NCBI GenBank assembly: GCA_016794145.1
Contig: JAEUKP010000014.1
Span: 62,001 to 126,000, forward strand
DNA from: Alphaproteobacteria bacterium
GTDB lineage: Bacteria > Pseudomonadota > Alphaproteobacteria > Micavibrionales > Micavibrionaceae
Direction of reading: 5' to 3'
DNA length: 64,000 nucleotides
Under the pieces are notes generated by a model that saw only the letters and a list, made by a program, of their open reading frames with translations, searched no databases and had not been told where the DNA came from. The position numbers were made by a program, and so were the translations under genes. This document shows positions 1 to 64,000 of this stretch, piece by piece (the stretch's first letter is position 1; every line of letters begins with the position of its first letter).

Positions 1-748
1 ACAAAACCCCGACACCCGTAGGGCCATACAGTTTATGCCCCGTGAACACATAAAAATCAGCATCCAGATCCACCATGTTGACAGCTCTGTGCACAACCGC
101 CTGCGATCCATCCACCAATAAACGGATATCTGGATTAAAAACAGACAGTATCGTTTTGATTCGATTGATATTGTTCACCGTCCCCAAAACATTGGATACC
201 TGTGTACAACTGACCAGTTTTGTCCGTGGGGATAACAAGGATAACAGGGACTCATACACCAATTCCCCCTGATCCGTGACCGGAATATATTTGATGACAA
301 TTCCGATCTGGTCTTTCAGAATATGCCACGGCACCAGATTGGCATGATGTTCCATTTCGGTCAGGATAATCTCGTCCCCTGCCGTTAAAAATGCGCGCCC
401 CCAACTTTGCGCAACCAGATTGATCCCCTCGGTGGCATTGCGGGTAAAGACGATCTGATCCGGCGACGGAGCCCCGATAAACCGCGCAATTTTTGCACGA
501 GCGGCTTCATACTCCGCCGTTTTCTGTTGGGAAAACGCATATAAGCCACGATGAATATTGGCATATCCCTCGGCATAGGCCTTGGTCACCGCATCAATCA
601 CCGCACGGGGTTTTTGTGCACTCGCCCCGCTATCCAGAAAGGCAATCCGCTTTCCATGCATCGTGCCTTGCAACGCCGGAAAATCGTTGCGGAGGTTGTT
701 GGCCTGCGGCATATTATTTACGTTTTTGATCATCATATTATCTTCCAT
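1..748 (-). CDS. sufS: Cysteine desulfurase SufS (C-terminal part outside window)
   Basis: PLP-dependent cysteine desulfurase that passes sulfur from cysteine to the SufBCD scaffold for Fe-S cluster assembly in the cytoplasm. The reading frame is open from ATG at 748 to the window edge, so about 249 residues are visible and the C-terminal third, with the catalytic cysteine, is missing. Class-V aminotransferase landmarks are clear: LDSGASAQKP near residue 30, NIHRGLYAFSQQ, TRNATEGINLVAQSWG, TEMEHHANLVPW, DGSQAVVHR, and FTGHKLYGPTGVGVL, whose lysine forms the PLP Schiff base. It is the last visible gene of the suf operon, 132 bases after sufD. A nested palindrome fills that gap and could modulate read-through. 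The identification is secure; sufE or sufT may follow outside the window. Confidence 0.95.
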   Translation of the reverse strand, partial: MEDNMMIKNVNNMPQANNLRNDFPALQGTMHGKRIAFLDSGASAQKPRAVIDAVTKAYAEGYANIHRGLYAFSQQKTAEYEAARAKIARFIGAPSPDQIVFTRNATEGINLVAQSWGRAFLTAGDEIILTEMEHHANLVPWHILKDQIGIVIKYIPVTDQGELVYESLLSLLSPRTKLVSCTQVSNVLGTVNNINRIKTILSVFNPDIRLLVDGSQAVVHRAVNMVDLDADFYVFTGHKLYGPTGVGVL

Positions 749-764
749 CTCACTTCTCTAAATG

Positions 765-850
765 CCCCCTCACCCGACTTCGGCTAAAGGGCAAAAGCCC
801 TAAGCCTGCGTTGCCCTCTCCCCCACGGGGAGAGGGATAGGGTGAGGGGG
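765..850. repeat. Nested palindromic repeat (family A) between sufD and sufS
   Basis: An outer perfect inverted repeat CCCCCTCACCC (765-775) / GGGTGAGGGGG (840-850) encloses a second perfect hairpin CCCTCTCCCC (814-823) / GGGGAGAGGG (827-836) with a 3-base loop, plus a small hairpin AGGGC-AAAA-GCCCT (788-801). The arm CCCTCACCCGRCTTCGGCTAA recurs at 10576-10598, and CCCTCACCC / CCCTCTCCCC words recur near 6187-6232. It lies inside the suf transcript, so it may form an RNA structure or stop 3' decay, as REP-type repeats do; that role is inference. Confidence 0.8.
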
Positions 851-880
851 AAAAGAGGGAGAGAGACATTATCACGTGAC

Positions 881-1843
881 TTACTCCAACCATGTTGCCA
901 CCCTCTTATCGAATGTCGCACGTACAGTTTCATCCGGAATCTTATCCAACACATCGCTCAAAAACGCTTCCAACAACAATCGCCGGGCAGAGTCCGGATC
1001 AATTCCACGGCTCATTAAATAAAACAAAGGCGTTTCATCCAACTGTCCCGTGGTTGTTCCGTGCGAACATTTCACATCATCCGCATAAATTTCCAATTCC
1101 GGTTTCACATCCATTTCCGCCAAAGGCGACAACAACAGATTGTTTGATAATTGATACCCATCTGTTTTTTGCGCGTCTTTGTGCACATGGATTTTCCCTT
1201 GATAGACGCCCCGTGATTGGCCTTTCAAGGCGTTTTTAAAAAATTGCGATGACTGGCAATGCGGCGCGATATGATCGACACAAAGTGTGGTATCGCTGTG
1301 CCGTTTTCCGTCCAACAGGGTTAATCCGGACAGATCGCACGCAGCCCCTTTGCCCATCAATTTGACATGGATATCTGACCGCGCAAAGCCAGCCGCCCCA
1401 TTGACGGCGACCATGTGATACCGCGCATCATGCGATAACACCACCGAAAGATGATCCGTCACCACCGATGCGGGGCCGTCATCACTGATCCGGTAATGGC
1501 GCAATTGCACATTTTCTGCCAGCGTAATAACCAGATTTGTGTTTTTCCAATACGCATCTTCACCGGATTGGTGCTCGATAATCGTTGCCTCTGCCCCGCT
1601 TTCCAGATGGATATGCAGAGGCGCCGAAATCTGGCTGCCCGCATGTGCAACAAGAGATATCTCCAACGGATGATCGACTTTTCTGTTTTTGGGAATCACA
1701 ATGTGGTTATCGTCCTGCAAAAATGCGAATGCACTTGGCATATGCCAAAAACAATCGCGCGGAGTCACCTCCAGCTTTTTCAGAGCCGCATTGATATTGG
1801 AATATTTCCAACTTTCTTTGTCCAGATTAGATAAGGTCGGCAT
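881..1843 (-). CDS. sufD: Fe-S cluster assembly protein SufD (short form)
   Basis: SufD pairs with SufB and the ATPase SufC in the SUF scaffold. The chosen ATG at 1843 gives 320 residues starting MPTLSNLDKESWKYSNI; the WKYSNI stretch matches the conserved W-K-Y-T/S-N segment of the family. The open frame continues 27 codons further upstream, but that part lies inside sufC and does not look like SufD. The product is about 100 residues shorter than E. coli SufD and lacks most of the N-terminal helical region. The beta-helix core and the conserved DVKCSHGTTTGQLDE segment are present, carrying the histidine implicated in cluster assembly. It overlaps the end of sufC by 17 bases, which suggests translational coupling. 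Confidence 0.92.
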   Translation of the reverse strand: MPTLSNLDKESWKYSNINAALKKLEVTPRDCFWHMPSAFAFLQDDNHIVIPKNRKVDHPLEISLVAHAGSQISAPLHIHLESGAEATIIEHQSGEDAYWKNTNLVITLAENVQLRHYRISDDGPASVVTDHLSVVLSHDARYHMVAVNGAAGFARSDIHVKLMGKGAACDLSGLTLLDGKRHSDTTLCVDHIAPHCQSSQFFKNALKGQSRGVYQGKIHVHKDAQKTDGYQLSNNLLLSPLAEMDVKPELEIYADDVKCSHGTTTGQLDETPLFYLMSRGIDPDSARRLLLEAFLSDVLDKIPDETVRATFDKRVATWLE

Positions 1844-2564
1844 AGCCTGTTTTCTCCAATTCTTTGGCCAAATCCGCACCACCTGTTTTGACAATTTTTC
1901 CGCCAGCCAGAACATGCACCACATCCGGCACGATATAATCCAACAAACGTTGGTAATGGGTAATGACCAAAAAGCTGCGATCCGGTGCGCGCAGACGATT
2001 CACACCATCCGCCACCACTTTTAACGCATCAATATCCAATCCGGAATCGGTTTCATCCAGAATGGCCATTTTTGGCTGTAACACCGCCATTTGCAAAATG
2101 TCATTGCGCTTTTTCTCGCCCCCCGAAAATCCGACATTGACGGGGCGTTTCATCATTTCATCCGATACGCCCAATTCCTTTTGTCTGGATTTCAGCAACT
2201 TCAAAAATTCCAAGGGCTCCATCTCTGGCTCGCCGCGCTGTTTGCGCTGCGCATTGATGGCGGTTTTCAAGAAATTGGTCATCTGCACACCGGGAATTTC
2301 GACCGGATACTGGAAAGCCAGAAAAAGCCCTGCGGCGGCCCGTTCGTGCGGTGCCATCGCCAGAATATCCTGCCCGTTGAGGGTCACAGATCCCCCCGTC
2401 ACCGTATATCCCTCGCGCCCCGACAGGACATAGGACAGCGTAGATTTCCCCGCCCCATTCGGCCCCATAATGGCATGTACCTGTCCATCCGGAATCTCCA
2501 GATCGATTCCGTTCAGAATTGTTTTACCACCGATTTCTGCGGTTAGATTCGTTATTTTAAGCAT
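1827..2564 (-). CDS. sufC: SUF system ATPase SufC
   Basis: ABC-type ATPase of the SufBCD complex; ATP binding drives rearrangement of SufB-SufD during Fe-S cluster assembly. At 245 residues it is the usual length. Walker A is GPNGAGKST (about residues 34-42), the signature is FSGGEKKRNDILQMA, the Walker B stretch is MAILDETDSGLDIDAL with the SufC-typical DETDSGLD, and the switch histidine sits in VITHYQRLL. The start ATG lies only 3 bases after the stop of the inserted HEPN-like gene and has a weak ribosome site, so its translation may now be coupled to that foreign gene. The stop overlaps sufD. Confidence 0.97.
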   Translation of the reverse strand: MLKITNLTAEIGGKTILNGIDLEIPDGQVHAIMGPNGAGKSTLSYVLSGREGYTVTGGSVTLNGQDILAMAPHERAAAGLFLAFQYPVEIPGVQMTNFLKTAINAQRKQRGEPEMEPLEFLKLLKSRQKELGVSDEMMKRPVNVGFSGGEKKRNDILQMAVLQPKMAILDETDSGLDIDALKVVADGVNRLRAPDRSFLVITHYQRLLDYIVPDVVHVLAGGKIVKTGGADLAKELEKTGYADLI

Positions 2565-2567
2565 TGC

Positions 2568-3230
2568 TTATCTTTCTAAAAATTCACCAAGTAATTCTCG
2601 TGTAAGAAGAATTGTATCCCTTACAGAACCCTCATCCAATTCTTCCCAATTTGCATGGGCCGCCGTCCCCCTAACGGCTGCACCTACCTTGCAACGAGAC
2701 CATTTAGTCTTCTCAATATAATTCTCTGTTTTTAGAGCGTTAATTAAATTTTCTAATTTTTGTCCGCTTATCTCAATTTCAAATTTCTTGCAAATTTTTC
2801 TTATGGTGTCTTCAAAAACAACGCCTGCAATAACCCCTGCTTGAGCAATTTTCTTGTCATTGTAATATGCTTCAGCATGATCCAAGAAATCATCAAAATT
2901 TTCTGCGGTAACTTTATCTTCAAGCGTTTCTACAAGACCATTCTCAATATCATTTTTTAAATTTATAAGAACCTCGGTGCAAATTTGTATGTGTTCGTAT
3001 GATATGTAATCCTGGATCACAAACAATGCCTCAACAGATCTTAATTGATCCGAATATGGATTAGAAATACGTTTTGCAAATATCATGGATACCAAATTAT
3101 TTGCAGATGCCAAACAAGCTTTGCATTTGGCCTTAACCTCTGGGGATGCATGTTTTCCATTGTACGTTCCATGCAAAGCTGTTGTTTTTTTAATAAGATT
3201 ATCAATCTGCTCAATATAATTTATTCTCAT
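2568..3230 (-). CDS. Putative HEPN-like protein inserted in the suf operon
   Basis: Protein of 220 residues that I do not recognise as a named family. It is mostly helical by eye, with no signal peptide or membrane segment. Near the C-terminus (about residue 188) it carries AAVRGTAAHANWEEL, which fits the R-x4-H motif of HEPN nucleases and related antiphage or toxin proteins; the preceding helix ends with KWSRCK. HEPN membership is inference from this motif and the helical pattern. It is visibly more A+T-rich than the surrounding suf genes, sits between sufB and sufC where SUF operons normally have nothing, and lies next to a palindromic repeat and a GIY-YIG gene, so recent insertion is likely. 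It ends 3 bases before sufC and is presumably co-transcribed. Confidence 0.6.
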   Translation of the reverse strand: MRINYIEQIDNLIKKTTALHGTYNGKHASPEVKAKCKACLASANNLVSMIFAKRISNPYSDQLRSVEALFVIQDYISYEHIQICTEVLINLKNDIENGLVETLEDKVTAENFDDFLDHAEAYYNDKKIAQAGVIAGVVFEDTIRKICKKFEIEISGQKLENLINALKTENYIEKTKWSRCKVGAAVRGTAAHANWEELDEGSVRDTILLTRELLGEFLER

Positions 3231-3271
3231 TATCTAACCATACCCATACTAATATCAAACCACCCTCTTAC

Positions 3272-3377
3272 GTCATTCCCCGAATTTACGCAGTAAATTC
3301 TAGGGGAATCCAGAAATTCTAACGCATAACACACATTCTGGATTGCCTTAGAATTGCTTCGCAATTCAGGCAATGAC
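3272..3377. repeat. Bipartite GTCATT palindromic repeat (family B)
   Basis: The element opens GTCATTCCCC and closes GGCAATGAC. The left half is a hairpin CCCC/GGGG containing an inner GAATTTAC/GTAAATTC stem. The right half is TTGCC/GGCAA containing GAATTGC-TTC-GCAATTC. The inner edges CCAGAA and TTCTGG also pair. It separates the GIY-YIG gene from the HEPN-like gene. Other members with the same GTCAT-stem-loop-stem-ATCC layout are at 6004, 6131, 6387 and 38908. Confidence 0.8.
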
Positions 3378-3386
3378 AATTGGGAA

Positions 3387-3680
3387 TTATTTAGAAATTG
3401 CGTCATATAAATCATTCCAATTTTTATTTTCTTTTTCTATCAACTTTATTTTGGCGTCACGTGTATATTTCTTGAGCCTTTTCTCCCTCCGGATCGCACT
3501 TTCGGCATGTTCATGTGCCTCAAACCACACGAATAATTTCACATTATGCTCTGCCGTAAATCCGCCAAAAAATTCATTCTTGTGCTGCCATACCCGTTTT
3601 ACCAGATCCGACGTCATGCCTGTGTAAATCGTTCCGTTTCTTTGGCTGGCCATCATGTAAACAAAAAAAGATTTTTCCAT
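3387..3680 (-). CDS. GIY-YIG family nuclease domain protein
   Basis: Single-domain GIY-YIG protein of 97 residues (YhbQ/UPF0213-like size). The first motif reads FVYMMASQRNGTIYTGMTSDLVKR split across the start, with the Y-x9-11-YTG pattern; the conserved arginine is in LVKRVWQHK, and the downstream glutamate and arginine-rich helix is AESAIRREKRLKKYTR. Such proteins are predicted Mg2+-dependent endonucleases, but the cellular role of this subgroup is not settled. ATG 3680 has a good GGAG seven bases upstream. The gene starts 20 bases after sufB and ends 9 bases from a family B palindrome, so it is part of the foreign insert in the suf operon. Alphaproteobacterial genomes often carry several such genes next to palindromic repeats. 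Confidence 0.9.
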   Translation of the reverse strand: MEKSFFVYMMASQRNGTIYTGMTSDLVKRVWQHKNEFFGGFTAEHNVKLFVWFEAHEHAESAIRREKRLKKYTRDAKIKLIEKENKNWNDLYDAISK

Positions 3681-3700
3681 GATATAACTCCATGCCCCCG

Positions 3701-5143
3701 TTACCCCACACTGCCTTCCAGACTAATGGACACCAGTTTCTGGGCTTCGACCGCGAATTCCATCGGAAGGTTTTGCATGACATCCCGACAGAACCCGTTG
3801 ACGATCAACGCCACGGCCTCTTCTTCGTTTAACCCGCGTTGTTGGCAATAAAACAGTTGATCATCGGAAATTTTGCTGGTCGTGGCTTCGTGTTCCAATT
3901 TGGCCAGCGGATTTTTGCTTTCGATATACGGCACCGTATGGGCGCCGCACTGATCGCCAATCAACAATGAGTCACATTGCGTATAATTCCGTGCGCCATC
4001 CGCCCCCGCCAGAATCTTGACCAACCCGCGATAGGTCGAATCCGAATGCCCCGCCGAAATCGTTTTGGCAATGATGCGCGATTTGGTCCGCGCCCCCATA
4101 TGAATCATCTTGGTGCCGGTATCGGCCTGTTGATAATTGTTGGTAATCGCCACCGAATAAAATTCTCCTTGGCTGTCATCGCCCTTTAACACACAGGACG
4201 GATATTTCCACGTAATCGCCGATCCGGTTTCTACCTGCGTCCACGAGATTTTGGATCGATGCCCCGCGCATAATCCGCGCTTGGTCACAAAGTTATAAAT
4301 CCCGCCTTTGCCGTTTTCATCCCCCGGGTACCAGTTTTGCACCGTCGAATATTTGATTTCGGCATCATCCAACGCCACCAATTCCACCACCGCCGCATGC
4401 AATTGGTTTTCATCCCGCATAGGGGCGGTACACCCTTCCAGATATGACACATACGCGCCCTTATCGGCAATGATCAAGGTGCGTTCGAACTGGCCTGTTT
4501 TCATTTCGTTGATGCGGAAATAGGTGGATAATTCCATGGGGCAGCGCACGCCTTCGGGGATATAGACAAAAGACCCATCGGTAAAAACCGCCGCATTCAA
4601 ACACGCATGTTTGTTGTCATGAAACGGGACAACACTGCCCAGATATTTTTGCACCAGATCCGGATGGGTTTGCACCGCTTCGGAAATCGAACAAAAAATA
4701 ATGCCCATTTTGGCCAGATCATCTTTGAAACTGGTGGCAACCGAGACGCTGTCAAACACAACATCCACAGCAACCCCCGCCAAGGCCGCACGTTCGCGCA
4801 TGGGCACACCCAGCTTTTCAAAAGTTTCCAGCAAAGCCGGATCAACCTCGTCCATTGAATTCAGTTTTGGTTTGGGAGCAGCGTAATAATACGTATCCTG
4901 ATAATCAATCGGCGGGTGATGGATTTTGGCCCAATCCGGTTCCGGCATGGTTTGCCAATGAGCAAAGGCCTTTAACCGCGATTGCAACAACCAATCGGGC
5001 TCCTGCTTTTTCCGCGAAATAAAGCGGATAATATCCTCGTTCAACCCTTTCGGAGCTTTGTCGGATTCGATATCGGTAACAAATCCGGCTTCGTATTTTC
5101 CCAAGTCGGCCACGTGCTGTGCAAGATCTTTTTCGGTGCTCAT
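3701..5143 (-). CDS. sufB: Fe-S cluster assembly scaffold SufB
   Basis: Core scaffold of the SUF system, on which the nascent Fe-S cluster forms with SufD and SufC. It is 480 residues, the normal length. Family features include [23 protein letters not shown], the [21 protein letters not shown] region, [59 protein letters not shown], and near the C-terminus [18 protein letters not shown] with conserved cysteines. ATG 5143 is preferred over GTG 5149 because GGGGGAGG lies five bases before it. It begins 2 bases after the sufR stop. Downstream, the expected sufC is displaced about 1.1 kb by two foreign genes and a palindrome. Confidence 0.97.
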
Positions 5144-5145
5144 GT

Positions 5146-5574
5146 TCACCTCCCCCGTCCAATTCTGACTGGAATCAACAAATCTGCCAAAGCCACACTA
5201 TCCAAGGCTTGCTGGACCACAGCATTGACTTTCTGCCACCCCGATTTCAACGGGCACAAGCGGTCAATCATGCAATCCGAGTGATCATGATCGCCGACAC
5301 AGGCGGTCAGGGCAATCGGCCCTTCCAACGCGACAATCAATTCCGTCACTGTAATATCGGTGGGACAGCGTTGCATCACGTACCCGCCATTGGCTCCGCG
5401 CACCGAGTCCACAATTTTTTGTTTGGACAGTAACTTCAGGACTTTGGACACGGTCGGCTCAGGGATCCCCGTTTCCTCGGATAAAACAGAGGTCGTCAAA
5501 ACCTCTCCACGCCCCGCGGCAAGACGGGACAGCACAACAATCGCATAATCACTTAATTTCGACAGTTTAATCAT
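5146..5574 (-). CDS. sufR: Rrf2-family SUF operon regulator (SufR/IscR-like)
   Basis: Winged-helix Rrf2 transcription factor of 142 residues, closest in layout to the SUF system regulator of Xanthomonas and alphaproteobacteria. The N-terminus [19 protein letters not shown] is the typical start; a longer in-frame extension to 5658 lacks family similarity and runs through the promoter. The recognition helix region is [18 protein letters not shown], followed by the wing [13 protein letters not shown]. Three cysteines, in [18 protein letters not shown], probably bind an Fe-S cluster. It heads the suf operon and is preceded by a promoter whose start region is covered by a perfect 9-bp inverted repeat. 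Autoregulation by cluster status is therefore likely (inference from the family and the site). Confidence 0.93.
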
Positions 5575-5581
5575 AAAACCT

Positions 5582-5634
5582 AATCCGTACGTATTTAGTA
5601 CGGATTGTATAGGCCAGGCCATGTATGATTTCAA
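5582..5634 (-). promoter_or_regulatory. suf operon promoter and Rrf2-type operator
   Basis: Read on the minus strand: -35 TTGAAA (5634-5629), a 17-bp spacer, -10 TATACA (5611-5606), then immediately the perfect inverted repeat AATCCGTAC-N7-GTACGGATT (5606-5582). The operator covers the expected transcription start, which fits repression, and its last half-site overlaps a weak ribosome site before ATG 5574. The 25-bp length and spacing resemble known IscR/SufR sites. Binding itself is inferred. Confidence 0.8.
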
Positions 5635-5998
5635 GAAGTTTATGCTCCTGCCATTCAAGAATATGGCTCCCCAGCTAGCTGGCAGGGGAAACGCAATGCA
5701 GAAACAGAGGATTTACAATCACGCTGCCATTTTGGCCATTTTAAGGCGGGTGGGATTCAATTTTTTTCGGGATTTTTGTTGGGATTTTTGCCGGAGAATC
5801 TCGTCAAATCGCCGCTGCGGCTCCGAGGATAAGGTTTTTTTGTGGGGGATGGTGGAGAGTTGATCTGGGTATTAATGTTGTCTGTCTCCTTTCAGCCGCC
5901 TGTTTGCCCCCTATATGGTTGGCTGGCCGGTTACGTTATTCCGGATCCATAATAAGGAATATTATCCTATTTGTCAGGAAAACCGGGGGGCTACTCCC
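5635..5998. other. Gene-free stretch upstream of the suf promoter
   Basis: No convincing coding frame on either strand. A short hairpin GCTCCCCAGCTAGCTGGCAGGGGA-like structure lies near 5668-5690. A minus-strand frame at about 5734-5880 is open but has no usable start codon. The rest looks like decayed sequence leading into the repeat cluster. Confidence 0.5.
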
Positions 5999-6003
5999 CG
6001 CAC

Positions 6004-6036
6004 GTCATCCCCCGATTTATTCGGGGGATCCATTCT
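6004..6036. repeat. Family B hairpin, half element
   Basis: GTCAT-CCCCCGA-TTTAT-TCGGGGG-ATCC: a perfect 7-bp stem with a 5-base loop and the family's GTCAT and ATCC edges. It is joined directly to a family C word at 6041, the same junction that appears in decayed, opposite orientation at 39763-39807. Confidence 0.7.
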
Positions 6037-6040
6037 TTTT

Positions 6041-6118
6041 CAACCACGAAGCATCTGTGTTCATCTGTGGTTTCTAAGATTTTTTTAACTACAGAGAACA
6101 CAGAGGACACAGAGTTTT
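6041..6118 (+). repeat. Family C repeat (CACAGAG words), forward copy
   Basis: It starts AACCACGAAG, runs through ATCTGTGTTCATCTGTGGTTT and ends with tandem CACAGAG-type words. Positions 6088-6114 are an exact 27-base reverse complement of 6556-6582, and the flanks of both copies also align (about 70 bases overall). It resembles the ends of the GxxExxY unit at 30639-31106. Confidence 0.75.
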
Positions 6119-6130
6119 TTTCTCTCGATC

Positions 6131-6234
6131 GTCATTACCCGCGCCAAGGGATAAAAGCGGGTAATCCAGTCTTTTTCTGGATCCCCCCCTCACCCCACCC
6201 TCTCCCCACCCTCTCCCCACGGGGGAGAGGGAAA
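6131..6234. repeat. Family B hairpin joined to family A-like words
   Basis: GTCATT-ACCCGC-GCCAAGGGATAAAA-GCGGGT-AATCC, followed by CCAG/CTGG and then CCCTCACCC, two CCCTCTCCCC words and GGGGGAGAGGG. The 14-base loop GCCAAGGGATAAAA is identical to that at 38908-38983, although the stems differ and remain paired. Confidence 0.75.
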
Positions 6235-6254
6235 CGCAAAGGGCCCAAAGGACA

Positions 6255-6375
6255 CCACGGACGCTCACGGACGCTAAGTTTTTTTGTATTTCACACGCTC
6301 TCTGTTCTCTGTGGTGAAAAAACTTTTTTGCGTTTCAAGGAAAAGGGCTTCACGCAGAGACCGCAGAGGGTTTTT
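6255..6375. repeat. Degenerate family C words
   Basis: Dispersed words include CACCACGGACGCTCACGGACGCTAAG (split 6255-6280), CTCTCTGTTCTCTGTGGTG (6299-6317) and TTCACGCAGAGACCGCAGAGG (6351-6371). The last closely matches the left end of the GxxExxY unit (CCTCACGCAGAGAACGC at 30639). No gene is visible here. Confidence 0.55.
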
Positions 6376-6386
6376 ACTTCCCGCAC

Positions 6387-6537
6387 GTCATCCCCTGACT
6401 GCGCAGCAGTTTAAGGGGATCCGGAATCTTGTTCCTATTCTTTAGATGATGTGTGCGGCTTTGCCGCAACCATTCACTGGATCCCCCGCACGCGTTCCGT
6501 TTTGCTGTCGCAAAATCTCCACTTGGCGGAGGATGAC
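6387..6537. repeat. Family B bipartite element
   Basis: It opens GTCATCCCCT-loop-AAGGGGATCC with an inner ACTGC-GCA-GCAGT hairpin and closes CTGGATCCCCC...GGAGGATGAC. The two halves face each other as in the 3272 element, with about 60 unrelated bases between them. Confidence 0.65.
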
Positions 6538-6553
6538 GATGAAGAGATAAAAC

Positions 6554-6622
6554 AGCTCTGTGTCCTCTGTGTTCTCTGTAGTAAGAAAACTTTAAAACCA
6601 CAGATACACATAGATACACACC
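6554..6622 (-). repeat. Family C repeat, reverse copy
   Basis: 6556-6582 is an exact 27-base inverted copy of 6088-6114. The following AAACCACAGATACACATAGAT aligns with the flank of the forward copy. The pair delimits about 580 bp of repeats with no gene, like an emptied mobile unit. Confidence 0.7.
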
Positions 6623-6656
6623 TATCGTGTGGGCACAAAACCCTTCGTGTTTTTCC

Positions 6657-6704
6657 CCTCTTCCCCCCAAAAGAAGATGGAGCGAGGGGTATAAGGGGAA
6701 GAGG
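6657..6704. repeat. CCTCTTCCCC/GGGGAAGAGG inverted repeat after prfA
   Basis: A 10-bp perfect stem (6657-6666 and 6695-6704) lies 32 bases past the prfA stop. There is no T-run on the minus strand, so a classical terminator is not supported. The sequence resembles the family A words. Confidence 0.4.
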
Positions 6705-6735
6705 AATAAACTATCTTGCGGCCCTCGATGTGGAA

Positions 6736-7800
6736 TTACATATCTAGCGATGCCAATTTGGCGGCTTGCTCTTCAGTGACCAAGGCATCCACGATTTCAT
6801 CCAAGGCTGATCCATTCATCACATCCCCGATTTTATACAAAGTCAGGTTAATCCGGTGATCGGTCACGCGACCTTGCGGGAAGTTATAGGTCCGGATCCG
6901 TTCGGAACGATCGCCACTTCCCACCTGGGACTTCCGGTCAGCAGCGCGTTCCTCATCCAGTTTTTGCCGTTGCAAATCATACAAACGGGATTTCAGGATT
7001 TTCATAGCTTTGGCGCGGTTTTTAATCTGGGATCGTTCATCCTGCATCGCCACCACCACCCCTGTCGGAATATGGGTAATCCGCACGGCGGAGTCGGTCG
7101 TGTTCACCGATTGCCCCCCTGCCCCACGTGACCGATACACATCAATCCGCAAATCCTGCTCGTTGATGGTCATATCGACATCTTCGGCCTCGGGCAAAAC
7201 GGCCACAGTTGCCGCAGAGGTATGAACCCGTCCGCTGGCCTCGGTCGTCGGGACACGCTGAACACGATGCACGCCGGATTCATATTTCAGACGCGAAAAC
7301 ACGTCGTTGCCCGAAATTTCAACGATGACCTCTTTCAAGCCGCCAATATCGTTTTCGGCCATTTCGGCAATCTCGAACCGCCACCCGCGCACACCGGCAT
7401 ACCCTTTGTACATCGCAAACAAGTCGGCCGCAAATAACGCCGCTTCATCGCCACCTGTTCCCGCACGAATCTCGAGAATCGCGTTTTTCGCGTCATCTGT
7501 GTCTTTGGGGATCAGGGTTAATTTGATCTGGTGTTCCAGATCGGGAATCGCGCCATTCAGGGCATACAGTTCTTCCTTGGCAATCTCGCCCATTTCAGGA
7601 TCATCGAGCATAGCTTCCAGATCGGCCTTGTCCGCCAAGGCTTTTTTATAGGTGCGGATAGTGTCGACCACAGGCCCCAGATCGGCGTATTCCTTGGTCA
7701 TTTTGACAAATTTATCGCCTGTGACAGTTCCTTCTGCCATCAGTGCCGCTAATTCTTCGTAACGCGCCTCGATCGGCGCCAATTTTCTTAAAATATCCAT
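6736..7800 (-). CDS. prfA: Peptide chain release factor 1
   Basis: RF1 recognises UAA and UAG and triggers peptidyl-tRNA hydrolysis on the ribosome. It is 354 residues, the normal size. The codon-recognition loop PxT appears as [14 protein letters not shown], the RF1 type (PAT/PTT region) rather than the SPF of RF2, and the catalytic GGQ is in [21 protein letters not shown]. The N-terminal coiled-coil domain precedes these. The start ATG 7800 gives [17 protein letters not shown], typical for the family, though no strong ribosome site is visible. It follows ispG by 57 bases. The usual downstream prmC methylase gene is absent, replaced by the repeat-rich region. Confidence 0.97.
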
Positions 7801-7857
7801 GGTGGCAGGGTTATAGCGTTAAAAGGGGGTGTTTGGCAAATACGGAATCTATCCGTC

Positions 7858-8973
7858 TTAACCTTTAATCACCCTCACACGATCTTCTACCATCTTAACC
7901 AAATGATCAACAATGCTTTCATCACCTTCCATCAGGCGGTGGGCGGTTTCACCGCCGATATAAATCTGGTGGGTGCCTTTGCCGCCACCCGTCAAACCGA
8001 TATCCGTCATCAAAGCTTCGCCTGGGCCATTGACCACACATCCGATCACCGACAAAGTCATCGCCGTTGTGATGTGTTCCAGGCGTTTTTCCAATTCTTC
8101 GACGGTTTTGATGACATTGAATTGTTGGCGCGCGCAGGATGGACACGCAATCACGTTCACGCCACGATGGCGCAGCCCCAGGGATTTGAGAATATCGAAC
8201 CCGACCTTGACTTCCTCGACCGGATCGGCGGACAACGACACCCGAATGGTATCGCCAATACCGGCCCATAACAAATTGCCGATCCCAATGGACGATTTCA
8301 CGGTTCCGGTGCGCAACCCTCCGGCTTCGGTCACGCCGACATGCAACGGATAATCACAGACATTCGCCAATTGCATATACGCAGCCACCGCCAGAAACGG
8401 ATCAGAGGCTTTGCACGAAATTTTAAAGTTAAAGAAATCATGATCTTCCAGAATCTGGATGTGCCGTTGGGCGGATTCCACCATCGCATCCGGACATGGC
8501 TCGCCATATTTTTCCAGAAGATCCCGTTCCAGAGAGCCTGCATTGACCCCGATACGGATAGAACACTTATGATCTTTGGCCGCCTGAATCACCTCGCGCA
8601 CGCGGTCTTCCGATCCGATATTTCCCGGATTGATCCGCAAGCACGCTGCGCCGTTTTCTGCGGCCTCAATCGCGCGTTTATAGTGAAAATGAATATCCGC
8701 CACAATCGGCACCGAGACTTGCTTCACAATCTCTTTGAGAGCCGCCGAAGAATCCTCATCCGGACACGACACGCGGACAATATCCGCCCCGACCTTTTCC
8801 AACGCATGGATTTGCGCCACAGTCGCCGCAACGTCATGGGTCACCGTATTGGTCATGGATTGGACCGTAATCGGCGCGTCGCCCCCTACTGGCACGTTTC
8901 CAACCCAGATTTTCCGGCTAGGACGGCGGGAGATGTGCCTCCATGGGCGATGCAGGGTGTGATCTGTTGTCAT
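7858..8973 (-). CDS. ispG: 4-hydroxy-3-methylbut-2-enyl diphosphate synthase
   Basis: Catalyses the penultimate step of the MEP isoprenoid pathway, reducing MEcPP to HMBPP with a [4Fe-4S] cluster. It is 371 residues. The N-terminal TIM-barrel begins [24 protein letters not shown]; the cluster ligands are the two cysteines of [11 protein letters not shown] and the cysteine of [12 protein letters not shown], whose glutamate is the fourth ligand. The pathway context is supported by dxs and ispA at the other end of the window. It depends on Fe-S assembly by the nearby suf operon. It lies 9 bases after the rodZ-like gene, so the two are probably co-transcribed. Confidence 0.97.
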
Positions 8974-8982
8974 GGTATCTCT

Positions 8983-9861
8983 TTACATCGGTTTTTTTAG
9001 GTTCTGCTTTAAGGTTTCAGGATCAAGAGCAACCTTACGAATAACTTGGCCGGTTATACCAAGCAATGGCAAAGCTTGTCCACCAACAATAATTTGCAAC
9101 CCCCCTGCGTTTCCAAGCGTCATCGTCAAATCATTCTGGCCAACAGGAATCCAGTATTCTTCCCCTACTGATAATACGCGCGAAAAGATGGTTTTGCGAT
9201 CTGGATCCCGAATTTCCAACCATACATTATCAATCGCCCTTAAAACAATTTGATCAGCAGAGGGTCTGTCCCCGTCCATGAAGTCCGTTAAAGACGTTGC
9301 TGTATTTCTACGATCTGAATCTGGAATCGTAGCAGTTTTAGACTTTTGATCATCCGGTTTGGATAATAAAGTTGTCTGATCAATCAAATCTTTTGGAACT
9401 TTGGGGATTTGCTCTCCTATCAGATAGGCACTGTCTTCATAGTATGATTTAAAAACAAGAACCCCTACAAATAACAAAAAAATTATAAAGAATATTGTTC
9501 CACTCGGAAGAGAGAAGTCTTCCGAAATAGACGTATCCGGAACAGAGATATTTTGTGGCGCAATTTTTTTACCCGATTGCTGTTTAAGCAATTCAATAAT
9601 TTTTTCAGAATCCAAATCAACATAAGTGGCATAAGCACGAATAAACCCCAAAGCATAGACCCGACCAGGAAGATCTTCCAATCGACCTTCTTCAATGGCC
9701 ACCAAATGCGCACGATTGACACGAATTGCGACCTCCAGATCATCCAGGGTCAGGTTTTTCTGAACGCGGGCGCGTTGCAAAATATCCCCCACCGCCAAGT
9801 GGGTATGAAAATTCTGAAGAATATCCGGCTTAGATGACATCGTTCCTACGGCTTCATCCAT
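8983..9861 (-). CDS. rodZ: RodZ-like helix-turn-helix membrane protein
   Basis: Single-pass membrane protein of 292 residues with the RodZ layout: a cytoplasmic HTH domain (about residues 25-95; LQRARVQKNLTLDDLEVAIR, then VNRAHLVAIEEGRLEDLPGR), a membrane helix at about 120-142 (FFIIFLLFVGVLVF) and a periplasmic DUF4115-type beta domain (about 200-290). RodZ links MreB to the wall-elongation machinery. ATG 9861 overlaps the upstream stop as TGATG, suggesting coupling. ATG 9840 (MSSKPDILQ) has the better ribosome site AGGAACG and could be the real start. Pairing with ispG is common in proteobacteria. Confidence 0.85.
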   Translation of the reverse strand: MDEAVGTMSSKPDILQNFHTHLAVGDILQRARVQKNLTLDDLEVAIRVNRAHLVAIEEGRLEDLPGRVYALGFIRAYATYVDLDSEKIIELLKQQSGKKIAPQNISVPDTSISEDFSLPSGTIFFIIFLLFVGVLVFKSYYEDSAYLIGEQIPKVPKDLIDQTTLLSKPDDQKSKTATIPDSDRRNTATSLTDFMDGDRPSADQIVLRAIDNVWLEIRDPDRKTIFSRVLSVGEEYWIPVGQNDLTMTLGNAGGLQIIVGGQALPLLGITGQVIRKVALDPETLKQNLKKPM

Positions 9862-10535
9862 CAGGATAATTTTATAGGATTAAAATTTGTGTCATAATCA
9901 AACACATCGACATTTTCGTGTTTTTTCAAAAACTTTACGAATGGAATAGTAATAGGAAGAGCGATGATTTCCCATGCAACCTTTACCCCCCAACCAGATA
10001 TAAATATTGATAAAAGGGCTGATAGGGGCATAACTCCCGCAAATGCAATCACAATAAAAACAGCCGTATCGATACACTGCCCGCAAAGTGTGGAGGCAAC
10101 AAAACGAACACTCATTTTATGACCTTTTTGAAATATTTTCATTTTGGCAAGAACATATGAGTTTACAAATTCACCACAGAAATATGCGGCTATGGAAGCT
10201 AAAGCAATGCGCGGAACATGCGAAAAAACAGTGTCAAAGGCCGCTTGGTTAGGCCAAAAACCTGCAGGGGGCAATATTCTTGCAATTTCATACGAAAAAA
10301 TCATCAGGATTAAAGATAAAAAACCAGTCCAAATTACCTTTCTGGCCTGAACATACCCATAGACCTCCGTTAAAATATCTCCAAAAACATACGCCAACGG
10401 AAAAAGAATAATGCCCGCAGGAAGATCCAGTGAAAATGCTTGGAATATCTTGGTATCCAATGTATTCGAAATAATCAAAGTCGCAACAAATAATCCTGAA
10501 ATAAACGGAATGAATTTATAATGTTTTTCCATCAA
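9861..10535 (-). CDS. yhhQ: VUT-family queuosine precursor transporter (YhhQ-like)
   Basis: Polytopic inner-membrane protein of 224 residues with about six hydrophobic helices. It shows the family hallmarks FISGLFVATLIISNTLDTKI, FPLAYVFGDILTEVYGY, the central FCGEFVNSYVLAKMKI and the AxxCGQCIDTAVF segment. Members import queuine precursors such as preQ0 for tRNA modification. No que gene is nearby, so function rests on the family alone. It is clearly more A+T-rich than ispG and prfA downstream. It overlaps the rodZ-like start by one base and follows lysC by 57 bases. Confidence 0.88.
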   Translation of the reverse strand: MMEKHYKFIPFISGLFVATLIISNTLDTKIFQAFSLDLPAGIILFPLAYVFGDILTEVYGYVQARKVIWTGFLSLILMIFSYEIARILPPAGFWPNQAAFDTVFSHVPRIALASIAAYFCGEFVNSYVLAKMKIFQKGHKMSVRFVASTLCGQCIDTAVFIVIAFAGVMPLSALLSIFISGWGVKVAWEIIALPITIPFVKFLKKHENVDVFDYDTNFNPIKLS

Positions 10536-10575
10536 TAAAATTGCCTTATTTTTAAAATTAAAGAGTTTATTTCTT

Positions 10576-10598
10576 CCCTCACCCGGCTTCGGCTAAGG
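10576..10598. repeat. Truncated family A repeat overlapping the lysC stop
   Basis: CCCTCACCCGGCTTCGGCTAA-GG matches the left arm of the 765-850 repeat except for one base. The lysC stop codon (TAG, 10595-10593 on the minus strand) lies inside it, so the repeat supplies the end of the gene. Confidence 0.7.
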
Positions 10599-11849
10599 TC
10601 TTTCTTTATCCAAACCAAACGCCGTGTGCAGAGCCCGAACAGCCAATTCCGTGTAATCTTCGTCAATTAACACACTGATTTTAATTTCAGATGTTGTAAT
10701 CGCACGAATATTAATTCCTTCCTGTGCCAGTGTTGAAAACATTGTTTTTGCAACACCCGAATGCGAAGTCATACCAATTCCTACAACAGAAACCTTAGAC
10801 ACGTGCAAATCAACGCGTATATCACCAACATAACCAACATATAAATCCGGCGCTCTCTGAAGCACAGATTTTGTTAAATCTGCATCTCCGCGCGGAACCG
10901 TGAAAGTCATATCTGTTGTTTTTCCATCAGATGATATGTTTTGAACAATCATATCAACATTCACACCGGCATCCCCCAAAGGACCGAAAATAGAGGCTGC
11001 GATCCCGGGTTTATCAGGCACCGACACCAATGTTATCTTGGCTTCGTTCCGGGTATAGGTTACACCATTCACGATTTGTTTCTCCATAACACTTTCCTCC
11101 CTGACCACTTGTGTTCCGGGAAGATCGCTTCCGATTTGCGGCCCGAAACTCGATAAAACCTGCAACGGAACGCCCCACCCCATCGCCAACTCGACAGATC
11201 TGGGATGCAGAACTTTGGCACCCAAAGCCGCCATTTCCAACATTTCTTCATAAGTCACACAGGGCAATTTCCGAGCCTGTGCGACAATGCGCGGGTCACA
11301 GGTATAAACACCATCCACATCCGTGTAAATATCGCACCGATCCGCCCGCAATGCAGCGGCAATGGCAACGGCGGTTGTGTCCGACCCACCACGGCCCAAT
11401 GTTGTCACCCTTCCCCCTTCTGTAACCCCCTGAAAACCAGCGATAACAGGAATGATATCGTTTGCCATTGCTACGTTTAAAATCTCAGGTCGAATATCTT
11501 GAATCCGTGCCCGCCCGTGCTGCGTATTCGAAATAATAGGAACTTGCCACCCCAGATATGATTGGGATTTAAACCCACGCTTTTGTAAAGCCAGAGCCAT
11601 TAAACCTGCTGTCACCTGCTCTCCACTTGCAACAACAACATCATAATCACTAGAATCCAAGCCCGACTGAATTTGGGCACAATAATGCAGCAGCTGATTA
11701 GTGACCCCAGACATGGCCGAAACAACAACAGCAACCCTATTGCCACGTTTAACCTCAGCAATGACCTTTTCAGCCGCCTTTTCAATCCGATCCGGATCAG
11801 CAACGGACGTCCCGCCAAATTTAACAACAATCTTTTTTTTCATGTCCAT
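10593..11849 (-). CDS. lysC: Aspartate kinase
   Basis: Phosphorylates aspartate, the first step to lysine, threonine and methionine. It is 418 residues from ATG 11849 (MDMKKKIVVKFGGTSVAD); a GTG nine bases upstream is possible but less favoured, since AGAG precedes the ATG. The kinase domain carries KFGGTS, VVVSAMSGVTNQL, TTLGRGGSDTTAVAIAA and DVDGVYTCDPR. Two ACT domains occupy about residues 265-415 and imply feedback control by amino acids. The C-terminus GLDKERP is followed by a TAG contributed by a family A repeat. Linkage with divergent ubiG is frequent in alphaproteobacteria, but here an unknown gene has come between them. Confidence 0.96.
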   Translation of the reverse strand: MDMKKKIVVKFGGTSVADPDRIEKAAEKVIAEVKRGNRVAVVVSAMSGVTNQLLHYCAQIQSGLDSSDYDVVVASGEQVTAGLMALALQKRGFKSQSYLGWQVPIISNTQHGRARIQDIRPEILNVAMANDIIPVIAGFQGVTEGGRVTTLGRGGSDTTAVAIAAALRADRCDIYTDVDGVYTCDPRIVAQARKLPCVTYEEMLEMAALGAKVLHPRSVELAMGWGVPLQVLSSFGPQIGSDLPGTQVVREESVMEKQIVNGVTYTRNEAKITLVSVPDKPGIAASIFGPLGDAGVNVDMIVQNISSDGKTTDMTFTVPRGDADLTKSVLQRAPDLYVGYVGDIRVDLHVSKVSVVGIGMTSHSGVAKTMFSTLAQEGINIRAITTSEIKISVLIDEDYTELAVRALHTAFGLDKERP

Positions 11850-11859
11850 ACGAAACACT

Positions 11860-11880
11860 CTAACGACAAGAGTTCGTTAG
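11860..11880. promoter_or_regulatory. Inverted repeat upstream of lysC
   Basis: CTAACGA-N7-TCGTTAG, a 7-bp perfect inverted repeat ending 11 bases before the lysC start. It could be an operator or an RNA hairpin; nothing in the sequence decides between these. Confidence 0.35.
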
Positions 11881-11920
11881 GAAAAGTGGATTTTCCTTTT
11901 AGATTAAGAAATATAGCGCA

Positions 11921-12838
11921 CTATGACAAACTTGGAGCCGTAAAAAATCTATTTGGAGATATTAAATCAGGAATCTCCTGCCTCTCAATTTGATACTTTG
12001 GATTAAGCTCTCTTAGTAATGTGGCGACCAATCTCCTTGAAATAACTCCTTTTGATTGTCCCTTTAAGAAACTTCGAACAGTTGCGCCCTTAAACCCCAT
12101 ACCCTCTAATTTTTCTACAAGCTGAGGCACCCGTTTTTTAAAATCATCAATTTGCTTTTTTAGACCCTTAATTTGATTATACGCAACCCGAGCGTCCATG
12201 CGACAACTAAAGTGCGGCAAGAAACCCTCATCACAATTAACATCCGCTAAAGTAGCGGGGTAAGATACCGGAGGAATTTTTTCGTATTGAGCGTACATCT
12301 CTGATGCCAATTTCCAAAGATCAGCGATCTGGATTTTTGGATTTCCTTTTTGCCCGGACTCCAAAATCTCGCGTGCACTTTTATCAAGCTCTTTAGATAA
12401 AAAAGGCACTATCTCGCTGACTTCCATAGGTCGATGCTTATTCCAAATATCCACCAGTCTACGAAATTTGGAAATATTTTTCTTCGCTGTACTATGCTGC
12501 TCTAGGCTTTCCCCTCCTACCTTCTCAAGATATTCCAAGATTTGAATCACCAGAGCAGTATCTATTTGAGCAGTCTTTTTTTTAGTGCTTAAGGGGGAGG
12601 CACTATTTGGAACCATATCCTTAATTTCTGCTAATAAAGCATCCCGAGTTTTCTCCATTGCCTCTGCATATATATTGACTGTTCGCAGTAACTCTGAGAG
12701 AGGCATAGTTCCCCCACCCACCCAATGCCTGGATACTTCTTTTGATAGAATTGGAAGCTGTAAAACTGTGGCCCTCGATAAATTACACCTTCTCACAATT
12801 GATTTTATTTCTCTTTCCAAAGCACTCGCCTCAGTCAT
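11921..12838 (-). CDS. Unknown 305-residue protein with two HTH-like segments
   Basis: I do not recognise this gene. It encodes a soluble, mostly helical protein. Two segments resemble each other: residues about 17-55 (NLSRATVLQLPILSKEVSRH, then MPLSELLRTVN) and about 255-290 (GFKGATVRSFLKGQSKGVIS, then RRLVATLLRELN). Both follow the pattern ATV-x-n-S-x-LL-x-L expected of XRE-like DNA-binding helices. A lysine-rich middle section and the helix GLKKQIDDFKKRVPQLVEKLEG separate them. DNA binding is inference only. It is A+T-rich and stands alone between lysC and divergent ubiG, where most relatives have no gene, so acquisition is possible. Confidence 0.6.
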   Translation of the reverse strand: MTEASALEREIKSIVRRCNLSRATVLQLPILSKEVSRHWVGGGTMPLSELLRTVNIYAEAMEKTRDALLAEIKDMVPNSASPLSTKKKTAQIDTALVIQILEYLEKVGGESLEQHSTAKKNISKFRRLVDIWNKHRPMEVSEIVPFLSKELDKSAREILESGQKGNPKIQIADLWKLASEMYAQYEKIPPVSYPATLADVNCDEGFLPHFSCRMDARVAYNQIKGLKKQIDDFKKRVPQLVEKLEGMGFKGATVRSFLKGQSKGVISRRLVATLLRELNPKYQIERQEIPDLISPNRFFTAPSLS

Positions 12839-12994
12839 TCTTATGTATATTAATCTGGATTACAAAAGATATTAACCATAAAACAATACCTCAGCGCCAG
12901 AAAAAAATTTTAGAGCCGTTTATTTTACCTCCCAATCCGATATAAAAACAAAACGCAAACTATGCTTTTCTAAAAAAAATGCTATGCTGCCCAT

Positions 12995-13771
12995 ATGAAA
13001 CAAACACGTATGTCTTCCAAACGCCCTCTCCGCTCGACAATTAATACAGCGGAAATCGCCCATTTTTCTAAAGATTCTGCAGATTGGTGGAATCTTGACG
13101 GTGCGTTTGCCCCTTTGCACCGGATGACTCCAGCGCGGATGCGCTTTTTAAAAGATACGATTGGCCCAATTCCAGGAAAAACCATTCTCGACATCGGATG
13201 CGGGGGCGGATTGATCAGCACCCCTCTTTCGCGATTAGGCGGCCATATAACAGGAATTGACGCCGACAAGCAGGCGATCTCTGTTGCAACGCAATATGCA
13301 AAAAATGAGGAATTGGACATTCAGTTCATTCATGGTGCAGCAGAAGATCTGGCGCAAAAAGGAGAAACATTTGATGTGGTTCTGGCATTGGAGATTATAG
13401 AACATGTGGATCATCCGGACATGTTTGTTGATCTGTGTGCCCGTTTGGTCAAACCGGACGGAATTGTCATTTTTTCAACATTAAACCAGACATGGAAATC
13501 TTATGCACTTGGGATTATTGCTGCTGAACGTCTTTTGAAATGGGTTCCGGTCGGAACACATGACTGGAAAAAGTTTATCAAACCGTCTGAACTTTCAAAA
13601 CTCGCAGAACAATCAGGCTTGGCCTTACACGATCTGAAAGGGATGGTTTTTAGGCCGTTGAAAAATGAATTCGATATTGATCCACATGATCTGGACCTGA
13701 ATTATTTTCTGGTCGCAAAGCCTATCTCCCCGCGCAAAACTCCACCTTCAAAAAAACAACACCCTAAATAA
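12995..13771 (+). CDS. ubiG: Ubiquinone biosynthesis O-methyltransferase
   Basis: SAM-dependent methyltransferase performing both O-methylations of ubiquinone synthesis. It is 258 residues. The family N-terminus is EIAHFSKDSADWWNLDGAFA with PLHRMTPARMRFL; the SAM site is ILDIGCGGGLISTPLSRLG, with the acidic GIDADKQAISVA and the post-I motif VVLALEIIEHVDHP. The start is uncertain: an extended -10 like TGCTATGCT sits just before ATG 12995, which would make the message almost leaderless, while ATG 13010 (MSSKRPLR) fits the family length equally well. Neither start has a clear ribosome site. Confidence 0.95.
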   Translation: MKQTRMSSKRPLRSTINTAEIAHFSKDSADWWNLDGAFAPLHRMTPARMRFLKDTIGPIPGKTILDIGCGGGLISTPLSRLGGHITGIDADKQAISVATQYAKNEELDIQFIHGAAEDLAQKGETFDVVLALEIIEHVDHPDMFVDLCARLVKPDGIVIFSTLNQTWKSYALGIIAAERLLKWVPVGTHDWKKFIKPSELSKLAEQSGLALHDLKGMVFRPLKNEFDIDPHDLDLNYFLVAKPISPRKTPPSKKQHPK

Positions 13772-13784
13772 GGAGATCCATAAA

Positions 13785-13982
13785 ATGTCAATCATCATTT
13801 TACTAACTGGTTTAACCCTCTTATCTGTTGTTGCCGTACTTTTTATTGGGGTTTTATCCATGTTAAAAGGTGGGGCCTTCAATAAAAAATATGGTCATAA
13901 ATTAATGATTGCGCGGGTTGCCTTACAAGCTTTGGCAATCTTTTTCCTGATGACACTCTGGATCGCGTCATCTCATTCCTAA
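13785..13982 (+). CDS. Small twin-transmembrane HIG1-like protein
   Basis: 65-residue membrane protein with two hydrophobic helices (about residues 3-24 and 45-61) separated by a loop GGAFNKKYGHKLMIARVALQ. That loop pattern, GG-x-FN-x-KY-x-x-KLM-x-x-R, is typical of alphaproteobacterial HIG1-domain or twin-transmembrane proteins, relatives of mitochondrial respiratory supercomplex factors. A good AAGGAGA ribosome site precedes ATG. It lies 13 bases after ubiG and just ahead of etfBA, so a link with quinone and respiratory metabolism is plausible but inferred. Confidence 0.85.
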   Translation: MSIIILLTGLTLLSVVAVLFIGVLSMLKGGAFNKKYGHKLMIARVALQALAIFFLMTLWIASSHS

Positions 13983-14009
13983 AATTTAACGATCCTTTTG
14001 AGGTGCCCC

Positions 14010-14780
14010 ATGAAAATTATCGTCCCCGTCAAACGTGTTGTGGATTACAACGTCAAAATCCGTATCAAAGCCGACCAATCCGGCGTGGAATTGACCAATG
14101 TAAAAATGTCGCTCAACCCGTTTGATGAGATCGCAGTAGAAGAAGCCGTCCGCATGAAAGAAAAAGGATTGGCCAAGGAAGTCGTGGTCGTTACAATTGG
14201 CCCTGCTGTGGCTCAGGATGTGTTGCGGACTTCTATGGCGATCGGTGCCGATCGGGGTATTCTGATCACCACCCCGCTGCCAACGGATTTGGGTGGGCTG
14301 GAACCTCTGTCGGTCGCCAAACTTCTGAAATCTATTGTTCTGAAAGAACAACCCAATCTTGTTATCATGGGCAAACAATCCATCGATGATGACAGCAACC
14401 AAACAGGGCAAATGCTCGCGGCTTTGCTCAACTGGCCTCAAGCCACGTTTGCATCGAAAATCGATGTGAATGACAGCAAAACGACGGCCACCATTACCCG
14501 CGAGATTGATGGGGGATTGGATGTGGTCGCATGCGCCCTGCCCGCCATCGTTACCACCGATTTGCGTTTGAATACGCCACGTTATGCGTCTCTTCCCAAC
14601 ATCATGAAGGCCAAACAAAAACCTCTGGAAACTATTGATTCCGGAAGTTTGGGGGTCGATACATCCCCCCGCCTGAAAATGGTGGGACTGACCGATCCGC
14701 CCAAACGTGCCGGAGGAATTAAAGTCGCATCCGTAGATGAATTAATCGCCAAACTCAAAACCGATGCCAAAGTTATATAA
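14010..14780 (+). CDS. etfB: Electron transfer flavoprotein beta subunit
   Basis: With EtfA it forms the FAD/AMP heterodimer that carries electrons from acyl-CoA dehydrogenases to ETF:quinone oxidoreductase. It is 256 residues from ATG 14010 (MKIIVPVKRVVDYNVKIRIK), preceded by GAGG; a TTG four codons upstream is not needed. Typical segments are SLNPFDEIAVEEAVRMKEKG, VTIGPAVAQDVLRTSMAIGA and VIMGKQSIDDDSNQTGQMLAALL, which binds AMP. The C-terminal arm reaches into EtfA. etfA follows after 21 bases. The gene is noticeably richer in G and C at third positions than ubiG before it. Confidence 0.97.
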   Translation: MKIIVPVKRVVDYNVKIRIKADQSGVELTNVKMSLNPFDEIAVEEAVRMKEKGLAKEVVVVTIGPAVAQDVLRTSMAIGADRGILITTPLPTDLGGLEPLSVAKLLKSIVLKEQPNLVIMGKQSIDDDSNQTGQMLAALLNWPQATFASKIDVNDSKTTATITREIDGGLDVVACALPAIVTTDLRLNTPRYASLPNIMKAKQKPLETIDSGSLGVDTSPRLKMVGLTDPPKRAGGIKVASVDELIAKLKTDAKVI

Positions 14781-14801
14781 AATTGAGAGGAAAATAAAAC
14801 C

Positions 14802-15749
14802 ATGTCCATTCTGGTGATTGCCGAACATACCAATACCGCTCTGCGCCCATCGACCCTGACCACGATAACCGCTGCCCGCAAATTGGGGGATGATGTTGTT
14901 GTTCTGGTGGCCGGAAAAAATGTGTCTGCCGTGGCAGATTCTCTTCTGGCGTCTGCAGGCGTTCAAAAAGTTCTGGTGGCGGATAGCCCGGCCTTTGAAC
15001 ATCATCTGCCGGAAAACATGGCGGGTTTCATCGCCGAATTCGCCAAAAGCTTTACGCATATTCTGGCCCCCGCAACGGCCTTCGGAAAAAATCTTTTGCC
15101 GCGCGTGTCGGCATTGATTGACAGCCAAATGCTCTCCGATGTCACGGACATTCTCGGCCCTGATACATTTAAACGTCCCGTATATGCAGGCAATGCCATC
15201 GCGACGTTCCAATCAACGGACGCGATCAAAGTGATGACCATCCGGACAACCGCCTTTGATCCAGTAACGACAACAGAGGGCTCCACAGATAAAAATGCCT
15301 CGTTGGAACATATCGATGCCTCCGGCATTGCCCCTGCCCCTCACACACAATTTCTCTCCAGCGAACTGACCACCTCTGCCCGTCCGGAATTAACGGCTGC
15401 TCCGGTGGTGGTCTCCGGTGGCCGTGGCGTTGGATCGGCCGAAAACTTTGCCTTGATCGAACATCTGGCGGATAAACTGGGGGCAGCGGTCGGGGCCTCC
15501 CGCGCCGCAGTAGATGCCGGATATGCTCCGAATGATTGTCAAGTCGGACAAACCGGAAAGATCGTGGCGCCATCTCTTTATATTGCTGTTGGTATTTCGG
15601 GAGCCATTCAACATCTGGCCGGCATGAAAGATTCCAAAGTGATTGTGGCCATTAACAAAGACCCCGATGCCCCGATTTTCCAGGTCGCGGATTATGGTCT
15701 GGTTGCTGATTTATTTGACGCCGTGCCAGAGATGACAGGCAAGCTTTGA
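14802..15749 (+). CDS. etfA: Electron transfer flavoprotein alpha subunit
   Basis: FAD-binding partner of EtfB, 315 residues. The C-terminal FAD domain shows [41 protein letters not shown] and the signature [20 protein letters not shown] with [29 protein letters not shown] ribosome site lies upstream. Its stop overlaps the proposed TTG start of the next flavoprotein gene, so the three genes form one operon. Role in fatty-acid or amino-acid oxidation is by family; the dehydrogenases are elsewhere. Confidence 0.97.
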
Positions 15750-16903
15750 GCACGATCGGGAAAACGATTGCGATCATCGGCGCAGGCCCTGCCGGATTAA
15801 TGGCGGCTGAAAAGCTGGCCGAATCCGGTTGTGCTGTGACGGTGTATGACCAACGCCCCTCCCCTGCCCGCAAATTATTGATGGCGGGAATTGGCGGATT
15901 GAACATCACGCATTCCGAATCTTTCGATCTCTTTCTGTCCCGCTATGGCGAAGCCGCAGAATTCCTGCGCCCCGCTTTGGAGTATTTTACCCCCGAAGAT
16001 CTGCGCGCGTGGTGTGCAGGACTGGGGGAGGAGACCTTTGTCGGCAGCAGTGGCCGCGTCTTTCCCAAAAGTTTCAAAGCCTCTCCCCTTCTACGCGCAT
16101 GGTTGCGCCGTCTGGATACTCTGGGCGTGCGTTTTGTTTTTTCCCATACATGGCGCGGAGAGGACATAGGATCAGATGCCACCATTCTCGCCTTGGGCGG
16201 TGCATCATGGCCCCGACTGGGATCAGATGGGCATTGGGTAAATATCCTGCAGGAAAAAGGCATCGCTATCACGCCCTTCCGCCCCACCAATTGCGGATTT
16301 GTCACCGCGTGGTCGCCGATCTTTGCCGAAAAATTTGCCGGGGCCCCCGTCAAATCGGTGACCCTCACCCATCAGGGCCGAACTCTCGCGACCGAATTCC
16401 TGATTGATAAACACGGCGTGGAAGGCAGCGGCATCTATGCCCTCTCCAAATCCCTGCGCGATGATATTGCGGCCACAGGGCACGCCCGTTTAACGATCAA
16501 TTTCAAACCGGATCTCAGCCCCGAAAAAATATGCGACGCGCTTCAAAAACCGCGCGGGCGCGATAGCTTTTCCAATCATCTGCGCAAAACTCTGCACCTT
16601 GCCCCCGTTGCCATTGGCCTGTTGCAGGAAGATCGCGGCCTTTCCTCCCTCCCCCTTCCGGAACTGGTTGCCCGCATCACCGCGTATCCCCTGACACTCA
16701 CCGCGCCCTTTCCGATGGAAAAAGCCATTTCCACGGCGGGAGGCATCGCCCTTCACGAGCTTGATTCGACCTTCCAACTGAAAAAATGGCCCCATATGTA
16801 TGCGATTGGCGAAATGCTGGATTGGGAAGCCCCCACCGGCGGCTATTTGCTTCAAGCCAGTTTTTCCATGGCGGCGTGGGTTGGAACACAGATCAATCGC
16901 TAA
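15746..16903 (+). CDS. HI0933/BaiN-type FAD-dependent oxidoreductase
   Basis: Flavoprotein of 385 residues. The N-terminal dinucleotide site is [20 protein letters not shown], followed by a conserved [17 protein letters not shown] loop and [20 protein letters not shown], both typical of the TIGR03862/HI0933-like family. The C-terminal FAD contact is [18 protein letters not shown] plus [21 protein letters not shown]. Substrate unknown. The proposed start is TTG at 15746, overlapping the etfA stop (TTGA), because no ATG precedes the Rossmann motif. Position after etfA suggests the two are translated together, although a functional tie to electron transfer flavoprotein is not established. Confidence 0.9.
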
Positions 16904-16909
16904 GTCGCA

Positions 16910-17635
16910 TTAGGCCGCAATATATTGTCCACCATTCACTGTCATAGTTGAGCCAGTGATAAAAGCAGCTTTCTCGGATGCCAGAAAAGTCACCATATCG
17001 GCAATCTCCTCAGGCCTTCCCATACGCGCAGCAGGGATTTGACGAATAATGCTATCCAATACTTCTTGGGGCATCGCAGATGTCATATCCGTTGCAATAT
17101 AGCCCGGACAGATCGCATTGACAGTAATACCTTTTGCCGCACTCTCAAGCGCAAGTGCGCGTGTAAAACCTAACATTCCAGCCTTTGCCGCAGAATAATT
17201 GCATTGCCCCAGTTGACCTTTTTGTCCATTAATAGAACTGATATTAATAATGCGGCCAAATTGACGAGCCCGCATTCCCTCAATAACGGCACGACACATG
17301 TTAAAACAAGATGTCAAATTCGTTTCAATTACCGCATGCCAATTATCCTCTGGCATCTTATGAAGCATTCCGTCTTTCGTAATTCCTGCATTATTCACAA
17401 GAACAGACACAGGCCCCAAAACAGCTTCGATCGCTGCGATTGCTTTTTGACAGGCCGAAAAATCAGACACATCCGCTTTAAAGACTTTAGCTCCTGTCTC
17501 TGCCTCACATTTTCGGGCGGCATCCTCATTTCCATGATACAAGGCTGCGACCTGATACCCGTCCGCAATCAATGCCTTTGTAATCGATAATCCAATTCCA
17601 CGTGTTCCGCCTGTTACAACAGCAATTTTCGACAT
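16910..17635 (-). CDS. phaB: Acetoacetyl-CoA reductase
   Basis: NADPH-dependent reductase making (R)-3-hydroxybutyryl-CoA for polyhydroxybutyrate. It is 241 residues, with a short-chain dehydrogenase fold. The cofactor site is VVTGGTRGIGLSITKALIAD, the NNAG motif is VLVNNAGITKDGML, and the catalytic serine, tyrosine and lysine are in ISSINGQKGQLGQCNYSAAK. The PhaB-type C-terminus is TGSTMTVNGGQYIAA. The ribosome site is GAGGAA. phaA and phaC are not in the window, so a FabG-like role cannot be fully excluded, but TKDGMLHKMPEDNWHAVIETN is the PhaB pattern. Confidence 0.92.
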   Translation of the reverse strand: MSKIAVVTGGTRGIGLSITKALIADGYQVAALYHGNEDAARKCEAETGAKVFKADVSDFSACQKAIAAIEAVLGPVSVLVNNAGITKDGMLHKMPEDNWHAVIETNLTSCFNMCRAVIEGMRARQFGRIINISSINGQKGQLGQCNYSAAKAGMLGFTRALALESAAKGITVNAICPGYIATDMTSAMPQEVLDSIIRQIPAARMGRPEEIADMVTFLASEKAAFITGSTMTVNGGQYIAA

Positions 17636-17747
17636 ATTTCTTCCTCAACCTGATGTTTTGCGCGACTATGCCCCAAAAGGTTAATATTTAAAAGCCTTAA
17701 ATATTGCTGCATCGCATAAATTAAAGGAAAAAACAAAAAATTTTTCC

Positions 17748-17776
17748 TTGCAATTTTTCTTACGAATCCTTATAAA
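17748..17776 (+). promoter_or_regulatory. rpsB-tsf promoter
   Basis: -35 TTGCAA (17748-17753), 17-bp spacer, -10 TATAAA (17771-17776). The predicted start is about 110 bases before rpsB, leaving a long leader. Confidence 0.65.
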
Positions 17777-17833
17777 CGGCCTCAATTCACATACGGGATT
17801 GGGCCTAAATTCTTAATTTATTCCCTGCCAGTG

Positions 17834-17852
17834 TGACAGAATGGTTCTGTCA
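17834..17852 (+). promoter_or_regulatory. Hairpin in the rpsB leader
   Basis: TGACAGAA-TGG-TTCTGTCA, a perfect 8-bp stem with a 3-base loop, 43 bases before the rpsB start. Leaders of rpsB often bind S2 for autoregulation; whether this hairpin is such a site is unproven. Confidence 0.45.
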
Positions 17853-17895
17853 TTCCCCCCCGTAGAGGTCAAACTGGAAAAAGGAGATATATTCC

Positions 17896-18693
17896 ATGGC
17901 TATGCCTGAATTTACAATGCGTCAATTACTCGAAGCTGGTGTTCACTTTGGTCACCGCACCCGTCGTTGGAACCCAAAAATGCGCCCCTTCATCTTCGGG
18001 GTTCGGAACGATGTTCATATCCTTGACTTGCAACAAACCGTTCCTATGCTGGACCAATCCTTGCGTACAATCCGCGAGATCGTTGCAAAAGGTGGTCGTG
18101 TCCTGTTCGTCGGAACCAAACGTCAGGCTCAGGCAACGATTGCAGCCTCCGCACAACGTTGCGGTCAGTACTACGTCAATCACCGCTGGTTGGGGGGTAT
18201 GCTGACCAACTGGAAAACAGTTACAAACTCGATCAACCGCTTAAAAGAACTTGAATCTTTGTTTGCCCAACCCAAAACTGGCTTCACTAAAAAAGAAGAA
18301 CTGATGTTCCGTCGTGAAATGGAAAAGCTGGAACAATCCATCGGCGGGATCAAAGATATGGGCGGTCAACCTGACGCGATCTTTATCATCGACACCAACA
18401 AAGAAGACATCGCGATTAAAGAAGCCAACAAATTGGGAATTCCTGTCATTGCTGTCATCGACAGTAACTCTTCCCCTGATGGAATTGATTTCCCGATCCC
18501 TGGGAACGATGACGCGCTGCGGGCGATTGAACTTTACTGCGACCTCATCTCTTCCGCAATTCTGGATGGTATTTCGGCAGAGCTTGGTGCCAAAGGAAAA
18601 GACATCGGCGAATCCGTCGACCTTAAAGTTGAACTTCCAGCCGCAGCAAATGAAACCGCTCCGCTGGCTGATGCAAAAGCTGCAAACGCTTAA
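17896..18693 (+). CDS. rpsB: 30S ribosomal protein S2
   Basis: S2 of the small ribosomal subunit, 265 residues. Typical segments: [20 protein letters not shown], then [51 protein letters not shown] and [20 protein letters not shown]. The ribosome site AAGGAGATAT is strong. The alanine-rich C-terminal tail is somewhat extended. A recognisable promoter and leader hairpin precede it, and tsf follows in the usual order after a 94-base spacer with a hairpin. Confidence 0.98.
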
Positions 18694-18706
18694 ATTTTAG
18701 TGGACA

Positions 18707-18752
18707 GTGGACAGGTGGCCGTGATCAGTTTTTCTGAACACACCCTGTCCAC
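18707..18752 (+). promoter_or_regulatory. Hairpin between rpsB and tsf
   Basis: Perfect 9-bp stem GTGGACAGG / CCTGTCCAC around a 28-base loop, with no following T-run. It could attenuate transcription or set relative S2 and EF-Ts levels. A second GTGGACAG word lies immediately upstream (18700-18707). Confidence 0.5.
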
Positions 18753-18787
18753 TTCTTACATTCAACCACCAATTAATTGAGGATAAA

Positions 18788-19717
18788 ATGGCAAATATTA
18801 CAGCCGCAATGGTAAAAGAACTGCGCGAAAAAACAGACGCCGGGATGATGGACGCAAAAAATGCATTGGTCGAATGCAATGGCGATATGGAAGCTGCCGT
18901 TGATTACCTGCGCAAAAAAGGATTGGCAAAAGCTGCGAAAAAATCAGGCCGGACCGCCGCCGAAGGTTTGGTGTCTGTATGCGCCGCACCAGGAAACAAA
19001 GAGGCTGGCTTGGTCGAAGTTAACGCCGAAACAGACTTTGTTGCCCGGAACCAACAATTTCAAGACTTTGCAACAAAAGCAGCCCAATTATCCTTGGCTG
19101 CGAATGGGTCTATCGAGTCCTTGGCCGCGGCTCCATATGCTGATGGCAAAACAGCCCAAGAATACCTGACAGGTATGATTGCAACCATTGGTGAGAATAT
19201 GAGCCTCCGCCGCTGTGCAAAGCTCTCTGTATCACAAGGTTATGTCGCCACCTATGTTCACAATGCGATTGCCCCCAATATCGGTAAAATCGGTGTTCTG
19301 GTTGCATTGGAATCTTCTGCTGCGACGGATATCTTGGCAACTCTTGGAAAACAACTTGCAATGCATGTTGCTGCATCTGGGCCTCAATTCCTTGATATCT
19401 CTAGTGTTGATCCAGCCGCAATTGAACGTGAGAAAAATGTTCAACGCGAAACGGCTTTGGCCTCTGGCAAACCTGCAGATATCGTTGAAAAAATGCTGGA
19501 AGGTCGTATGCGCAAATATTACGAAGACGTCTGCCTGACAGAGCAAGCCTTTATCATGGATCCTGATACGAAAGTCTCTGCCGTTATTGAAAAAGCTGCC
19601 AAATCAGCAGGAACATCCATTAAATTGGCCGGCTATGTTCGTTACTCGCTTGGTGAAGGCATTGAAAAAGAGGTCACTGACTTCGCTGCGGAAGTTGCAT
19701 CTGTCGTAAACGGCTAA
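18788..19717 (+). CDS. tsf: Translation elongation factor Ts
   Basis: Guanine-nucleotide exchange factor for EF-Tu, 309 residues. The UBA-like N-terminus is [20 protein letters not shown] and [22 protein letters not shown], followed by [20 protein letters not shown] and the conserved [13 protein letters not shown]. The core ends with [25 protein letters not shown] ribosome site precedes ATG. It is the second gene of the rpsB operon and is closed by a strong terminator; frr and pyrH, often next, are absent. Confidence 0.98.
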
Positions 19718-19780
19718 TGGATTTTGGCTGTCAGAAAAGCAACAAACCTCTCTTCATAAACATAAAATCATAAACATAAA

Positions 19781-19816
19781 AAAAGAGGACCCTCGTATAA
19801 TCCGGGGTCCTTTTTG
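19781..19816 (+). terminator. Rho-independent terminator after tsf
   Basis: AGGACCC (19786-19792) / GGGTCCT (19805-19811) stem followed by TTTTTG, and preceded by an A-run. Confidence 0.85.
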
Positions 19817-19892
19817 TATAGCACAGGCTTAAAGCGCCGCAGCCACGGGATGACACGCCCTAGGGTCTTATATGGTCATCCTTATATGGTCA

Positions 19893-22466
19893 TCAGTGAT
19901 TTAAATCCGCCCCAGAAACATTCCGTATGGCATCCTGATCGGTGTCATTTTCAGGCGAGGCTATTTGCTTTTCTTCTGACACCTCATTAACCCCCGATGC
20001 CAACATTTGAACCAATAAATCATCTGTTGCGTTGCCATCAATTTTTAATCCAGACCGCGATTGATATGTTTTGATTGATTCAACAAGATGCGGGGACATC
20101 AATCCATTCGGAGTCCCCTTATACAAACCCAGCCGGATTAACTGTTCCTGAATCTGTGAAATAATGACGGGATCAACTGAATGAAGCGGATTAACGGTTT
20201 TCTTGTCAACCTTTGGAGAAAGATTTTTCTCTCCTGGTCTGCTTAAATCTGGTTTTAAATCTGGCTGTGCCACTGTCTTTGACTTAGCAGAATTTGGGGC
20301 AGAATTTGGGGCAGAATTTGGGTTGAGAGATTGATCCTCTTTTACAGTTTGCCGTTCAAGCGCAAGAGCCTCATCCGGTTTTTTAGAATCCGGTAAACCA
20401 GGCTTCCCATCAGCATCCAAATACCCAGGCTTGGTTGCCGCAATTTTACGGGTCAAGCGTATGACGTCATCATCTGTCATGCTTAATTTTCTTTGAAGAT
20501 CAGCCAAAGATTTGACAGCCTCGCTATGACCTTTATCAGCCGCGAGTTTATACCAGAATATGGCTTCATCGGGTTGCGATTCTCCCAACAAGCCATCCTC
20601 TTGCAGCAATCCCAGATTATAAGCCGCCTCGACGACCCCCAAATCAGCAGAGCGTTCAAAATATGTTGCTGCAATTTGAGGATTAAATTCAACCCCAACC
20701 CCTTCAACATAAGCGATGGCAAGATTATAAAGGGCCTCTGGATGATCATGTGACGCGGCAACACGGTACAATTCGATTGCTTTGGCGGTATCTTTCCGGA
20801 CCCCCAAGCCCTGATGATACAAGACACCAAGATTATATTGAGCATTGGAGGATCCATTATGAGCGGATTCTTCAAACCATTTTGCAGCACGCGCATAATC
20901 GACTTTGACGCCAGCATGGCCTGCCGTATAAATTGCAGCCAGGTCATGTTGTGCAAACATATCCCCGGCAAAAGCCTGGGATTCAATATTTGCAATCGGT
21001 TTTGGCAATGATTTGTCTGGTTTAAGACGCGCGGATAAAGGTTCCGTGGGTGCTGTTGCTTTAAAATCTTCAACAGCCTTATCCTGCGCCAAATCTTGCG
21101 GAGACCTTACGGCTTGTGACTTTTCAAGCTCTGTCGACTGCCTTGATTGACTCTGATCCAAAGAATCAAGCGGAGCACTGGCTGTTTGTCCTCCTGGCTC
21201 AATTTGATTCGCAATTTTTGCAGCCTCTGCCATTAACTGGTCTTGCCGAGATGCTGCAGGCGCCGTTGAAACTGGCCCAGAGGAAGGAGCAGAGGAAGGA
21301 GCAGAGGATTGAGGGTCCCGCTCCTCTTTCAAATTTTCTTTTAAATCTTTTGATCCTATATCTTGTATCAATGCAATCGCACCAAATGCAGCAGCCCCAG
21401 CAATGATCGCTGTTACAATTGACACCACAAAAAGGCTTGGCAATTTTGAGGGTGACTTTAAAGAAGATGTAATATTGGATACAGGACTATTCGAATGGGA
21501 AGAGGTGGCTTTTGTTTCATTCGCAGCTTGTGATACTTTTAAGGTATCATCACCTGTCCACGCAGGTTCCTGTGGTAGGTTTGTCCGTGCAGCGACCGCT
21601 TGATCCGTTAAAAGTACCAACGCTTTTGCTTTTAAAATATCTTGCGTTTGCGTCAAGGCCTCTTCAACACCCTCTAACTTGCGTATCAAACGGGCTTTGT
21701 CTTGGGTTAACTGCTCAACCTTTTTAGATAATTTCGTATTTTCTGCAATCGCATCCTCTACGCGAACGATCGCACTCCCGGCGGCTGTTTCAACAGAATT
21801 AAGCTTATCTTGCAACTTATCCTGTAACTTTGCCTGCTCTTCTTGTAACTTTGCCTGCTCTTGTTTCGATGTATCGAGCGCGGCCAATTGATCCTTCAAC
21901 TGGTTTTCCAAACCTATTTGCTTTTCAACCAGTTCTTTTACAAAAACCTCACGTTGGTTGATTTGGGATTCAAGGTCTGTGACTGATTTTTCGTTTTTTC
22001 CGACATGGCTGTTCATGTCCGAAATTTGTTTTCTACAGATTTCAACCTCTTTCCAGAGAATTTCGCGCTCTTTCTCACTCTGACGGAGGCGATCGCCAAG
22101 ATCTGTCAATAGCCTTACAATTTGAAGTTGTTGCAATGGATTCTGAACCCCATTCAATGATGAGAGCGGATTTTCCTTGGTATAATCTTCTTTTTTGGCC
22201 GGCTGTGGGTCTGGCCCTTTCAGATCGTCGGGAGAAGCGGGTATCGATGTAGACAGAACAGTCGAGCCATTCGAGACAGCCTTCATTTCGACATCCAAAG
22301 AAAGATCGGACTCGATTTCCTTCCCTTTTTGGACCTCGTCCTCTGCCGCATGTTCAGACAAAAATTGTCGCGCGGTTTGAGACGGCAAAGATCCTCCAGA
22401 CTGGTTGGCCGCACGCTTCATGACCCAGTCTTGTAAACTAAACTTTTTACCCGAATTGTCTTCCAT
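19893..22466 (-). CDS. PodJ-like polarity protein (coiled coil, TM, Sel1 repeats, peptidoglycan-binding domain)
   Basis: About 857 residues from ATG 22466 (MEDNSGKKFSLQDWVMKRAA); an upstream ATG at 22484 is possible. The order is: cytoplasmic low-complexity and coiled-coil region (about 100-300, rich in Q, K, E, with a repeated EEQAKLQDK), one membrane helix at about 345-366 (FVVSIVTAIIAGAAAFGAIA), a periplasmic S/P-rich linker, Sel1-type TPRs at about 502-662 (AQYNLGVLYHQGLGVRKDTA, then EALYNLAIAYVEGVGVEFNP) and a C-terminal PG_binding_1 domain (about 765-825). This is the architecture of Caulobacter PodJ, which organises the new cell pole. The divergent neighbour chpT belongs to the same cell-cycle network. 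Sequence identity to PodJ was not tested. Confidence 0.82.
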   Translation of the reverse strand: MEDNSGKKFSLQDWVMKRAANQSGGSLPSQTARQFLSEHAAEDEVQKGKEIESDLSLDVEMKAVSNGSTVLSTSIPASPDDLKGPDPQPAKKEDYTKENPLSSLNGVQNPLQQLQIVRLLTDLGDRLRQSEKEREILWKEVEICRKQISDMNSHVGKNEKSVTDLESQINQREVFVKELVEKQIGLENQLKDQLAALDTSKQEQAKLQEEQAKLQDKLQDKLNSVETAAGSAIVRVEDAIAENTKLSKKVEQLTQDKARLIRKLEGVEEALTQTQDILKAKALVLLTDQAVAARTNLPQEPAWTGDDTLKVSQAANETKATSSHSNSPVSNITSSLKSPSKLPSLFVVSIVTAIIAGAAAFGAIALIQDIGSKDLKENLKEERDPQSSAPSSAPSSGPVSTAPAASRQDQLMAEAAKIANQIEPGGQTASAPLDSLDQSQSRQSTELEKSQAVRSPQDLAQDKAVEDFKATAPTEPLSARLKPDKSLPKPIANIESQAFAGDMFAQHDLAAIYTAGHAGVKVDYARAAKWFEESAHNGSSNAQYNLGVLYHQGLGVRKDTAKAIELYRVAASHDHPEALYNLAIAYVEGVGVEFNPQIAATYFERSADLGVVEAAYNLGLLQEDGLLGESQPDEAIFWYKLAADKGHSEAVKSLADLQRKLSMTDDDVIRLTRKIAATKPGYLDADGKPGLPDSKKPDEALALERQTVKEDQSLNPNSAPNSAPNSAKSKTVAQPDLKPDLSRPGEKNLSPKVDKKTVNPLHSVDPVIISQIQEQLIRLGLYKGTPNGLMSPHLVESIKTYQSRSGLKIDGNATDDLLVQMLASGVNEVSEEKQIASPENDTDQDAIRNVSGADLNH

Positions 22467-22619
22467 GCCAATGACCATAATCATTTTGTATAATCTATCC
22501 AAGAAAAAAAACAAAAAATCGAGAGTTTTCCACAGGAGACAGCAGATTCGAGAGCTTGGCAAAAGAGTTAAAATCTGCCACTTTGTGATTTACAAAGCGA
22601 ATCTGGAGTTTTTATTATT

Positions 22620-23300
22620 ATGTCATTAAAAGACCAAGAAATTACAGCCCTTATGGAGCTTCTTTCTTCACGGATATGCCATGATCTTGTCTCGCCTGTC
22701 GGCGCAATCAATAATGGTTTAGAATTTATGGAAGACATGGCTGATGATGAGGAGGGCCGCAAAGAGGCCACCCAACTGATTGCCCATAGTGCAACCGCTG
22801 CAGGTGCACGATTAATGGCTTTTCGTCTTGCGTATGGGTCCGGGGCTGTTGACGGCCATGTAAAGCCTGAAGATATCCAGAAAGCCTTTGGCGCACTGAT
22901 CCGGACAGATGGAAAAATCCGTCAAAGCTGGGATCCTTTTGGCCCTCTTGGAATTCCGCCCTCCTCGCGCGCTTTTTGTAAAATTCTTATGGGATGCTTG
23001 ATGATGGCAGGTGACTGCCTGCCGAAAGGTGGTATGATTTTTGTTGATCCTGGGACAGGACCAGAAACTCTTATAAAAGCGGAGGGAGTCGGCGCAGTCG
23101 TTCGTGAGGGTGTTGAAGATGCCCTATCCGGAAAAACAAACCTGACAGATGTCGATCCACGTCTTGTTCACCCCTATATCCTTGGACAATCCGCGCGCAC
23201 ATACGGATACGATATTAAATTAAAAGAGAAAACAGAAACAGAGATCACATGGTCTTTCTCGCTTTCATCATCGACAGAGCCCAGATTACATGAAGCTTGA
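22620..23300 (+). CDS. chpT: Histidine phosphotransferase ChpT
   Basis: Phosphotransferase relaying phosphate from CckA to CtrA and CpdR, the master cell-cycle pathway of alphaproteobacteria. It is 226 residues. The phospho-accepting histidine lies in LLSSRICHDLVSPVGAINNG (about residue 20), matching the ChpT pattern CHDL-x-SPVGAI-x-NGLE. The second domain is the degenerate histidine-kinase ATPase fold. There is a GGAG about 13 bases from ATG, a long spacing. It overlaps the next gene by 11 bases. The presence of chpT indicates a CtrA pathway in this organism. Confidence 0.9.
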   Translation: MSLKDQEITALMELLSSRICHDLVSPVGAINNGLEFMEDMADDEEGRKEATQLIAHSATAAGARLMAFRLAYGSGAVDGHVKPEDIQKAFGALIRTDGKIRQSWDPFGPLGIPPSSRAFCKILMGCLMMAGDCLPKGGMIFVDPGTGPETLIKAEGVGAVVREGVEDALSGKTNLTDVDPRLVHPYILGQSARTYGYDIKLKEKTETEITWSFSLSSSTEPRLHEA

Positions 23301-24336
23301 CCTTGCAACGCTTCTTCTTCAAAGAAGATTCCGAGCACCGGATCACTGGGACTGGAGCTATCGAAGCTTTCATGATGGGACCAAAATAAGGTATGGACAG
23401 GTCCGTGCACGTAAACCCTATCAGGCAGTTGCTGTTATTATCGGTGGCCTACGAGATTTTGGAGAGCAATATTACGAGCTGGCCAATGAATTAGAAGATA
23501 AACACATAAAATCCATCATCATTGATCTACCAGGTCAGGGAGGGTCGAGCCGCTATCTTCCCGATGAACCTATGAAACGCCACTCAAACGGTTTTGATGT
23601 TGTTCTGTCACAACTACATAGCATAATGGACGAGATCGTTCTGTCTGCAGCGATTGATAGCGAAGATAATCACAAACGCCTCCCGTGCGTATTAATCGGA
23701 CACTCTATGGGGGCGCATCTTTCGCTCAGATACTTGTCTGAATATAACAGATCATCAAGAGGATCCACTATTTTTAAAGCCGCAACTCTTTCGGCTCCTA
23801 TGATTGGAATTCAAGCTGTCAATCAATTTCCGCCTCTCTTACGACATGTCATTTTAAAAATTCTTAGCCTTTTCCCAAAATCTTTCGTTCCGGGTGGATG
23901 CGCTTGGTATGACGGATATCGTGAACGTTTTGCTTTCAAAGGCATCTTTTCAACAGACCCAGAACGTTATGAGCTTCAACGCGCGTATTTTTCAGATCCT
24001 GACCATCAGTTTTTGGTGATCGGCAGTCCAACCAATAAATGGCTTTTAGATGCTTATTATTCCTGCCAAAAAATGGAAAAGAAAGACTATTTAGAGAAAA
24101 TTGAAATTCCTGTTCTGATTGGGTTGGCCGGATCTGACAAATTGATTGAGAATACAAGCATTCTTGAGGCTGCAAAGCGATTGAAACAAAGCGAGTTAAT
24201 GGAAATTCCGAACTGCCATCATGAGATTTTTATGGAATCTGACAAATTCAGAAAGCCATTTGTTGAACGTTTCTTTACTTTTATAGAGGAGAATGTTCTA
24301 AATAAGACCGATAAGGGTAAAACTTATATTCAATAA
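23290..24336 (+). CDS. Alpha/beta hydrolase, lysophospholipase-like
   Basis: 348-residue soluble hydrolase of the PldB/monoacylglycerol lipase type. The nucleophile elbow is GHSMG (about residue 138-142, in LIGHSMGAHLSLRYL), preceded by IIDLPGQGGSSRYLPDEPMK with the oxyanion region. The acid is likely in LAGSDKLIENT and the histidine in IPNCHHEIFMES. The substrate is unknown. The start overlaps the end of chpT, so the two are probably co-expressed; a hydrolase of this class next to chpT is seen in other alphaproteobacteria, but its link to cell-cycle control is not known. Confidence 0.85.
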   Translation: MKLDLATLLLQRRFRAPDHWDWSYRSFHDGTKIRYGQVRARKPYQAVAVIIGGLRDFGEQYYELANELEDKHIKSIIIDLPGQGGSSRYLPDEPMKRHSNGFDVVLSQLHSIMDEIVLSAAIDSEDNHKRLPCVLIGHSMGAHLSLRYLSEYNRSSRGSTIFKAATLSAPMIGIQAVNQFPPLLRHVILKILSLFPKSFVPGGCAWYDGYRERFAFKGIFSTDPERYELQRAYFSDPDHQFLVIGSPTNKWLLDAYYSCQKMEKKDYLEKIEIPVLIGLAGSDKLIENTSILEAAKRLKQSELMEIPNCHHEIFMESDKFRKPFVERFFTFIEENVLNKTDKGKTYIQ

Positions 24337-24389
24337 ATTTATATTCAACAACGTGATAAAATAACATGACAAATACTCTGGAGATAAAA

Positions 24390-24611
24390 ATGGACGAAAC
24401 AAATTTAAACAAATTCCGCCTGAGTGATCGTGTCTTTTACGCGCTTAAACTTGCGGTAGACCAAAAAGACGGTCAAGTTGCTGCCGCTTTGGTGAATGTT
24501 CTAGAATTAGCCATGACAAGAAACTCTGGTGGTGGAGAATTCGTTGAACGGCGGGATTTCCCGAAAGAAGTCGAAGCACTCCTCGACGAAGCCCGTGCCT
24601 TGAAGAAATAA
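24390..24611 (+). CDS. Conserved small protein of unknown function
   Basis: 73 residues from ATG 24390, chosen because GGAG sits six bases before it; an ATG at 24366 would add eight residues. It has a helical first half (LSDRVFYALKLAVDQKDGQV, then AAALVNVLELAMTRN) and a conserved-looking NSGGGEFVERRDFP segment. No membrane helix or known motif. Similar small genes occur beside chpT in related bacteria as far as I recall. It converges on ligA with only 17 bases between their ends. Confidence 0.65.
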   Translation: MDETNLNKFRLSDRVFYALKLAVDQKDGQVAAALVNVLELAMTRNSGGGEFVERRDFPKEVEALLDEARALKK

Positions 24612-24628
24612 GAAGAAATAATCTTATA

Positions 24629-28410
<3,782 letters not shown>

Positions 28411-28429
28411 CGCTGCCCCTGCCCCTCTC

Positions 28430-29260
28430 TCAGTCCGGCTTCAAAAGGCCGGAGATCGTCCGGTCAACCCATGACCGTTGGTCTTTTAAGTTGGCCCGCT
28501 GGGCTGGATCCAAAATCGCATAACTGTCTTTATACCATTCGCTGCCCGGATAATTATGCCCCAAAACTGCCGCGACATGGGTTGCTTCTGTCTTCAATCC
28601 AAGAGATGTATATGACTCGACAAGCCTGTGCAGGGCCTCTGGAACATGTGTTGTGCTTTGATAATTTTTTACAACTGTTGAAAAGCGATTGATCGCGGCA
28701 TTATATTCACCTTTTTCTTGATAATAACGGCCAACATCCATTTCTTTTCCTGCCAAATGATCAATCACCAAATCTCTTTTAAACCTTGCTTCACGTGCAT
28801 ATTTACTATCGGGGAATCGATTAATCACGGTATCAAGCGCATCAAGGGCACTCTGCGTCATCGCCTGATCACGACGTACATCTGTTATTTGTTCGTAATA
28901 ACACATGGCTTTAAGATAATAGGCATGATCAACGTTCGGATGTCCTGGATGCAGTTCTACAAACCGATCAATTGCTACAATTGCATCATCATATTTTAAA
29001 TGGTCATAGGCCACTTCGGCTTGTCGGATTTGCGCCTGCGTTGCATAATCAGAGTATGGGTGCTGACGTTCGACCTCTGAGTATAGCTTACTGGCTTTTG
29101 TATATTCTTTGTTTTTATCCGCCTCTTGCGCTTCTTTGAAAATCTGCTCGGCAGGCCGCTCAAGAGTAAGAGGATCAACCTTGTCTTTTTTTGATGAACA
29201 AGCAGTCAACCCAAAAACGGGAATAAGCGCGATGAGCAGTATATTTTTGAACACGGTCAT
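28430..29260 (-). CDS. bamD: Outer membrane assembly lipoprotein BamD
   Basis: Lipoprotein of the BAM complex that inserts beta-barrel proteins into the outer membrane. From ATG 29260 (MTVFKNILLIALIPVFGLTA) it is 276 residues; AAAGGAT precedes this start, which is preferred over one eight codons upstream. The lipobox is LTACSS, with the lipidated cysteine at about residue 21. Tetratricopeptide repeats follow (AEQIFKEAQEADKNKEYTKA, then SKLYSEVERQHPYSDYA). The order lpxC-bamD-recN-ligA is a conserved alphaproteobacterial arrangement. A+T-rich compared with both neighbours. Confidence 0.96.
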   Translation of the reverse strand: MTVFKNILLIALIPVFGLTACSSKKDKVDPLTLERPAEQIFKEAQEADKNKEYTKASKLYSEVERQHPYSDYATQAQIRQAEVAYDHLKYDDAIVAIDRFVELHPGHPNVDHAYYLKAMCYYEQITDVRRDQAMTQSALDALDTVINRFPDSKYAREARFKRDLVIDHLAGKEMDVGRYYQEKGEYNAAINRFSTVVKNYQSTTHVPEALHRLVESYTSLGLKTEATHVAAVLGHNYPGSEWYKDSYAILDPAQRANLKDQRSWVDRTISGLLKPD

Positions 29261-29295
29261 AAAATTTATCCTTTTGTCTTTCATCCGCCCAGATT

Positions 29296-29326
29296 AAAGC
29301 CCCTTGCCAGAACTTCAAGGGGCTTT
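29296..29326 (-). terminator. Hairpin between lpxC and bamD
   Basis: AAAGCCCCTTG / CAAGGGGCTTT, an 11-bp perfect stem with a 9-base loop. The T-run is stronger on the plus strand (CTTTTTC) and short on the minus strand, so termination after lpxC may be partial. Confidence 0.65.
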
Positions 29327-29378
29327 TTCAGAAAATATGCGGACATGCACGGAAAGTTTAGAAAAAATCAAAAGGGAA

Positions 29379-30326
29379 TTAAGCCGCAACAATCGCCGAC
29401 TGCGCTGCAGGCTTCACGTCCTGAGTGATCACAGCAGGAGACACCACAACCGGATCTGCGAGCATATCAATATACAGATCCACCCATTCCCAATGATCCG
29501 GATGGGCAAATAATTCGTGCAAGACGCGGTTATTCATATTATGACCAGGCTTGACCGCCTCATAATGTCCCAAAATCTGGCCTCCGGCGATATAAATATC
29601 CCCGACAGCATCCAGAACCTTGTGACGGGCGAATTCGTCCGCATGGCGCAAGCCTTCCGGATTCAGGATGGCTTTATCATCCAACACCACCGCGTTCTCC
29701 AACGACCCACCCAAAGCCAAACCCATGGCCCGCAACGCTTTGACCTCATGCGCAAACCCGAATGTCCGCGCATCCGATATTTTGGCTTCGAAATCGCCGT
29801 TCATCAATTCGATCGCAAAGGCTTGTTTGCCGATGGAAGGATGAGAAAAGTCAATTGCCACTTGAAAACGGGACCCGACCCCCGGCTTTAAAACCACGGA
29901 TTTATCCCCGTCAACGACAGAAATATCTTTCAAAATCCGGATAGCCCGACGGGGAGCGGTCTGGGTTTTTAACCCGACATCACGGATAGCCTGTACAAAA
30001 GGTTCCGAACTGCCGTCCATAATCGGGACTTCGGGCCCATCGAGCTCGATCACCGCGTTATCCACGCCGCAAGCCGACAACGCCGCCATTAAATGTTCAA
30101 TTGTGCCAACCGAAACACCGGCTTTATTGGCAACCACCGTGCACAAACGGGTATCCACCACCGAATCCCATCGCGCAGGGATCAGATTGTCGCGGTCTGC
30201 GACATCGACACGGCAAAAGGTCAGTCCGGCGCCCACATCAGCGGGCAACAGGCGCAACACCGTCTCGGCTCCGGAATGGAGCCCGACACCAGACAATTCA
30301 ACTGGACGAGATACGGTGTGTTGCAT
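29379..30326 (-). CDS. lpxC: UDP-3-O-acyl-N-acetylglucosamine deacetylase
   Basis: Zn-dependent committed step of lipid A synthesis, 315 residues. Zinc ligands: the histidine of GTIEHLMAALSACGVDN and the H/D pair of ADEFARHKVLDAVGDIYIAG; the catalytic histidine is in GHNMNNRVLHELF near a later loop. The start gives MQHTVSRPVELSGVGLHSGA, the family N-terminus, with AAAGGGG as ribosome site. The C-terminus has an alanine-rich tail beyond the core. It shows that the organism makes lipid A. ftsZ, the usual upstream neighbour, is not present; carB and a mobile unit lie there instead. Confidence 0.97.
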   Translation of the reverse strand: MQHTVSRPVELSGVGLHSGAETVLRLLPADVGAGLTFCRVDVADRDNLIPARWDSVVDTRLCTVVANKAGVSVGTIEHLMAALSACGVDNAVIELDGPEVPIMDGSSEPFVQAIRDVGLKTQTAPRRAIRILKDISVVDGDKSVVLKPGVGSRFQVAIDFSHPSIGKQAFAIELMNGDFEAKISDARTFGFAHEVKALRAMGLALGGSLENAVVLDDKAILNPEGLRHADEFARHKVLDAVGDIYIAGGQILGHYEAVKPGHNMNNRVLHELFAHPDHWEWVDLYIDMLADPVVVSPAVITQDVKPAAQSAIVAA

Positions 30327-30630
30327 AGAAAGCCTAACCCCTTTGAGTGTTATTTTCTTTCCCTAAAATAGGTTTTTTAACCTTTCCTGACAATTCACTC
30401 TCCGTTGCGAATTGTTACAGGAATGATTTTCTGCCGGAAAATCCAAAAATCAGGCATAAAAAGACTTGCCAATCCGGCCATATATCACTATTGAAGTGGC
30501 TTCAGTGCCAACAAAAAAACCAAACGGACACCCATGCCCCTTTGCACTGAAAACCGAGCTTTACTAACCGTCATTGCAAGCATCAGCGAAGCAATTAAAA
30601 GTGATTTCATTTCAATTTATGCGCATTGTT
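30327..30630. other. Intergenic region between lpxC and the GxxExxY unit
   Basis: Holds the lpxC leader (minus strand). I see no coding frame with a credible start and no strong terminator; scattered A+T-rich sequence only. Confidence 0.5.
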
Positions 30631-30638
30631 TTTTAAAA

Positions 30639-31106
30639 CCTCACGCAGAGAACGCAAAGGTTTCGCAGAGTTCACGGAGCAATAAACAATGACCTCCATA
30701 CAACAAAATGAATTAACTTCACAAATTATTGGCATTGCCATCAAAATTCATAAACAAATCGGTTCAGGACTTCTTGAATCTGCCTATCATCATTGCATGA
30801 AATTAGAACTTACAAAGGCGAAAATCCCCTTCCAATCAGAAATAATTTTTCCAGTCATTTATGATGGGGAAGAAATTGAATCAGGATATCGTATTGACTT
30901 ATTAATTGATAAAAAACTTGTTGTTGAACTAAAAAGTGTTGAAAATATTACTGAAATTCATAAGGCACAACTTCTGACATACTTGCGCATGGGGCAATTC
31001 CCGCTTGGACTTATTTTAAACTTTAAAGAACCACTTCTCAAAAACGGTATATACCGCTTTATAAACTCTGCGAACTCTGCGGAGCCTCAGCGAACTCTGC
31101 GTGAGG
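30639..31106 (+). mobile_element. GxxExxY gene unit bounded by 12-bp inverted repeats
   Basis: CCTCACGCAGAG (30639-30650) and its exact reverse complement CTCTGCGTGAGG (31095-31106) bound a single gene. Similarity extends a few bases both ways (TTTTA...CCTCACGCAGAG...CGC). More CGCAGAG / CTCTGCG words lie just inside each end (30664-30670, 31066-31082). The right repeat encodes the last residues of the protein. No clear target duplication is seen, and mobility is inferred from the end structure and from related words at 6041-6622. Confidence 0.6.
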
Positions 31107-31117
31107 ATAAAAAATGA
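30689..31117 (+). CDS. GxxExxY protein (PD-(D/E)XK nuclease fold)
   Basis: 142 residues. The family signature is GSGLLESAYHHCMKLEL (G-LL-E-SA-Y, about residue 26-33). The nuclease-like core is RIDLLIDKKLVVELKSVENI, giving D-x(n)-E-x-K, followed by KAQLLTYLRMGQFPLGLILN. Related families are counted among PD-(D/E)XK proteins; their biological role is not established. The final residues (AEPQRTLREDKK) are encoded by the repeat that closes the unit. Base composition is far more A+T-rich than carB and lpxC on either side. The compact gene bounded by inverted repeats suggests a nuclease that mobilises or maintains its own repeat family. Confidence 0.88.
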   Translation: MTSIQQNELTSQIIGIAIKIHKQIGSGLLESAYHHCMKLELTKAKIPFQSEIIFPVIYDGEEIESGYRIDLLIDKKLVVELKSVENITEIHKAQLLTYLRMGQFPLGLILNFKEPLLKNGIYRFINSANSAEPQRTLREDKK

Positions 31118-31184
31118 AAAACACTACAAAAATTGCCTACAGTCTTTCTCTTATAAACAAACTTAAACCACTGGAAAAAATGCC

Positions 31185-34100
31185 ATGCCAAAACGTACCG
31201 ACATAAAATCCATCCTGATCATCGGCGCAGGGCCCATCATTATCGGGCAAGCGTGTGAATTTGACTATTCCGGCACACAGGCCTGCAAAGCCCTGAAAGA
31301 AGAAGGATACCGCGTCATTCTGGTCAACTCGAATCCGGCGACCATTATGACCGACCCGTCTTTGGCCGATGCCACCTATGTGGAACCCATTACCCCTGCC
31401 ATCGTGGCCAAGATCATCGAACGGGAACGTCCGGATGCCCTGCTGCCGACCATGGGCGGACAAACGGCACTCAACACCGCGTTGGCCCTATCGAAAGACG
31501 GCACCTTGAAAAAATTCAATGTCGAACTGATCGGCGCCAACGAAGACGCCATCGAAAAAGCCGAAGATCGCCAGAAATTCCGTGACATCATGGATTCCAT
31601 CGGACTGGAAAGCCCGAAAAGCGAAGTGGTCAATACCCTGTCGCATGCGATGGATGCGCTGCCAAAAATCGGATTGCCGGCCATTATTCGTCCATCCTTT
31701 ACCTTGGGCGGCACAGGGGGCGGGATCGCCTATAACCGCGACGAATACGAAAAAATTGTCCGCGAAGGTCTGGACGCCTCCCCGATTCATGAAGTTCTGG
31801 TCGAAGAATCGGTTCTGGGATGGAAAGAATACGAAATGGAAGTTGTCCGCGACAAAAACGACAACTGCATCATCATCTGTTCCATTGAAAACATTGACCC
31901 GATGGGCGTGCATACGGGGGATTCGATCACCGTGGCCCCTGCCCTGACCCTCACCGATAAAGAATACCAAATCATGCGCAATGCCTCCTTGGCCGTATTG
32001 CGCGCGATTGGCGTGGAAACGGGGGGATCCAACGTGCAATTCGGTGTCAATCCTGCCGATGGCCGGATGGTTGTCATTGAAATGAACCCCCGCGTCTCCC
32101 GCTCGTCGGCTCTGGCCTCGAAAGCAACAGGTTTCCCGATTGCCAAAGTCGCGGCCAAATTGGCGGTTGGCTATACGCTGGATGAATTGGGCAATGACAT
32201 TACTGGCGGCCGGACTCCGGCTTCGTTCGAACCCACCATTGATTACGTTGTCACCAAAATCCCGCGCTTTGCCTTTGAAAAATTCCGTGGCACCGACAAC
32301 AACTTGTCCACCGCCATGAAATCCGTGGGTGAAGCCATGGCAATCGGCCGCAGTTTCGAAGAATCGATGCAGAAAGCCCTGCGCTCGTTGGAAAAAGGCC
32401 TGACCGGCTTTGATGATCAACCGATTGCCGGTTCAGGCGATACACCCGATATGGATCAGGTGCGCGCCGCGATTTCCAAACCGACCCCACAACGTATCCT
32501 GAACATTGCCCAAGCCTTGCGCTATGGCATGAGTCTCGATGATGTGCATGCGATTACCAAATACGATCCATGGTTCCTCGGCCGGATCAAACACATTGTG
32601 GACACCGAAGCCGCGATTCAATCCGGCGGATTGCCGACATCGGGCGAAGGTTGGATCAAATTGAAATCCATGGGCTTTTCCGATGCGCGCCTTGCCAAAT
32701 TGGTGGGGGTCAAAGAAGAATCCGTCACCAAAGCCCGCCAGAAATACAACATTCATCCGGTTTACAAACGGGTGGATTCCTGCGCGGCAGAAATCCCGTC
32801 CGACACACCGTATATGTACTCGACCTATGAAGGGGACGGGGTGAATCCTCCTCATTGCGAAATGGCCCCGACCGACCGCAAAAAAGTCATCATTCTGGGC
32901 GGCGGGCCAAACCGCATCGGCCAAGGGATTGAATTTGACTATTGCTGTGTGCATGCGGCCTATGCCCTTAAAGAGGCGGGTTACGAAACCATCATGGTGA
33001 ACTGCAATCCGGAAACCGTCTCGACCGATTACGACACGTCGGATCGCCTGTATTTCGAACCACTGACCGCCGAAGACGTGATCGAACTGATCCACGCCGA
33101 AGCCAGAAATGGCGAAGTCATGGGCGCGATTGTCCAGCTGGGGGGCCAAACTCCCTTGATGCTGACCAAGAAATTAATGTCCGCCGGCATTAAAATTCTG
33201 GGTACTGATCCGGATGCGATTGATATTGCCGAAGACCGTGAACGTTTCCAGAAATTGTTAAAGCAATTGAAACTGCGCCAACCGGAAAACGCCTTGGCCA
33301 AATCCGTGAAAGAGGCGATTGAAAAAGCCGAAGATCTGGGCTTCCCGATTGTGATCCGCCCGTCCTATGTTTTGGGCGGACAAGGGATGGAAATCGTGCA
33401 AACCATGGAAGAATTGCAACGTTACATCTCGACCGCCGTCAAAGTCTCGGGCGACAGCCCTGTCCTTCTGGATCGCTATCTCTCGGGCGCGATCGAAGTC
33501 GATGTGGACGTCCTGTCCGATGGCGACGATGTCTTTGTCACCGGTGTGATGGAACATATCGAAGAAGCGGGCATCCACTCGGGCGACAGTGCCTGCGTTC
33601 TGCCACCGCACTCGCTTCCTTATAAAGCCGTCCGCGACATCGAACGTCAGGCCGAACAATTGGCGCGCGCGTTAAAAGTCCGTGGATTGATGAACGTGCA
33701 ATTCGCCGTCAAATACAATCCCGATAATGGCGAACATGAAATCTATATTATCGAGGTCAACCCACGCGCGTCCCGCACCGTGCCCTTTGTGGCCAAAGCC
33801 ACAGGCACACAGGTCGCAAAAATTGCAGCGCGTGTCATGGCCGGAGAGAAATTATCCTTCTTCCGGAACCAAGGCCTGTTGCGCGGCATGACACCCGACC
33901 ATATCGCGGTCAAGGCTCCGGTCTTCCCGTTCTCGCGTTTCCCCGGGGTTGACCCGATCTTGGGCCCTGAAATGAAATCCACGGGCGAAGTCATCGGGCT
34001 GGACCGCGAAATCGGGCATGCGTTTGCCAAATCGCAAATGGGCGCAGGCATAAAACTCCCCTCGTCCGGCAATGTCTTCCTGTCGGTCAAGGACACTGAC

Positions 34101-34457
34101 AAAGAAGGTCTGGTCCCTCTGGCAAAAGAATTGAGCCAAATGGGCTTTACGCTGGTCGCAACAGGCGGGACATGCAGCTTCCTGAAAAATGCCGGATTGC
34201 CGGTCACGCGGATCAACAAAGTGATGGAAGGCCAACCGCATATCGCGGATGCGCTGATTAACGGAGACATCCATTTGATTATCAACACAACCAAAGGGTC
34301 ACAAACCGTGGTGGATGCGTTCTCGATCCGGCGTTTGGCGTTGATGAACAAGATCCCGTATTACACCCTGCTGACCTCGGCCAAGGCCGCCGTTATGGCG
34401 ATCCGCGCACTCAAAGCCAAAGATCTGACCGTGGAACCTTTGCAGGCGTATTTCTAA
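31185..34457 (+). CDS. carB: Carbamoyl-phosphate synthase large subunit
   Basis: Makes carbamoyl phosphate for arginine and pyrimidines from bicarbonate, ammonia (from CarA) and 2 ATP. It is 1090 residues, full length. It contains two homologous carboxyphosphate and carbamate halves, each with a pre-ATP-grasp site ([20 protein letters not shown] near the start, [20 protein letters not shown] near residue 566), ATP-grasp motifs ([30 protein letters not shown]) and [18 protein letters not shown] / [18 protein letters not shown], then a C-terminal MGS-like allosteric domain (about 950-1090, [15 protein letters not shown]). carA is not adjacent. Third positions favour G and C, unlike the following genes. 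Confidence 0.98.
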
Positions 34458-34478
34458 CGCCCCTTATTTCTCACAAAC

Positions 34479-34509
34479 AAAAACTCCCGCCACAGCGGGA
34501 GTTTTTTTA
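34479..34509 (+). terminator. Terminator after carB
   Basis: ACTCCCGC-CACA-GCGGGAGT stem-loop (34483-34502) with an A-run before and TTTTTTT after it. Confidence 0.92.
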
Positions 34510-34520
34510 TGATGCCCCAT

Positions 34521-34596
34521 TTTTAAACCATGAAGCTCACGAAAGGTTTTGTGTGCGAAATATCTTCGCGCTCTTCGTATCCTTATTGGTTTAAAA
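34521..34596. repeat. MITE-like inverted-repeat unit (family C related)
   Basis: A 76-base unit with perfect 10-bp ends TTTTAAACCA / TGGTTTAAAA. Inside, TGAAGCTCACGAAAGG and CTTCGCGCTCTTCGT face each other, resembling the AACCACGAAG ends of the repeats near 6041 and 39763. It sits between the carB terminator and the end of the next gene. Confidence 0.6.
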
Positions 34597-34598
34597 TG

Positions 34599-35429
34599 TC
34601 ATCGTGGACTCCGGTTATGTTTCCCCAAAATATCACCCGCAAGGCCTCCATATAGATCTTTAAGTCTATCCATCAAGGAACGGGCAGGTACCCACACACC
34701 CTCCTCTTGAAGTTGAGGTGTACCCAGAAAAACTCCAGACACTCCAATGAAATCCGTTCTGAGTTTTGGGTCAAAAGAGGATGGGTGAATTTTAATGCTC
34801 TCGACAGCACAGCCAAATTGCGCGCTAAGTTCACCCTGAACACCCCCACACAAAAACCGCGGCAATGTCGGTAGCACCAGCCCGTCACCACGCGTTTTGC
34901 ATAAAACGCAACCATCCTCACGAGATAAGACAAGATAGGCTTCTTCTTTAATCGGCCAGACTCTGCGCACAACCTTCGGATGATCGAACAAGGCTGGGTA
35001 TTCGCCAATCATTTGATCAAGACAGTTATAGAACTCTTGAGATGTATAGAATTTCCCATTATACCCGTCCAAGACAGCTTGACATGCCTCCTGTGTAAGT
35101 TCCTTCTGCAAAACAATCTCATGCATGATATGTTCCCCGGGTGAATTGGGGCCCAATTCAAAAGTTTTTGCCTTCTTGTTTTCCTTCTTGGATGAGACGC
35201 TAGGCTCTTTCTCTATTATCCGCAAAAGTCGTAAACATATTTGATAGTTATTTTCCCCATAATTTCCAATACCAATAAGCCGGAAAAACACACCGCCTTT
35301 TTGCCCGTTCAAAGCCTTGAAAATATTTGGTGTATCCAGTTCAGAGACTTGAATAACATCCTTCTTCTCGCTAAAGATGACGTGATTTCCTTGTGCAACT
35401 TTTTGTTCTGCCCTTTTTTGATCTTTCAT
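34599..35429 (-). CDS. Unknown protein with a possible degenerate Nudix-like C-terminal domain
   Basis: 276 residues from ATG 35429. I do not recognise the family. There is no signal peptide or membrane helix. The N-terminal half holds a charged linker (KEPSVSSKKENKKAKTFE). The C-terminal half includes EEAYLVLSREDGCVLCKTRG, then DGLVLPTLPRFLCGGVQGEL, which recalls the strand pattern of Nudix proteins, but the catalytic GX5EX7REUXEEXGU box is not intact, so activity is doubtful. It is A+T-rich and monocistronic, transcribed toward the carB terminator. Function unknown. Confidence 0.6.
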   Translation of the reverse strand: MKDQKRAEQKVAQGNHVIFSEKKDVIQVSELDTPNIFKALNGQKGGVFFRLIGIGNYGENNYQICLRLLRIIEKEPSVSSKKENKKAKTFELGPNSPGEHIMHEIVLQKELTQEACQAVLDGYNGKFYTSQEFYNCLDQMIGEYPALFDHPKVVRRVWPIKEEAYLVLSREDGCVLCKTRGDGLVLPTLPRFLCGGVQGELSAQFGCAVESIKIHPSSFDPKLRTDFIGVSGVFLGTPQLQEEGVWVPARSLMDRLKDLYGGLAGDILGKHNRSPR

Positions 35430-35626
35430 AATTCTCAATCACCCTTTATTTCTAAATTTTACGAAAAACTTCTTTACATTTAAAAAAAACAATATGTCAA
35501 CATATTTTATCGCAAAAAGTGAGTACTATCTCCCTTCAATCACCCCACCCCATTCATAAATTTTTTCTATATTTGATAAAAGTCAAAATAATTTCCGGAA
35601 TGTTTTTATCTTGCGATGTGAAATAG

Positions 35627-35640
35627 AGAGGTATATACCT
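35627..35640 (+). promoter_or_regulatory. Palindrome upstream of the antiporter
   Basis: GAGGTATATACCTC is a perfect 14-base palindrome ending 28 bases before the antiporter start. It is a possible operator or start-region element; no regulator is assigned. Confidence 0.35.
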
Positions 35641-35668
35641 CCCTCAATTCATAGAAGGTATAAAAAAT

Positions 35669-37762
35669 ATGGTATTAAGTATTACATCGGCCTTGGCCCT
35701 TTTTGTTCTGATTGCTCTCTCTACAGTTGTCTTCTTTGCTTCGAAACGGTTTAAACTGCCCTATACTGTTCTTCTTGTTTTTGTAGGAATTCTGTTGGTT
35801 CAGCTGGTGAACCTGCCTTTCCTGAAACATATTTTCGGCTTTATGGATGATATGGTTCTAACGCCAGAACTTCTTTTCTATATTTTCTTGCCTGTTTTGA
35901 TATTTGAGTCCGGTTTCAATATGAATATGCGCAAAATGTTAGACAGCGCATGGGTAATTTCGCTTTTATCCGTTGTATCTCTCATTGTTTCTGCAGCATC
36001 TGTCGGGACACTTTTATATTTTATTATGCCTCTAATTGGTATTCAGATGCCATTTATTGTTGCCCTGTTATTCGGAGCAATTATTTCCCCAACAGATCCG
36101 GTTGCCGTTCTGTCCCTGTTTAAAGAGTGTGGCGTACCACGAAGACTTGCTATGATTTTTGAAGGAGAAAGTCTTTTGAACGATGGGACCGCGATGGCCT
36201 TATTCCTTGTGATCCTATCTGTGGCCTTAACCGGATTTAATGGCACAGAAACAATCCTGGGTGGTATTTTTGATTTTACAATGATGATTGTTTTGGGGGT
36301 TGTTATTGGCTTGGTCATGGCTGCCCTTTTTTCAAAAGCCCTGAATTTTACAAAAAAGAACGAATTCGTAACAGTTACTTTGTTGATTATTTCAGCCCAT
36401 ATGGTCTTTATTCTTTCAGAATTGATCAACCATTCCGGGTACGTGCATGTTTCATCCATTATTGCAACCACGGTTGCTGCATTATTTCTTGGAAACTATT
36501 CCCGCAACGTCTTGCACCCCACTGTTGATGAATATCTTGGAAAATTGATTGAACATATGGCGTTCGTTATTAACTCTCTTGTTTTTCTATTGGCAGGCCT
36601 TTTATTCGCAAGCTCTGGGGTTGATTTTGTCCATTTATGGCTTCCTATTCTTGTTACAGTCCTGATTGTGGCTTCATGCCGCATACTGTCTGTTTATATC
36701 GTGACAAAACCATTGAATGCCTTAAAGCTTGAAAACCCTATTCCTTCCTCTTGGGAAAAACTTTTGGGCTGGGCCAGTTTACGTGGTGCGTTGTCTATCA
36801 TTATCGTCTTACTGATTCCTAAAGATTTTACCGTTGATGGATGGACGTATGAACATGCGCCACGAGATTTTCTTCTGGCGCTGACCGTCGGATGCATTCT
36901 TGCGACGCTCTTTATCAAGGCTCCATTGATTGTACCAATCATGAAAAAATTGGACATGAATGTAAAAGACCCCCTGAAAGAAGCCCATGCATCTGACCTT
37001 GGTATTTATTTCCTCCTGACAGAGAGGGCAAGGTTGCTTGACTTTAAAAATAAGGGTTTCCTTCATGCAGACCATTATGAAGCCATGTTAGAGCAAGTGA
37101 ATAGAAAACTATTCGAAGCTGAAGAAAAAAGGAAATTTCTGATTGCACAGCACGGAAGGGATATTTTTGACCAATCCCTTCACCTGTCGATGATTCATGT
37201 TGAGAAATATGCCATCCGGAAATTATTTGTGAACAACGAGGTCAGTGAAAAAACATATCGTAAAATCTACAGCAAGCTTTGCCTTCAACAAGAGAAAATT
37301 GAACAGGCTCAACATAACGACATTGACCCTAAAGCCTATACAGACCGTAAAGACGTTTTTGATAGACTTGTTCGCTTGGTTCTATCGCCCTTTGGACAAG
37401 ATACGCCCGAAGCGGAGCTACAACAGAAAATGGAATATTACCGCGCGCAAATGATTATGGCCAGAAAAGCCGTTCAAACGATTGAGCATATGCAAACAGG
37501 GCTTGATCAACCCACGTTCCTCCCTGAGCCTTATGCAGAGGTCAGTGCCCGCTACAGACGCTACAAAGAAAGATCCGGCGAAAAGATGGAGGCTTTGGTT
37601 GCTGCAAATACTGAAAAACTATCCCCCTATCTGATGCAACTTGCCCAACGATCCTTGGCAATATCTGGTGGAAAGGCACTGGATTACCTTAATCAGAAAG
37701 GCCTTCTAGATGAAGCGATGGAGCATGATATAGAAACAACCTATGCTCCAAATGGCCACTGA
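35669..37762 (+). CDS. CPA1-type Na+/H+ antiporter with long cytoplasmic tail
   Basis: 697 residues. About 12 membrane helices fill residues 1-410, with the ion-binding segments FGAIISPTDPVAVLSLFKEC and FEGESLLNDGTAMALFLVIL, the NhaP/NHE pattern (TDP and ND-G). A conserved arginine lies in GWASLRGALSIIIVLLIPK. The C-terminal 280 residues are hydrophilic and helical (RARLLDFKNKGFLHADHYEA, then MLEQVNRKL) and probably regulate activity in the cytoplasm. It exchanges Na+ or K+ for protons in pH and ion balance. The ribosome site is GAAGGT. No partner subunits are nearby. Confidence 0.92.
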   Translation: MVLSITSALALFVLIALSTVVFFASKRFKLPYTVLLVFVGILLVQLVNLPFLKHIFGFMDDMVLTPELLFYIFLPVLIFESGFNMNMRKMLDSAWVISLLSVVSLIVSAASVGTLLYFIMPLIGIQMPFIVALLFGAIISPTDPVAVLSLFKECGVPRRLAMIFEGESLLNDGTAMALFLVILSVALTGFNGTETILGGIFDFTMMIVLGVVIGLVMAALFSKALNFTKKNEFVTVTLLIISAHMVFILSELINHSGYVHVSSIIATTVAALFLGNYSRNVLHPTVDEYLGKLIEHMAFVINSLVFLLAGLLFASSGVDFVHLWLPILVTVLIVASCRILSVYIVTKPLNALKLENPIPSSWEKLLGWASLRGALSIIIVLLIPKDFTVDGWTYEHAPRDFLLALTVGCILATLFIKAPLIVPIMKKLDMNVKDPLKEAHASDLGIYFLLTERARLLDFKNKGFLHADHYEAMLEQVNRKLFEAEEKRKFLIAQHGRDIFDQSLHLSMIHVEKYAIRKLFVNNEVSEKTYRKIYSKLCLQQEKIEQAQHNDIDPKAYTDRKDVFDRLVRLVLSPFGQDTPEAELQQKMEYYRAQMIMARKAVQTIEHMQTGLDQPTFLPEPYAEVSARYRRYKERSGEKMEALVAANTEKLSPYLMQLAQRSLAISGGKALDYLNQKGLLDEAMEHDIETTYAPNGH

Positions 37763-37791
37763 TAATAGTAATAGTGCTTAGCAAGTTATAA

Positions 37792-37809
37792 ATCCCTATT
37801 TATAGGGAT
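37792..37809. terminator. Short hairpin between antiporter and small ORF
   Basis: ATCCCTAT-TT-ATAGGGAT, an 8-bp stem with a 2-base loop, in the space where the antiporter (plus) and the small gene (minus) converge. T-runs are weak on both strands, so it is only a candidate bidirectional terminator. Confidence 0.4.
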
Positions 37810-37827
37810 CATAGCGGGGGCTGGCAG

Positions 37828-37935
37828 CTATATATCTGCCCAAGCCTGGTAATATCCATAAAACAAGACCGAGAATGTAATAAGCGTGACAGGTAAAGAG
37901 TAACGGAGACGGATTTTTGTATTTGAACCAAACAT
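37828..37935 (-). CDS. 35-residue single-pass membrane peptide, probably SOS-controlled
   Basis: ATG 37935 to TAG 37828. The product starts MFGSNTKIRLRY (three positive charges), continues with one hydrophobic helix SLPVTLITFSVLFYGYY and ends QAWADI, so it should sit in the inner membrane with N-in topology. GAGG lies seven bases before the ATG. A promoter carrying two LexA boxes is 42 to 90 bases upstream. The closest functional parallel is Caulobacter SidA, a 29-residue SOS-induced inner-membrane peptide that blocks division; similarity is in size, topology and control, not proven by sequence. It is short enough for automated gene callers to miss. It could instead be a toxin-like peptide. 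Confidence 0.6.
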   Translation of the reverse strand: MFGSNTKIRLRYSLPVTLITFSVLFYGYYQAWADI

Positions 37936-37976
37936 TTAAAACCTCATTTTTAAATTTTTAAAGCTTTTGGCCGAAC

Positions 37977-38024
37977 GTTCTGCTTTCGTTCCAAATAAAT
38001 AGAACAAAAAAGGAACGAAATCAA
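37977..38024 (-). promoter_or_regulatory. SOS promoter with two LexA boxes
   Basis: Read on the minus strand: -35 TTGATT (38024-38019), 17-bp spacer, -10 TATTTA (38001-37996). The spacer contains GTTC-N7-GTTC (38016-38002), the alphaproteobacterial LexA operator. A second box in the opposite orientation, GTTC-TGCTTTC-GTTC on the plus strand (37977-37991), covers the start-site region. The flanking bases form TTTCGTTCC / GGAACGAAA. LexA binding is inferred from the exact match to the consensus. Confidence 0.75.
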
Positions 38025-38170
38025 GTTATTTTTTAACAATTTTTGGAATAATTATAAACTCAGCCCAAGATCTTTTCCTTTATAAATTACCCCTCTTGAA
38101 CCGAGCGGCCGTTCAGGATAGGCTACAAACAAACAAACCCACCTTGATTCGTATAAAGATAGAGATTCCC

Positions 38171-38821
38171 ATGATTAGAGACCGCGACCCGATGGACGTA
38201 TACAATAATTACCTCGTTCCCACCGTGATTGAGCAAACTGCGCGGGGTGAGCGTGCCTTTGATATTTACTCTCGCCTTTTGAAAGAGCGAATCATTTTTC
38301 TGGTTGGTCAGGTGAATGATAATGTGTCCTCATTGATTTGTGCGCAATTGTTGTTCCTTGAATCCGAAAATCCAACAAAGGATATTTACTTTTATATCAA
38401 CTCTCCCGGTGGAGTTGTCAGCTCTGGGCTCGCGATGTACGACACCATGCAATATATTAAACCTGATGTATCAACCGTCTGCATTGGACAGGCTTGCTCT
38501 ATGGGATCATTTTTGTTAATGGCAGGAGCAAAAGACAAGCGTTTTTGCCTTCCAAATTCACGGATTATGATTCACCAACCCTCGGGTGGCGCACAGGGTA
38601 TGGCCTCGGATATTGAGATTCAAGCCCAAGAGATTATCCGCCTGAAGAAAATACTGACGGAAGCTTATGTCAAACATACGGGGCAAAAATATAAACTCCT
38701 TGAAGAAATGATGGATCGCGATCGCTGGCTGTCTGCGGAAGAATCAAAAGAAATTGGTTTGGTTGACCATGTTGTAGCTTCACGGAACGATGTTGTGAAA
38801 ACGACAGAAGAGAAAAAATAA
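38171..38821 (+). CDS. clpP: ATP-dependent Clp protease proteolytic subunit
   Basis: Self-compartmentalised serine protease working with ClpX or ClpA, 216 residues from ATG 38171 ([20 protein letters not shown]). The frame stays open 25 codons upstream, but that part is unlike ClpP. The catalytic serine is in [14 protein letters not shown] (about residue 108), the histidine in [12 protein letters not shown] (about 133) and the aspartate near [12 protein letters not shown]. It stands alone: no tig, clpX or lon adjacent, unlike the usual operon, so it may be a relocated main copy or a second ClpP. An SOS-type promoter faces away from it about 150 bases upstream. Confidence 0.95.
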
Positions 38822-38907
38822 CGCCGCCAACATCTGATCTTCACCCTGAAATCAGACTCTCTTATATATAGTAACTTAAAATAATAATTAGACGTTTCCA
38901 GTTTTCC

Positions 38908-38983
38908 GTCATTGCGGCGCCAAGGGATAAAAGCCGCAATCTCGCTTGTATCAAGAACAGATTCTGGCTTTCGCCAGAATGAC
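38908..38983. repeat. Bipartite family B repeat after clpP
   Basis: GTCATT-GCGGC-GCCAAGGGATAAAA-GCCGC-AATC, then ATTCTGGC-TTTC-GCCAGAATGAC. It shares the 14-base loop with the copy at 6131 while both stem arms have changed together. Confidence 0.8.
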
Positions 38984-39010
38984 GAATTCGTATTTTAAAT
39001 TACTATAGAT

Positions 39011-39053
39011 AAAAAATATCGCTGATAGAAAAAATCAATCAGCGATATTTTTT
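39011..39053. terminator. Bidirectional terminator between clpP and marR-type gene
   Basis: AAAAAATATCGCTGAT / ATCAGCGATATTTTTT, a perfect 16-bp inverted repeat giving a T-run on both strands between two converging genes. Confidence 0.9.
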
Positions 39054-39077
39054 AAAACTTGTTTACAGGAACTCCGC

Positions 39078-39557
39078 CTAGAAATCAGAATCATCCAAAC
39101 TTGCAAGACCTGTAAAGGATGTCTGGCTTGCCCAGAAACGTTCCAATTGTTTCATTGTATGATTAAGATCAACCAAGTCAGGGTTTTCGATCCCTATCGA
39201 TTTTAGTTTATCTTCATGCTTCATAAACATTTCATCAAGAATTTTACAAAGCCCTGCACCTTTAGGCGTCAGCTTTACACGAATGGACCTTTTATCGTGA
39301 ACTGATCTTTCCTGGGTGATATACCCATTTTCAGTCATTTTTTTAACATTGTAAGACACGTTTGATCCAAGGTAATACCCACGAAGAGTCAGCTCTCCTA
39401 CTGTCATTTCATCTCGGCCTATATTGTGTAAAATCATGGCCTGAACGTTGTTAATGTCTTGCAATCCTTTTCGGTCCAATTCTGTCTTTACAACATCCAG
39501 AAAATACCGGTGCAACCGTTCGATCAGTTGAATAGACTCGAAATATTGAGAAGTCAT
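39078..39557 (-). CDS. MarR-family transcriptional regulator
   Basis: Winged-helix regulator of 159 residues from ATG 39557 (MTSQYFESIQLIERLHRYFL); GGAG nine bases upstream favours it over ATG 39572. The DNA-binding part is MTVGELTLRGYYLGSNVSYN with VKKMTENGYITQERS, and the wing is VHDKRSIRVKLTPKGAGL. It resembles the alphaproteobacterial PetP/LdtR-like MarR group in size and in the YYLGSN-VSYNVKKM pattern. Target genes are not evident: neighbours are convergent clpP and a repeat-filled gap. It is probably autoregulated, as in the family. Confidence 0.88.
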   Translation of the reverse strand: MTSQYFESIQLIERLHRYFLDVVKTELDRKGLQDINNVQAMILHNIGRDEMTVGELTLRGYYLGSNVSYNVKKMTENGYITQERSVHDKRSIRVKLTPKGAGLCKILDEMFMKHEDKLKSIGIENPDLVDLNHTMKQLERFWASQTSFTGLASLDDSDF

Positions 39558-39762
39558 TATGTTTAGCTCCATAGACAGTAAGATTTACGCAAGATAAAGA
39601 ATAGTAACACCGCCATTTAGCCATTTAAAGGTAAATATCATCTAAATATGTTTTCCAGAATAAAATCTGGGGTGACTAGAGCAATCCGAGCCCCCCGCTC
39701 TAAGTGTCTATTAAGTCACGAAAGAAACTTCTTCACACAAAAAACTTCGAGACCTTCATGCA
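39558..39762. other. Upstream region of the MarR-type gene
   Basis: No coding frame supported. It contains the regulator's leader and an imperfect inverted repeat GTGACTAGAGC (39672-39682) with GCTCTAAGT and GTCAC further on (39697-39719). Confidence 0.4.
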
Positions 39763-39807
39763 CTTCGTGGTTGAAAAAGAATAGATTCCTTGATCACGTC
39801 GGAGGAT
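39763..39807 (-). repeat. Composite family C / family B remnant
   Basis: 39763-39782 is an exact 20-base reverse copy of 6032-6051. The next bases, GATTCC...GGAGGAT, look like a decayed family B hairpin, in the same C-B order as at 6004-6051. CTCTGTGGT recurs at 39828-39836. Confidence 0.6.
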
Positions 39808-39863
39808 ACCGATAGGGAAGAAGAAAACTCTGTGGTAAAAAAGCGCGAGTCTCGTTACAAAAT

Positions 39864-39880
39864 CTGTCAATTAATGACAG
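39864..39880 (-). terminator. Weak hairpin after zapE
   Basis: CTGTCA-N5-TGACAG directly after the zapE stop, followed on the minus strand by ATTTTG. Short stem and short T-run. Confidence 0.35.
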
Positions 39881-39883
39881 GCC

Positions 39884-41017
39884 CTAAGACTGAACCGTCC
39901 GGTTTAAATACGCATCCCCCTGCATTTCAAGCAATCGCGAGATTGTCCTTTGAAATTCGAACGCATGATCATGGCCTGTATAAATCTTATGTGGGGTATC
40001 ATCCGCAGTGATAACAAGATTGCGATGATGGTCGTATAAAACATCAACAAGTGTCATTAACCGTTTTGCTTCATTCCGACGGTCGTACCCTAAAACCGGT
40101 ATATTTTCTAAAAAAATTGTATGATACCGCTTTGCCAATGCCAAATAATCCTCCGCCCCCAATGGCCGTTCACATAATTGAGAAAAGCTGAATCGGGCAA
40201 TACCTTTACAAGCGATTGGAACCTCAATAGTCCTCCCCTTAACACTCAACAGATCTTGCCCTGTCTCATTCCCACCTGTTAAAGCCCGGAACAGGTCATC
40301 AGCCCGCCTCTGACTATCGACAGTCAAAGGAAAGAAATAAACAGACATCTCTTTTAATTGACGCGCCCGATAATCAATTGGACTTTCAACAGCCATGATT
40401 TCCATTCGTTCTTTTACCAACTTTATAAAGGGCAGAAATCTTTCACGCTGAAGCCCCCCTTTATACAAATCATCCGGAGCCCAATTCGTTGTAATAACAA
40501 TTGAAATACCTTGATCAAACATCGCGGTAAACAATCGGGATAATAACATCGCATCAGCTACATCCGTCACATGGAATTCATCAAAACATAAAACCCTGGA
40601 TCTGTTTGAAATCACCAAAGCCAAGGATGGCAAGGCTGCATCCATATCCTCTAGGATCCCCTCCTCTGTCCGACGCGAATGAATATAATCATGAACCTCA
40701 ATCATAAATTGATGGAAATGAACCCGCCGCTTTTTAATACCAAGAGGAATAGAATCATAGAAAATATCCATTAACATCGACTTTCCACGACCAACAGGCC
40801 CGTGGATATATACTCCACGCGGAGGCATCTTTTTATTCATCCGCCATAAAACTTTATATTTCCATCCCTTAATTTGCTCTTCATAGGTTAAAACGTCATT
40901 ATAAAGACGCGTTAAAATATTGGCAGCCAATTCCTGCATCGGGTCAGGATCAATGGTTTTATGTCTCAAAAGTGATTGGTACCGATCAAACGGTGTTGGA
41001 TTCATCAGATGGGACAT
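39884..41017 (-). CDS. zapE: Cell division ATPase ZapE (AFG1 family)
   Basis: P-loop ATPase of 377 residues. Walker A is VYIHGPVGRGKSMLMDIFYD (about residues 70-85), then RRVHFHQFMIEVHDYIHSRR, Walker B VLCFDEFHVTDVADAMLLSR and sensor VITTNWAPDDLYKGGLQRER. In E. coli ZapE acts at the Z-ring under stress; the mitochondrial relative AFG1 aids protein quality control. The start overlaps tatC by 32 bases (or 20 from the second ATG, MNPTPFDRYQ) and lacks a visible ribosome site, which suggests coupling to tatC translation. It is the last gene of the dgt-to-zapE run. Confidence 0.93.
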   Translation of the reverse strand: MSHLMNPTPFDRYQSLLRHKTIDPDPMQELAANILTRLYNDVLTYEEQIKGWKYKVLWRMNKKMPPRGVYIHGPVGRGKSMLMDIFYDSIPLGIKKRRVHFHQFMIEVHDYIHSRRTEEGILEDMDAALPSLALVISNRSRVLCFDEFHVTDVADAMLLSRLFTAMFDQGISIVITTNWAPDDLYKGGLQRERFLPFIKLVKERMEIMAVESPIDYRARQLKEMSVYFFPLTVDSQRRADDLFRALTGGNETGQDLLSVKGRTIEVPIACKGIARFSFSQLCERPLGAEDYLALAKRYHTIFLENIPVLGYDRRNEAKRLMTLVDVLYDHHRNLVITADDTPHKIYTGHDHAFEFQRTISRLLEMQGDAYLNRTVQS

Positions 41018-41753
41018 CAGGATTTAAATACCGTACCAAAAGAATTGAAATTTCATAAAGAGCCCACAAAGGGAGAGCAAGGGAAAACTGGCTGATCACA
41101 TCAGGCGGGGTTAAAATCGCCGCCACAATGAAGATCCCCACTATGGCATAACGGCGTTTGGATACAAGCGATTTTGCGGTAATCAACTTTGCCTTTGCCA
41201 AAAAAGACAGAACAACAGGTAACTGGAAACAAAGACCAAAGGCAAAAATTAATACCATAACCAAATTGAGGTAATCTCCAACCTTGGCCTCTAACATAAT
41301 CGGCAGAACTGTTTCATCAGCAGCACTTTGAAATCCCAGAAAAAATGTCCATGCTAAAGGTAATACCAGATAGTAAACAATCGCGCCGCCTAAAATAAAC
41401 AATGCAGGCGAAGCAACCAAAAATGGTAGAACTACTTTCCGTTCCTTTGGAAACAAGCCCGGAGATACAAATAACCAAATCTGTAACATTAGAAAAGGAA
41501 ATGTAAAAAACCCACCCGCAAACATAGCCACTTTTAAGTAAGTGAAAAATGCCTCGGTCAAGTCAGTGTAAATCATCCGCTGATTGGCACCATCTCCCAT
41601 CGCATCAGCCAATGGTCTAACCAGAAAGCCATAAATATCTTTTGCAAAATGATATGCAACCCCTGTCCCAAGGATCAACGCGCCAACCGCCCACAAAAGA
41701 CGGTTACGCAATTCATTGATATGTTCTAACAAATGTTGTTTGGGCTGGTCCAT
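40986..41753 (-). CDS. tatC: Sec-independent protein translocase TatC
   Basis: Core receptor of the twin-arginine translocase, 255 residues with six membrane helices. The N-terminus QPKQHLLEHINELRNRLLWA carries the conserved H-L-x-EL-R. The periplasmic loop LTEAFFTYLKVAMFAGGFFT and the cytoplasmic loop FVSPGLFPKERKVVLPFLVA are typical and bind signal peptides, as is FGLCFQLPVVLSFLAKA. It follows tatB by 51 bases. Tat exports folded, often Fe-S containing, proteins, so it depends on suf function. Confidence 0.97.
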   Translation of the reverse strand: MDQPKQHLLEHINELRNRLLWAVGALILGTGVAYHFAKDIYGFLVRPLADAMGDGANQRMIYTDLTEAFFTYLKVAMFAGGFFTFPFLMLQIWLFVSPGLFPKERKVVLPFLVASPALFILGGAIVYYLVLPLAWTFFLGFQSAADETVLPIMLEAKVGDYLNLVMVLIFAFGLCFQLPVVLSFLAKAKLITAKSLVSKRRYAIVGIFIVAAILTPPDVISQFSLALPLWALYEISILLVRYLNPDVPSDESNTV

Positions 41754-41804
41754 GACAATCCATTCATATCATCAAACAACCGCGGAACTGAAGACTTGTG
41801 CGTT

Positions 41805-42137
41805 TCATTTGATCTCTTTCTTTTCAACCATCTCAGACGGTTTTGGGACTGATTTAAATGATGGATCTATCACTCTCATTTCAGCCTCCTGCTCATCCTC
41901 TTCAAACCCGTGATGCAGCGCACTATCAAAGGAGGTTTTTTTAAAATTACGAATTTCGTTCAGATCTGCCTGCTCCATAAAGTCTTCAAACTGCTTTGAC
42001 AATGCAAATCTCATATATTGAAGACGCCGCACCACACGCCCCAGACCATACAGAACCTCTGGCAATTGCTTCGGTCCAATTACAATCACCGCCACAATCA
42101 GAACGACTAGAAATTCAGACCACGCAAAATCAAGCAT
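41805..42137 (-). CDS. tatB: Sec-independent protein translocase TatB
   Basis: 110 residues. A short N-terminal membrane helix (WSEFLVVLIVAVIVIGPKQL) with the typical glutamate near residue 8 is followed by an amphipathic helix PEVLYGLGRVVRRLQYMRFA and an acidic, variable tail. It forms the substrate receptor with TatC. The GPKQLPEVL hinge identifies TatB rather than TatA. It lies 38 bases after tatA. Confidence 0.93.
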   Translation of the reverse strand: MLDFAWSEFLVVLIVAVIVIGPKQLPEVLYGLGRVVRRLQYMRFALSKQFEDFMEQADLNEIRNFKKTSFDSALHHGFEEDEQEAEMRVIDPSFKSVPKPSEMVEKKEIK

Positions 42138-42175
42138 CAGGACTATTTATCTCTCTGGGGCTATGGCTCTCTAGA

Positions 42176-42352
42176 CTATTCTTTTTCGTTTTTGACATGG
42201 TCAATTTTTTTTGTGGATTCACCGTCTTCTTTCATTCCTTTTTTAAAGGCCTTAATTCCTTCGGCAACATCCCCCATCAAACGGGGCAATTTTCCTGCTC
42301 CGAACAATAGGAAAATAACAATGGCAACGATCGCCCAATGTATCAATGACAT
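42176..42352 (-). CDS. tatA: Sec-independent protein translocase TatA
   Basis: 58-residue pore-forming subunit. N-terminal helix [20 protein letters not shown], the FG-x-GKLP hinge, then the amphipathic helix [20 protein letters not shown] and a charged tail ending NEKE. AAGGA lies upstream. Its start overlaps the scpB stop by ten bases, so scpB and tatA are probably coupled. The gene is short enough to be overlooked by length filters, but the tatABC set is complete with it. Confidence 0.95.
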
Positions 42353-43167
42353 GATGCAGTTTCCTTTTCTTCTATAACTTCATTTTCTTTCGATTCTTCT
42401 GGAAGATCTTCTGTTTCCTGATCAAATTCCCCTATCGGCAGATCTTTTTCTTCCTCATCAGGCAACGCACTATCGCCATTTGCAAAAAGATCTGCGCCAA
42501 CAATGTTTTCAATAGCCGGGCGCGTATCCAGAAGGCCTGAAGCCTTGAGTTCCTGAAGCCCTGGAAGATCAGTCAATAAAGAAATGCCGAATTCATCCAG
42601 AAACGCATTCGTTGTTATCCAGGTGACAGGGCGACCAGGGGTTTCCCTTCGACGACCAGGTTTAATCCAACCCGCCTCTAAAAGAACATCCAGCGTTCCT
42701 TTATTGGTCGCAACACCCCGGATATTTTCAACTTCTGCACGAGTCACAGGTTGGTGATAAGCAATAACAGCAAGAGTTTCAAGCCCCGCCCGAGAAAGTT
42801 TCTTCTCCTCTTTCTTCGCCAAAGCCAAATAAGGCCCGATATCAACTGCCGTCCGGAAAGCCCAATAATCCTCAAGCCGAACAAGATTAACACCGCGCTC
42901 GGCATATTCCTCCTGTAGCTGTGTTAGAATAAAACCAACATCGGCAGTCGAAGGAAGGCGGCTTTGAATCGCCTTCAACGCAATAGGTTCTGGTGATGCA
43001 AACAACAACGCCTCAATCAATCTTTTCTGTTGAGCAGGATCATCCAAAGGAACCAATGGCAAAGGGGGGACGCTATCGGGGCTTATATCCCCCTGTTGAT
43101 CATCCTCTGCAAGAGACTCCTCAACGACATCTTCATCAATCATATCTGTTTCAATTGCATCATTCAT
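42343..43167 (-). CDS. scpB: Segregation and condensation protein B
   Basis: Kleisin-associated winged-helix protein that works with ScpA and SMC in chromosome compaction. It is 274 residues. The family core covers about residues 45-200: [60 protein letters not shown] and [19 protein letters not shown]. Acidic low-complexity tails flank it ([14 protein letters not shown] at the start, [20 protein letters not shown] at the end). The start overlaps scpA by eight bases and the stop overlaps tatA. Confidence 0.95.
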
Positions 43168-44050
43168 TATCTACGGCCTTTACGTTTATTTCTTCGCTTT
43201 TATTCTGGTCAACATCTTCAGATGAAGGCTCCCTGTCGACTGCTCTTAGGTAAATGGGACGAAAAGTATCATCTTGACGAATTTCAACTTTCCCCTGTTT
43301 TGCAAGCTCAAGAGCCGATGTTAAAAGTGAGGCAATTGATGAGCGCGCAAATAATGGATCTGTAACACGATCTGGAACAAAACTTGTCAGTGTCGTCCAT
43401 ACAGAGGCCACACCTGCCCGCGGCAACCTGCCAAGCATCTTTACCATCCGTGCCATTGCATCTTCCATCGACATCACAGGGAAGGTTAAAGGTTTATAAT
43501 GGCTGCTTGTTTGACGTTGTGTAATATCACCATAGGCTTTCAACAATTGGTACAAATCAACCGTATATTTATCAGGCGTTGAAACTGTAAATTTTTCGCG
43601 CTCCCCACGACCATAAACTGTCAACTGATGATACATCTTCCCTTTCATTTTCTTTGCAACAGCTTGAAAGGCCTCTAGACGCAACAACTGAAATGAGAGG
43701 GCCTCAGCCATCATTTCCGCAGATGGTTCATCATCATTCTTTTCTTCACGTGGCAGCAACAGGCGCGACTTCAGATAGGCCAACCATGCGGCCATGACAA
43801 GATATTCTGCGGCAACATCGAGTGATAGCTGCTGGGCCCGATCAATAAAGGCAAGATATTGACGCGCCAGTTGTAAAATAGAGATGTGAGTCAGATCAAT
43901 TTTCTGATCCCGTGCCAATTGCAACAAAACATCCAGTGGTCCTTCAAATTGATCAAGTTTCAAAAGCAATAATTCAGTCGACAAAGCTGTATCGGCACCC
44001 AAGGTCACCGATACCGGATCTTCAACAAAATTTTCTGCGTTTTCACTCAT
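43160..44050 (-). CDS. scpA: Segregation and condensation protein A
   Basis: Kleisin subunit bridging SMC heads, 296 residues. The N-terminal segment LLLKLDQFEGPLDVLLQLAR and DQKIDLTHISILQLARQYLA is the classical ScpA start, followed by AAEYLVMAAWLAYLKSRLLL. The C-terminal winged helix contains FARSSIASLLTSALELAKQG. It is encoded 39 bases after nagZ and overlaps scpB, the standard alphaproteobacterial order. Confidence 0.95.
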   Translation of the reverse strand: MSENAENFVEDPVSVTLGADTALSTELLLLKLDQFEGPLDVLLQLARDQKIDLTHISILQLARQYLAFIDRAQQLSLDVAAEYLVMAAWLAYLKSRLLLPREEKNDDEPSAEMMAEALSFQLLRLEAFQAVAKKMKGKMYHQLTVYGRGEREKFTVSTPDKYTVDLYQLLKAYGDITQRQTSSHYKPLTFPVMSMEDAMARMVKMLGRLPRAGVASVWTTLTSFVPDRVTDPLFARSSIASLLTSALELAKQGKVEIRQDDTFRPIYLRAVDREPSSEDVDQNKSEEINVKAVDNE

Positions 44051-44089
44051 CTTCCAGGGACTATCTTAACTATATTCTTTGTTTAAAAA

Positions 44090-45106
44090 TCAGGAACGGG
44101 CGAAATTCCACCGTGCCCACGATTTCGCAGACAAGGGTGGCAATTCAGCAGCAAGCTGTTCCATGATATCCAGTTTAGCCCAACAATATAAAGCAATATC
44201 GCAACCAGCTTGCAAGCAAAGATTGGCTCTTTCTGGAATTGTCCCATACTTTTCCAACGCTTTCATATCCAGATCATCAGAAAACAAAAGCCCTTTAAAC
44301 CCGATTTCTTTTCGAATTATGTCATTTATGACTTTTGAAGAAAGGGTCGCAGGAAAATCAGGATCTATTTCAGTATAAATAATATGGGCGACCATTCCCC
44401 ATATCTGGGACGAGAAAGACGCTTTGGACAACTCACGGAACGGCAAAAAATCTGTTTTCTGTAAATCCTCAATACTTGTATTGACAACAGGCAAATGATG
44501 GTGACTGTCTGCCATCGCCCGACCATGCCCTGGCAAATGTTTCATAATTGGCTGGAGCCCGGAATCCAGGAATGTCCGACAGACTTCTGCTGCCGCTATT
44601 GCAACAATCTCTGGGTTAGATGAATAGGCCCTATCCCCAATCACCTGATGAGTTTCGGGAAACAAAACATCACAAACAGGCGCACAATTTGAATCAATGC
44701 CAACATCAATCAACATATGAGCCAGATGGATCATATCCCTGCGCAAATTATCCAATCCAGAGACAGAGGCCGCCAGAGATTCATCTTCAGATTCATCGCG
44801 CCCCCCGATTTGATCCCCGTATGTTTTAGCACTGGGAAATTCCGGCCAATCAGGGGCACGCAACCGGGCAACACGCCCGCCCTCTTGATCAATCATAATC
44901 GGGCAATGCCATCCAACAATAGAACGCAATTCGTTGGTTAGCCTTCTAACCTGGTCCCGCGATTCACAATTGCGCCCGAAGAGAATAAAACCAAAAGGCT
45001 GTGCCGCAGAAAACAAGGATTTCTCGGCATGTGTTAAACTCTTCCCTTCAACAGAGAAGACACATGCCAACGGTAATGGCCGTTCCTGCACCATATGATC
45101 ACGCAT
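44090..45106 (-). CDS. nagZ: Beta-N-acetylhexosaminidase (peptidoglycan recycling)
   Basis: Cytoplasmic GH3 enzyme removing GlcNAc from muropeptides during wall recycling. It is 338 residues. Family motifs: FGFILFGRNCESRDQVRRLT, MIDQEGGRVARL, IMKHLPGHGRAMADSHHHLP (about residue 170; the KH-x-PGHG loop with the catalytic histidine) and LLFSDDLDMKALEKYG, whose aspartate is the nucleophile. A second ATG four codons in (45094) could be the start; neither has an ideally spaced ribosome site. It lies six bases from the SPOR gene end, in a wall-related cluster. Confidence 0.95.
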   Translation of the reverse strand: MRDHMVQERPLPLACVFSVEGKSLTHAEKSLFSAAQPFGFILFGRNCESRDQVRRLTNELRSIVGWHCPIMIDQEGGRVARLRAPDWPEFPSAKTYGDQIGGRDESEDESLAASVSGLDNLRRDMIHLAHMLIDVGIDSNCAPVCDVLFPETHQVIGDRAYSSNPEIVAIAAAEVCRTFLDSGLQPIMKHLPGHGRAMADSHHHLPVVNTSIEDLQKTDFLPFRELSKASFSSQIWGMVAHIIYTEIDPDFPATLSSKVINDIIRKEIGFKGLLFSDDLDMKALEKYGTIPERANLCLQAGCDIALYCWAKLDIMEQLAAELPPLSAKSWARWNFARS

Positions 45107-45112
45107 CCCCTT

Positions 45113-45991
45113 TTACTTTATAATTAAGCAATCACCCTTTGCAGCTTTGATCTTTGTGCATAGAGTTGCGGCATTGGCTGCAGATGTCGGACCGGCCTGC
45201 ACCCGATAGAAAATACCTTTTGCCCCCAAATCAGCTTTCTCTACCTTAAGGGATAAACTGTTCAGAGAGGGATAGCTTGATTTTAACTTATCCCACTTGG
45301 TTTTTGCATCGCCCTCCGACTTAACTGCTGCCAGCTGAATATAAACCGATCCCTTTGTTTCTTGTTTTGCAGATGTTTTTTCTTCTTTCTTGGCTATCGA
45401 CTGTTTCGAGGCACTCATATCCTTTGTGCCGGCTTCTGCTTTTAAAACGTCAATAACATCTGTTTTTTGATCCTTAGCAGAGTCTTTTTCTACTGTATCT
45501 TCTTTGACAGATGTCAACTCAGATGAAGAAGGGGCAGATGAAGGGGGAACAGAATCATCATTTGTTTTCTCTGCAGATACTGCAGGTTTATCCTCAACGA
45601 ATACATCCTCTTTTTTCAGGGGTTGTTCAGAATCTTCCAATAGACTTTCAACTTTTTTTTCGTTCCCAGACTCAGATTGCGCATCAGACGACATTGTCTC
45701 GAAAATTGTGCTGTCTTTATTCGGAATAATCATTCCGCCTTTATCTTCCGGTCGCACCTTATATTCGTCCGACTCTGCTCGTATAATAGGGACAGAGTCA
45801 TCAGCCCCCCTCTCCCCATTCGGCCAGACAGCCCACCCAAGCAAGCCAACAATAACCAAAACAGAAAATGCCACCGCACCTTTCAATAGTTTAACCATTG
45901 AATCTGGCATGGGAACGCTCTCCTTGCGATTCATCAGGCTTTCAAAGAACCCTTCGTCATCGTCAAAATCACCTTTTATTTTTTTTGACAT
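45113..45991 (-). CDS. SPOR-domain membrane protein
   Basis: 292 residues with a cytoplasmic acidic head (DFDDDEGFFESLMNRKE), one membrane helix at about 35-54 (LLKGAVAFSVLVIVGLLGWA), a long S/E/K-rich periplasmic linker, and a C-terminal SPOR domain (about 215-292; KGSVYIQLAAVKSEGDAKTK and IFYRVQAGPTSAANAATLCT). SPOR domains bind denuded glycan at division septa, so a division role like FtsN or DedD is likely (inference). Position between dgt and nagZ is conserved in the class, although argS, usually next to it, is missing. Confidence 0.9.
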   Translation of the reverse strand: MSKKIKGDFDDDEGFFESLMNRKESVPMPDSMVKLLKGAVAFSVLVIVGLLGWAVWPNGERGADDSVPIIRAESDEYKVRPEDKGGMIIPNKDSTIFETMSSDAQSESGNEKKVESLLEDSEQPLKKEDVFVEDKPAVSAEKTNDDSVPPSSAPSSSELTSVKEDTVEKDSAKDQKTDVIDVLKAEAGTKDMSASKQSIAKKEEKTSAKQETKGSVYIQLAAVKSEGDAKTKWDKLKSSYPSLNSLSLKVEKADLGAKGIFYRVQAGPTSAANAATLCTKIKAAKGDCLIIK

Positions 45992-46012
45992 CTTTTATTT
46001 CCTTTCAAATTT

Positions 46013-47242
46013 TTATTTTAAATCCCAATACAAATCAAACATGCGTTCGTGCTCCCGGATAGCGAACCTATCCGTCATACCTGCAATATAATCACAAACA
46101 ACGCGGGCACGAGCGATATGATCGGCAGCTCCTCCTGCTTGCTCGACACGCATCTGCCAATGATCTGGTAATAATTTATAGTGATGAAAGAAAGCATTGA
46201 ACAAATCAGGCAGAATTCGCTCTACCTTCAAAGAAATTCGCTCTACTGTATAATGATGGTACATTCTTTTGAACAAAAAATTTCGCAATTCCAGAACATC
46301 CTGATTCATCTGCGCTGAAAATCGTACAATTTGTTCCCCCGCTCTGGCGACATCAGCCGGGGATTTCGGATTAATCCGTTGAATATTGGCTATACTTGTA
46401 TCCAATACATCCTCAACCATTTCTCCAATCATCTGACGGACCATTTCTGCAATAAAAATACTGGTCGTAATCCCTGGATAAGCATTGCGAATAGCAGTAA
46501 ATGGTTTTTTGAAAAGATTCAGATTTTCAATCTCCTCAAGGGTAAAAAACCCAGCCCGTAGTCCATCCTCGACATCATGGTTATTATAGGCAATATCATC
46601 AGCGATTGCAGCAGCCTGCGCCTCAATAGAGGCGTATTGATCCAGCTCCATATCCATTTTTTGTGAAAGCTCGAACAACGCAATGGGTAAAAGATCACGG
46701 GATGGATTTTGGCCCTTCTGAAGAACCGGCCCATTGTGTTTAGCGACACCTTCCAAAGTTTCCCATGTCAGATTCAATCCTGGCCATAAAGGATATTTCT
46801 GTTCCAGCGTTGTTAGAATGCGAAGAGATTGATCATTGTGGAAAAAGCCACCCAAATCCTTCATACATGCCTGCAATGCATCCTCACCCATATGCGCAAA
46901 TGGCGTATGTCCCAAATCATGTGCCAAAGCAACAGCCTCTGACAAATCCTCGTTCACCATCAATGCACGAGCAATCGTCCGCGCGATTTGAGCAACCTCA
47001 ATTGTATGACTAAGGCGCGTGCGATAGTGATCCCCTTCATGATATACAAAAACCTGGGTCTTATATTTCAAACGACGGAAAGCCGATGTGTGAATAATAC
47101 GATCACGATCGCGTTGAAAAGCCGTACGATGTTTGCTTTCATCTTCAACAATGATCCGGCCTTTCGACAGGTCCGGGCGACACGCATAAGCGGCAAGCGG
47201 CAAAGCGCAGTAATTATAAGCAAAAGAAGAATCATGGGACAT
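46013..47242 (-). CDS. dgt: Deoxyguanosinetriphosphate triphosphohydrolase-like protein
   Basis: HD-domain dNTP triphosphohydrolase of 409 residues. Metal-binding HD motifs are RTRLSHTIEVAQIARTIARA and ALAHDLGHTPFAHMGEDAL. An N-terminal DESKHRTAFQRDRDRIIHTS and AFRRLKYKTQVFVYHEGDHY match the family. The later aspartate is in AIADDIAYNNHDVEDGLRAG. It hydrolyses dGTP or other dNTPs to nucleoside and tripolyphosphate. It starts the run toward SPOR and nagZ, 21 bases before the SPOR gene. Confidence 0.95.
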   Translation of the reverse strand: MSHDSSFAYNYCALPLAAYACRPDLSKGRIIVEDESKHRTAFQRDRDRIIHTSAFRRLKYKTQVFVYHEGDHYRTRLSHTIEVAQIARTIARALMVNEDLSEAVALAHDLGHTPFAHMGEDALQACMKDLGGFFHNDQSLRILTTLEQKYPLWPGLNLTWETLEGVAKHNGPVLQKGQNPSRDLLPIALFELSQKMDMELDQYASIEAQAAAIADDIAYNNHDVEDGLRAGFFTLEEIENLNLFKKPFTAIRNAYPGITTSIFIAEMVRQMIGEMVEDVLDTSIANIQRINPKSPADVARAGEQIVRFSAQMNQDVLELRNFLFKRMYHHYTVERISLKVERILPDLFNAFFHHYKLLPDHWQMRVEQAGGAADHIARARVVCDYIAGMTDRFAIREHERMFDLYWDLK

Positions 47243-47307
47243 GGGTGCAGTCTATCCATCTCCTTGAACAATCTCAAGTGCGAGATCAAGCTATTATGCC
47301 GAAAATC

Positions 47308-48645
47308 CTATAAAGACGTTCTTAAAAAAGCAGGCATGTTATCCTCGTGAAACTTATCTCCCTCATCATCAGGGAGAATGGGATAACGACGTCCAGAGGT
47401 ATCAGGTTTCGATGATCTTTTAACGGTCACCAATTTTTGGTCATTCCTTTTATCAGCCCGCTCTTTTTTGATCGGCTTTTCAGCAGGCTTGTCTGAATTA
47501 CGTTTATCCAGATGATCAGGCTTGGCAATTTTATCGGATATTTCGATCGGAATATCACGTCCCACCAATTTGACAATCGCCGCAATCAGTTTGTCATCAG
47601 ATTCAGTTACCAAAGTCCACGCCTTCCCACTTTGCCCGGCACGTCCTGTTCGGCCAATACGATGCACATAGTCATCTGCATTAAAAGGCACATCATAGTT
47701 AAAAACATGTGATACACCGGATACATCCAGACCTCTGGCCGCAACATCGGAACAAACCATCAAAGAAATCTTTCCATCTTTAAACGCCTGAAGCGTCTCT
47801 GTTCTCTTTGATTGGACCATATCTCCATGTAACGCTGCGGCCGAAAATCCTTTTTCCGACAACCATTTTCCAAGCATATCAACATCTTTTTTACGATTGC
47901 AAAACACAAAAGCATTTTTGATGTTTTCGCGCTCTATCAAATCTCTTAGCGCATATTTTTTATCTTTTGGTGATACTTGCATCAACCTATGATCAACCGT
48001 TGCTGCCGGAGACGCTGCCGGCGCAACAGATACAGATTTGGGGTTGCTAAGAAATTTGTCAGCCAGATTTTTGATTTCCTGTGGCATTGTTGCCGAAAAC
48101 AATAAGGTCTGACGCGACATAGGAATCAACGTAATGATTTTTTCAATATCAGGAATAAACCCCATATCAAGCATACGGTCTGCTTCATCGATCACGAGGA
48201 TTTTAATATCGCTGAGCAAAATTTGCCCCCGGTCAAATAAATCCAACAAGCGGCCAGGTGTTGCAATCAGAACATCCGCTCCTTTCTCGAGAATCTTAAT
48301 CTGGTCCCCCATAGACTCCCCACCCACCAACAAAGCTTTTGTTAATTTGTGATACTTGCCATAGTTATCAAAATTTTCAGCCACTTGCGCTGCCAATTCA
48401 CGGGTGGGGGCCAAAACAAGTGAACGCGGCATACGGGACCGCGCACGACCAGAAGAGAGCATTTCAATCATCGGCAGCGTAAAACTTGCTGTTTTTCCAG
48501 TGCCAGTCTGCGCCAACCCAATTAAATCACGGGCCATCAAAACAATGGGAATTGCTTTTTCTTGAATAGGTGTGGGAGTTGTATAACCAATCTCTTCGAT
48601 TGCTTTCAATAATGCGTCACCTAATCCTAATTGACCAAAATCCAT
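47308..48645 (-). CDS. DEAD-box RNA helicase (RhlE type)
   Basis: ATP-dependent RNA helicase of 445 residues. Motifs in order: Q motif GYTTPTPIQEKAIPI, motif I AQTGTGKTASFTLP, Ia PTRELAAQV, II VLVIDEADRMLDMGF, III SATMP, IV-V region VCSDVAARGLDVSGVSHVFN, VI HRIGRTGRAG. The C-terminal 80 residues are lysine-rich (DKPAEKPIKKERADKR), typical of RhlE-like enzymes that assist ribosome assembly or mRNA decay. It lies 65 bases upstream of dgt; whether the two are co-transcribed is unclear. Confidence 0.95.
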   Translation of the reverse strand: MDFGQLGLGDALLKAIEEIGYTTPTPIQEKAIPIVLMARDLIGLAQTGTGKTASFTLPMIEMLSSGRARSRMPRSLVLAPTRELAAQVAENFDNYGKYHKLTKALLVGGESMGDQIKILEKGADVLIATPGRLLDLFDRGQILLSDIKILVIDEADRMLDMGFIPDIEKIITLIPMSRQTLLFSATMPQEIKNLADKFLSNPKSVSVAPAASPAATVDHRLMQVSPKDKKYALRDLIERENIKNAFVFCNRKKDVDMLGKWLSEKGFSAAALHGDMVQSKRTETLQAFKDGKISLMVCSDVAARGLDVSGVSHVFNYDVPFNADDYVHRIGRTGRAGQSGKAWTLVTESDDKLIAAIVKLVGRDIPIEISDKIAKPDHLDKRNSDKPAEKPIKKERADKRNDQKLVTVKRSSKPDTSGRRYPILPDDEGDKFHEDNMPAFLRTSL

Positions 48646-48728
48646 ACGTATCCGTTCGCGCTGTGCGTTTATGTGTTTAAATGTTTAATAGAGCTGTTTT
48701 TTCAGAAAAATCTACAAAAAGCAATGAA

Positions 48729-49211
48729 TTAAAGTGATTCTGCCTGATTTTCATGTGGGTGGTCCTGATGAATACGACTCTCTAACGGGCGGGGGCGAAA
48801 TGCATCAAAATGCATGACATTCAAATGAACCCCGAAATAAATGATTATGTTGAGACAAAACAACACGCTTGCAACGATAAGAACCCTTGAATTTCGCGCC
48901 TTTTGCGGAGTACACGGAGGATGCCCACATCCTGTATCATGACAATCAACTTTCTGGCTGAACAAATGCGCCGCCCAACCAAGAGCGACCATTCCACCAG
49001 AAAAAAGGATAATAGGAATTTCGTAGCTGTGCATTTTATTATGTATACCCATCAGGATTCCATCCGGTGAGACCACAAATAATCCAAGATTGGCAAATGC
49101 AGACAAAATCGTAACAAGAGTTGGAATAACACAGCAGAAAACATGACTCAACTCTGATGCCAAAACGGCCCAGCCGAAATGTCTTTCGAAACGCTTCTGA
49201 AACTGCTGCAA
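48729..49211 (-). CDS. Small Cys/His-containing membrane protein
   Basis: 160 residues with about four hydrophobic helices. The first has a metal-site-like pattern in ELSHVFCCVIPTLVTILSAF (H-x3-CC-x-IP), reminiscent of MerC-type membrane proteins. A cytoplasmic or periplasmic loop is rich in Cys and His (KVDCHDTGCGHPPCTPQKAR), and the tail adds more histidines (HQDHPHENQ). A metal-handling role is inference. I do not recognise a named family. It stands alone between the helicase and the cold-shock gene. Confidence 0.7.
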   Translation of the reverse strand: MQQFQKRFERHFGWAVLASELSHVFCCVIPTLVTILSAFANLGLFVVSPDGILMGIHNKMHSYEIPIILFSGGMVALGWAAHLFSQKVDCHDTGCGHPPCTPQKARNSRVLIVASVLFCLNIIIYFGVHLNVMHFDAFRPRPLESRIHQDHPHENQAESL

Positions 49212-49323
49212 AATATATAACCTCTTAAGCCATTGGACTTTCAGTTTTATGCCAATTCACGCCAGGAGGGACTATATATCCCGAAAGAACCCCGGGTCAA
49301 GATGAAAGAGTAAGATCATCAAG

Positions 49324-49358
49324 AAAAAACCCGATCACTTATTCTCTATCGGGTTTTT
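49324..49358 (-). terminator. Terminator after the cold-shock gene
   Basis: AAAAACCCGAT / ATCGGGTTTTT inverted repeat with 12-base loop; T-runs on both strands. It serves the minus-strand cold-shock gene. Confidence 0.85.
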
Positions 49359-49386
49359 AATCTAATTTTTGAAAAGAACAGCCGTA

Positions 49387-49418
49387 AAAGATAGCTAACT
49401 ATAAAGATAGCTAACTAT
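49387..49418. repeat. Tandem duplication of 16 bases
   Basis: AAAGATAGCTAACTAT occurs twice head to tail just after the cold-shock gene stop. It is probably a slippage duplication with no coding effect. Confidence 0.75.
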
Positions 49419-49423
49419 ATTTT

Positions 49424-49630
49424 CTAAGCGGCATTCTTTAGATTCGTTGCCGCTTGTTTGCCGCGCTCAGACGTCACTTCATAAGAAATTTTCTGACCTT
49501 CGTTTAAGGTCCGAAATCCTGCTGCAGTAACCGCAGAAATATGAACAAACACATCTGCTCCGCCATCTTGTGGTTGAATAAAACCAAACCCTTTTTCTGT
49601 ATTAAACCATTTTACTGTACCTTGTGCCAT
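49424..49630 (-). CDS. Cold-shock protein
   Basis: 68-residue single CSD protein that binds single-stranded RNA and DNA as a chaperone. RNP1 is KGFGFIQP and RNP2 is [10 protein letters not shown] 49630 ([18 protein letters not shown]) has a strong GGAGG six bases upstream; the frame is open 23 codons further, but that part is leader RNA. A long A+T-rich leader, common for cold-shock messages, lies upstream. Confidence 0.95.
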
Positions 49631-50059
49631 ATTGGCCTCCATTATAAAAAATGCACCGGAATGCGTGAATTTTCCACACAGCAACCGCCATGTGGCCATT
49701 CGAAAATAGTGTGTCTTGTGCAGTAATCGTTGGAATACAATAGCAAGTCAGTACTTCATAAATCTCGAACCATTTGAACCCTATGGGTATTTCAGGAAAA
49801 GAGCAAGAGAATTATGATGCCTAAAAAAAACAATCCCCAAAACCGCATCAAGTGGTTATCCCAAAAAATGCAACAAAGTGATTATAAAGTGATTATATCA
49901 ATACGATCAAAAATTTCATAAAATTAATAAAAAATGTCCAAGACCCCCTTGCGAAGAGAGCAAGTTAAGGCTATCTATGTTTCGTATTCTGATACTGTCT
50001 GACGAATCAATCAGACGCGTCCATTCACATTCTATCTAACCAGCACAGGAGTCCTCTAT
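49631..50059. other. Divergent intergenic region, cold-shock gene and pal
   Basis: 429 bases holding the cold-shock leader (minus) and the pal promoter region (plus). A possible pal promoter is TTGCGA (49949-49954), 17 bp, TATCTA (49972-49977), a weak match. A near-tandem AGTGATTATA lies around 49874-49896. No secure gene. Confidence 0.4.
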
Positions 50060-50584
50060 ATGGCTATTCGTAATCTACTTTTAATGTCTGTCGCCCTTGT
50101 TTCACTTGCCGCATGTTCCTCTGATGAAGATGCTGCTGTTGATACATCTATGGCTGGAATGAATGCCGGGCAATTGGCCGGAACCGACATGGGGAATGGC
50201 ACTGCCGCACCTGTGAACGGTGTTACACCTGGAACACAACAGGATCTCGTCGTTAATGTTGGCGATCGTGTTTTCTTTGGTTATGACCAATCTGACATCT
50301 CTGCAGAAGGTAAAGCAACCCTCGACCGCCAAGCGGCTTGGTTAAAGCAATACCCGAATGTATCCGTAACAATCGAAGGTCATGCCGACGAACGTGGAAC
50401 ACGCGAATATAACCTTGCTTTGGGTGAACGTCGTGCCGCATCCACAAAATCTTACCTGTTGTCACAAGGGATTGAGGCAAGCCGCATCCAAACCATCAGC
50501 TATGGCAAAGAACGCCCAGCCGTTACAGATGCATCTCCATCTGGTTGGGCTCAAAACCGCCGTACTGTAACTGTTGTTAACTAA
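50060..50584 (+). CDS. pal: Peptidoglycan-associated lipoprotein Pal
   Basis: Outer-membrane lipoprotein of the Tol-Pal system that tethers the envelope during division. It is 174 residues; signal peptide with lipobox LAACSS (cysteine at about 19), a short G/A/T-rich linker, and an OmpA-like domain from about 65: RVFFGYDQSDISAEGKATLD, then VTIEGHADERGTREYNLALG, whose aspartate and arginine bind diaminopimelate, and ISYGKERPAV. The ribosome site is AGGAG. tolQRAB are not upstream here, so the cluster is split. Confidence 0.96.
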   Translation: MAIRNLLLMSVALVSLAACSSDEDAAVDTSMAGMNAGQLAGTDMGNGTAAPVNGVTPGTQQDLVVNVGDRVFFGYDQSDISAEGKATLDRQAAWLKQYPNVSVTIEGHADERGTREYNLALGERRAASTKSYLLSQGIEASRIQTISYGKERPAVTDASPSGWAQNRRTVTVVN

Positions 50585-50604
50585 AAATATGAAGGAGAGA
50601 TAAA

Positions 50605-51660
50605 ATGAATCTTCTTTTATCCCCTTCTGTCCGTCATGTCACTCAGGCCGCTTTTGCGGCCTGTTTGCTGATGGCCGCCATTGCCCTTCCCTCGGGTGCG
50701 AGAGCAGAAAATACGGATAGCCGACTCCGCCAGTTGGAAGGAAGCGTTGATACATTGAACCGTGCCGTCTTTAAGGGAGAATCATCTCCGCTCCCTCTGT
50801 CGAATGGGGTAGCAACAGCAGATTATCAGGCCTCGGTTGAAAGTCGTCTTTCATCCTTGGAAACACAGTTACGCGAATTAACAGGTAAAATTGAAAAACA
50901 GGAATTTGAAAATTCTCAATTAAAAACAAGACTGGAAAAAGCGCTCACAGACATTAACCTCAGATTTGAGGATACTCAAAATCCGCAAACTCGACAATCA
51001 GGAACGTTAGCCCCAAATGATATGGGAGGCCCAGTATCCAGCTCAACACCCAGCTCAGCATCGGACATGGATAAAGAAGGCGGTGAAAAATCATCCCCTC
51101 CAATTCTTACATCACCAGATACAGGCGAAGAGACAGGCTCTGCCCCCTCCGAAAATCAAGATGAAGGCGCCCCAAAAGACATAAACGCACCCGCATCGCA
51201 ATCATCGCCTACCGTCCAGAATTTAGGTTCTATGGCTGTTGCCCCAGGGGGCGCAGGAATATCACCTAAAAATAGCGATGCCACATCACAATATGAATCT
51301 GCCTTTTCTTTGCTAAAAAGCGGTAATTTTACAGGGGCTAAAAGTGGGTTTGAAAGCTTTATTGCAAAAAATCCATCACACCCCCTCATTTCAAATGCAA
51401 CTTATTGGCTTGGGGAAAGTTATTACGCGAATGGTGAATTTGAAAAGGCTGCTCGCATCTTTGCCGAGAGCTATAAAAAATACCCCAAAGGCCCCAAAGT
51501 TGCAGATAGTCTCCTAAAAATGGGAATGTCTCTTGGTGCTTCTGGAAAGAAAAAAGAGGGCTGTATTGCCTTAAAACAACTGAAAAAAGAATTTCCAACT
51601 GGGAACTCAGTGACATTAAGGCGCGCAGATCAGGAGATTTCACGTTTTGCCTGCCTCTAA
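50605..51660 (+). CDS. cpoB: Cell division coordinator CpoB (YbgF)
   Basis: Periplasmic partner of Tol-Pal, 351 residues. A signal peptide ends near GARAEN (about residue 35). It has an N-terminal trimerising coiled coil (SRLRQLEGSVDTLNRAVFKG, then ESRLSSLETQLRELTGKIEK), a long S/P/G-rich linker, and C-terminal TPRs (SQYESAFSLLKSGNFTGAKS; YWLGESYYANGEFEKAARIF). E. coli CpoB coordinates wall synthesis with outer-membrane constriction. It follows pal by 20 bases with AAGGAGAG before ATG, and overlaps tilS by 14 bases. Confidence 0.93.
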   Translation: MNLLLSPSVRHVTQAAFAACLLMAAIALPSGARAENTDSRLRQLEGSVDTLNRAVFKGESSPLPLSNGVATADYQASVESRLSSLETQLRELTGKIEKQEFENSQLKTRLEKALTDINLRFEDTQNPQTRQSGTLAPNDMGGPVSSSTPSSASDMDKEGGEKSSPPILTSPDTGEETGSAPSENQDEGAPKDINAPASQSSPTVQNLGSMAVAPGGAGISPKNSDATSQYESAFSLLKSGNFTGAKSGFESFIAKNPSHPLISNATYWLGESYYANGEFEKAARIFAESYKKYPKGPKVADSLLKMGMSLGASGKKKEGCIALKQLKKEFPTGNSVTLRRADQEISRFACL

Positions 51661-52687
51661 ACAACAGGCTGCCAATATCATAAGCCCCGAAAAATTTTCG
51701 GGGCTTATGTCCTTACTGGGGATTGACTTTTCAGTTTCCAAAAATCTTGCCGTTGCTGTTTCTGGCGGAGGCGACAGCATTGCCCTAACTATGTTACTCG
51801 CAAATTGGGCTAAGGATAAGGGGATCTGTATTCATGCCCTGACAGTCGATCACGGCTTAAGACCTGAGTCGACAGAAGAAGCCAAAACCGTTTCGAAGAT
51901 TTTGAAACCTTTTGGGATTTTGCATAAAATACTGGCATGGGAAGGAGAAAAACCTAAAACAAGAATTCAAGAATCGGCAAGACAAGCGCGCTATCAATTG
52001 ATGTCTGACTATTGTCTTACACATAAAATCTCTTATCTATGCGTCGCGCACCATGCCCAAGACCAAATGGAAACCATTCTATTTAGAATCGCAAAAGGAA
52101 CAGGGCTTGATGGTCTCGCTGGAATGCGCCCGGTTCATATTTTAGAAAATGGATTGATCATTCTAAGACCTCTGCTTTCTCTCTCACATGAGGATCTTTT
52201 AGCCACATTAAAATCAGAGAACATAAATTGGATTGAAGATCCATCAAACAAAAATAATGCGTATGCAAGAGTTCGGATGAGACAGACACTTCAATCTTTA
52301 GAAAATGAAGGACTCTCGTCGACTCGTATCTCGTCGCTTTCAAACAGAATTATTCAATCAGTTCAATTAATCGACTATTTCATTGAAAAAGAGTATAGCT
52401 CAATACTTCTTTCGATGCATCCGCAGCGCATCGAAATTGATTTTAATCGATTTTTAGATCTTCCAATCGAAGGCAAAATACGAATTCTTGCATTATTGAT
52501 TTCTAAAATTCATGAGAGCATCTGTTCATCGGCTCGTTCCTCTCTTCCCCTTTCTGCTCCACGCCTTGAGGATATTGAAAGACTTGCCCATAAAATCAAT
52601 ACACACTTTAAGGGTGCGACACTGGGGCACTGTGCCTTCCGCAAGAAAAAAGAGAAGCTTGAGATTAGATCTGAGAAACTCACTTAA
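51647..52687 (+). CDS. tilS: tRNA(Ile)-lysidine synthetase
   Basis: Modifies C34 of tRNA-Ile2 to lysidine so that it reads AUA; essential. It is 346 residues from TTG 51647. The PP-loop is VAVSGGGDSIALTMLLANWA, then ALTVDHGLRPESTEEAKTV and VAHHAQDQMETILFRIAKGT with the catalytic residues; WIEDPSNKNNAYARVRMR closes the domain. The first ATG in frame, 51707, would drop the conserved-looking EKFSGLM segment, so TTG is preferred. That segment is encoded by a 29-base palindrome. The gene follows cpoB as in many relatives, but ftsH, the usual next gene, is absent. Confidence 0.93.
   Translation: MPASKQQAANIISPEKFSGLMSLLGIDFSVSKNLAVAVSGGGDSIALTMLLANWAKDKGICIHALTVDHGLRPESTEEAKTVSKILKPFGILHKILAWEGEKPKTRIQESARQARYQLMSDYCLTHKISYLCVAHHAQDQMETILFRIAKGTGLDGLAGMRPVHILENGLIILRPLLSLSHEDLLATLKSENINWIEDPSNKNNAYARVRMRQTLQSLENEGLSSTRISSLSNRIIQSVQLIDYFIEKEYSSILLSMHPQRIEIDFNRFLDLPIEGKIRILALLISKIHESICSSARSSLPLSAPRLEDIERLAHKINTHFKGATLGHCAFRKKKEKLEIRSEKLT
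51680..51708 (+). promoter_or_regulatory. Palindrome in the 5' end of tilS
   Basis: ATAAGCCCCGAAAA / TTTTCGGGGCTTAT forms a 14-bp stem with one central base, inside the tilS coding start and 20 bases after the cpoB stop. It ends at the alternative tilS ATG (51707). It could act as an attenuator or block ribosome access; there is no T-run. Confidence 0.6.
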
Positions 52688-52691
52688 CCTT

Positions 52692-52982
52692 TTAATGAAG
52701 TAATTTCCTGTTTCTGGCCTCTTCAGATGTAAAAGTCTTTAACGTCAGCGCATGAATTTGTGATTTCATTTCTGCCCCCAAAGACTTATAAACCATTTTA
52801 TGGCGATCAATTTTAGATTTGCCTAAAAAAACATCAGAAACAATCAAAACATCAAAATGGCTTTCCCCTTTTTCTCCGTATCCGGCGTGGCCACGATGCT
52901 TTTCACTAAAATCTGTTACATTCAGGTAAATAGGGGTTAGCTCTTTTGTAAGAATACTGATAATAGAATTCTGTAACGACAT
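52692..52982 (-). CDS. bolA: BolA family protein
   Basis: 96 residues. Core motifs: VTDFSEKHRGHAGYGEKGES, FDVLIVSDVFLGKSKIDRHK and LGAEMKSQIHALTLKTFTSE, with the conserved histidine region. BolA proteins pair with monothiol glutaredoxins to handle Fe-S clusters, or affect morphology. Divergent from the DnaJ-like gene with 42 bases between, the same arrangement as in many alphaproteobacteria. It converges on tilS with a 4-base gap. Confidence 0.95.
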   Translation of the reverse strand: MSLQNSIISILTKELTPIYLNVTDFSEKHRGHAGYGEKGESHFDVLIVSDVFLGKSKIDRHKMVYKSLGAEMKSQIHALTLKTFTSEEARNRKLLH

Positions 52983-53024
52983 TTTTCCTACCTACACAAT
53001 AATTCCCATTTTATCATAAATCCT

Positions 53025-53651
53025 ATGCCAAAGATATTTTTAAAACCAAACTCTCCAGAATTTGATGATGGGAATGAACGGAAAAGGCCGGATCAGAAAC
53101 GATGCTGTGATATGCCGGATTGCGAGCTTGCAGGTGAATATCGCGCACCAAAAGACAGGGCTCTGACAGATTATTACTGGTTCTGCCTGCCCCATGTCCA
53201 AGAGTATAATAAGGCGTGGAATTATTTTTCCGGAATGTCAATGGCCGACGTTGAAGATTATATCAATACGGCCTCTGTCTGGGACCGTCCTACCCGCAGA
53301 TACGACGGCATGGCTGCCGCTACAGAGGCCTTGAAACAAAAAGCCTGGCAGACATATCACTTCACCGAAGCATCCGCCTCTTCTCAAAACGATCGTTCAA
53401 CCCATCAGGAAAGAACAAACCCTGTCAATCGACAAAGCCCTGAATTTGAGGCGATGGCCCTAATGGGGTTAGAGCCACCCGTAACCCTATCTGATATCAA
53501 AGCCAAATATAAAGCTTTGGCAAAAAAATACCACCCGGACCATCATGGCGCAAACCCAGAGGCTGAAGAACTTTTAAAAAGAATCAATATGGCCTACACC
53601 ATCCTTAAAATGGCCTATCAAAAATTTGAATCCATCACAGATGAAAAATAA
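53025..53651 (+). CDS. J-domain protein
   Basis: 208 residues. The N-terminal half holds CCDMPDCELAGEYRAPKDRA and YWFCLPHVQEYNKAWNYFSG, a Cys/His pattern common to alphaproteobacterial J-proteins next to bolA. The C-terminal J-domain (about 145-200) has VTLSDIKAKYKALAKKYHPD with intact HPD and INMAYTILKMAYQKF. It should stimulate an Hsp70 ATPase. It lacks the zinc-finger and client domains of DnaJ. Divergent promoter with bolA. Confidence 0.92.
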   Translation: MPKIFLKPNSPEFDDGNERKRPDQKRCCDMPDCELAGEYRAPKDRALTDYYWFCLPHVQEYNKAWNYFSGMSMADVEDYINTASVWDRPTRRYDGMAAATEALKQKAWQTYHFTEASASSQNDRSTHQERTNPVNRQSPEFEAMALMGLEPPVTLSDIKAKYKALAKKYHPDHHGANPEAEELLKRINMAYTILKMAYQKFESITDEK

Positions 53652-53678
53652 AGCACGGAACGTTAACTCACTCCTACC

Positions 53679-56063
53679 TTAATACGAATGATTCACTTCT
53701 GAAGAGAGTTTATCACGCGCATCAATTGCCAAATCCATAATTTCTGCGGGACCTTCATGCGCAACGATTGTTGCAACACGATCTCCATAAGTAAACAAAA
53801 CAGATGCAGAGCTGGATGAAGATTGCCCTACACACGCAATTTCATAGGCTTGGCTTTGTGAACTTGCAGATTTCACGGGGGATGGAACAGCTGCGAAATC
53901 ACCAGAACATCTTGATTTCGCACGATCCAAATAGTCTGTGACAGCCGAATCAAACTGGTCAACACCAGATATGCGTCTCATTTCTGCGCTACCATAAAGA
54001 CGATCTGTTTTCCAACTATATGCACGGTAAGAAGACGGATCCCCACCCTTTACCTCCTGTATAGGCCCCTCAACTCCGATTCCTGCCTTGTTTAACAAAG
54101 ATGCAATGTCTTGAGCAGATTGGAATCGCGGTACCGAATCGCCCTCTCCTACAGATGGCATCACAGGGGGCTGATTGACAACTGGCGTCTTGTTTGCCTT
54201 AACCAGTTCTGCCTCGGAAGGAGCAAGAGGCATAGGGTCTAGAACTGGCCCCTTAGGAGCAGCAGGCACCGCCGCCGCGACGTTAACCGGTTTTGCTTGA
54301 GCAGCGGAAATTTCCCCCTCTAGCCGCGCAATTGTTTTCTGAGATTCTGCCAATTGGACTTTTAAAGAATTCAGCTCTGCCTCTTTTTGGGAGACAGAGA
54401 GAGTTGCCGACTGATTGGTCTGTTGCATTTTCTCTTGCGTCTCTACCAAAAGTTTGGTTTTTTCAGCAACAGCCCCTTTTGCTTCCTCAACAGATTTTTG
54501 AAGCTCCGCAATTTTTGTATCTTTATCAGGGGAAACCTGAGCCCTAACAGAAGCCAACTCTGTCTCTAGCGCTTTTAATTTCTCATCTTTTTCTTTTATT
54601 TGGCGCTCCAGATCATTCAGCATGGAAATTTGTGCCTTTGTTGCGATCGCAGGATCAAACAACATGTACTCAATATCTTTTTTCTCAGTTGTACATTTCG
54701 CATCTTTTGATTGAATCAAAGCTCCTAAACGAACAATCTCTCTCTGACTTTCCTGATACCGCCGGGTCGCCTGCTCTAGATCCCAATTTCCACCAGAGAG
54801 TTTCAACTGTTTTCCCTCAAGATCTTTTCTTAATTGTGCGGATTCGCCTTGCAGGCTATCTTTTTCTGTCTTTAATACCGCTAATTCATCCGCCAATTTT
54901 CGATTATCCGCTCGCAGTTTGCTAAGTTCTTCATCTGAAATAACAGGTGTTGGGACAGGAACCGTGGCCGCTTTTTGTGCTGCCAATTTTAGGTCGTCAA
55001 TTTCCTTTTTTAACTGATTATTTTCAGACTGCAGTTTTGCAACAGACTCCGCACTCACCGCTTTTTGAGCCTCTGCAGATGAATATTTCTCGACCTGTGT
55101 TTTTAGGGCCTGATTTTCAGAGGTTACACCCTCTAATTTTTTCTGGAGATCTGCAAAGGCTTGTGGATTTTCTTCTGCCTTTTTCTCGTCTAACACTTTC
55201 CGTTGTTCAGACAGCATGCGAGATAGTTTTTCATTCTCATCCCGAAGGGATGCCATTTCAACCTCAAGAGCATCTGTATTCAAAGCATCTGCATTCTTGG
55301 CTGTAACCATCTGATGATTAAGGCTTGAGATTGGTTTTGCTTTAAGCGCTGGAGAAGGAGAGGCCCCAGCAACAACAGGCTTCAATGGCACAATCTCCGG
55401 CTCAGTTGAAGTCATATCTCCAGATGGTTTCGGTGCAGCCGCGAGTAATTTTTCAACGCTTGGCTCCCCATTCTGTTCTGCTTTCACCTCTTCTATATTT
55501 TTAGGCTCAACAGATGCAACAACTTGATGAGCCGGATTTCGAAGCCCTTCCATGCATAATGCCATCTCTTTTCGACCCGCCCCAAAATCACTCAGTCCAA
55601 AATCAGAAGATTCAGAATCCATTTTAACTTTCAACTTCCGGGCCTTTGAAATTTGATTGATAAAATCTGACTGATTGCCAAGGTTTAAAACAATCGTATT
55701 CTGCGTCCGCGGAAGAGAAGAAAAAGATTTTGACGGATACCCATCAACAGCAACAGAAACTGATTCTTTTTCGCCAGGTGTAAATTTTTTATCTTTGAAA
55801 TCAAGAGCGAGAGAATATTCACCCTTCAGATTTTCACCAAATGTCAACACAGTCTCATCTGCATATTTCTGTGCCATTGTACAATAACTACCGCCAGAGT
55901 GCTCCCCAGCTTGATTTTCAACAGAATGAATGGCCCAGGATGTTTTTGCACTTACCGGCGCAGCAGCACTTGCCCCTAAAGGAACAGAAAGTGCAGAGCA
56001 TCCAAGCAAAGCCGCAAAAATTGCACTGTGTTTCAAACAGGATTTATTTACTTTCACAGACAT
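53679..56063 (-). CDS. Exported coiled-coil protein of unknown function
   Basis: 794 residues. Signal peptide about 1-33 (LKHSAIFAALLGCSALSVPL, then GASAAAP). N-terminal domain (about 35-180) with strands such as GEYSLALDFKDKKFTPGEKE and two or three cysteines. Long coiled coil at about 264-591 rich in E, K, Q (EVEMASLRDENEKLSRMLSE, SAEAQKAVSAESVAKLQSEN). C-terminal domain (about 640-794) with SAEMRRISGVDQFDSAVTDY and several cysteines. Probably periplasmic. I do not recognise the family. It follows the double TcpQ-domain gene by 41 bases, and both are exported, so they may share an envelope machine. Confidence 0.75.
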   Translation of the reverse strand: MSVKVNKSCLKHSAIFAALLGCSALSVPLGASAAAPVSAKTSWAIHSVENQAGEHSGGSYCTMAQKYADETVLTFGENLKGEYSLALDFKDKKFTPGEKESVSVAVDGYPSKSFSSLPRTQNTIVLNLGNQSDFINQISKARKLKVKMDSESSDFGLSDFGAGRKEMALCMEGLRNPAHQVVASVEPKNIEEVKAEQNGEPSVEKLLAAAPKPSGDMTSTEPEIVPLKPVVAGASPSPALKAKPISSLNHQMVTAKNADALNTDALEVEMASLRDENEKLSRMLSEQRKVLDEKKAEENPQAFADLQKKLEGVTSENQALKTQVEKYSSAEAQKAVSAESVAKLQSENNQLKKEIDDLKLAAQKAATVPVPTPVISDEELSKLRADNRKLADELAVLKTEKDSLQGESAQLRKDLEGKQLKLSGGNWDLEQATRRYQESQREIVRLGALIQSKDAKCTTEKKDIEYMLFDPAIATKAQISMLNDLERQIKEKDEKLKALETELASVRAQVSPDKDTKIAELQKSVEEAKGAVAEKTKLLVETQEKMQQTNQSATLSVSQKEAELNSLKVQLAESQKTIARLEGEISAAQAKPVNVAAAVPAAPKGPVLDPMPLAPSEAELVKANKTPVVNQPPVMPSVGEGDSVPRFQSAQDIASLLNKAGIGVEGPIQEVKGGDPSSYRAYSWKTDRLYGSAEMRRISGVDQFDSAVTDYLDRAKSRCSGDFAAVPSPVKSASSQSQAYEIACVGQSSSSSASVLFTYGDRVATIVAHEGPAEIMDLAIDARDKLSSEVNHSY

Positions 56064-56104
56064 TTAAGGTCACCTTTTAAAATAGACAATAGACAATAAA
56101 AAAA

Positions 56105-57097
56105 CTAATTTACTTCAGTTCTAACCACAAGGACTTGTTGCCCCGACTGAGGATCCCGATAAATTTCACCAACAGGCCTGATATCCTCAGCATTATACTG
56201 ACTTAAAGCTTTAAAGATAGCATCCTCAAAATGTCCGATTTGCGAAATAGATTCTTTGACAGCAAAGTTTCTTTCGGACTGCCAGATTAATTGGATACCA
56301 GCATCATCAGACCATATTTGAAGAACCTCTGCTAAAGGCGCCCCAGATAAAGCAAACCACCTTGTTTCAGGCCTTACATCTTTTTTTTGCTCTGGCTGAA
56401 AAATTTCCGAGAAAGACTCCGGCGCTACAGATTCTGATTGCGCAGCGGATAAAGAATTCTTATCGGATACTATCGGGGATATGGGGTCTATTGCTGGCGC
56501 GCTCGTTGTGACCATAGATGCCGGGGCCATCATAACAGGATTCAATCCCTCGGAACGATACTGGCTGTGGATTCTATTACCACCTTCGGCCCTGATAAGA
56601 GCATTTACAGCATCCTGAAATTTTCCAACATAGGTAAATCCCTTTTGTAGAACCGGTGAATCTGGGGATGCCCACATTAAATCGGTGCCACCTCTCACAG
56701 ACCATCTTTGCAAGACATCCCGAACAGTTTCTCCTTTTCTAGCACGCCACGATTCAACAGGAACTCGAGTAACAACCTGTATACCTCCAGGTTTCTGAGC
56801 GAGGAGTCTCTCAGCCTGACTCTCAAAAGGTGCGGATGAATCAGTCGATGTAGAGGCAACTATAGGCGTAGGTACAGGGGGAGAGGTAGGAGCGGGTGAA
56901 AAAGGCAGAAAATCAGGAGTTGTTCCAGGATGTCTGGCCCTTAAAATAACTTGAGGCTCTGCAGAGTCTATCGTATCAGGCGAATCAGAAGTGGGTCCCT
57001 CCGCATAAGCAGGCGCAATAACAGTCAATGAGGCCCCAAGGAAAATAAGACAGATAAGCCCCCTGAACCATGTTTTTGCTATTTTTGCGATACGCAT
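56105..57097 (-). CDS. Exported protein with two TcpQ-like domains
   Basis: 330 residues from ATG 57097 (MRIAKIAKTWFRGLICLIFL), preceded by GGAGG ten bases away. Signal peptide to about residue 33 (APAYA-EG), a proline/serine-rich linker, then two similar domains: about 106-175 (SWRARKGETVRDVLQRWSVR, GGTDLMWAS) and about 242-328 (WFALSGAPLAEVLQIWSDDA, GIQLIWQSER). The W-x-x-x-G-x-x-L-x-x-VLQ-x-W-S pattern is that of TcpQ/PilL-N domains, found in pilus and type IV secretion lipoproteins that decorate secretins. The partner secretin is not in the window. Confidence 0.8.
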   Translation of the reverse strand: MRIAKIAKTWFRGLICLIFLGASLTVIAPAYAEGPTSDSPDTIDSAEPQVILRARHPGTTPDFLPFSPAPTSPPVPTPIVASTSTDSSAPFESQAERLLAQKPGGIQVVTRVPVESWRARKGETVRDVLQRWSVRGGTDLMWASPDSPVLQKGFTYVGKFQDAVNALIRAEGGNRIHSQYRSEGLNPVMMAPASMVTTSAPAIDPISPIVSDKNSLSAAQSESVAPESFSEIFQPEQKKDVRPETRWFALSGAPLAEVLQIWSDDAGIQLIWQSERNFAVKESISQIGHFEDAIFKALSQYNAEDIRPVGEIYRDPQSGQQVLVVRTEVN

Positions 57098-57180
57098 CGT
57101 CAAACCCCCTCCAAGATCAATAGTTCTAGAGATGTGTTTAACGCAATTCGTAAAGCTCTGCAACGGCTTCCACGCTTAAA

Positions 57181-58309
57181 TCAAGCAATATCCTCTATTT
57201 TACCGGATTCTCCACCTAATTTAAGCGCCAAAGAAGCATGGAGATAATCATCCAGATCTCCATCCAGAACAACCTGGGAATCTGTTCGCTCAACCCCTGT
57301 TCGTAGATCTTTGATCATCTGATAGGGTTGAAGAACATAAGAACGAATTTGATGTCCCCACCCGATTTCTGTCTTCGAATCATACTGGGCATTATTTACA
57401 GCTTCGCGCTTTTTTAACTCTGCCTCATATAGTCTTGCTTTTAGCATGGCCATTGCTTGGGCCCTGTTTTGGTGTTGAGATCGTTCATTCTGGCAAGCCA
57501 CTGCGATTCCCGTAGGCAGATGGGTAAGCCGTACAGCAGAGTCTGTCTTGTTCACATGCTGCCCGCCTGCCCCACTGGACCTATACGTATCGACACGTAA
57601 ATCTTTATCGAGAATTTCAATATCAATATTTTCATCAACAACAGGTGATACAGAAACAGAGGCAAAGCTGGTATGTCGCCGTGCTGCTGAATCAAAAGGT
57701 GAAATACGGACCAACCGGTGGACACCACTTTCATGTTTTAACCACCCGTAAGCCTGATATCCCTCAATACGAATCGTCGTGGATTTTATGCCGGCTCCGT
57801 CCCCCTCTGTTTCATCTAATAAGGATACTTTATATCCATGCTGCTCTGCCCATCGGACATACATGCGTAACAACATGGATGCCCAATCACAGGACTCTGT
57901 TCCTCCGGCCCCTGCATTAATTTCAAGATATGCATCATTCCCGTCGGCCTCACCAGACAAAAGACTCTGGAGCTGTAATTTCGAGGCCTCTTTTTCAAGA
58001 CTTTTAAGCTCTGCGCATGCGTCATTAATTAAGGACTCTTCGCCTTCACTTTCCGCCATTTCAATAAGGCCTATTTGATCAGCCAACCCATTCTGGATCT
58101 TTTTAACCTCGTTGATTTGTGCCTCAAGCCGATTCTTTTCACGCATGAGTTTTTGGGCCTGATCAGGATTCGCCCATAACTCTGGGCTGGCCGACAAAGA
58201 CTCTAACTCCTCAAGCCGTAATAAAGCAACTGGCCAGTCAAAGATGCCTCCGCAAAAGATCAATTGAATAAGAAATGGAATCAATAACAGATTGTATATC
58301 GGCACGCAT
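57181..58309 (-). CDS. prfB: Peptide chain release factor 2 (programmed +1 frameshift)
   Basis: RF2 reads UGA and UAA. The true start is ATG 58309 ([20 protein letters not shown], then RHL), which runs 23 codons to CTT (58243-58241) followed by an in-frame TGA. A +1 slip skips base 58240 and continues [16 protein letters not shown] to 57181, giving 375 residues. The site has an SD-like GGAGG three bases before CTT-TGA-C, exactly the classic RF2 autoregulatory frameshift. A GTG at 58305 in the second frame is not a real start. The RF2 tripeptide SPF is in [16 protein letters not shown] and GGQ is in [20 protein letters not shown]. Confidence 0.95.
58237..58252 (-). promoter_or_regulatory. prfB programmed frameshift site
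   Basis: On the minus strand CGGAGG-CAT-CTT-TGA-C: an internal Shine-Dalgarno-like GGAGG, 3-base spacer, slippery CTT, stop TGA and C as the next base. All elements of the E. coli prfB site are present, so low RF2 should raise frameshifting and restore RF2. Confidence 0.93.
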
Positions 58310-58382
58310 TTTCGGGGTCTCTATCTTTTCTTTAAATCTGTAACTTTCAATTAAATAGGTAAATAAAAATAATAACCGACCT

Positions 58383-58415
58383 CTCCCGCAGCCATAAGAA
58401 AACTCGCAGCGGGAG
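58383..58415 (-). terminator. Hairpin after the DJ-1-like gene
   Basis: CTCCCGC / GCGGGAG 7-bp stem, 21 bases past the stop, with a T-rich stretch (TTATTATTTTT) on the minus strand shortly after. Confidence 0.55.
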
Positions 58416-58435
58416 GGCCTAAAATTTCAAATCAA

Positions 58436-59023
58436 TCAAGCTGCTTGTTGCGCGTTGTTACCGTCTTCGGATTCCGCCATCATATTTTCTACAAAGGCGA
58501 TAAAAGATGCAACTGATTCTTGAATATTGTCGCCTTCAGACAATACACTCATCAAATTGCTGTGAATTGTCGGAGAGTTTTCAGAAACAATAACATTATT
58601 CTGGGATAGAACCGGCTGCGCTTCTTCTGGTGCACATACCATCATCCCTTTGATAACACCAAGCTCAGCCATCATTTTAACAGCATCCCCCATCGCAAGG
58701 ACAGGTTTAAAAGCCATCATAAATCCACCAATGAATCGGCGTGTATGGGCTGTCTGTTTCAATTTTTCATGGCCGCGATGCCCGCTCGGGACCAACAATA
58801 CATCATAATCAGCCGCCAAAGCGTCTGAAAGATGTTTGTCCACTGGATGGTAATGCCCCCATCCTTTGCCTTGCCAGCCATGCGCCAATGATGATTCAAC
58901 ACTGATAATTTTCGGGGATGCGCCAGCTTCCAAAAGGGCACGTTGAAAAGTTGTCATTTCAATTTCATGGAAACCATTCGCAACAAGAATAGCGACGTTT
59001 AGGCCTGCAAGAGGTTTTTGCAT
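58436..59023 (-). CDS. DJ-1/PfpI-like protein lacking the usual cysteine
   Basis: 195 residues from ATG 59023 (MQKPLAGLNVAILVANGFHE); AAGGAG nine bases upstream decides this start against a longer open frame. The fold markers are VAILVANGFHEIEMTTFQRA, ADYDVLLVPSGHRGHEKL and FKPVLAMGDAVKMMAELG. At the nucleophile elbow, where DJ-1/PfpI enzymes have A-x-C-H-G, this protein has LAMGDA, so the catalytic cysteine and histidine are absent and protease or glyoxalase activity is unlikely. A binding or structural role is inferred. Transcribed toward prfB. Confidence 0.85.
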   Translation of the reverse strand: MQKPLAGLNVAILVANGFHEIEMTTFQRALLEAGASPKIISVESSLAHGWQGKGWGHYHPVDKHLSDALAADYDVLLVPSGHRGHEKLKQTAHTRRFIGGFMMAFKPVLAMGDAVKMMAELGVIKGMMVCAPEEAQPVLSQNNVIVSENSPTIHSNLMSVLSEGDNIQESVASFIAFVENMMAESEDGNNAQQAA

Positions 59024-59324
59024 CTGGGGGAACTCCTTATATTTTAATGTGTTGTTTTTATTACTTTTTTGATCCCCTTTTTCGACCCGCCGTATCCTAT
59101 TAAGAAGAATAGATCGAAATTTATGACAAACATTTGGGGTGGGCTGAGAATAGTCGAAACACGGTGCACAAGTCAAGGAAAGAATCAATATATCAGATTT
59201 TATCGTCTTCCCTGTTAATATCCTAAAAATAGGGAAAAACTTTCTTTACAAACCAGTCCTTACACAGGTAAAAACATCCCAGATATATAATTTTTAGACT
59301 CTTGAATGAGTAAGGAGCCATTTT
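59024..59324. other. Divergent intergenic region
   Basis: Holds leaders of the DJ-1-like gene (minus) and the OmpA lipoprotein (plus). TATAAT at 59286-59291 is a good -10 for the latter, but no well-spaced -35 is seen. No further gene supported. Confidence 0.4.
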
Positions 59325-60236
59325 ATGCAAGTTTTCCGCGGTATTTCTTTTGTTGCGCTTGTTGCCGCCACATCCCTTACATTGGCAGGATGTTCCGGTT
59401 TTAAAAGCCATTCTGAAGTTGAAGCTTTAAACGAAGTTAAAGCTGTTGGTAGCCCGTTTACACAATCTCTTGCCTCTGAGTACCGCGACTACGCGAATCA
59501 TGAGCAAAATATCGGATTTGATTACGCAGATGCCTTGCACTTTGCACGCAAAGGTCTGGCCGCTGCAGCTGGTGAAATTGTGCTTCCTGAACCTATCTCT
59601 GACTGGAACCTTAAACCAGAACATATTGAAGAATTGACCTCTGCCCGCTCTCAGCTTGTGATCGCGCTTGATCGTGGTGCGCGTGAAACTGCCCCCAAAC
59701 AAGCAGCTGTCGCTCAAGCCCGTTTTGATTGCTGGATTGAACAACAAGAAGAGAACTGGCAGACAAAAGATATTTCAACATGCAAACAACAATTTTTTGA
59801 TGCTTTAAATGCAATCGGCGGTGCTGTTGCGCCTCCCGCACCTGAGGAAATGATGCCTCCTGTTACGGCCCTTCCTGCTGAGGCTGCCCCGATGGCTCCT
59901 GAGGATGCAAAATACCTTGTCTTCTTTGATTTTAATGCTTCTAAAATCGATGCCGGTGGAGCAAGCGTTGTTGACTCTATCGCTGCGGAAGTTAGAAAAC
60001 AGAACATCAGGGCTGTTAACATTATCGGATACACAGACACATCAGGTAGTAAAAAATATAACAAACGTCTTTCTGCAAAACGTGCAAACTCGGTACGGGA
60101 TGCATTGGTTGTTCGTGGAATCGATGCCAACCTGTTGATGGTTGATAGCATGGGCGAAGATAACCTGATGGTTCCTACAGCCGACGAAGTCCGGGAGCCA
60201 GCAAATCGTCGTGCAGAGATTACCTTTGTGAAATAA
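59325..60236 (+). CDS. OmpA-family lipoprotein
   Basis: 303 residues. Signal peptide with lipobox LAGCSG (cysteine at about 23). The N-terminal domain (about 30-170) is helical (EYRDYANHEQNIGFDYADAL, HFARKGLAAAAGE) and has a pair of cysteines (ARFDCWIEQ, STCKQQF). The C-terminal OmpA domain (about 195-303) reads YLVFFDFNASKIDAGGASVV, VNIIGYTDTSGSKKYNKRLS and REPANRRAEITFVK, the peptidoglycan-binding site. It probably anchors the outer membrane to the wall. Ribosome site AAGGAG. Monocistronic, closed by a strong terminator. Confidence 0.92.
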   Translation: MQVFRGISFVALVAATSLTLAGCSGFKSHSEVEALNEVKAVGSPFTQSLASEYRDYANHEQNIGFDYADALHFARKGLAAAAGEIVLPEPISDWNLKPEHIEELTSARSQLVIALDRGARETAPKQAAVAQARFDCWIEQQEENWQTKDISTCKQQFFDALNAIGGAVAPPAPEEMMPPVTALPAEAAPMAPEDAKYLVFFDFNASKIDAGGASVVDSIAAEVRKQNIRAVNIIGYTDTSGSKKYNKRLSAKRANSVRDALVVRGIDANLLMVDSMGEDNLMVPTADEVREPANRRAEITFVK

Positions 60237-60252
60237 TCGAATTCTCTATTTA

Positions 60253-60296
60253 AAAAAGGCCGGTGAAACTTCATCTGAATTTTCACCGGCCTTTTT
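60253..60296 (+). terminator. Terminator after the OmpA-family gene
   Basis: AAAAAGGCCGGTGAAA / TTTCACCGGCCTTTTT, a perfect 16-bp inverted repeat. It can also serve the converging purU gene. Confidence 0.92.
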
Positions 60297-60349
60297 ATTT
60301 GGACGTAACTATATACGGCCTCAGTCAAGAAAGTAAAACATCGACCTTG

Positions 60350-61201
60350 TTATAAAATGATGGTCCGCGCACCATGCAAGAAAATACGATCTTCTGAATA
60401 ATATTTCATTGCCGACAGAAGAACCCGTGACTCAATATCCTGCCCTATAATTTGCAGTTTATCTGGTGTGTGGGCATGATTGATTCGTGTCACATCCTGG
60501 TCAATAATCGGACCTTCATCAAGATCAGATGTAACAAAATGTGCTGTTGCGCCAATAATTTTGACCCCCCGAGCATACGCCTGATGATAAGGTTTTGCGC
60601 CTTTAAACCCAGGCAGAAAAGAATGGTGAATATTAATAATGCGCCCCATGTATTTCTGGCTTAAGCTTTCGGACAAAATCTGCATATACCTAGCCAAAAC
60701 AACCAATTCGCTTTCGGTTGATCTAATAATCTTTTCGATTACAGATTCTTGCTCATGCCGGTTTTGATCGGTCACAGGTAAATAGTAAAAATGCAGGCCA
60801 TGCGCCTCTACCTGATCTTTTGTATTCTGATGATTTGAAACAACACCTGTTATTTCAATTGGTAACAGTTTATTCTGCCAATGATATAAAATATCATTTA
60901 AGCAATGATCGGACTTTGAAACCAGAAGAAGTGTCCTGACTTTTTGTTGACAAGGACGACATGACCACTCCATCTGCAGGCGAGCGGCTATTCCCGAAAA
61001 CTCGTCTAAAAAGGAAGATGAGACGTCCCCCACTTTGGATGAAAATACAATCCGGAAGAAAAAATGCCCCGATAATTTATCGTTGAACTGCGCTGCTTCT
61101 TCGATGTTCATGCCATGATTAAAAAGGCATGTTGTAATGCGAGAAACAATTCCGGCCTCATCACGACATGAGCCCCGGATTATAAAATGTGTATCCGGCA
61201 T
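60350..61201 (-). CDS. purU: Formyltetrahydrofolate deformylase
   Basis: Hydrolyses 10-formyl-THF to formate and THF, balancing one-carbon pools. It is 283 residues: N-terminal ACT domain (about 5-80; GSCRDEAGIVSRITTCLFNH, GMNIEEAAQF) and C-terminal formyltransferase-like domain, with catalytic Asn and His in GRIINIHHSFLPGFKGAKPY and the aspartate in TSDLDEGPIIDQDV. Its ATG overlaps the dxs stop by one base (TAATG), so it should be translationally coupled to dxs, an unusual pairing of folate and isoprenoid genes. Confidence 0.95.
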   Translation of the reverse strand: MPDTHFIIRGSCRDEAGIVSRITTCLFNHGMNIEEAAQFNDKLSGHFFFRIVFSSKVGDVSSSFLDEFSGIAARLQMEWSCRPCQQKVRTLLLVSKSDHCLNDILYHWQNKLLPIEITGVVSNHQNTKDQVEAHGLHFYYLPVTDQNRHEQESVIEKIIRSTESELVVLARYMQILSESLSQKYMGRIINIHHSFLPGFKGAKPYHQAYARGVKIIGATAHFVTSDLDEGPIIDQDVTRINHAHTPDKLQIIGQDIESRVLLSAMKYYSEDRIFLHGARTIIL

Positions 61202-63102
61202 TATGTTGTAACCATCCGTATAATATCAAGAGCGCATAGATTTGCATCCTGATATTGTTTATCCTGGGTGTCCTGATCCTGGAACCGATCTGGCAAATGC
61301 AACGTCCTTATTTTCAACTGCCCATCCAGTAGGCCGAGATTGGCCATTGTTTGTAAAACAAACGCGCCAAATCCATTGGACGATCCATCTTCGATAGTGA
61401 TAAAAGTTCCATGTGTTGTCGCAAGATCCTTAATCAAATCAATATCCAGGGGCTTTGCAAATCGAGCATCTGCAACTGTTACAGAGACCCCTTTGCTTTC
61501 TAGCATATCTGCCGCTTTTAAACATTCTGTAAGTCGTGTCCCATAGGATAAAATAGCAACATCAGTCCCTCTGCGAAGAATGCGACCTCTTCCAATTTCA
61601 AGCGGGGCCCCTTGCGTTGAAAGAGCGATTCCTATGCCTTCCCCCCGTGGATAACGGAAGGCTATCGGGCCATCGTCGTAACAAGCAGCGGTGGCAACCA
61701 TGTTCATTAACTCTGCTTCATCACTCGGGGCCATCAAAACTATATTCGGCAAACAACAAAGGTAAGCAATATCAAAAGATCCAGCATGGGTTGCGCCATC
61801 CGCCCCAACCAATCCTGCGCGATCCATTGCAAAGCGAACTGGCAAATTCTGGATACAAACATCATGAACGATCTGATCATAAGCACGCTGCATGAATGTC
61901 GAATAAATTGTCACAAAAGGTTTAAATCCTTCTGCCGCCATTCCAGCTGCGAAAGTAACCGCGTGTTGTTCTGCAATTCCAACATCAAACATCCGATCTG
62001 GAAAAAAATCTGCAAATCGATCAAGCCCCGTTCCTGTTGGCATCGCAGCAGTAATTGCTACAATTCTTTCATCACGTTTTGCCTCTGCGATTAATGCATC
62101 TGCATACACGTTCGTATAGCTAGGTGCCTTAGGTATCGATTTACGTTGAGACCCTGTGATAACATCAAATTTGACAACGCCGTGCATTTTATCCGGGGCC
62201 GATTCCGCAGGGGCATATCCCTTCCCTTTTTTAGTCAAAACATGAAGAAGAATTGGTTTTTTGCCATCAGAATCACGAAGATTTTTAAGAACCGGAACAA
62301 GTTCATCAAGATTATGCCCATCGATTGGACCAATATAATAAAACCCCAGCTCTTCGAATAATGTTCCACCACCAATTCCTGAACGGACGACCTCCTCCGC
62401 CCGCTTTGCAGCCTCCCGCAATGGTGCGGGGAGATGGCCCGAAATCGACTTGGCAATTTCCCGTGCATTTAAATAGGGTTTAGAGGATACAAGGCGTGTT
62501 AAATATTTGCTCATCGCACCAACAGGCGGGGCAATCGACATTTCATTATCATTCAAGATAACAATCAATTTGGACCCCAGAACTCCCGCATTATTCATAG
62601 CTTCATAGGCCATACCAGCAGAAATTGATCCATCTCCAATGACGGCGATGACATGATTCTTTGCCTGCTTTAAGTCACGGGCAACGGCCATACCCAATCC
62701 TGCGGAAATTGATGTTGAGCTATGCGCTGCTCCAAAAGGATCATACTCGCTTTCAGATCGTTTTGTGAATCCAGATAGCCCACCCCCCTGACGAATTGTG
62801 TGGATGCGGTCACGACGCCCGGTTAGCATCTTATGTGGGTACGCCTGATGCCCCACATCCCAGATCAATTTGTCATCCGGAGTATTGAATGTTGAGTGAA
62901 TGGCAACGGTCAGTTCGACAACCCCCAAACTTGCGCCCAAATGCCCCCCTGTCTGAGCAACAGTACTTACAAGATCTGCCCGCAATTCGTCTGCAACCTT
63001 TTTTAACTGGTCAACAGACATCTCCCGCAGATCAGCAGGGTCATCAATTTTAGAATTACGCAATTCCGGAGCAGGATGTTTTATGATGTGTTTCATAGTC
63101 AT
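61201..63102 (-). CDS. dxs: 1-deoxy-D-xylulose-5-phosphate synthase
   Basis: TPP enzyme opening the MEP isoprenoid pathway from pyruvate and glyceraldehyde 3-phosphate. It is 633 residues. Motifs: [20 protein letters not shown] (with the conserved histidine), the TPP site [39 protein letters not shown], and the transketolase-like [20 protein letters not shown] and [20 protein letters not shown]. It follows ispA by 40 bases, the frequent ispA-dxs operon order, and is coupled to purU. ATG 63096 two codons on is an alternative start. Confidence 0.97.
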
Positions 63103-63142
63103 CTGTTTTAATGCAGGGGGAGCAGAAAAGGCAAGTTTTATC

Positions 63143-64000
63143 CTATGCCCGTCTGTTCAGCACATAATAAGCGAGTTCTTCCAGCATCTGCGCTCGTCCT
63201 TGGAAAATATGAAGATGCCGAACGGCCTGATCAACAAGCATTTCCGCACGTTGCTTAGCCTGCTCTTTCCCCATCGTCGACACGAATGTTGATTTCCCTG
63301 CTTTCTCATCCTGATTGGCAGGTTTTCCTGTTTCGTTCAGATTCCCCTCAACATCCAGAATGTCATCAGTCACCTGAAACGCAAGACCAAGATCATAGGC
63401 ATAAGATGTCAAAGCCCGACGATATTGATCTCCGGCTTTGCCCAAAATTGCCCCAGCCTCGCAAGAAAAAGCCATTAATTTTCCAGTTTTCATGCGCTGC
63501 ATACGACTAATTGTCCCCAGATCAAACTCGGTCGTTTCACCAATCAAATCAAGCATCTGTCCACCAACCATACCGTGAAGACCTGATGCATCGGCAAGCG
63601 AGGCAACCAAAGCACACCGCACATACGGATCTTCATGCGTTTCCGGTGCTGCCAAAATCTGGAAAGCCATAGATTGCAGCGCATCACCGGCGAGAATCGC
63701 GGTCGCCTCATCATACGCACGATGAACTGTTGGTTTTCCACGCCGCAAGTCAGAATTGTCCATCGCTGGCAAATCATCATGAATGAGAGAATAGGCATGA
63801 ATCAGCTCAATCGCAGAGGCAACGCGCTTGGCGCGCGCGGGATCAACATTGAATAACTTTGCAGATTGCATCACCATAAAAGGCCGAAGACGTTTTCCGC
63901 CCGACAATGTCCCATAACGCATCGCATCATATAAAGTCGACTCAGCCAATTCCCCCTCAGGAAGCAGCCGTATAATCGCTTTGTCCACCATTTGGACGGT
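63143..64000 (-). CDS. ispA: Farnesyl diphosphate synthase (5' end outside window)
   Basis: Prenyltransferase condensing IPP with DMAPP and GPP. At least 285 residues are visible and the frame stays open to the window edge (T-V-Q before the first ATG at 63991), so the true start lies outside. The first aspartate-rich motif is [20 protein letters not shown], the second is [20 protein letters not shown] and [20 protein letters not shown] are typical. The chain-length site before the first motif suits farnesyl product, but geranyl or geranylgeranyl cannot be excluded. It feeds ubiquinone and undecaprenol synthesis with dxs and ispG of this window. Confidence 0.93.

Follow-up and report, generated by a model that had tools for sequence, protein, structure and literature searches.

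The window, meaning the whole stretch of 64,000 nucleotides analysed here, contains a small gene of the GxxExxY family which lies between lpxC and carB and is enclosed by two inverted arms. The features of this locus, together with gene-less copies of related words found elsewhere in the window, are as follows.

6041..6622, no strand assigned: cluster of gene-less arms and hairpins with the words CACGAAG, CACAGAT, CACAGAG and CGCAGAG (word-pattern search)
29379..30326, minus strand: lpxC, left neighbour (PF03331, E 4.5e-103)
30535..31184, no strand assigned: approximate extent of the DNA that is missing from the gene-less lpxC-carB junction in the congener G001 (window compared with L034/L102)
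30631..30679, plus strand: left arm, with a T/A-rich outer end, the outer box CCTCAC and then CACGCAGAG / ACGCAAAG / CGCAGAG / CACGGAG (inverted-repeat detection, alignment score)
30689..31117, plus strand: GxxExxY gene, PD-(D/E)XK nuclease fold, 142 aa (profiles, invariant columns, AlphaFold2 model)
31066..31114, minus strand: right arm, an inverted copy of the left arm which overlaps the 3' end of the gene (inverted-repeat detection, sequence)
31185..34457, plus strand: carB, right neighbour, co-directional with the gene of the element (CPSase_L domains, Pfam)
39713..39778, minus strand: one copy of a gene-less CACGAAG hairpin (similarity search of the own genome)

The initial annotation described the gene as packaged between exact 12-bp inverted repeats. 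These are present as CCTCACGCAGAG (30639-30650) and CTCTGCGTGAGG (31095-31106), the sole exact matches within the 64 kb, and they form the outer tips of longer inverted arms of 49 nt each, which are 78% complementary. Each arm is a series of kindred words at a spacing of about 9 bp, and the extra CGCAGAG words that had been noted inside both ends belong to this series. Local alignment of the upstream flank with the reverse-complemented downstream flank gives a score of 61, as compared to a maximum of 36 for base-shuffled flanks. The proposal that the right repeat codes for the C-terminal residues also holds, in that the open reading frame runs through the right arm, which encodes the last residues, ...EPQRTLREDKK; both neighbouring genes are likewise backed by Pfam. 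Relative to G001 the locus carries some 650 bp of extra DNA, the exact ends of which are unsure and which exceeds the arm-bounded unit. Within this DNA, immediately to the left of the element, lies another repeat-like sequence, CGTCATTGCAAGCATCAGCGAAGCAAT (30569-30595).

The encoded protein is matched by TIGR04256 (E 2e-40, 137.8 bits against a curated cut-off of 35) and by PF13366 (E 1.8e-39, 135.2 bits against a curated cut-off of 22). Searches with Pfam and NCBIfam return only these PDDEXK_3 / GxxExxY assignments, with no DDE, HUH, serine or tyrosine transposase domain. The invariant columns of the family alignment are D70, E80, K82 (as E80-x-K82), Q94 and Y98 (as Q94xxxY98), giving a D..ExK..QxxxY signature which we take to be a RecB/Cas4-type active site. 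By sequence, then, the putative catalytic motif is intact. The AlphaFold2 model of the protein is confident (pLDDT 89.9), its best structural match in the PDB is the Cas4 protein SSO0001, at a modest level (E 1.5e-3, TM-score 0.44-0.53), and the nearest viral models are small PD-(D/E)XK nucleases from haloarchaeal and crenarchaeal viruses; a sequence search of the PDB gave no significant match, with a weak hint of T7 endonuclease I at E 0.88. With both profiles above their cut-offs, and with the signature and fold in place, the PD-(D/E)XK-like core that had been noted for this family is borne out. The likeness to SSO0001 lies in the D..ExK..QxxxY motif, whereas GxxExxY proteins, at about 120 aa, are without the cysteine set for an iron-sulphur cluster and have no CRISPR tie. 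Moreover, differences between close protein pairs number 173/62/430 by codon position and thus fall mainly at third positions, which argues that the protein is under selection. Two degenerate PDDEXK_3 paralogs (L096 and L098), located in the gap preceding sdhA, have lost the ExK motif and are without arms; these are perhaps domesticated remnants.

The arms are not peculiar to this locus. Four GxxExxY loci are present in the own genome, which comprises 1.89 Mb in 24 contigs, and three of them carry inverted arms: besides the window element, the element at pdhA|pdhB (L001) and a truncated one at atpH|atpA (L004) have arms with a different word, CCACGAAG, and at atpD|atpC (L002) only the right arm remains. 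The gene occurs in 23 of 58 relatives, with 1-5 copies in each. Over 39 loci of the genome and its relatives, the mean score is 44.7 when each upstream flank is paired with the reverse complement of its own downstream flank, 26.4 for cross-locus pairing and 22.4 (max 36) for shuffled flanks, and plain arms are seen at about 31 of the 39. Similarly, for 80 loci from about 25 phyla own-flank pairing scores 55.2 and cross-pairing 30.3, with arms at most of the 78 loci tested; this set came from a genome scan that used nine closer family members and is therefore biased to the GPGLLES subfamily. The groups covered include Bacteroidota, Planctomycetota, Acidobacteriota, Verrucomicrobiota, Chloroflexota, Omnitrophota, cyanobacteria and one Methanothrix MAG, among others. 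Counted over 116 loci, forward word pairs reach 8.3/kb just upstream of the gene and reverse pairs 7.7/kb just downstream, against a background of 0.15-0.29/kb at 350-1200 bp from the gene; a correctly oriented pair is found on at least one side in 95 loci and on both sides in 71. When the flanks of homologues are aligned, therefore, inverted repeats prove to be common to GxxExxY genes in some 25 phyla.

The identity of the word varies. Those seen include CACAGAG, CACGAAG, CACTAAG, CACCAAG, CACAAAG, CGCAAAG, CACGAAT, CACAGAT, CCGGAG and CGCAACG, and the consensus of the outer end is a T-rich run and (A)CCAC, followed by the words. Both arms of one element use the same word, with a 5-mer cosine of 0.65 within and 0.16 between elements; the arms in this comparison were picked by alignment, which favours the within-element match, and in the alignment tests cross-paired flanks were treated alike. 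Among proteins of less than 60% identity, arm similarity is predicted by protein similarity (r 0.20, 4/2000 permutations), whereas DNA 250-350 bp away shows no such correlation (r 0.01); below 50% identity the correlation of protein and arm is weak (155/2000 permutations). Indeed, the class of word is coupled to the protein subfamily. Where GHGF replaces GPGL in the protein, the words are of the ..AT type in 36 of 38 cases, at a spacing of 10 in 23 of 23, and all non-GHGF proteins have ..AG words (373/373) with spacings mostly of 8-10. Seven GHGF-like loci from a different family of the same phylum, found later, likewise have ..AT words.

In terms of placement, the elements typically lie after the stop codon of one gene and before the start region of the next, and where both neighbours are co-directional the gene shares their direction in 75 of 82 cases. 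The gaps occupied are those of central operons, namely carA|carbonic anhydrase|carB, atpH|atpA, atpG|atpD, atpD|atpC, sdhB|sdhA, pdhA|pdhB and glyQ|glyS. Empty sites are present at several of these positions in congeners: lpxC|carB, atpH|atpA and pdhA|pdhB are empty in G001, glyQ|glyS in G002-G004 and G010, and sdhB|sdhA in G005. Some of them may be losses. No target-site duplication is seen on comparing occupied with empty sites, where the intergenic DNA is too diverged for the ends to be placed, and no recent jump is seen among the compared loci. The protein tree, in which many forks are weakly supported, shows changes of position: two congeners have sdhB|sdhA elements that are nested (99/93) in a clade whose other members, from other genera, are at atpG|atpD. 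The closest relative of the window element in the tree is its sister (100/99), the carA|carbonic anhydrase element of G002, both having the unusual outer box CCTCAC. Most elements near carA, carbonic anhydrase and carB form one clade and yet occupy different gaps there, as if moving locally or favouring that region.

Words of the same kind also occur without the gene. The cluster at 6041-6622, where similar gene-less words had been noted earlier, accounts for five of the 11 word pairs in the window and the element itself for four; block-shuffled windows give 3.3 (max 9). In the own genome word pairs number 23, where a reversed control pattern gives 3. It also contains about ten copies of the CACGAAG hairpin, which is some 65-84 bp long, has a DNA fold z-score of -4.0 and is mostly 92-100% identical between copies, these being embedded in longer mosaics that include other repeats as well. 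Two gene-less CACGAAG arms with some 130 bp between them (L196, G000:C13:26892-27085) precede the lipoyl-domain gene that comes next downstream of the L001 element, and they are perhaps a decayed second element. As to the suggestion that repeat number might track the presence of the gene, the 58 genomes have on average 10.1 word copies with the gene and 2.5 without it once the genes' own arms are subtracted (p 0.002), a difference that is weaker within the family (p 0.09), both figures being uncorrected for relatedness; a control pattern shows no trend with gene presence over the same 58 genomes. The gene-less words are those of the resident gene in G000, G030 and partly G011, but not in G013, G024 and G025, and G001 has 27 word pairs and no GxxExxY gene.

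Since the words change together with the protein, what lies in these gaps of housekeeping operons looks like an undescribed selfish DNA unit; the open-licence literature searched contains no description of GxxExxY arms or repeats. In our estimation the best account, with a probability of about 55%, is a family of minimal selfish or semi-domesticated nuclease elements which work in a REP-RAYT-like manner. Each unit would consist of one PD-(D/E)XK nuclease gene with an inverted array of 8-10-bp words on either side. The nuclease, expressed by read-through of the host operon, would recognise the words of its own element in the left and the right arm, probably with several subunits set at a roughly helical spacing, and would join or cut the arms, such that the unit and the gene-less hairpins with the same word could copy into or out of T/A-rich operon gaps. 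In other words, we infer that binding and cutting of the words by the GxxExxY protein is what moves the unit. Set against this reading are the failure to see a target-site duplication or a recent jump, the chance that some empty sites are losses, word-rich but gene-less genomes of the G001 type, the mismatch of words with the resident gene in some genomes, the arms of an unrelated gene family (see below) and a near-absence from plasmids and phages.

The initial annotation compared gene and repeats with REP elements and their RAYT transposases. The likeness in working stands, as do the shared flank repeats and the empty sites; membership does not, because the GxxExxY enzyme is not an HUH protein. 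As in REP/REPIN-RAYT (TnpA-REP) systems, a small chromosomal gene has inverted short repeats and many gene-less hairpins with the same word, protein lineages are tied to word types, the units are intergenic and rare on plasmids, and gene-less copies tend to be more numerous where the gene is present, for GxxExxY as a trend uncorrected for relatedness (for REPIN/RAYT see PMC8049555). In contrast to these systems, the protein is a PD-(D/E)XK nuclease and not a Y1 HUH protein, each arm repeats an 8-10-bp word in tandem where REP has a single palindrome, and a genome may have several divergent copies of the unit, which lie for the most part within operons and occur across about 25 phyla. Insertion sequences and MITEs share the plan of a single gene bounded by terminal inverted repeats and accompanied by derivatives without the gene, but the present unit has no known transposase domain, shows no target duplication at its diverged sites and ends in a co-varying word array and not in a fixed sequence. 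Membership in the REP-RAYT, insertion sequence, 23S intervening sequence or homing classes is not claimed, since a defining feature of each is either absent or not in evidence.

PD-(D/E)XK folds are known among homing enzymes, and a homing mechanism, in which the nuclease cuts the centre of a gene-less palindromic hairpin and the gene is inserted when the break is repaired from an occupied copy, the two halves of the hairpin becoming its arms, would fit the abundance of gene-less hairpins with the same word. It would also fit the atpG|atpD gap, which holds a gene-less arm array in G009 and a full element in its congener G006. However, the gene-less hairpin family of the own genome is absent from the gene's positions in relatives, and the empty glyQ|glyS, sdhB|sdhA and atpH|atpA sites have no hairpin, such that homing appears unlikely. 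Next in plausibility, and distinctly improbable, is a module that serves the host. Its protein would bind the scattered word arrays, with operon regulation, the processing of ends or chromosome organisation as its function, and would be retained on that account. Selection on the protein, its recurrence in central operons and its rarity on mobile replicons (relatives of the query on 8 of 72,556 plasmids and 0 of 50,697 phages) would be in keeping with such a role, but the distribution is patchy, the operon occupied differs between species and the empty sites entail no apparent loss of the operon.

A further explanation, which we consider similarly improbable, is a passenger at the RNA level, whose arms would pair in the operon mRNA so that RNase III excises the loop, the unit persisting on account of the little harm it does. 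The model is the 23S rRNA intervening sequence with an S23/IVP gene, which has complementary ends and is cut by RNase III (PMC4990558). Such sequences resemble the GxxExxY unit in being of about 400-500 bp, with one small ORF between inverted ends, and in their sporadic occurrence, and GxxExxY units are, in accordance with a passenger, inserted sense-wise within transcribed operons. On the other hand, arm mismatches in 85 armed elements comprise 95 of the G.U type and 104 of the A.C type (p 0.57). With no excess of G.U, the matching of the arms seems to be kept at the DNA level. On this indirect test RNA pairing is rejected as the reason for arm matching, some RNA role being possible, and the arms differ from those of 23S intervening sequences in showing no sign of upkeep by RNA pairing. 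The element has no match in Rfam, and an RNA passenger leaves the tandem words, the coupling of word and protein and the gene-less copies unexplained. Last, the reading that chance or base composition makes the arms can be dismissed, for although lone words do arise by chance, the enrichment beside the gene is about 25-50-fold with opposite orientation on the two sides, and own arms pair far above cross-paired ones.

S23/IVP genes of the four-helix-bundle type (PF05635) that lie outside rRNA also sit between inverted arms, with 23 of 30 loci of the own phylum scoring at least 36; the cross-pair control is high here (35) because some loci share identical tandem words. Their arms are also built of periodic words (L206-L210, L265-L294), mostly of 7-8 bp, such as TAGGCAG, GGCTTAA, GTGAGTA, GGGATGA and GGCGAAT. 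GxxExxY differs from S23/IVP in its unrelated fold, in its operon gaps (lpxC-carB here) in place of rRNA and in its longer word period. When the compared loci were scanned for further genes within arms of this kind, no third family emerged convincingly. Since this arm design serves two unrelated proteins, an explanation by a single protein is incomplete, and movement may be due to something that the GxxExxY and S23/IVP units have in common, perhaps a host process. A broader proposal, which we advance tentatively and at somewhat less than even odds, is a mobile superfamily spanning phyla, whose sole enzyme would be the nuclease of about 120 aa reading a variable periodic arm word, with S23/IVP as a second lineage of the same architecture and an unrelated protein. 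Within such a superfamily, protein and word would co-evolve like lock and key, because the nuclease would recognise the variable repeated word on both arms.

The selfish nuclease element would give a widespread and uncharacterised family of bacterial genes, GxxExxY, a concrete and testable role, and its natural series of protein-word pairs may serve for reading the recognition code of a nuclease. It also suggests a reason why GxxExxY and S23/IVP genes are found within operons to which they bear no relation. CRISPR-cas loci are among these, and there the genes have been recorded either as potential partners or as mistaken neighbours (PMC3936711; PMC8934634).
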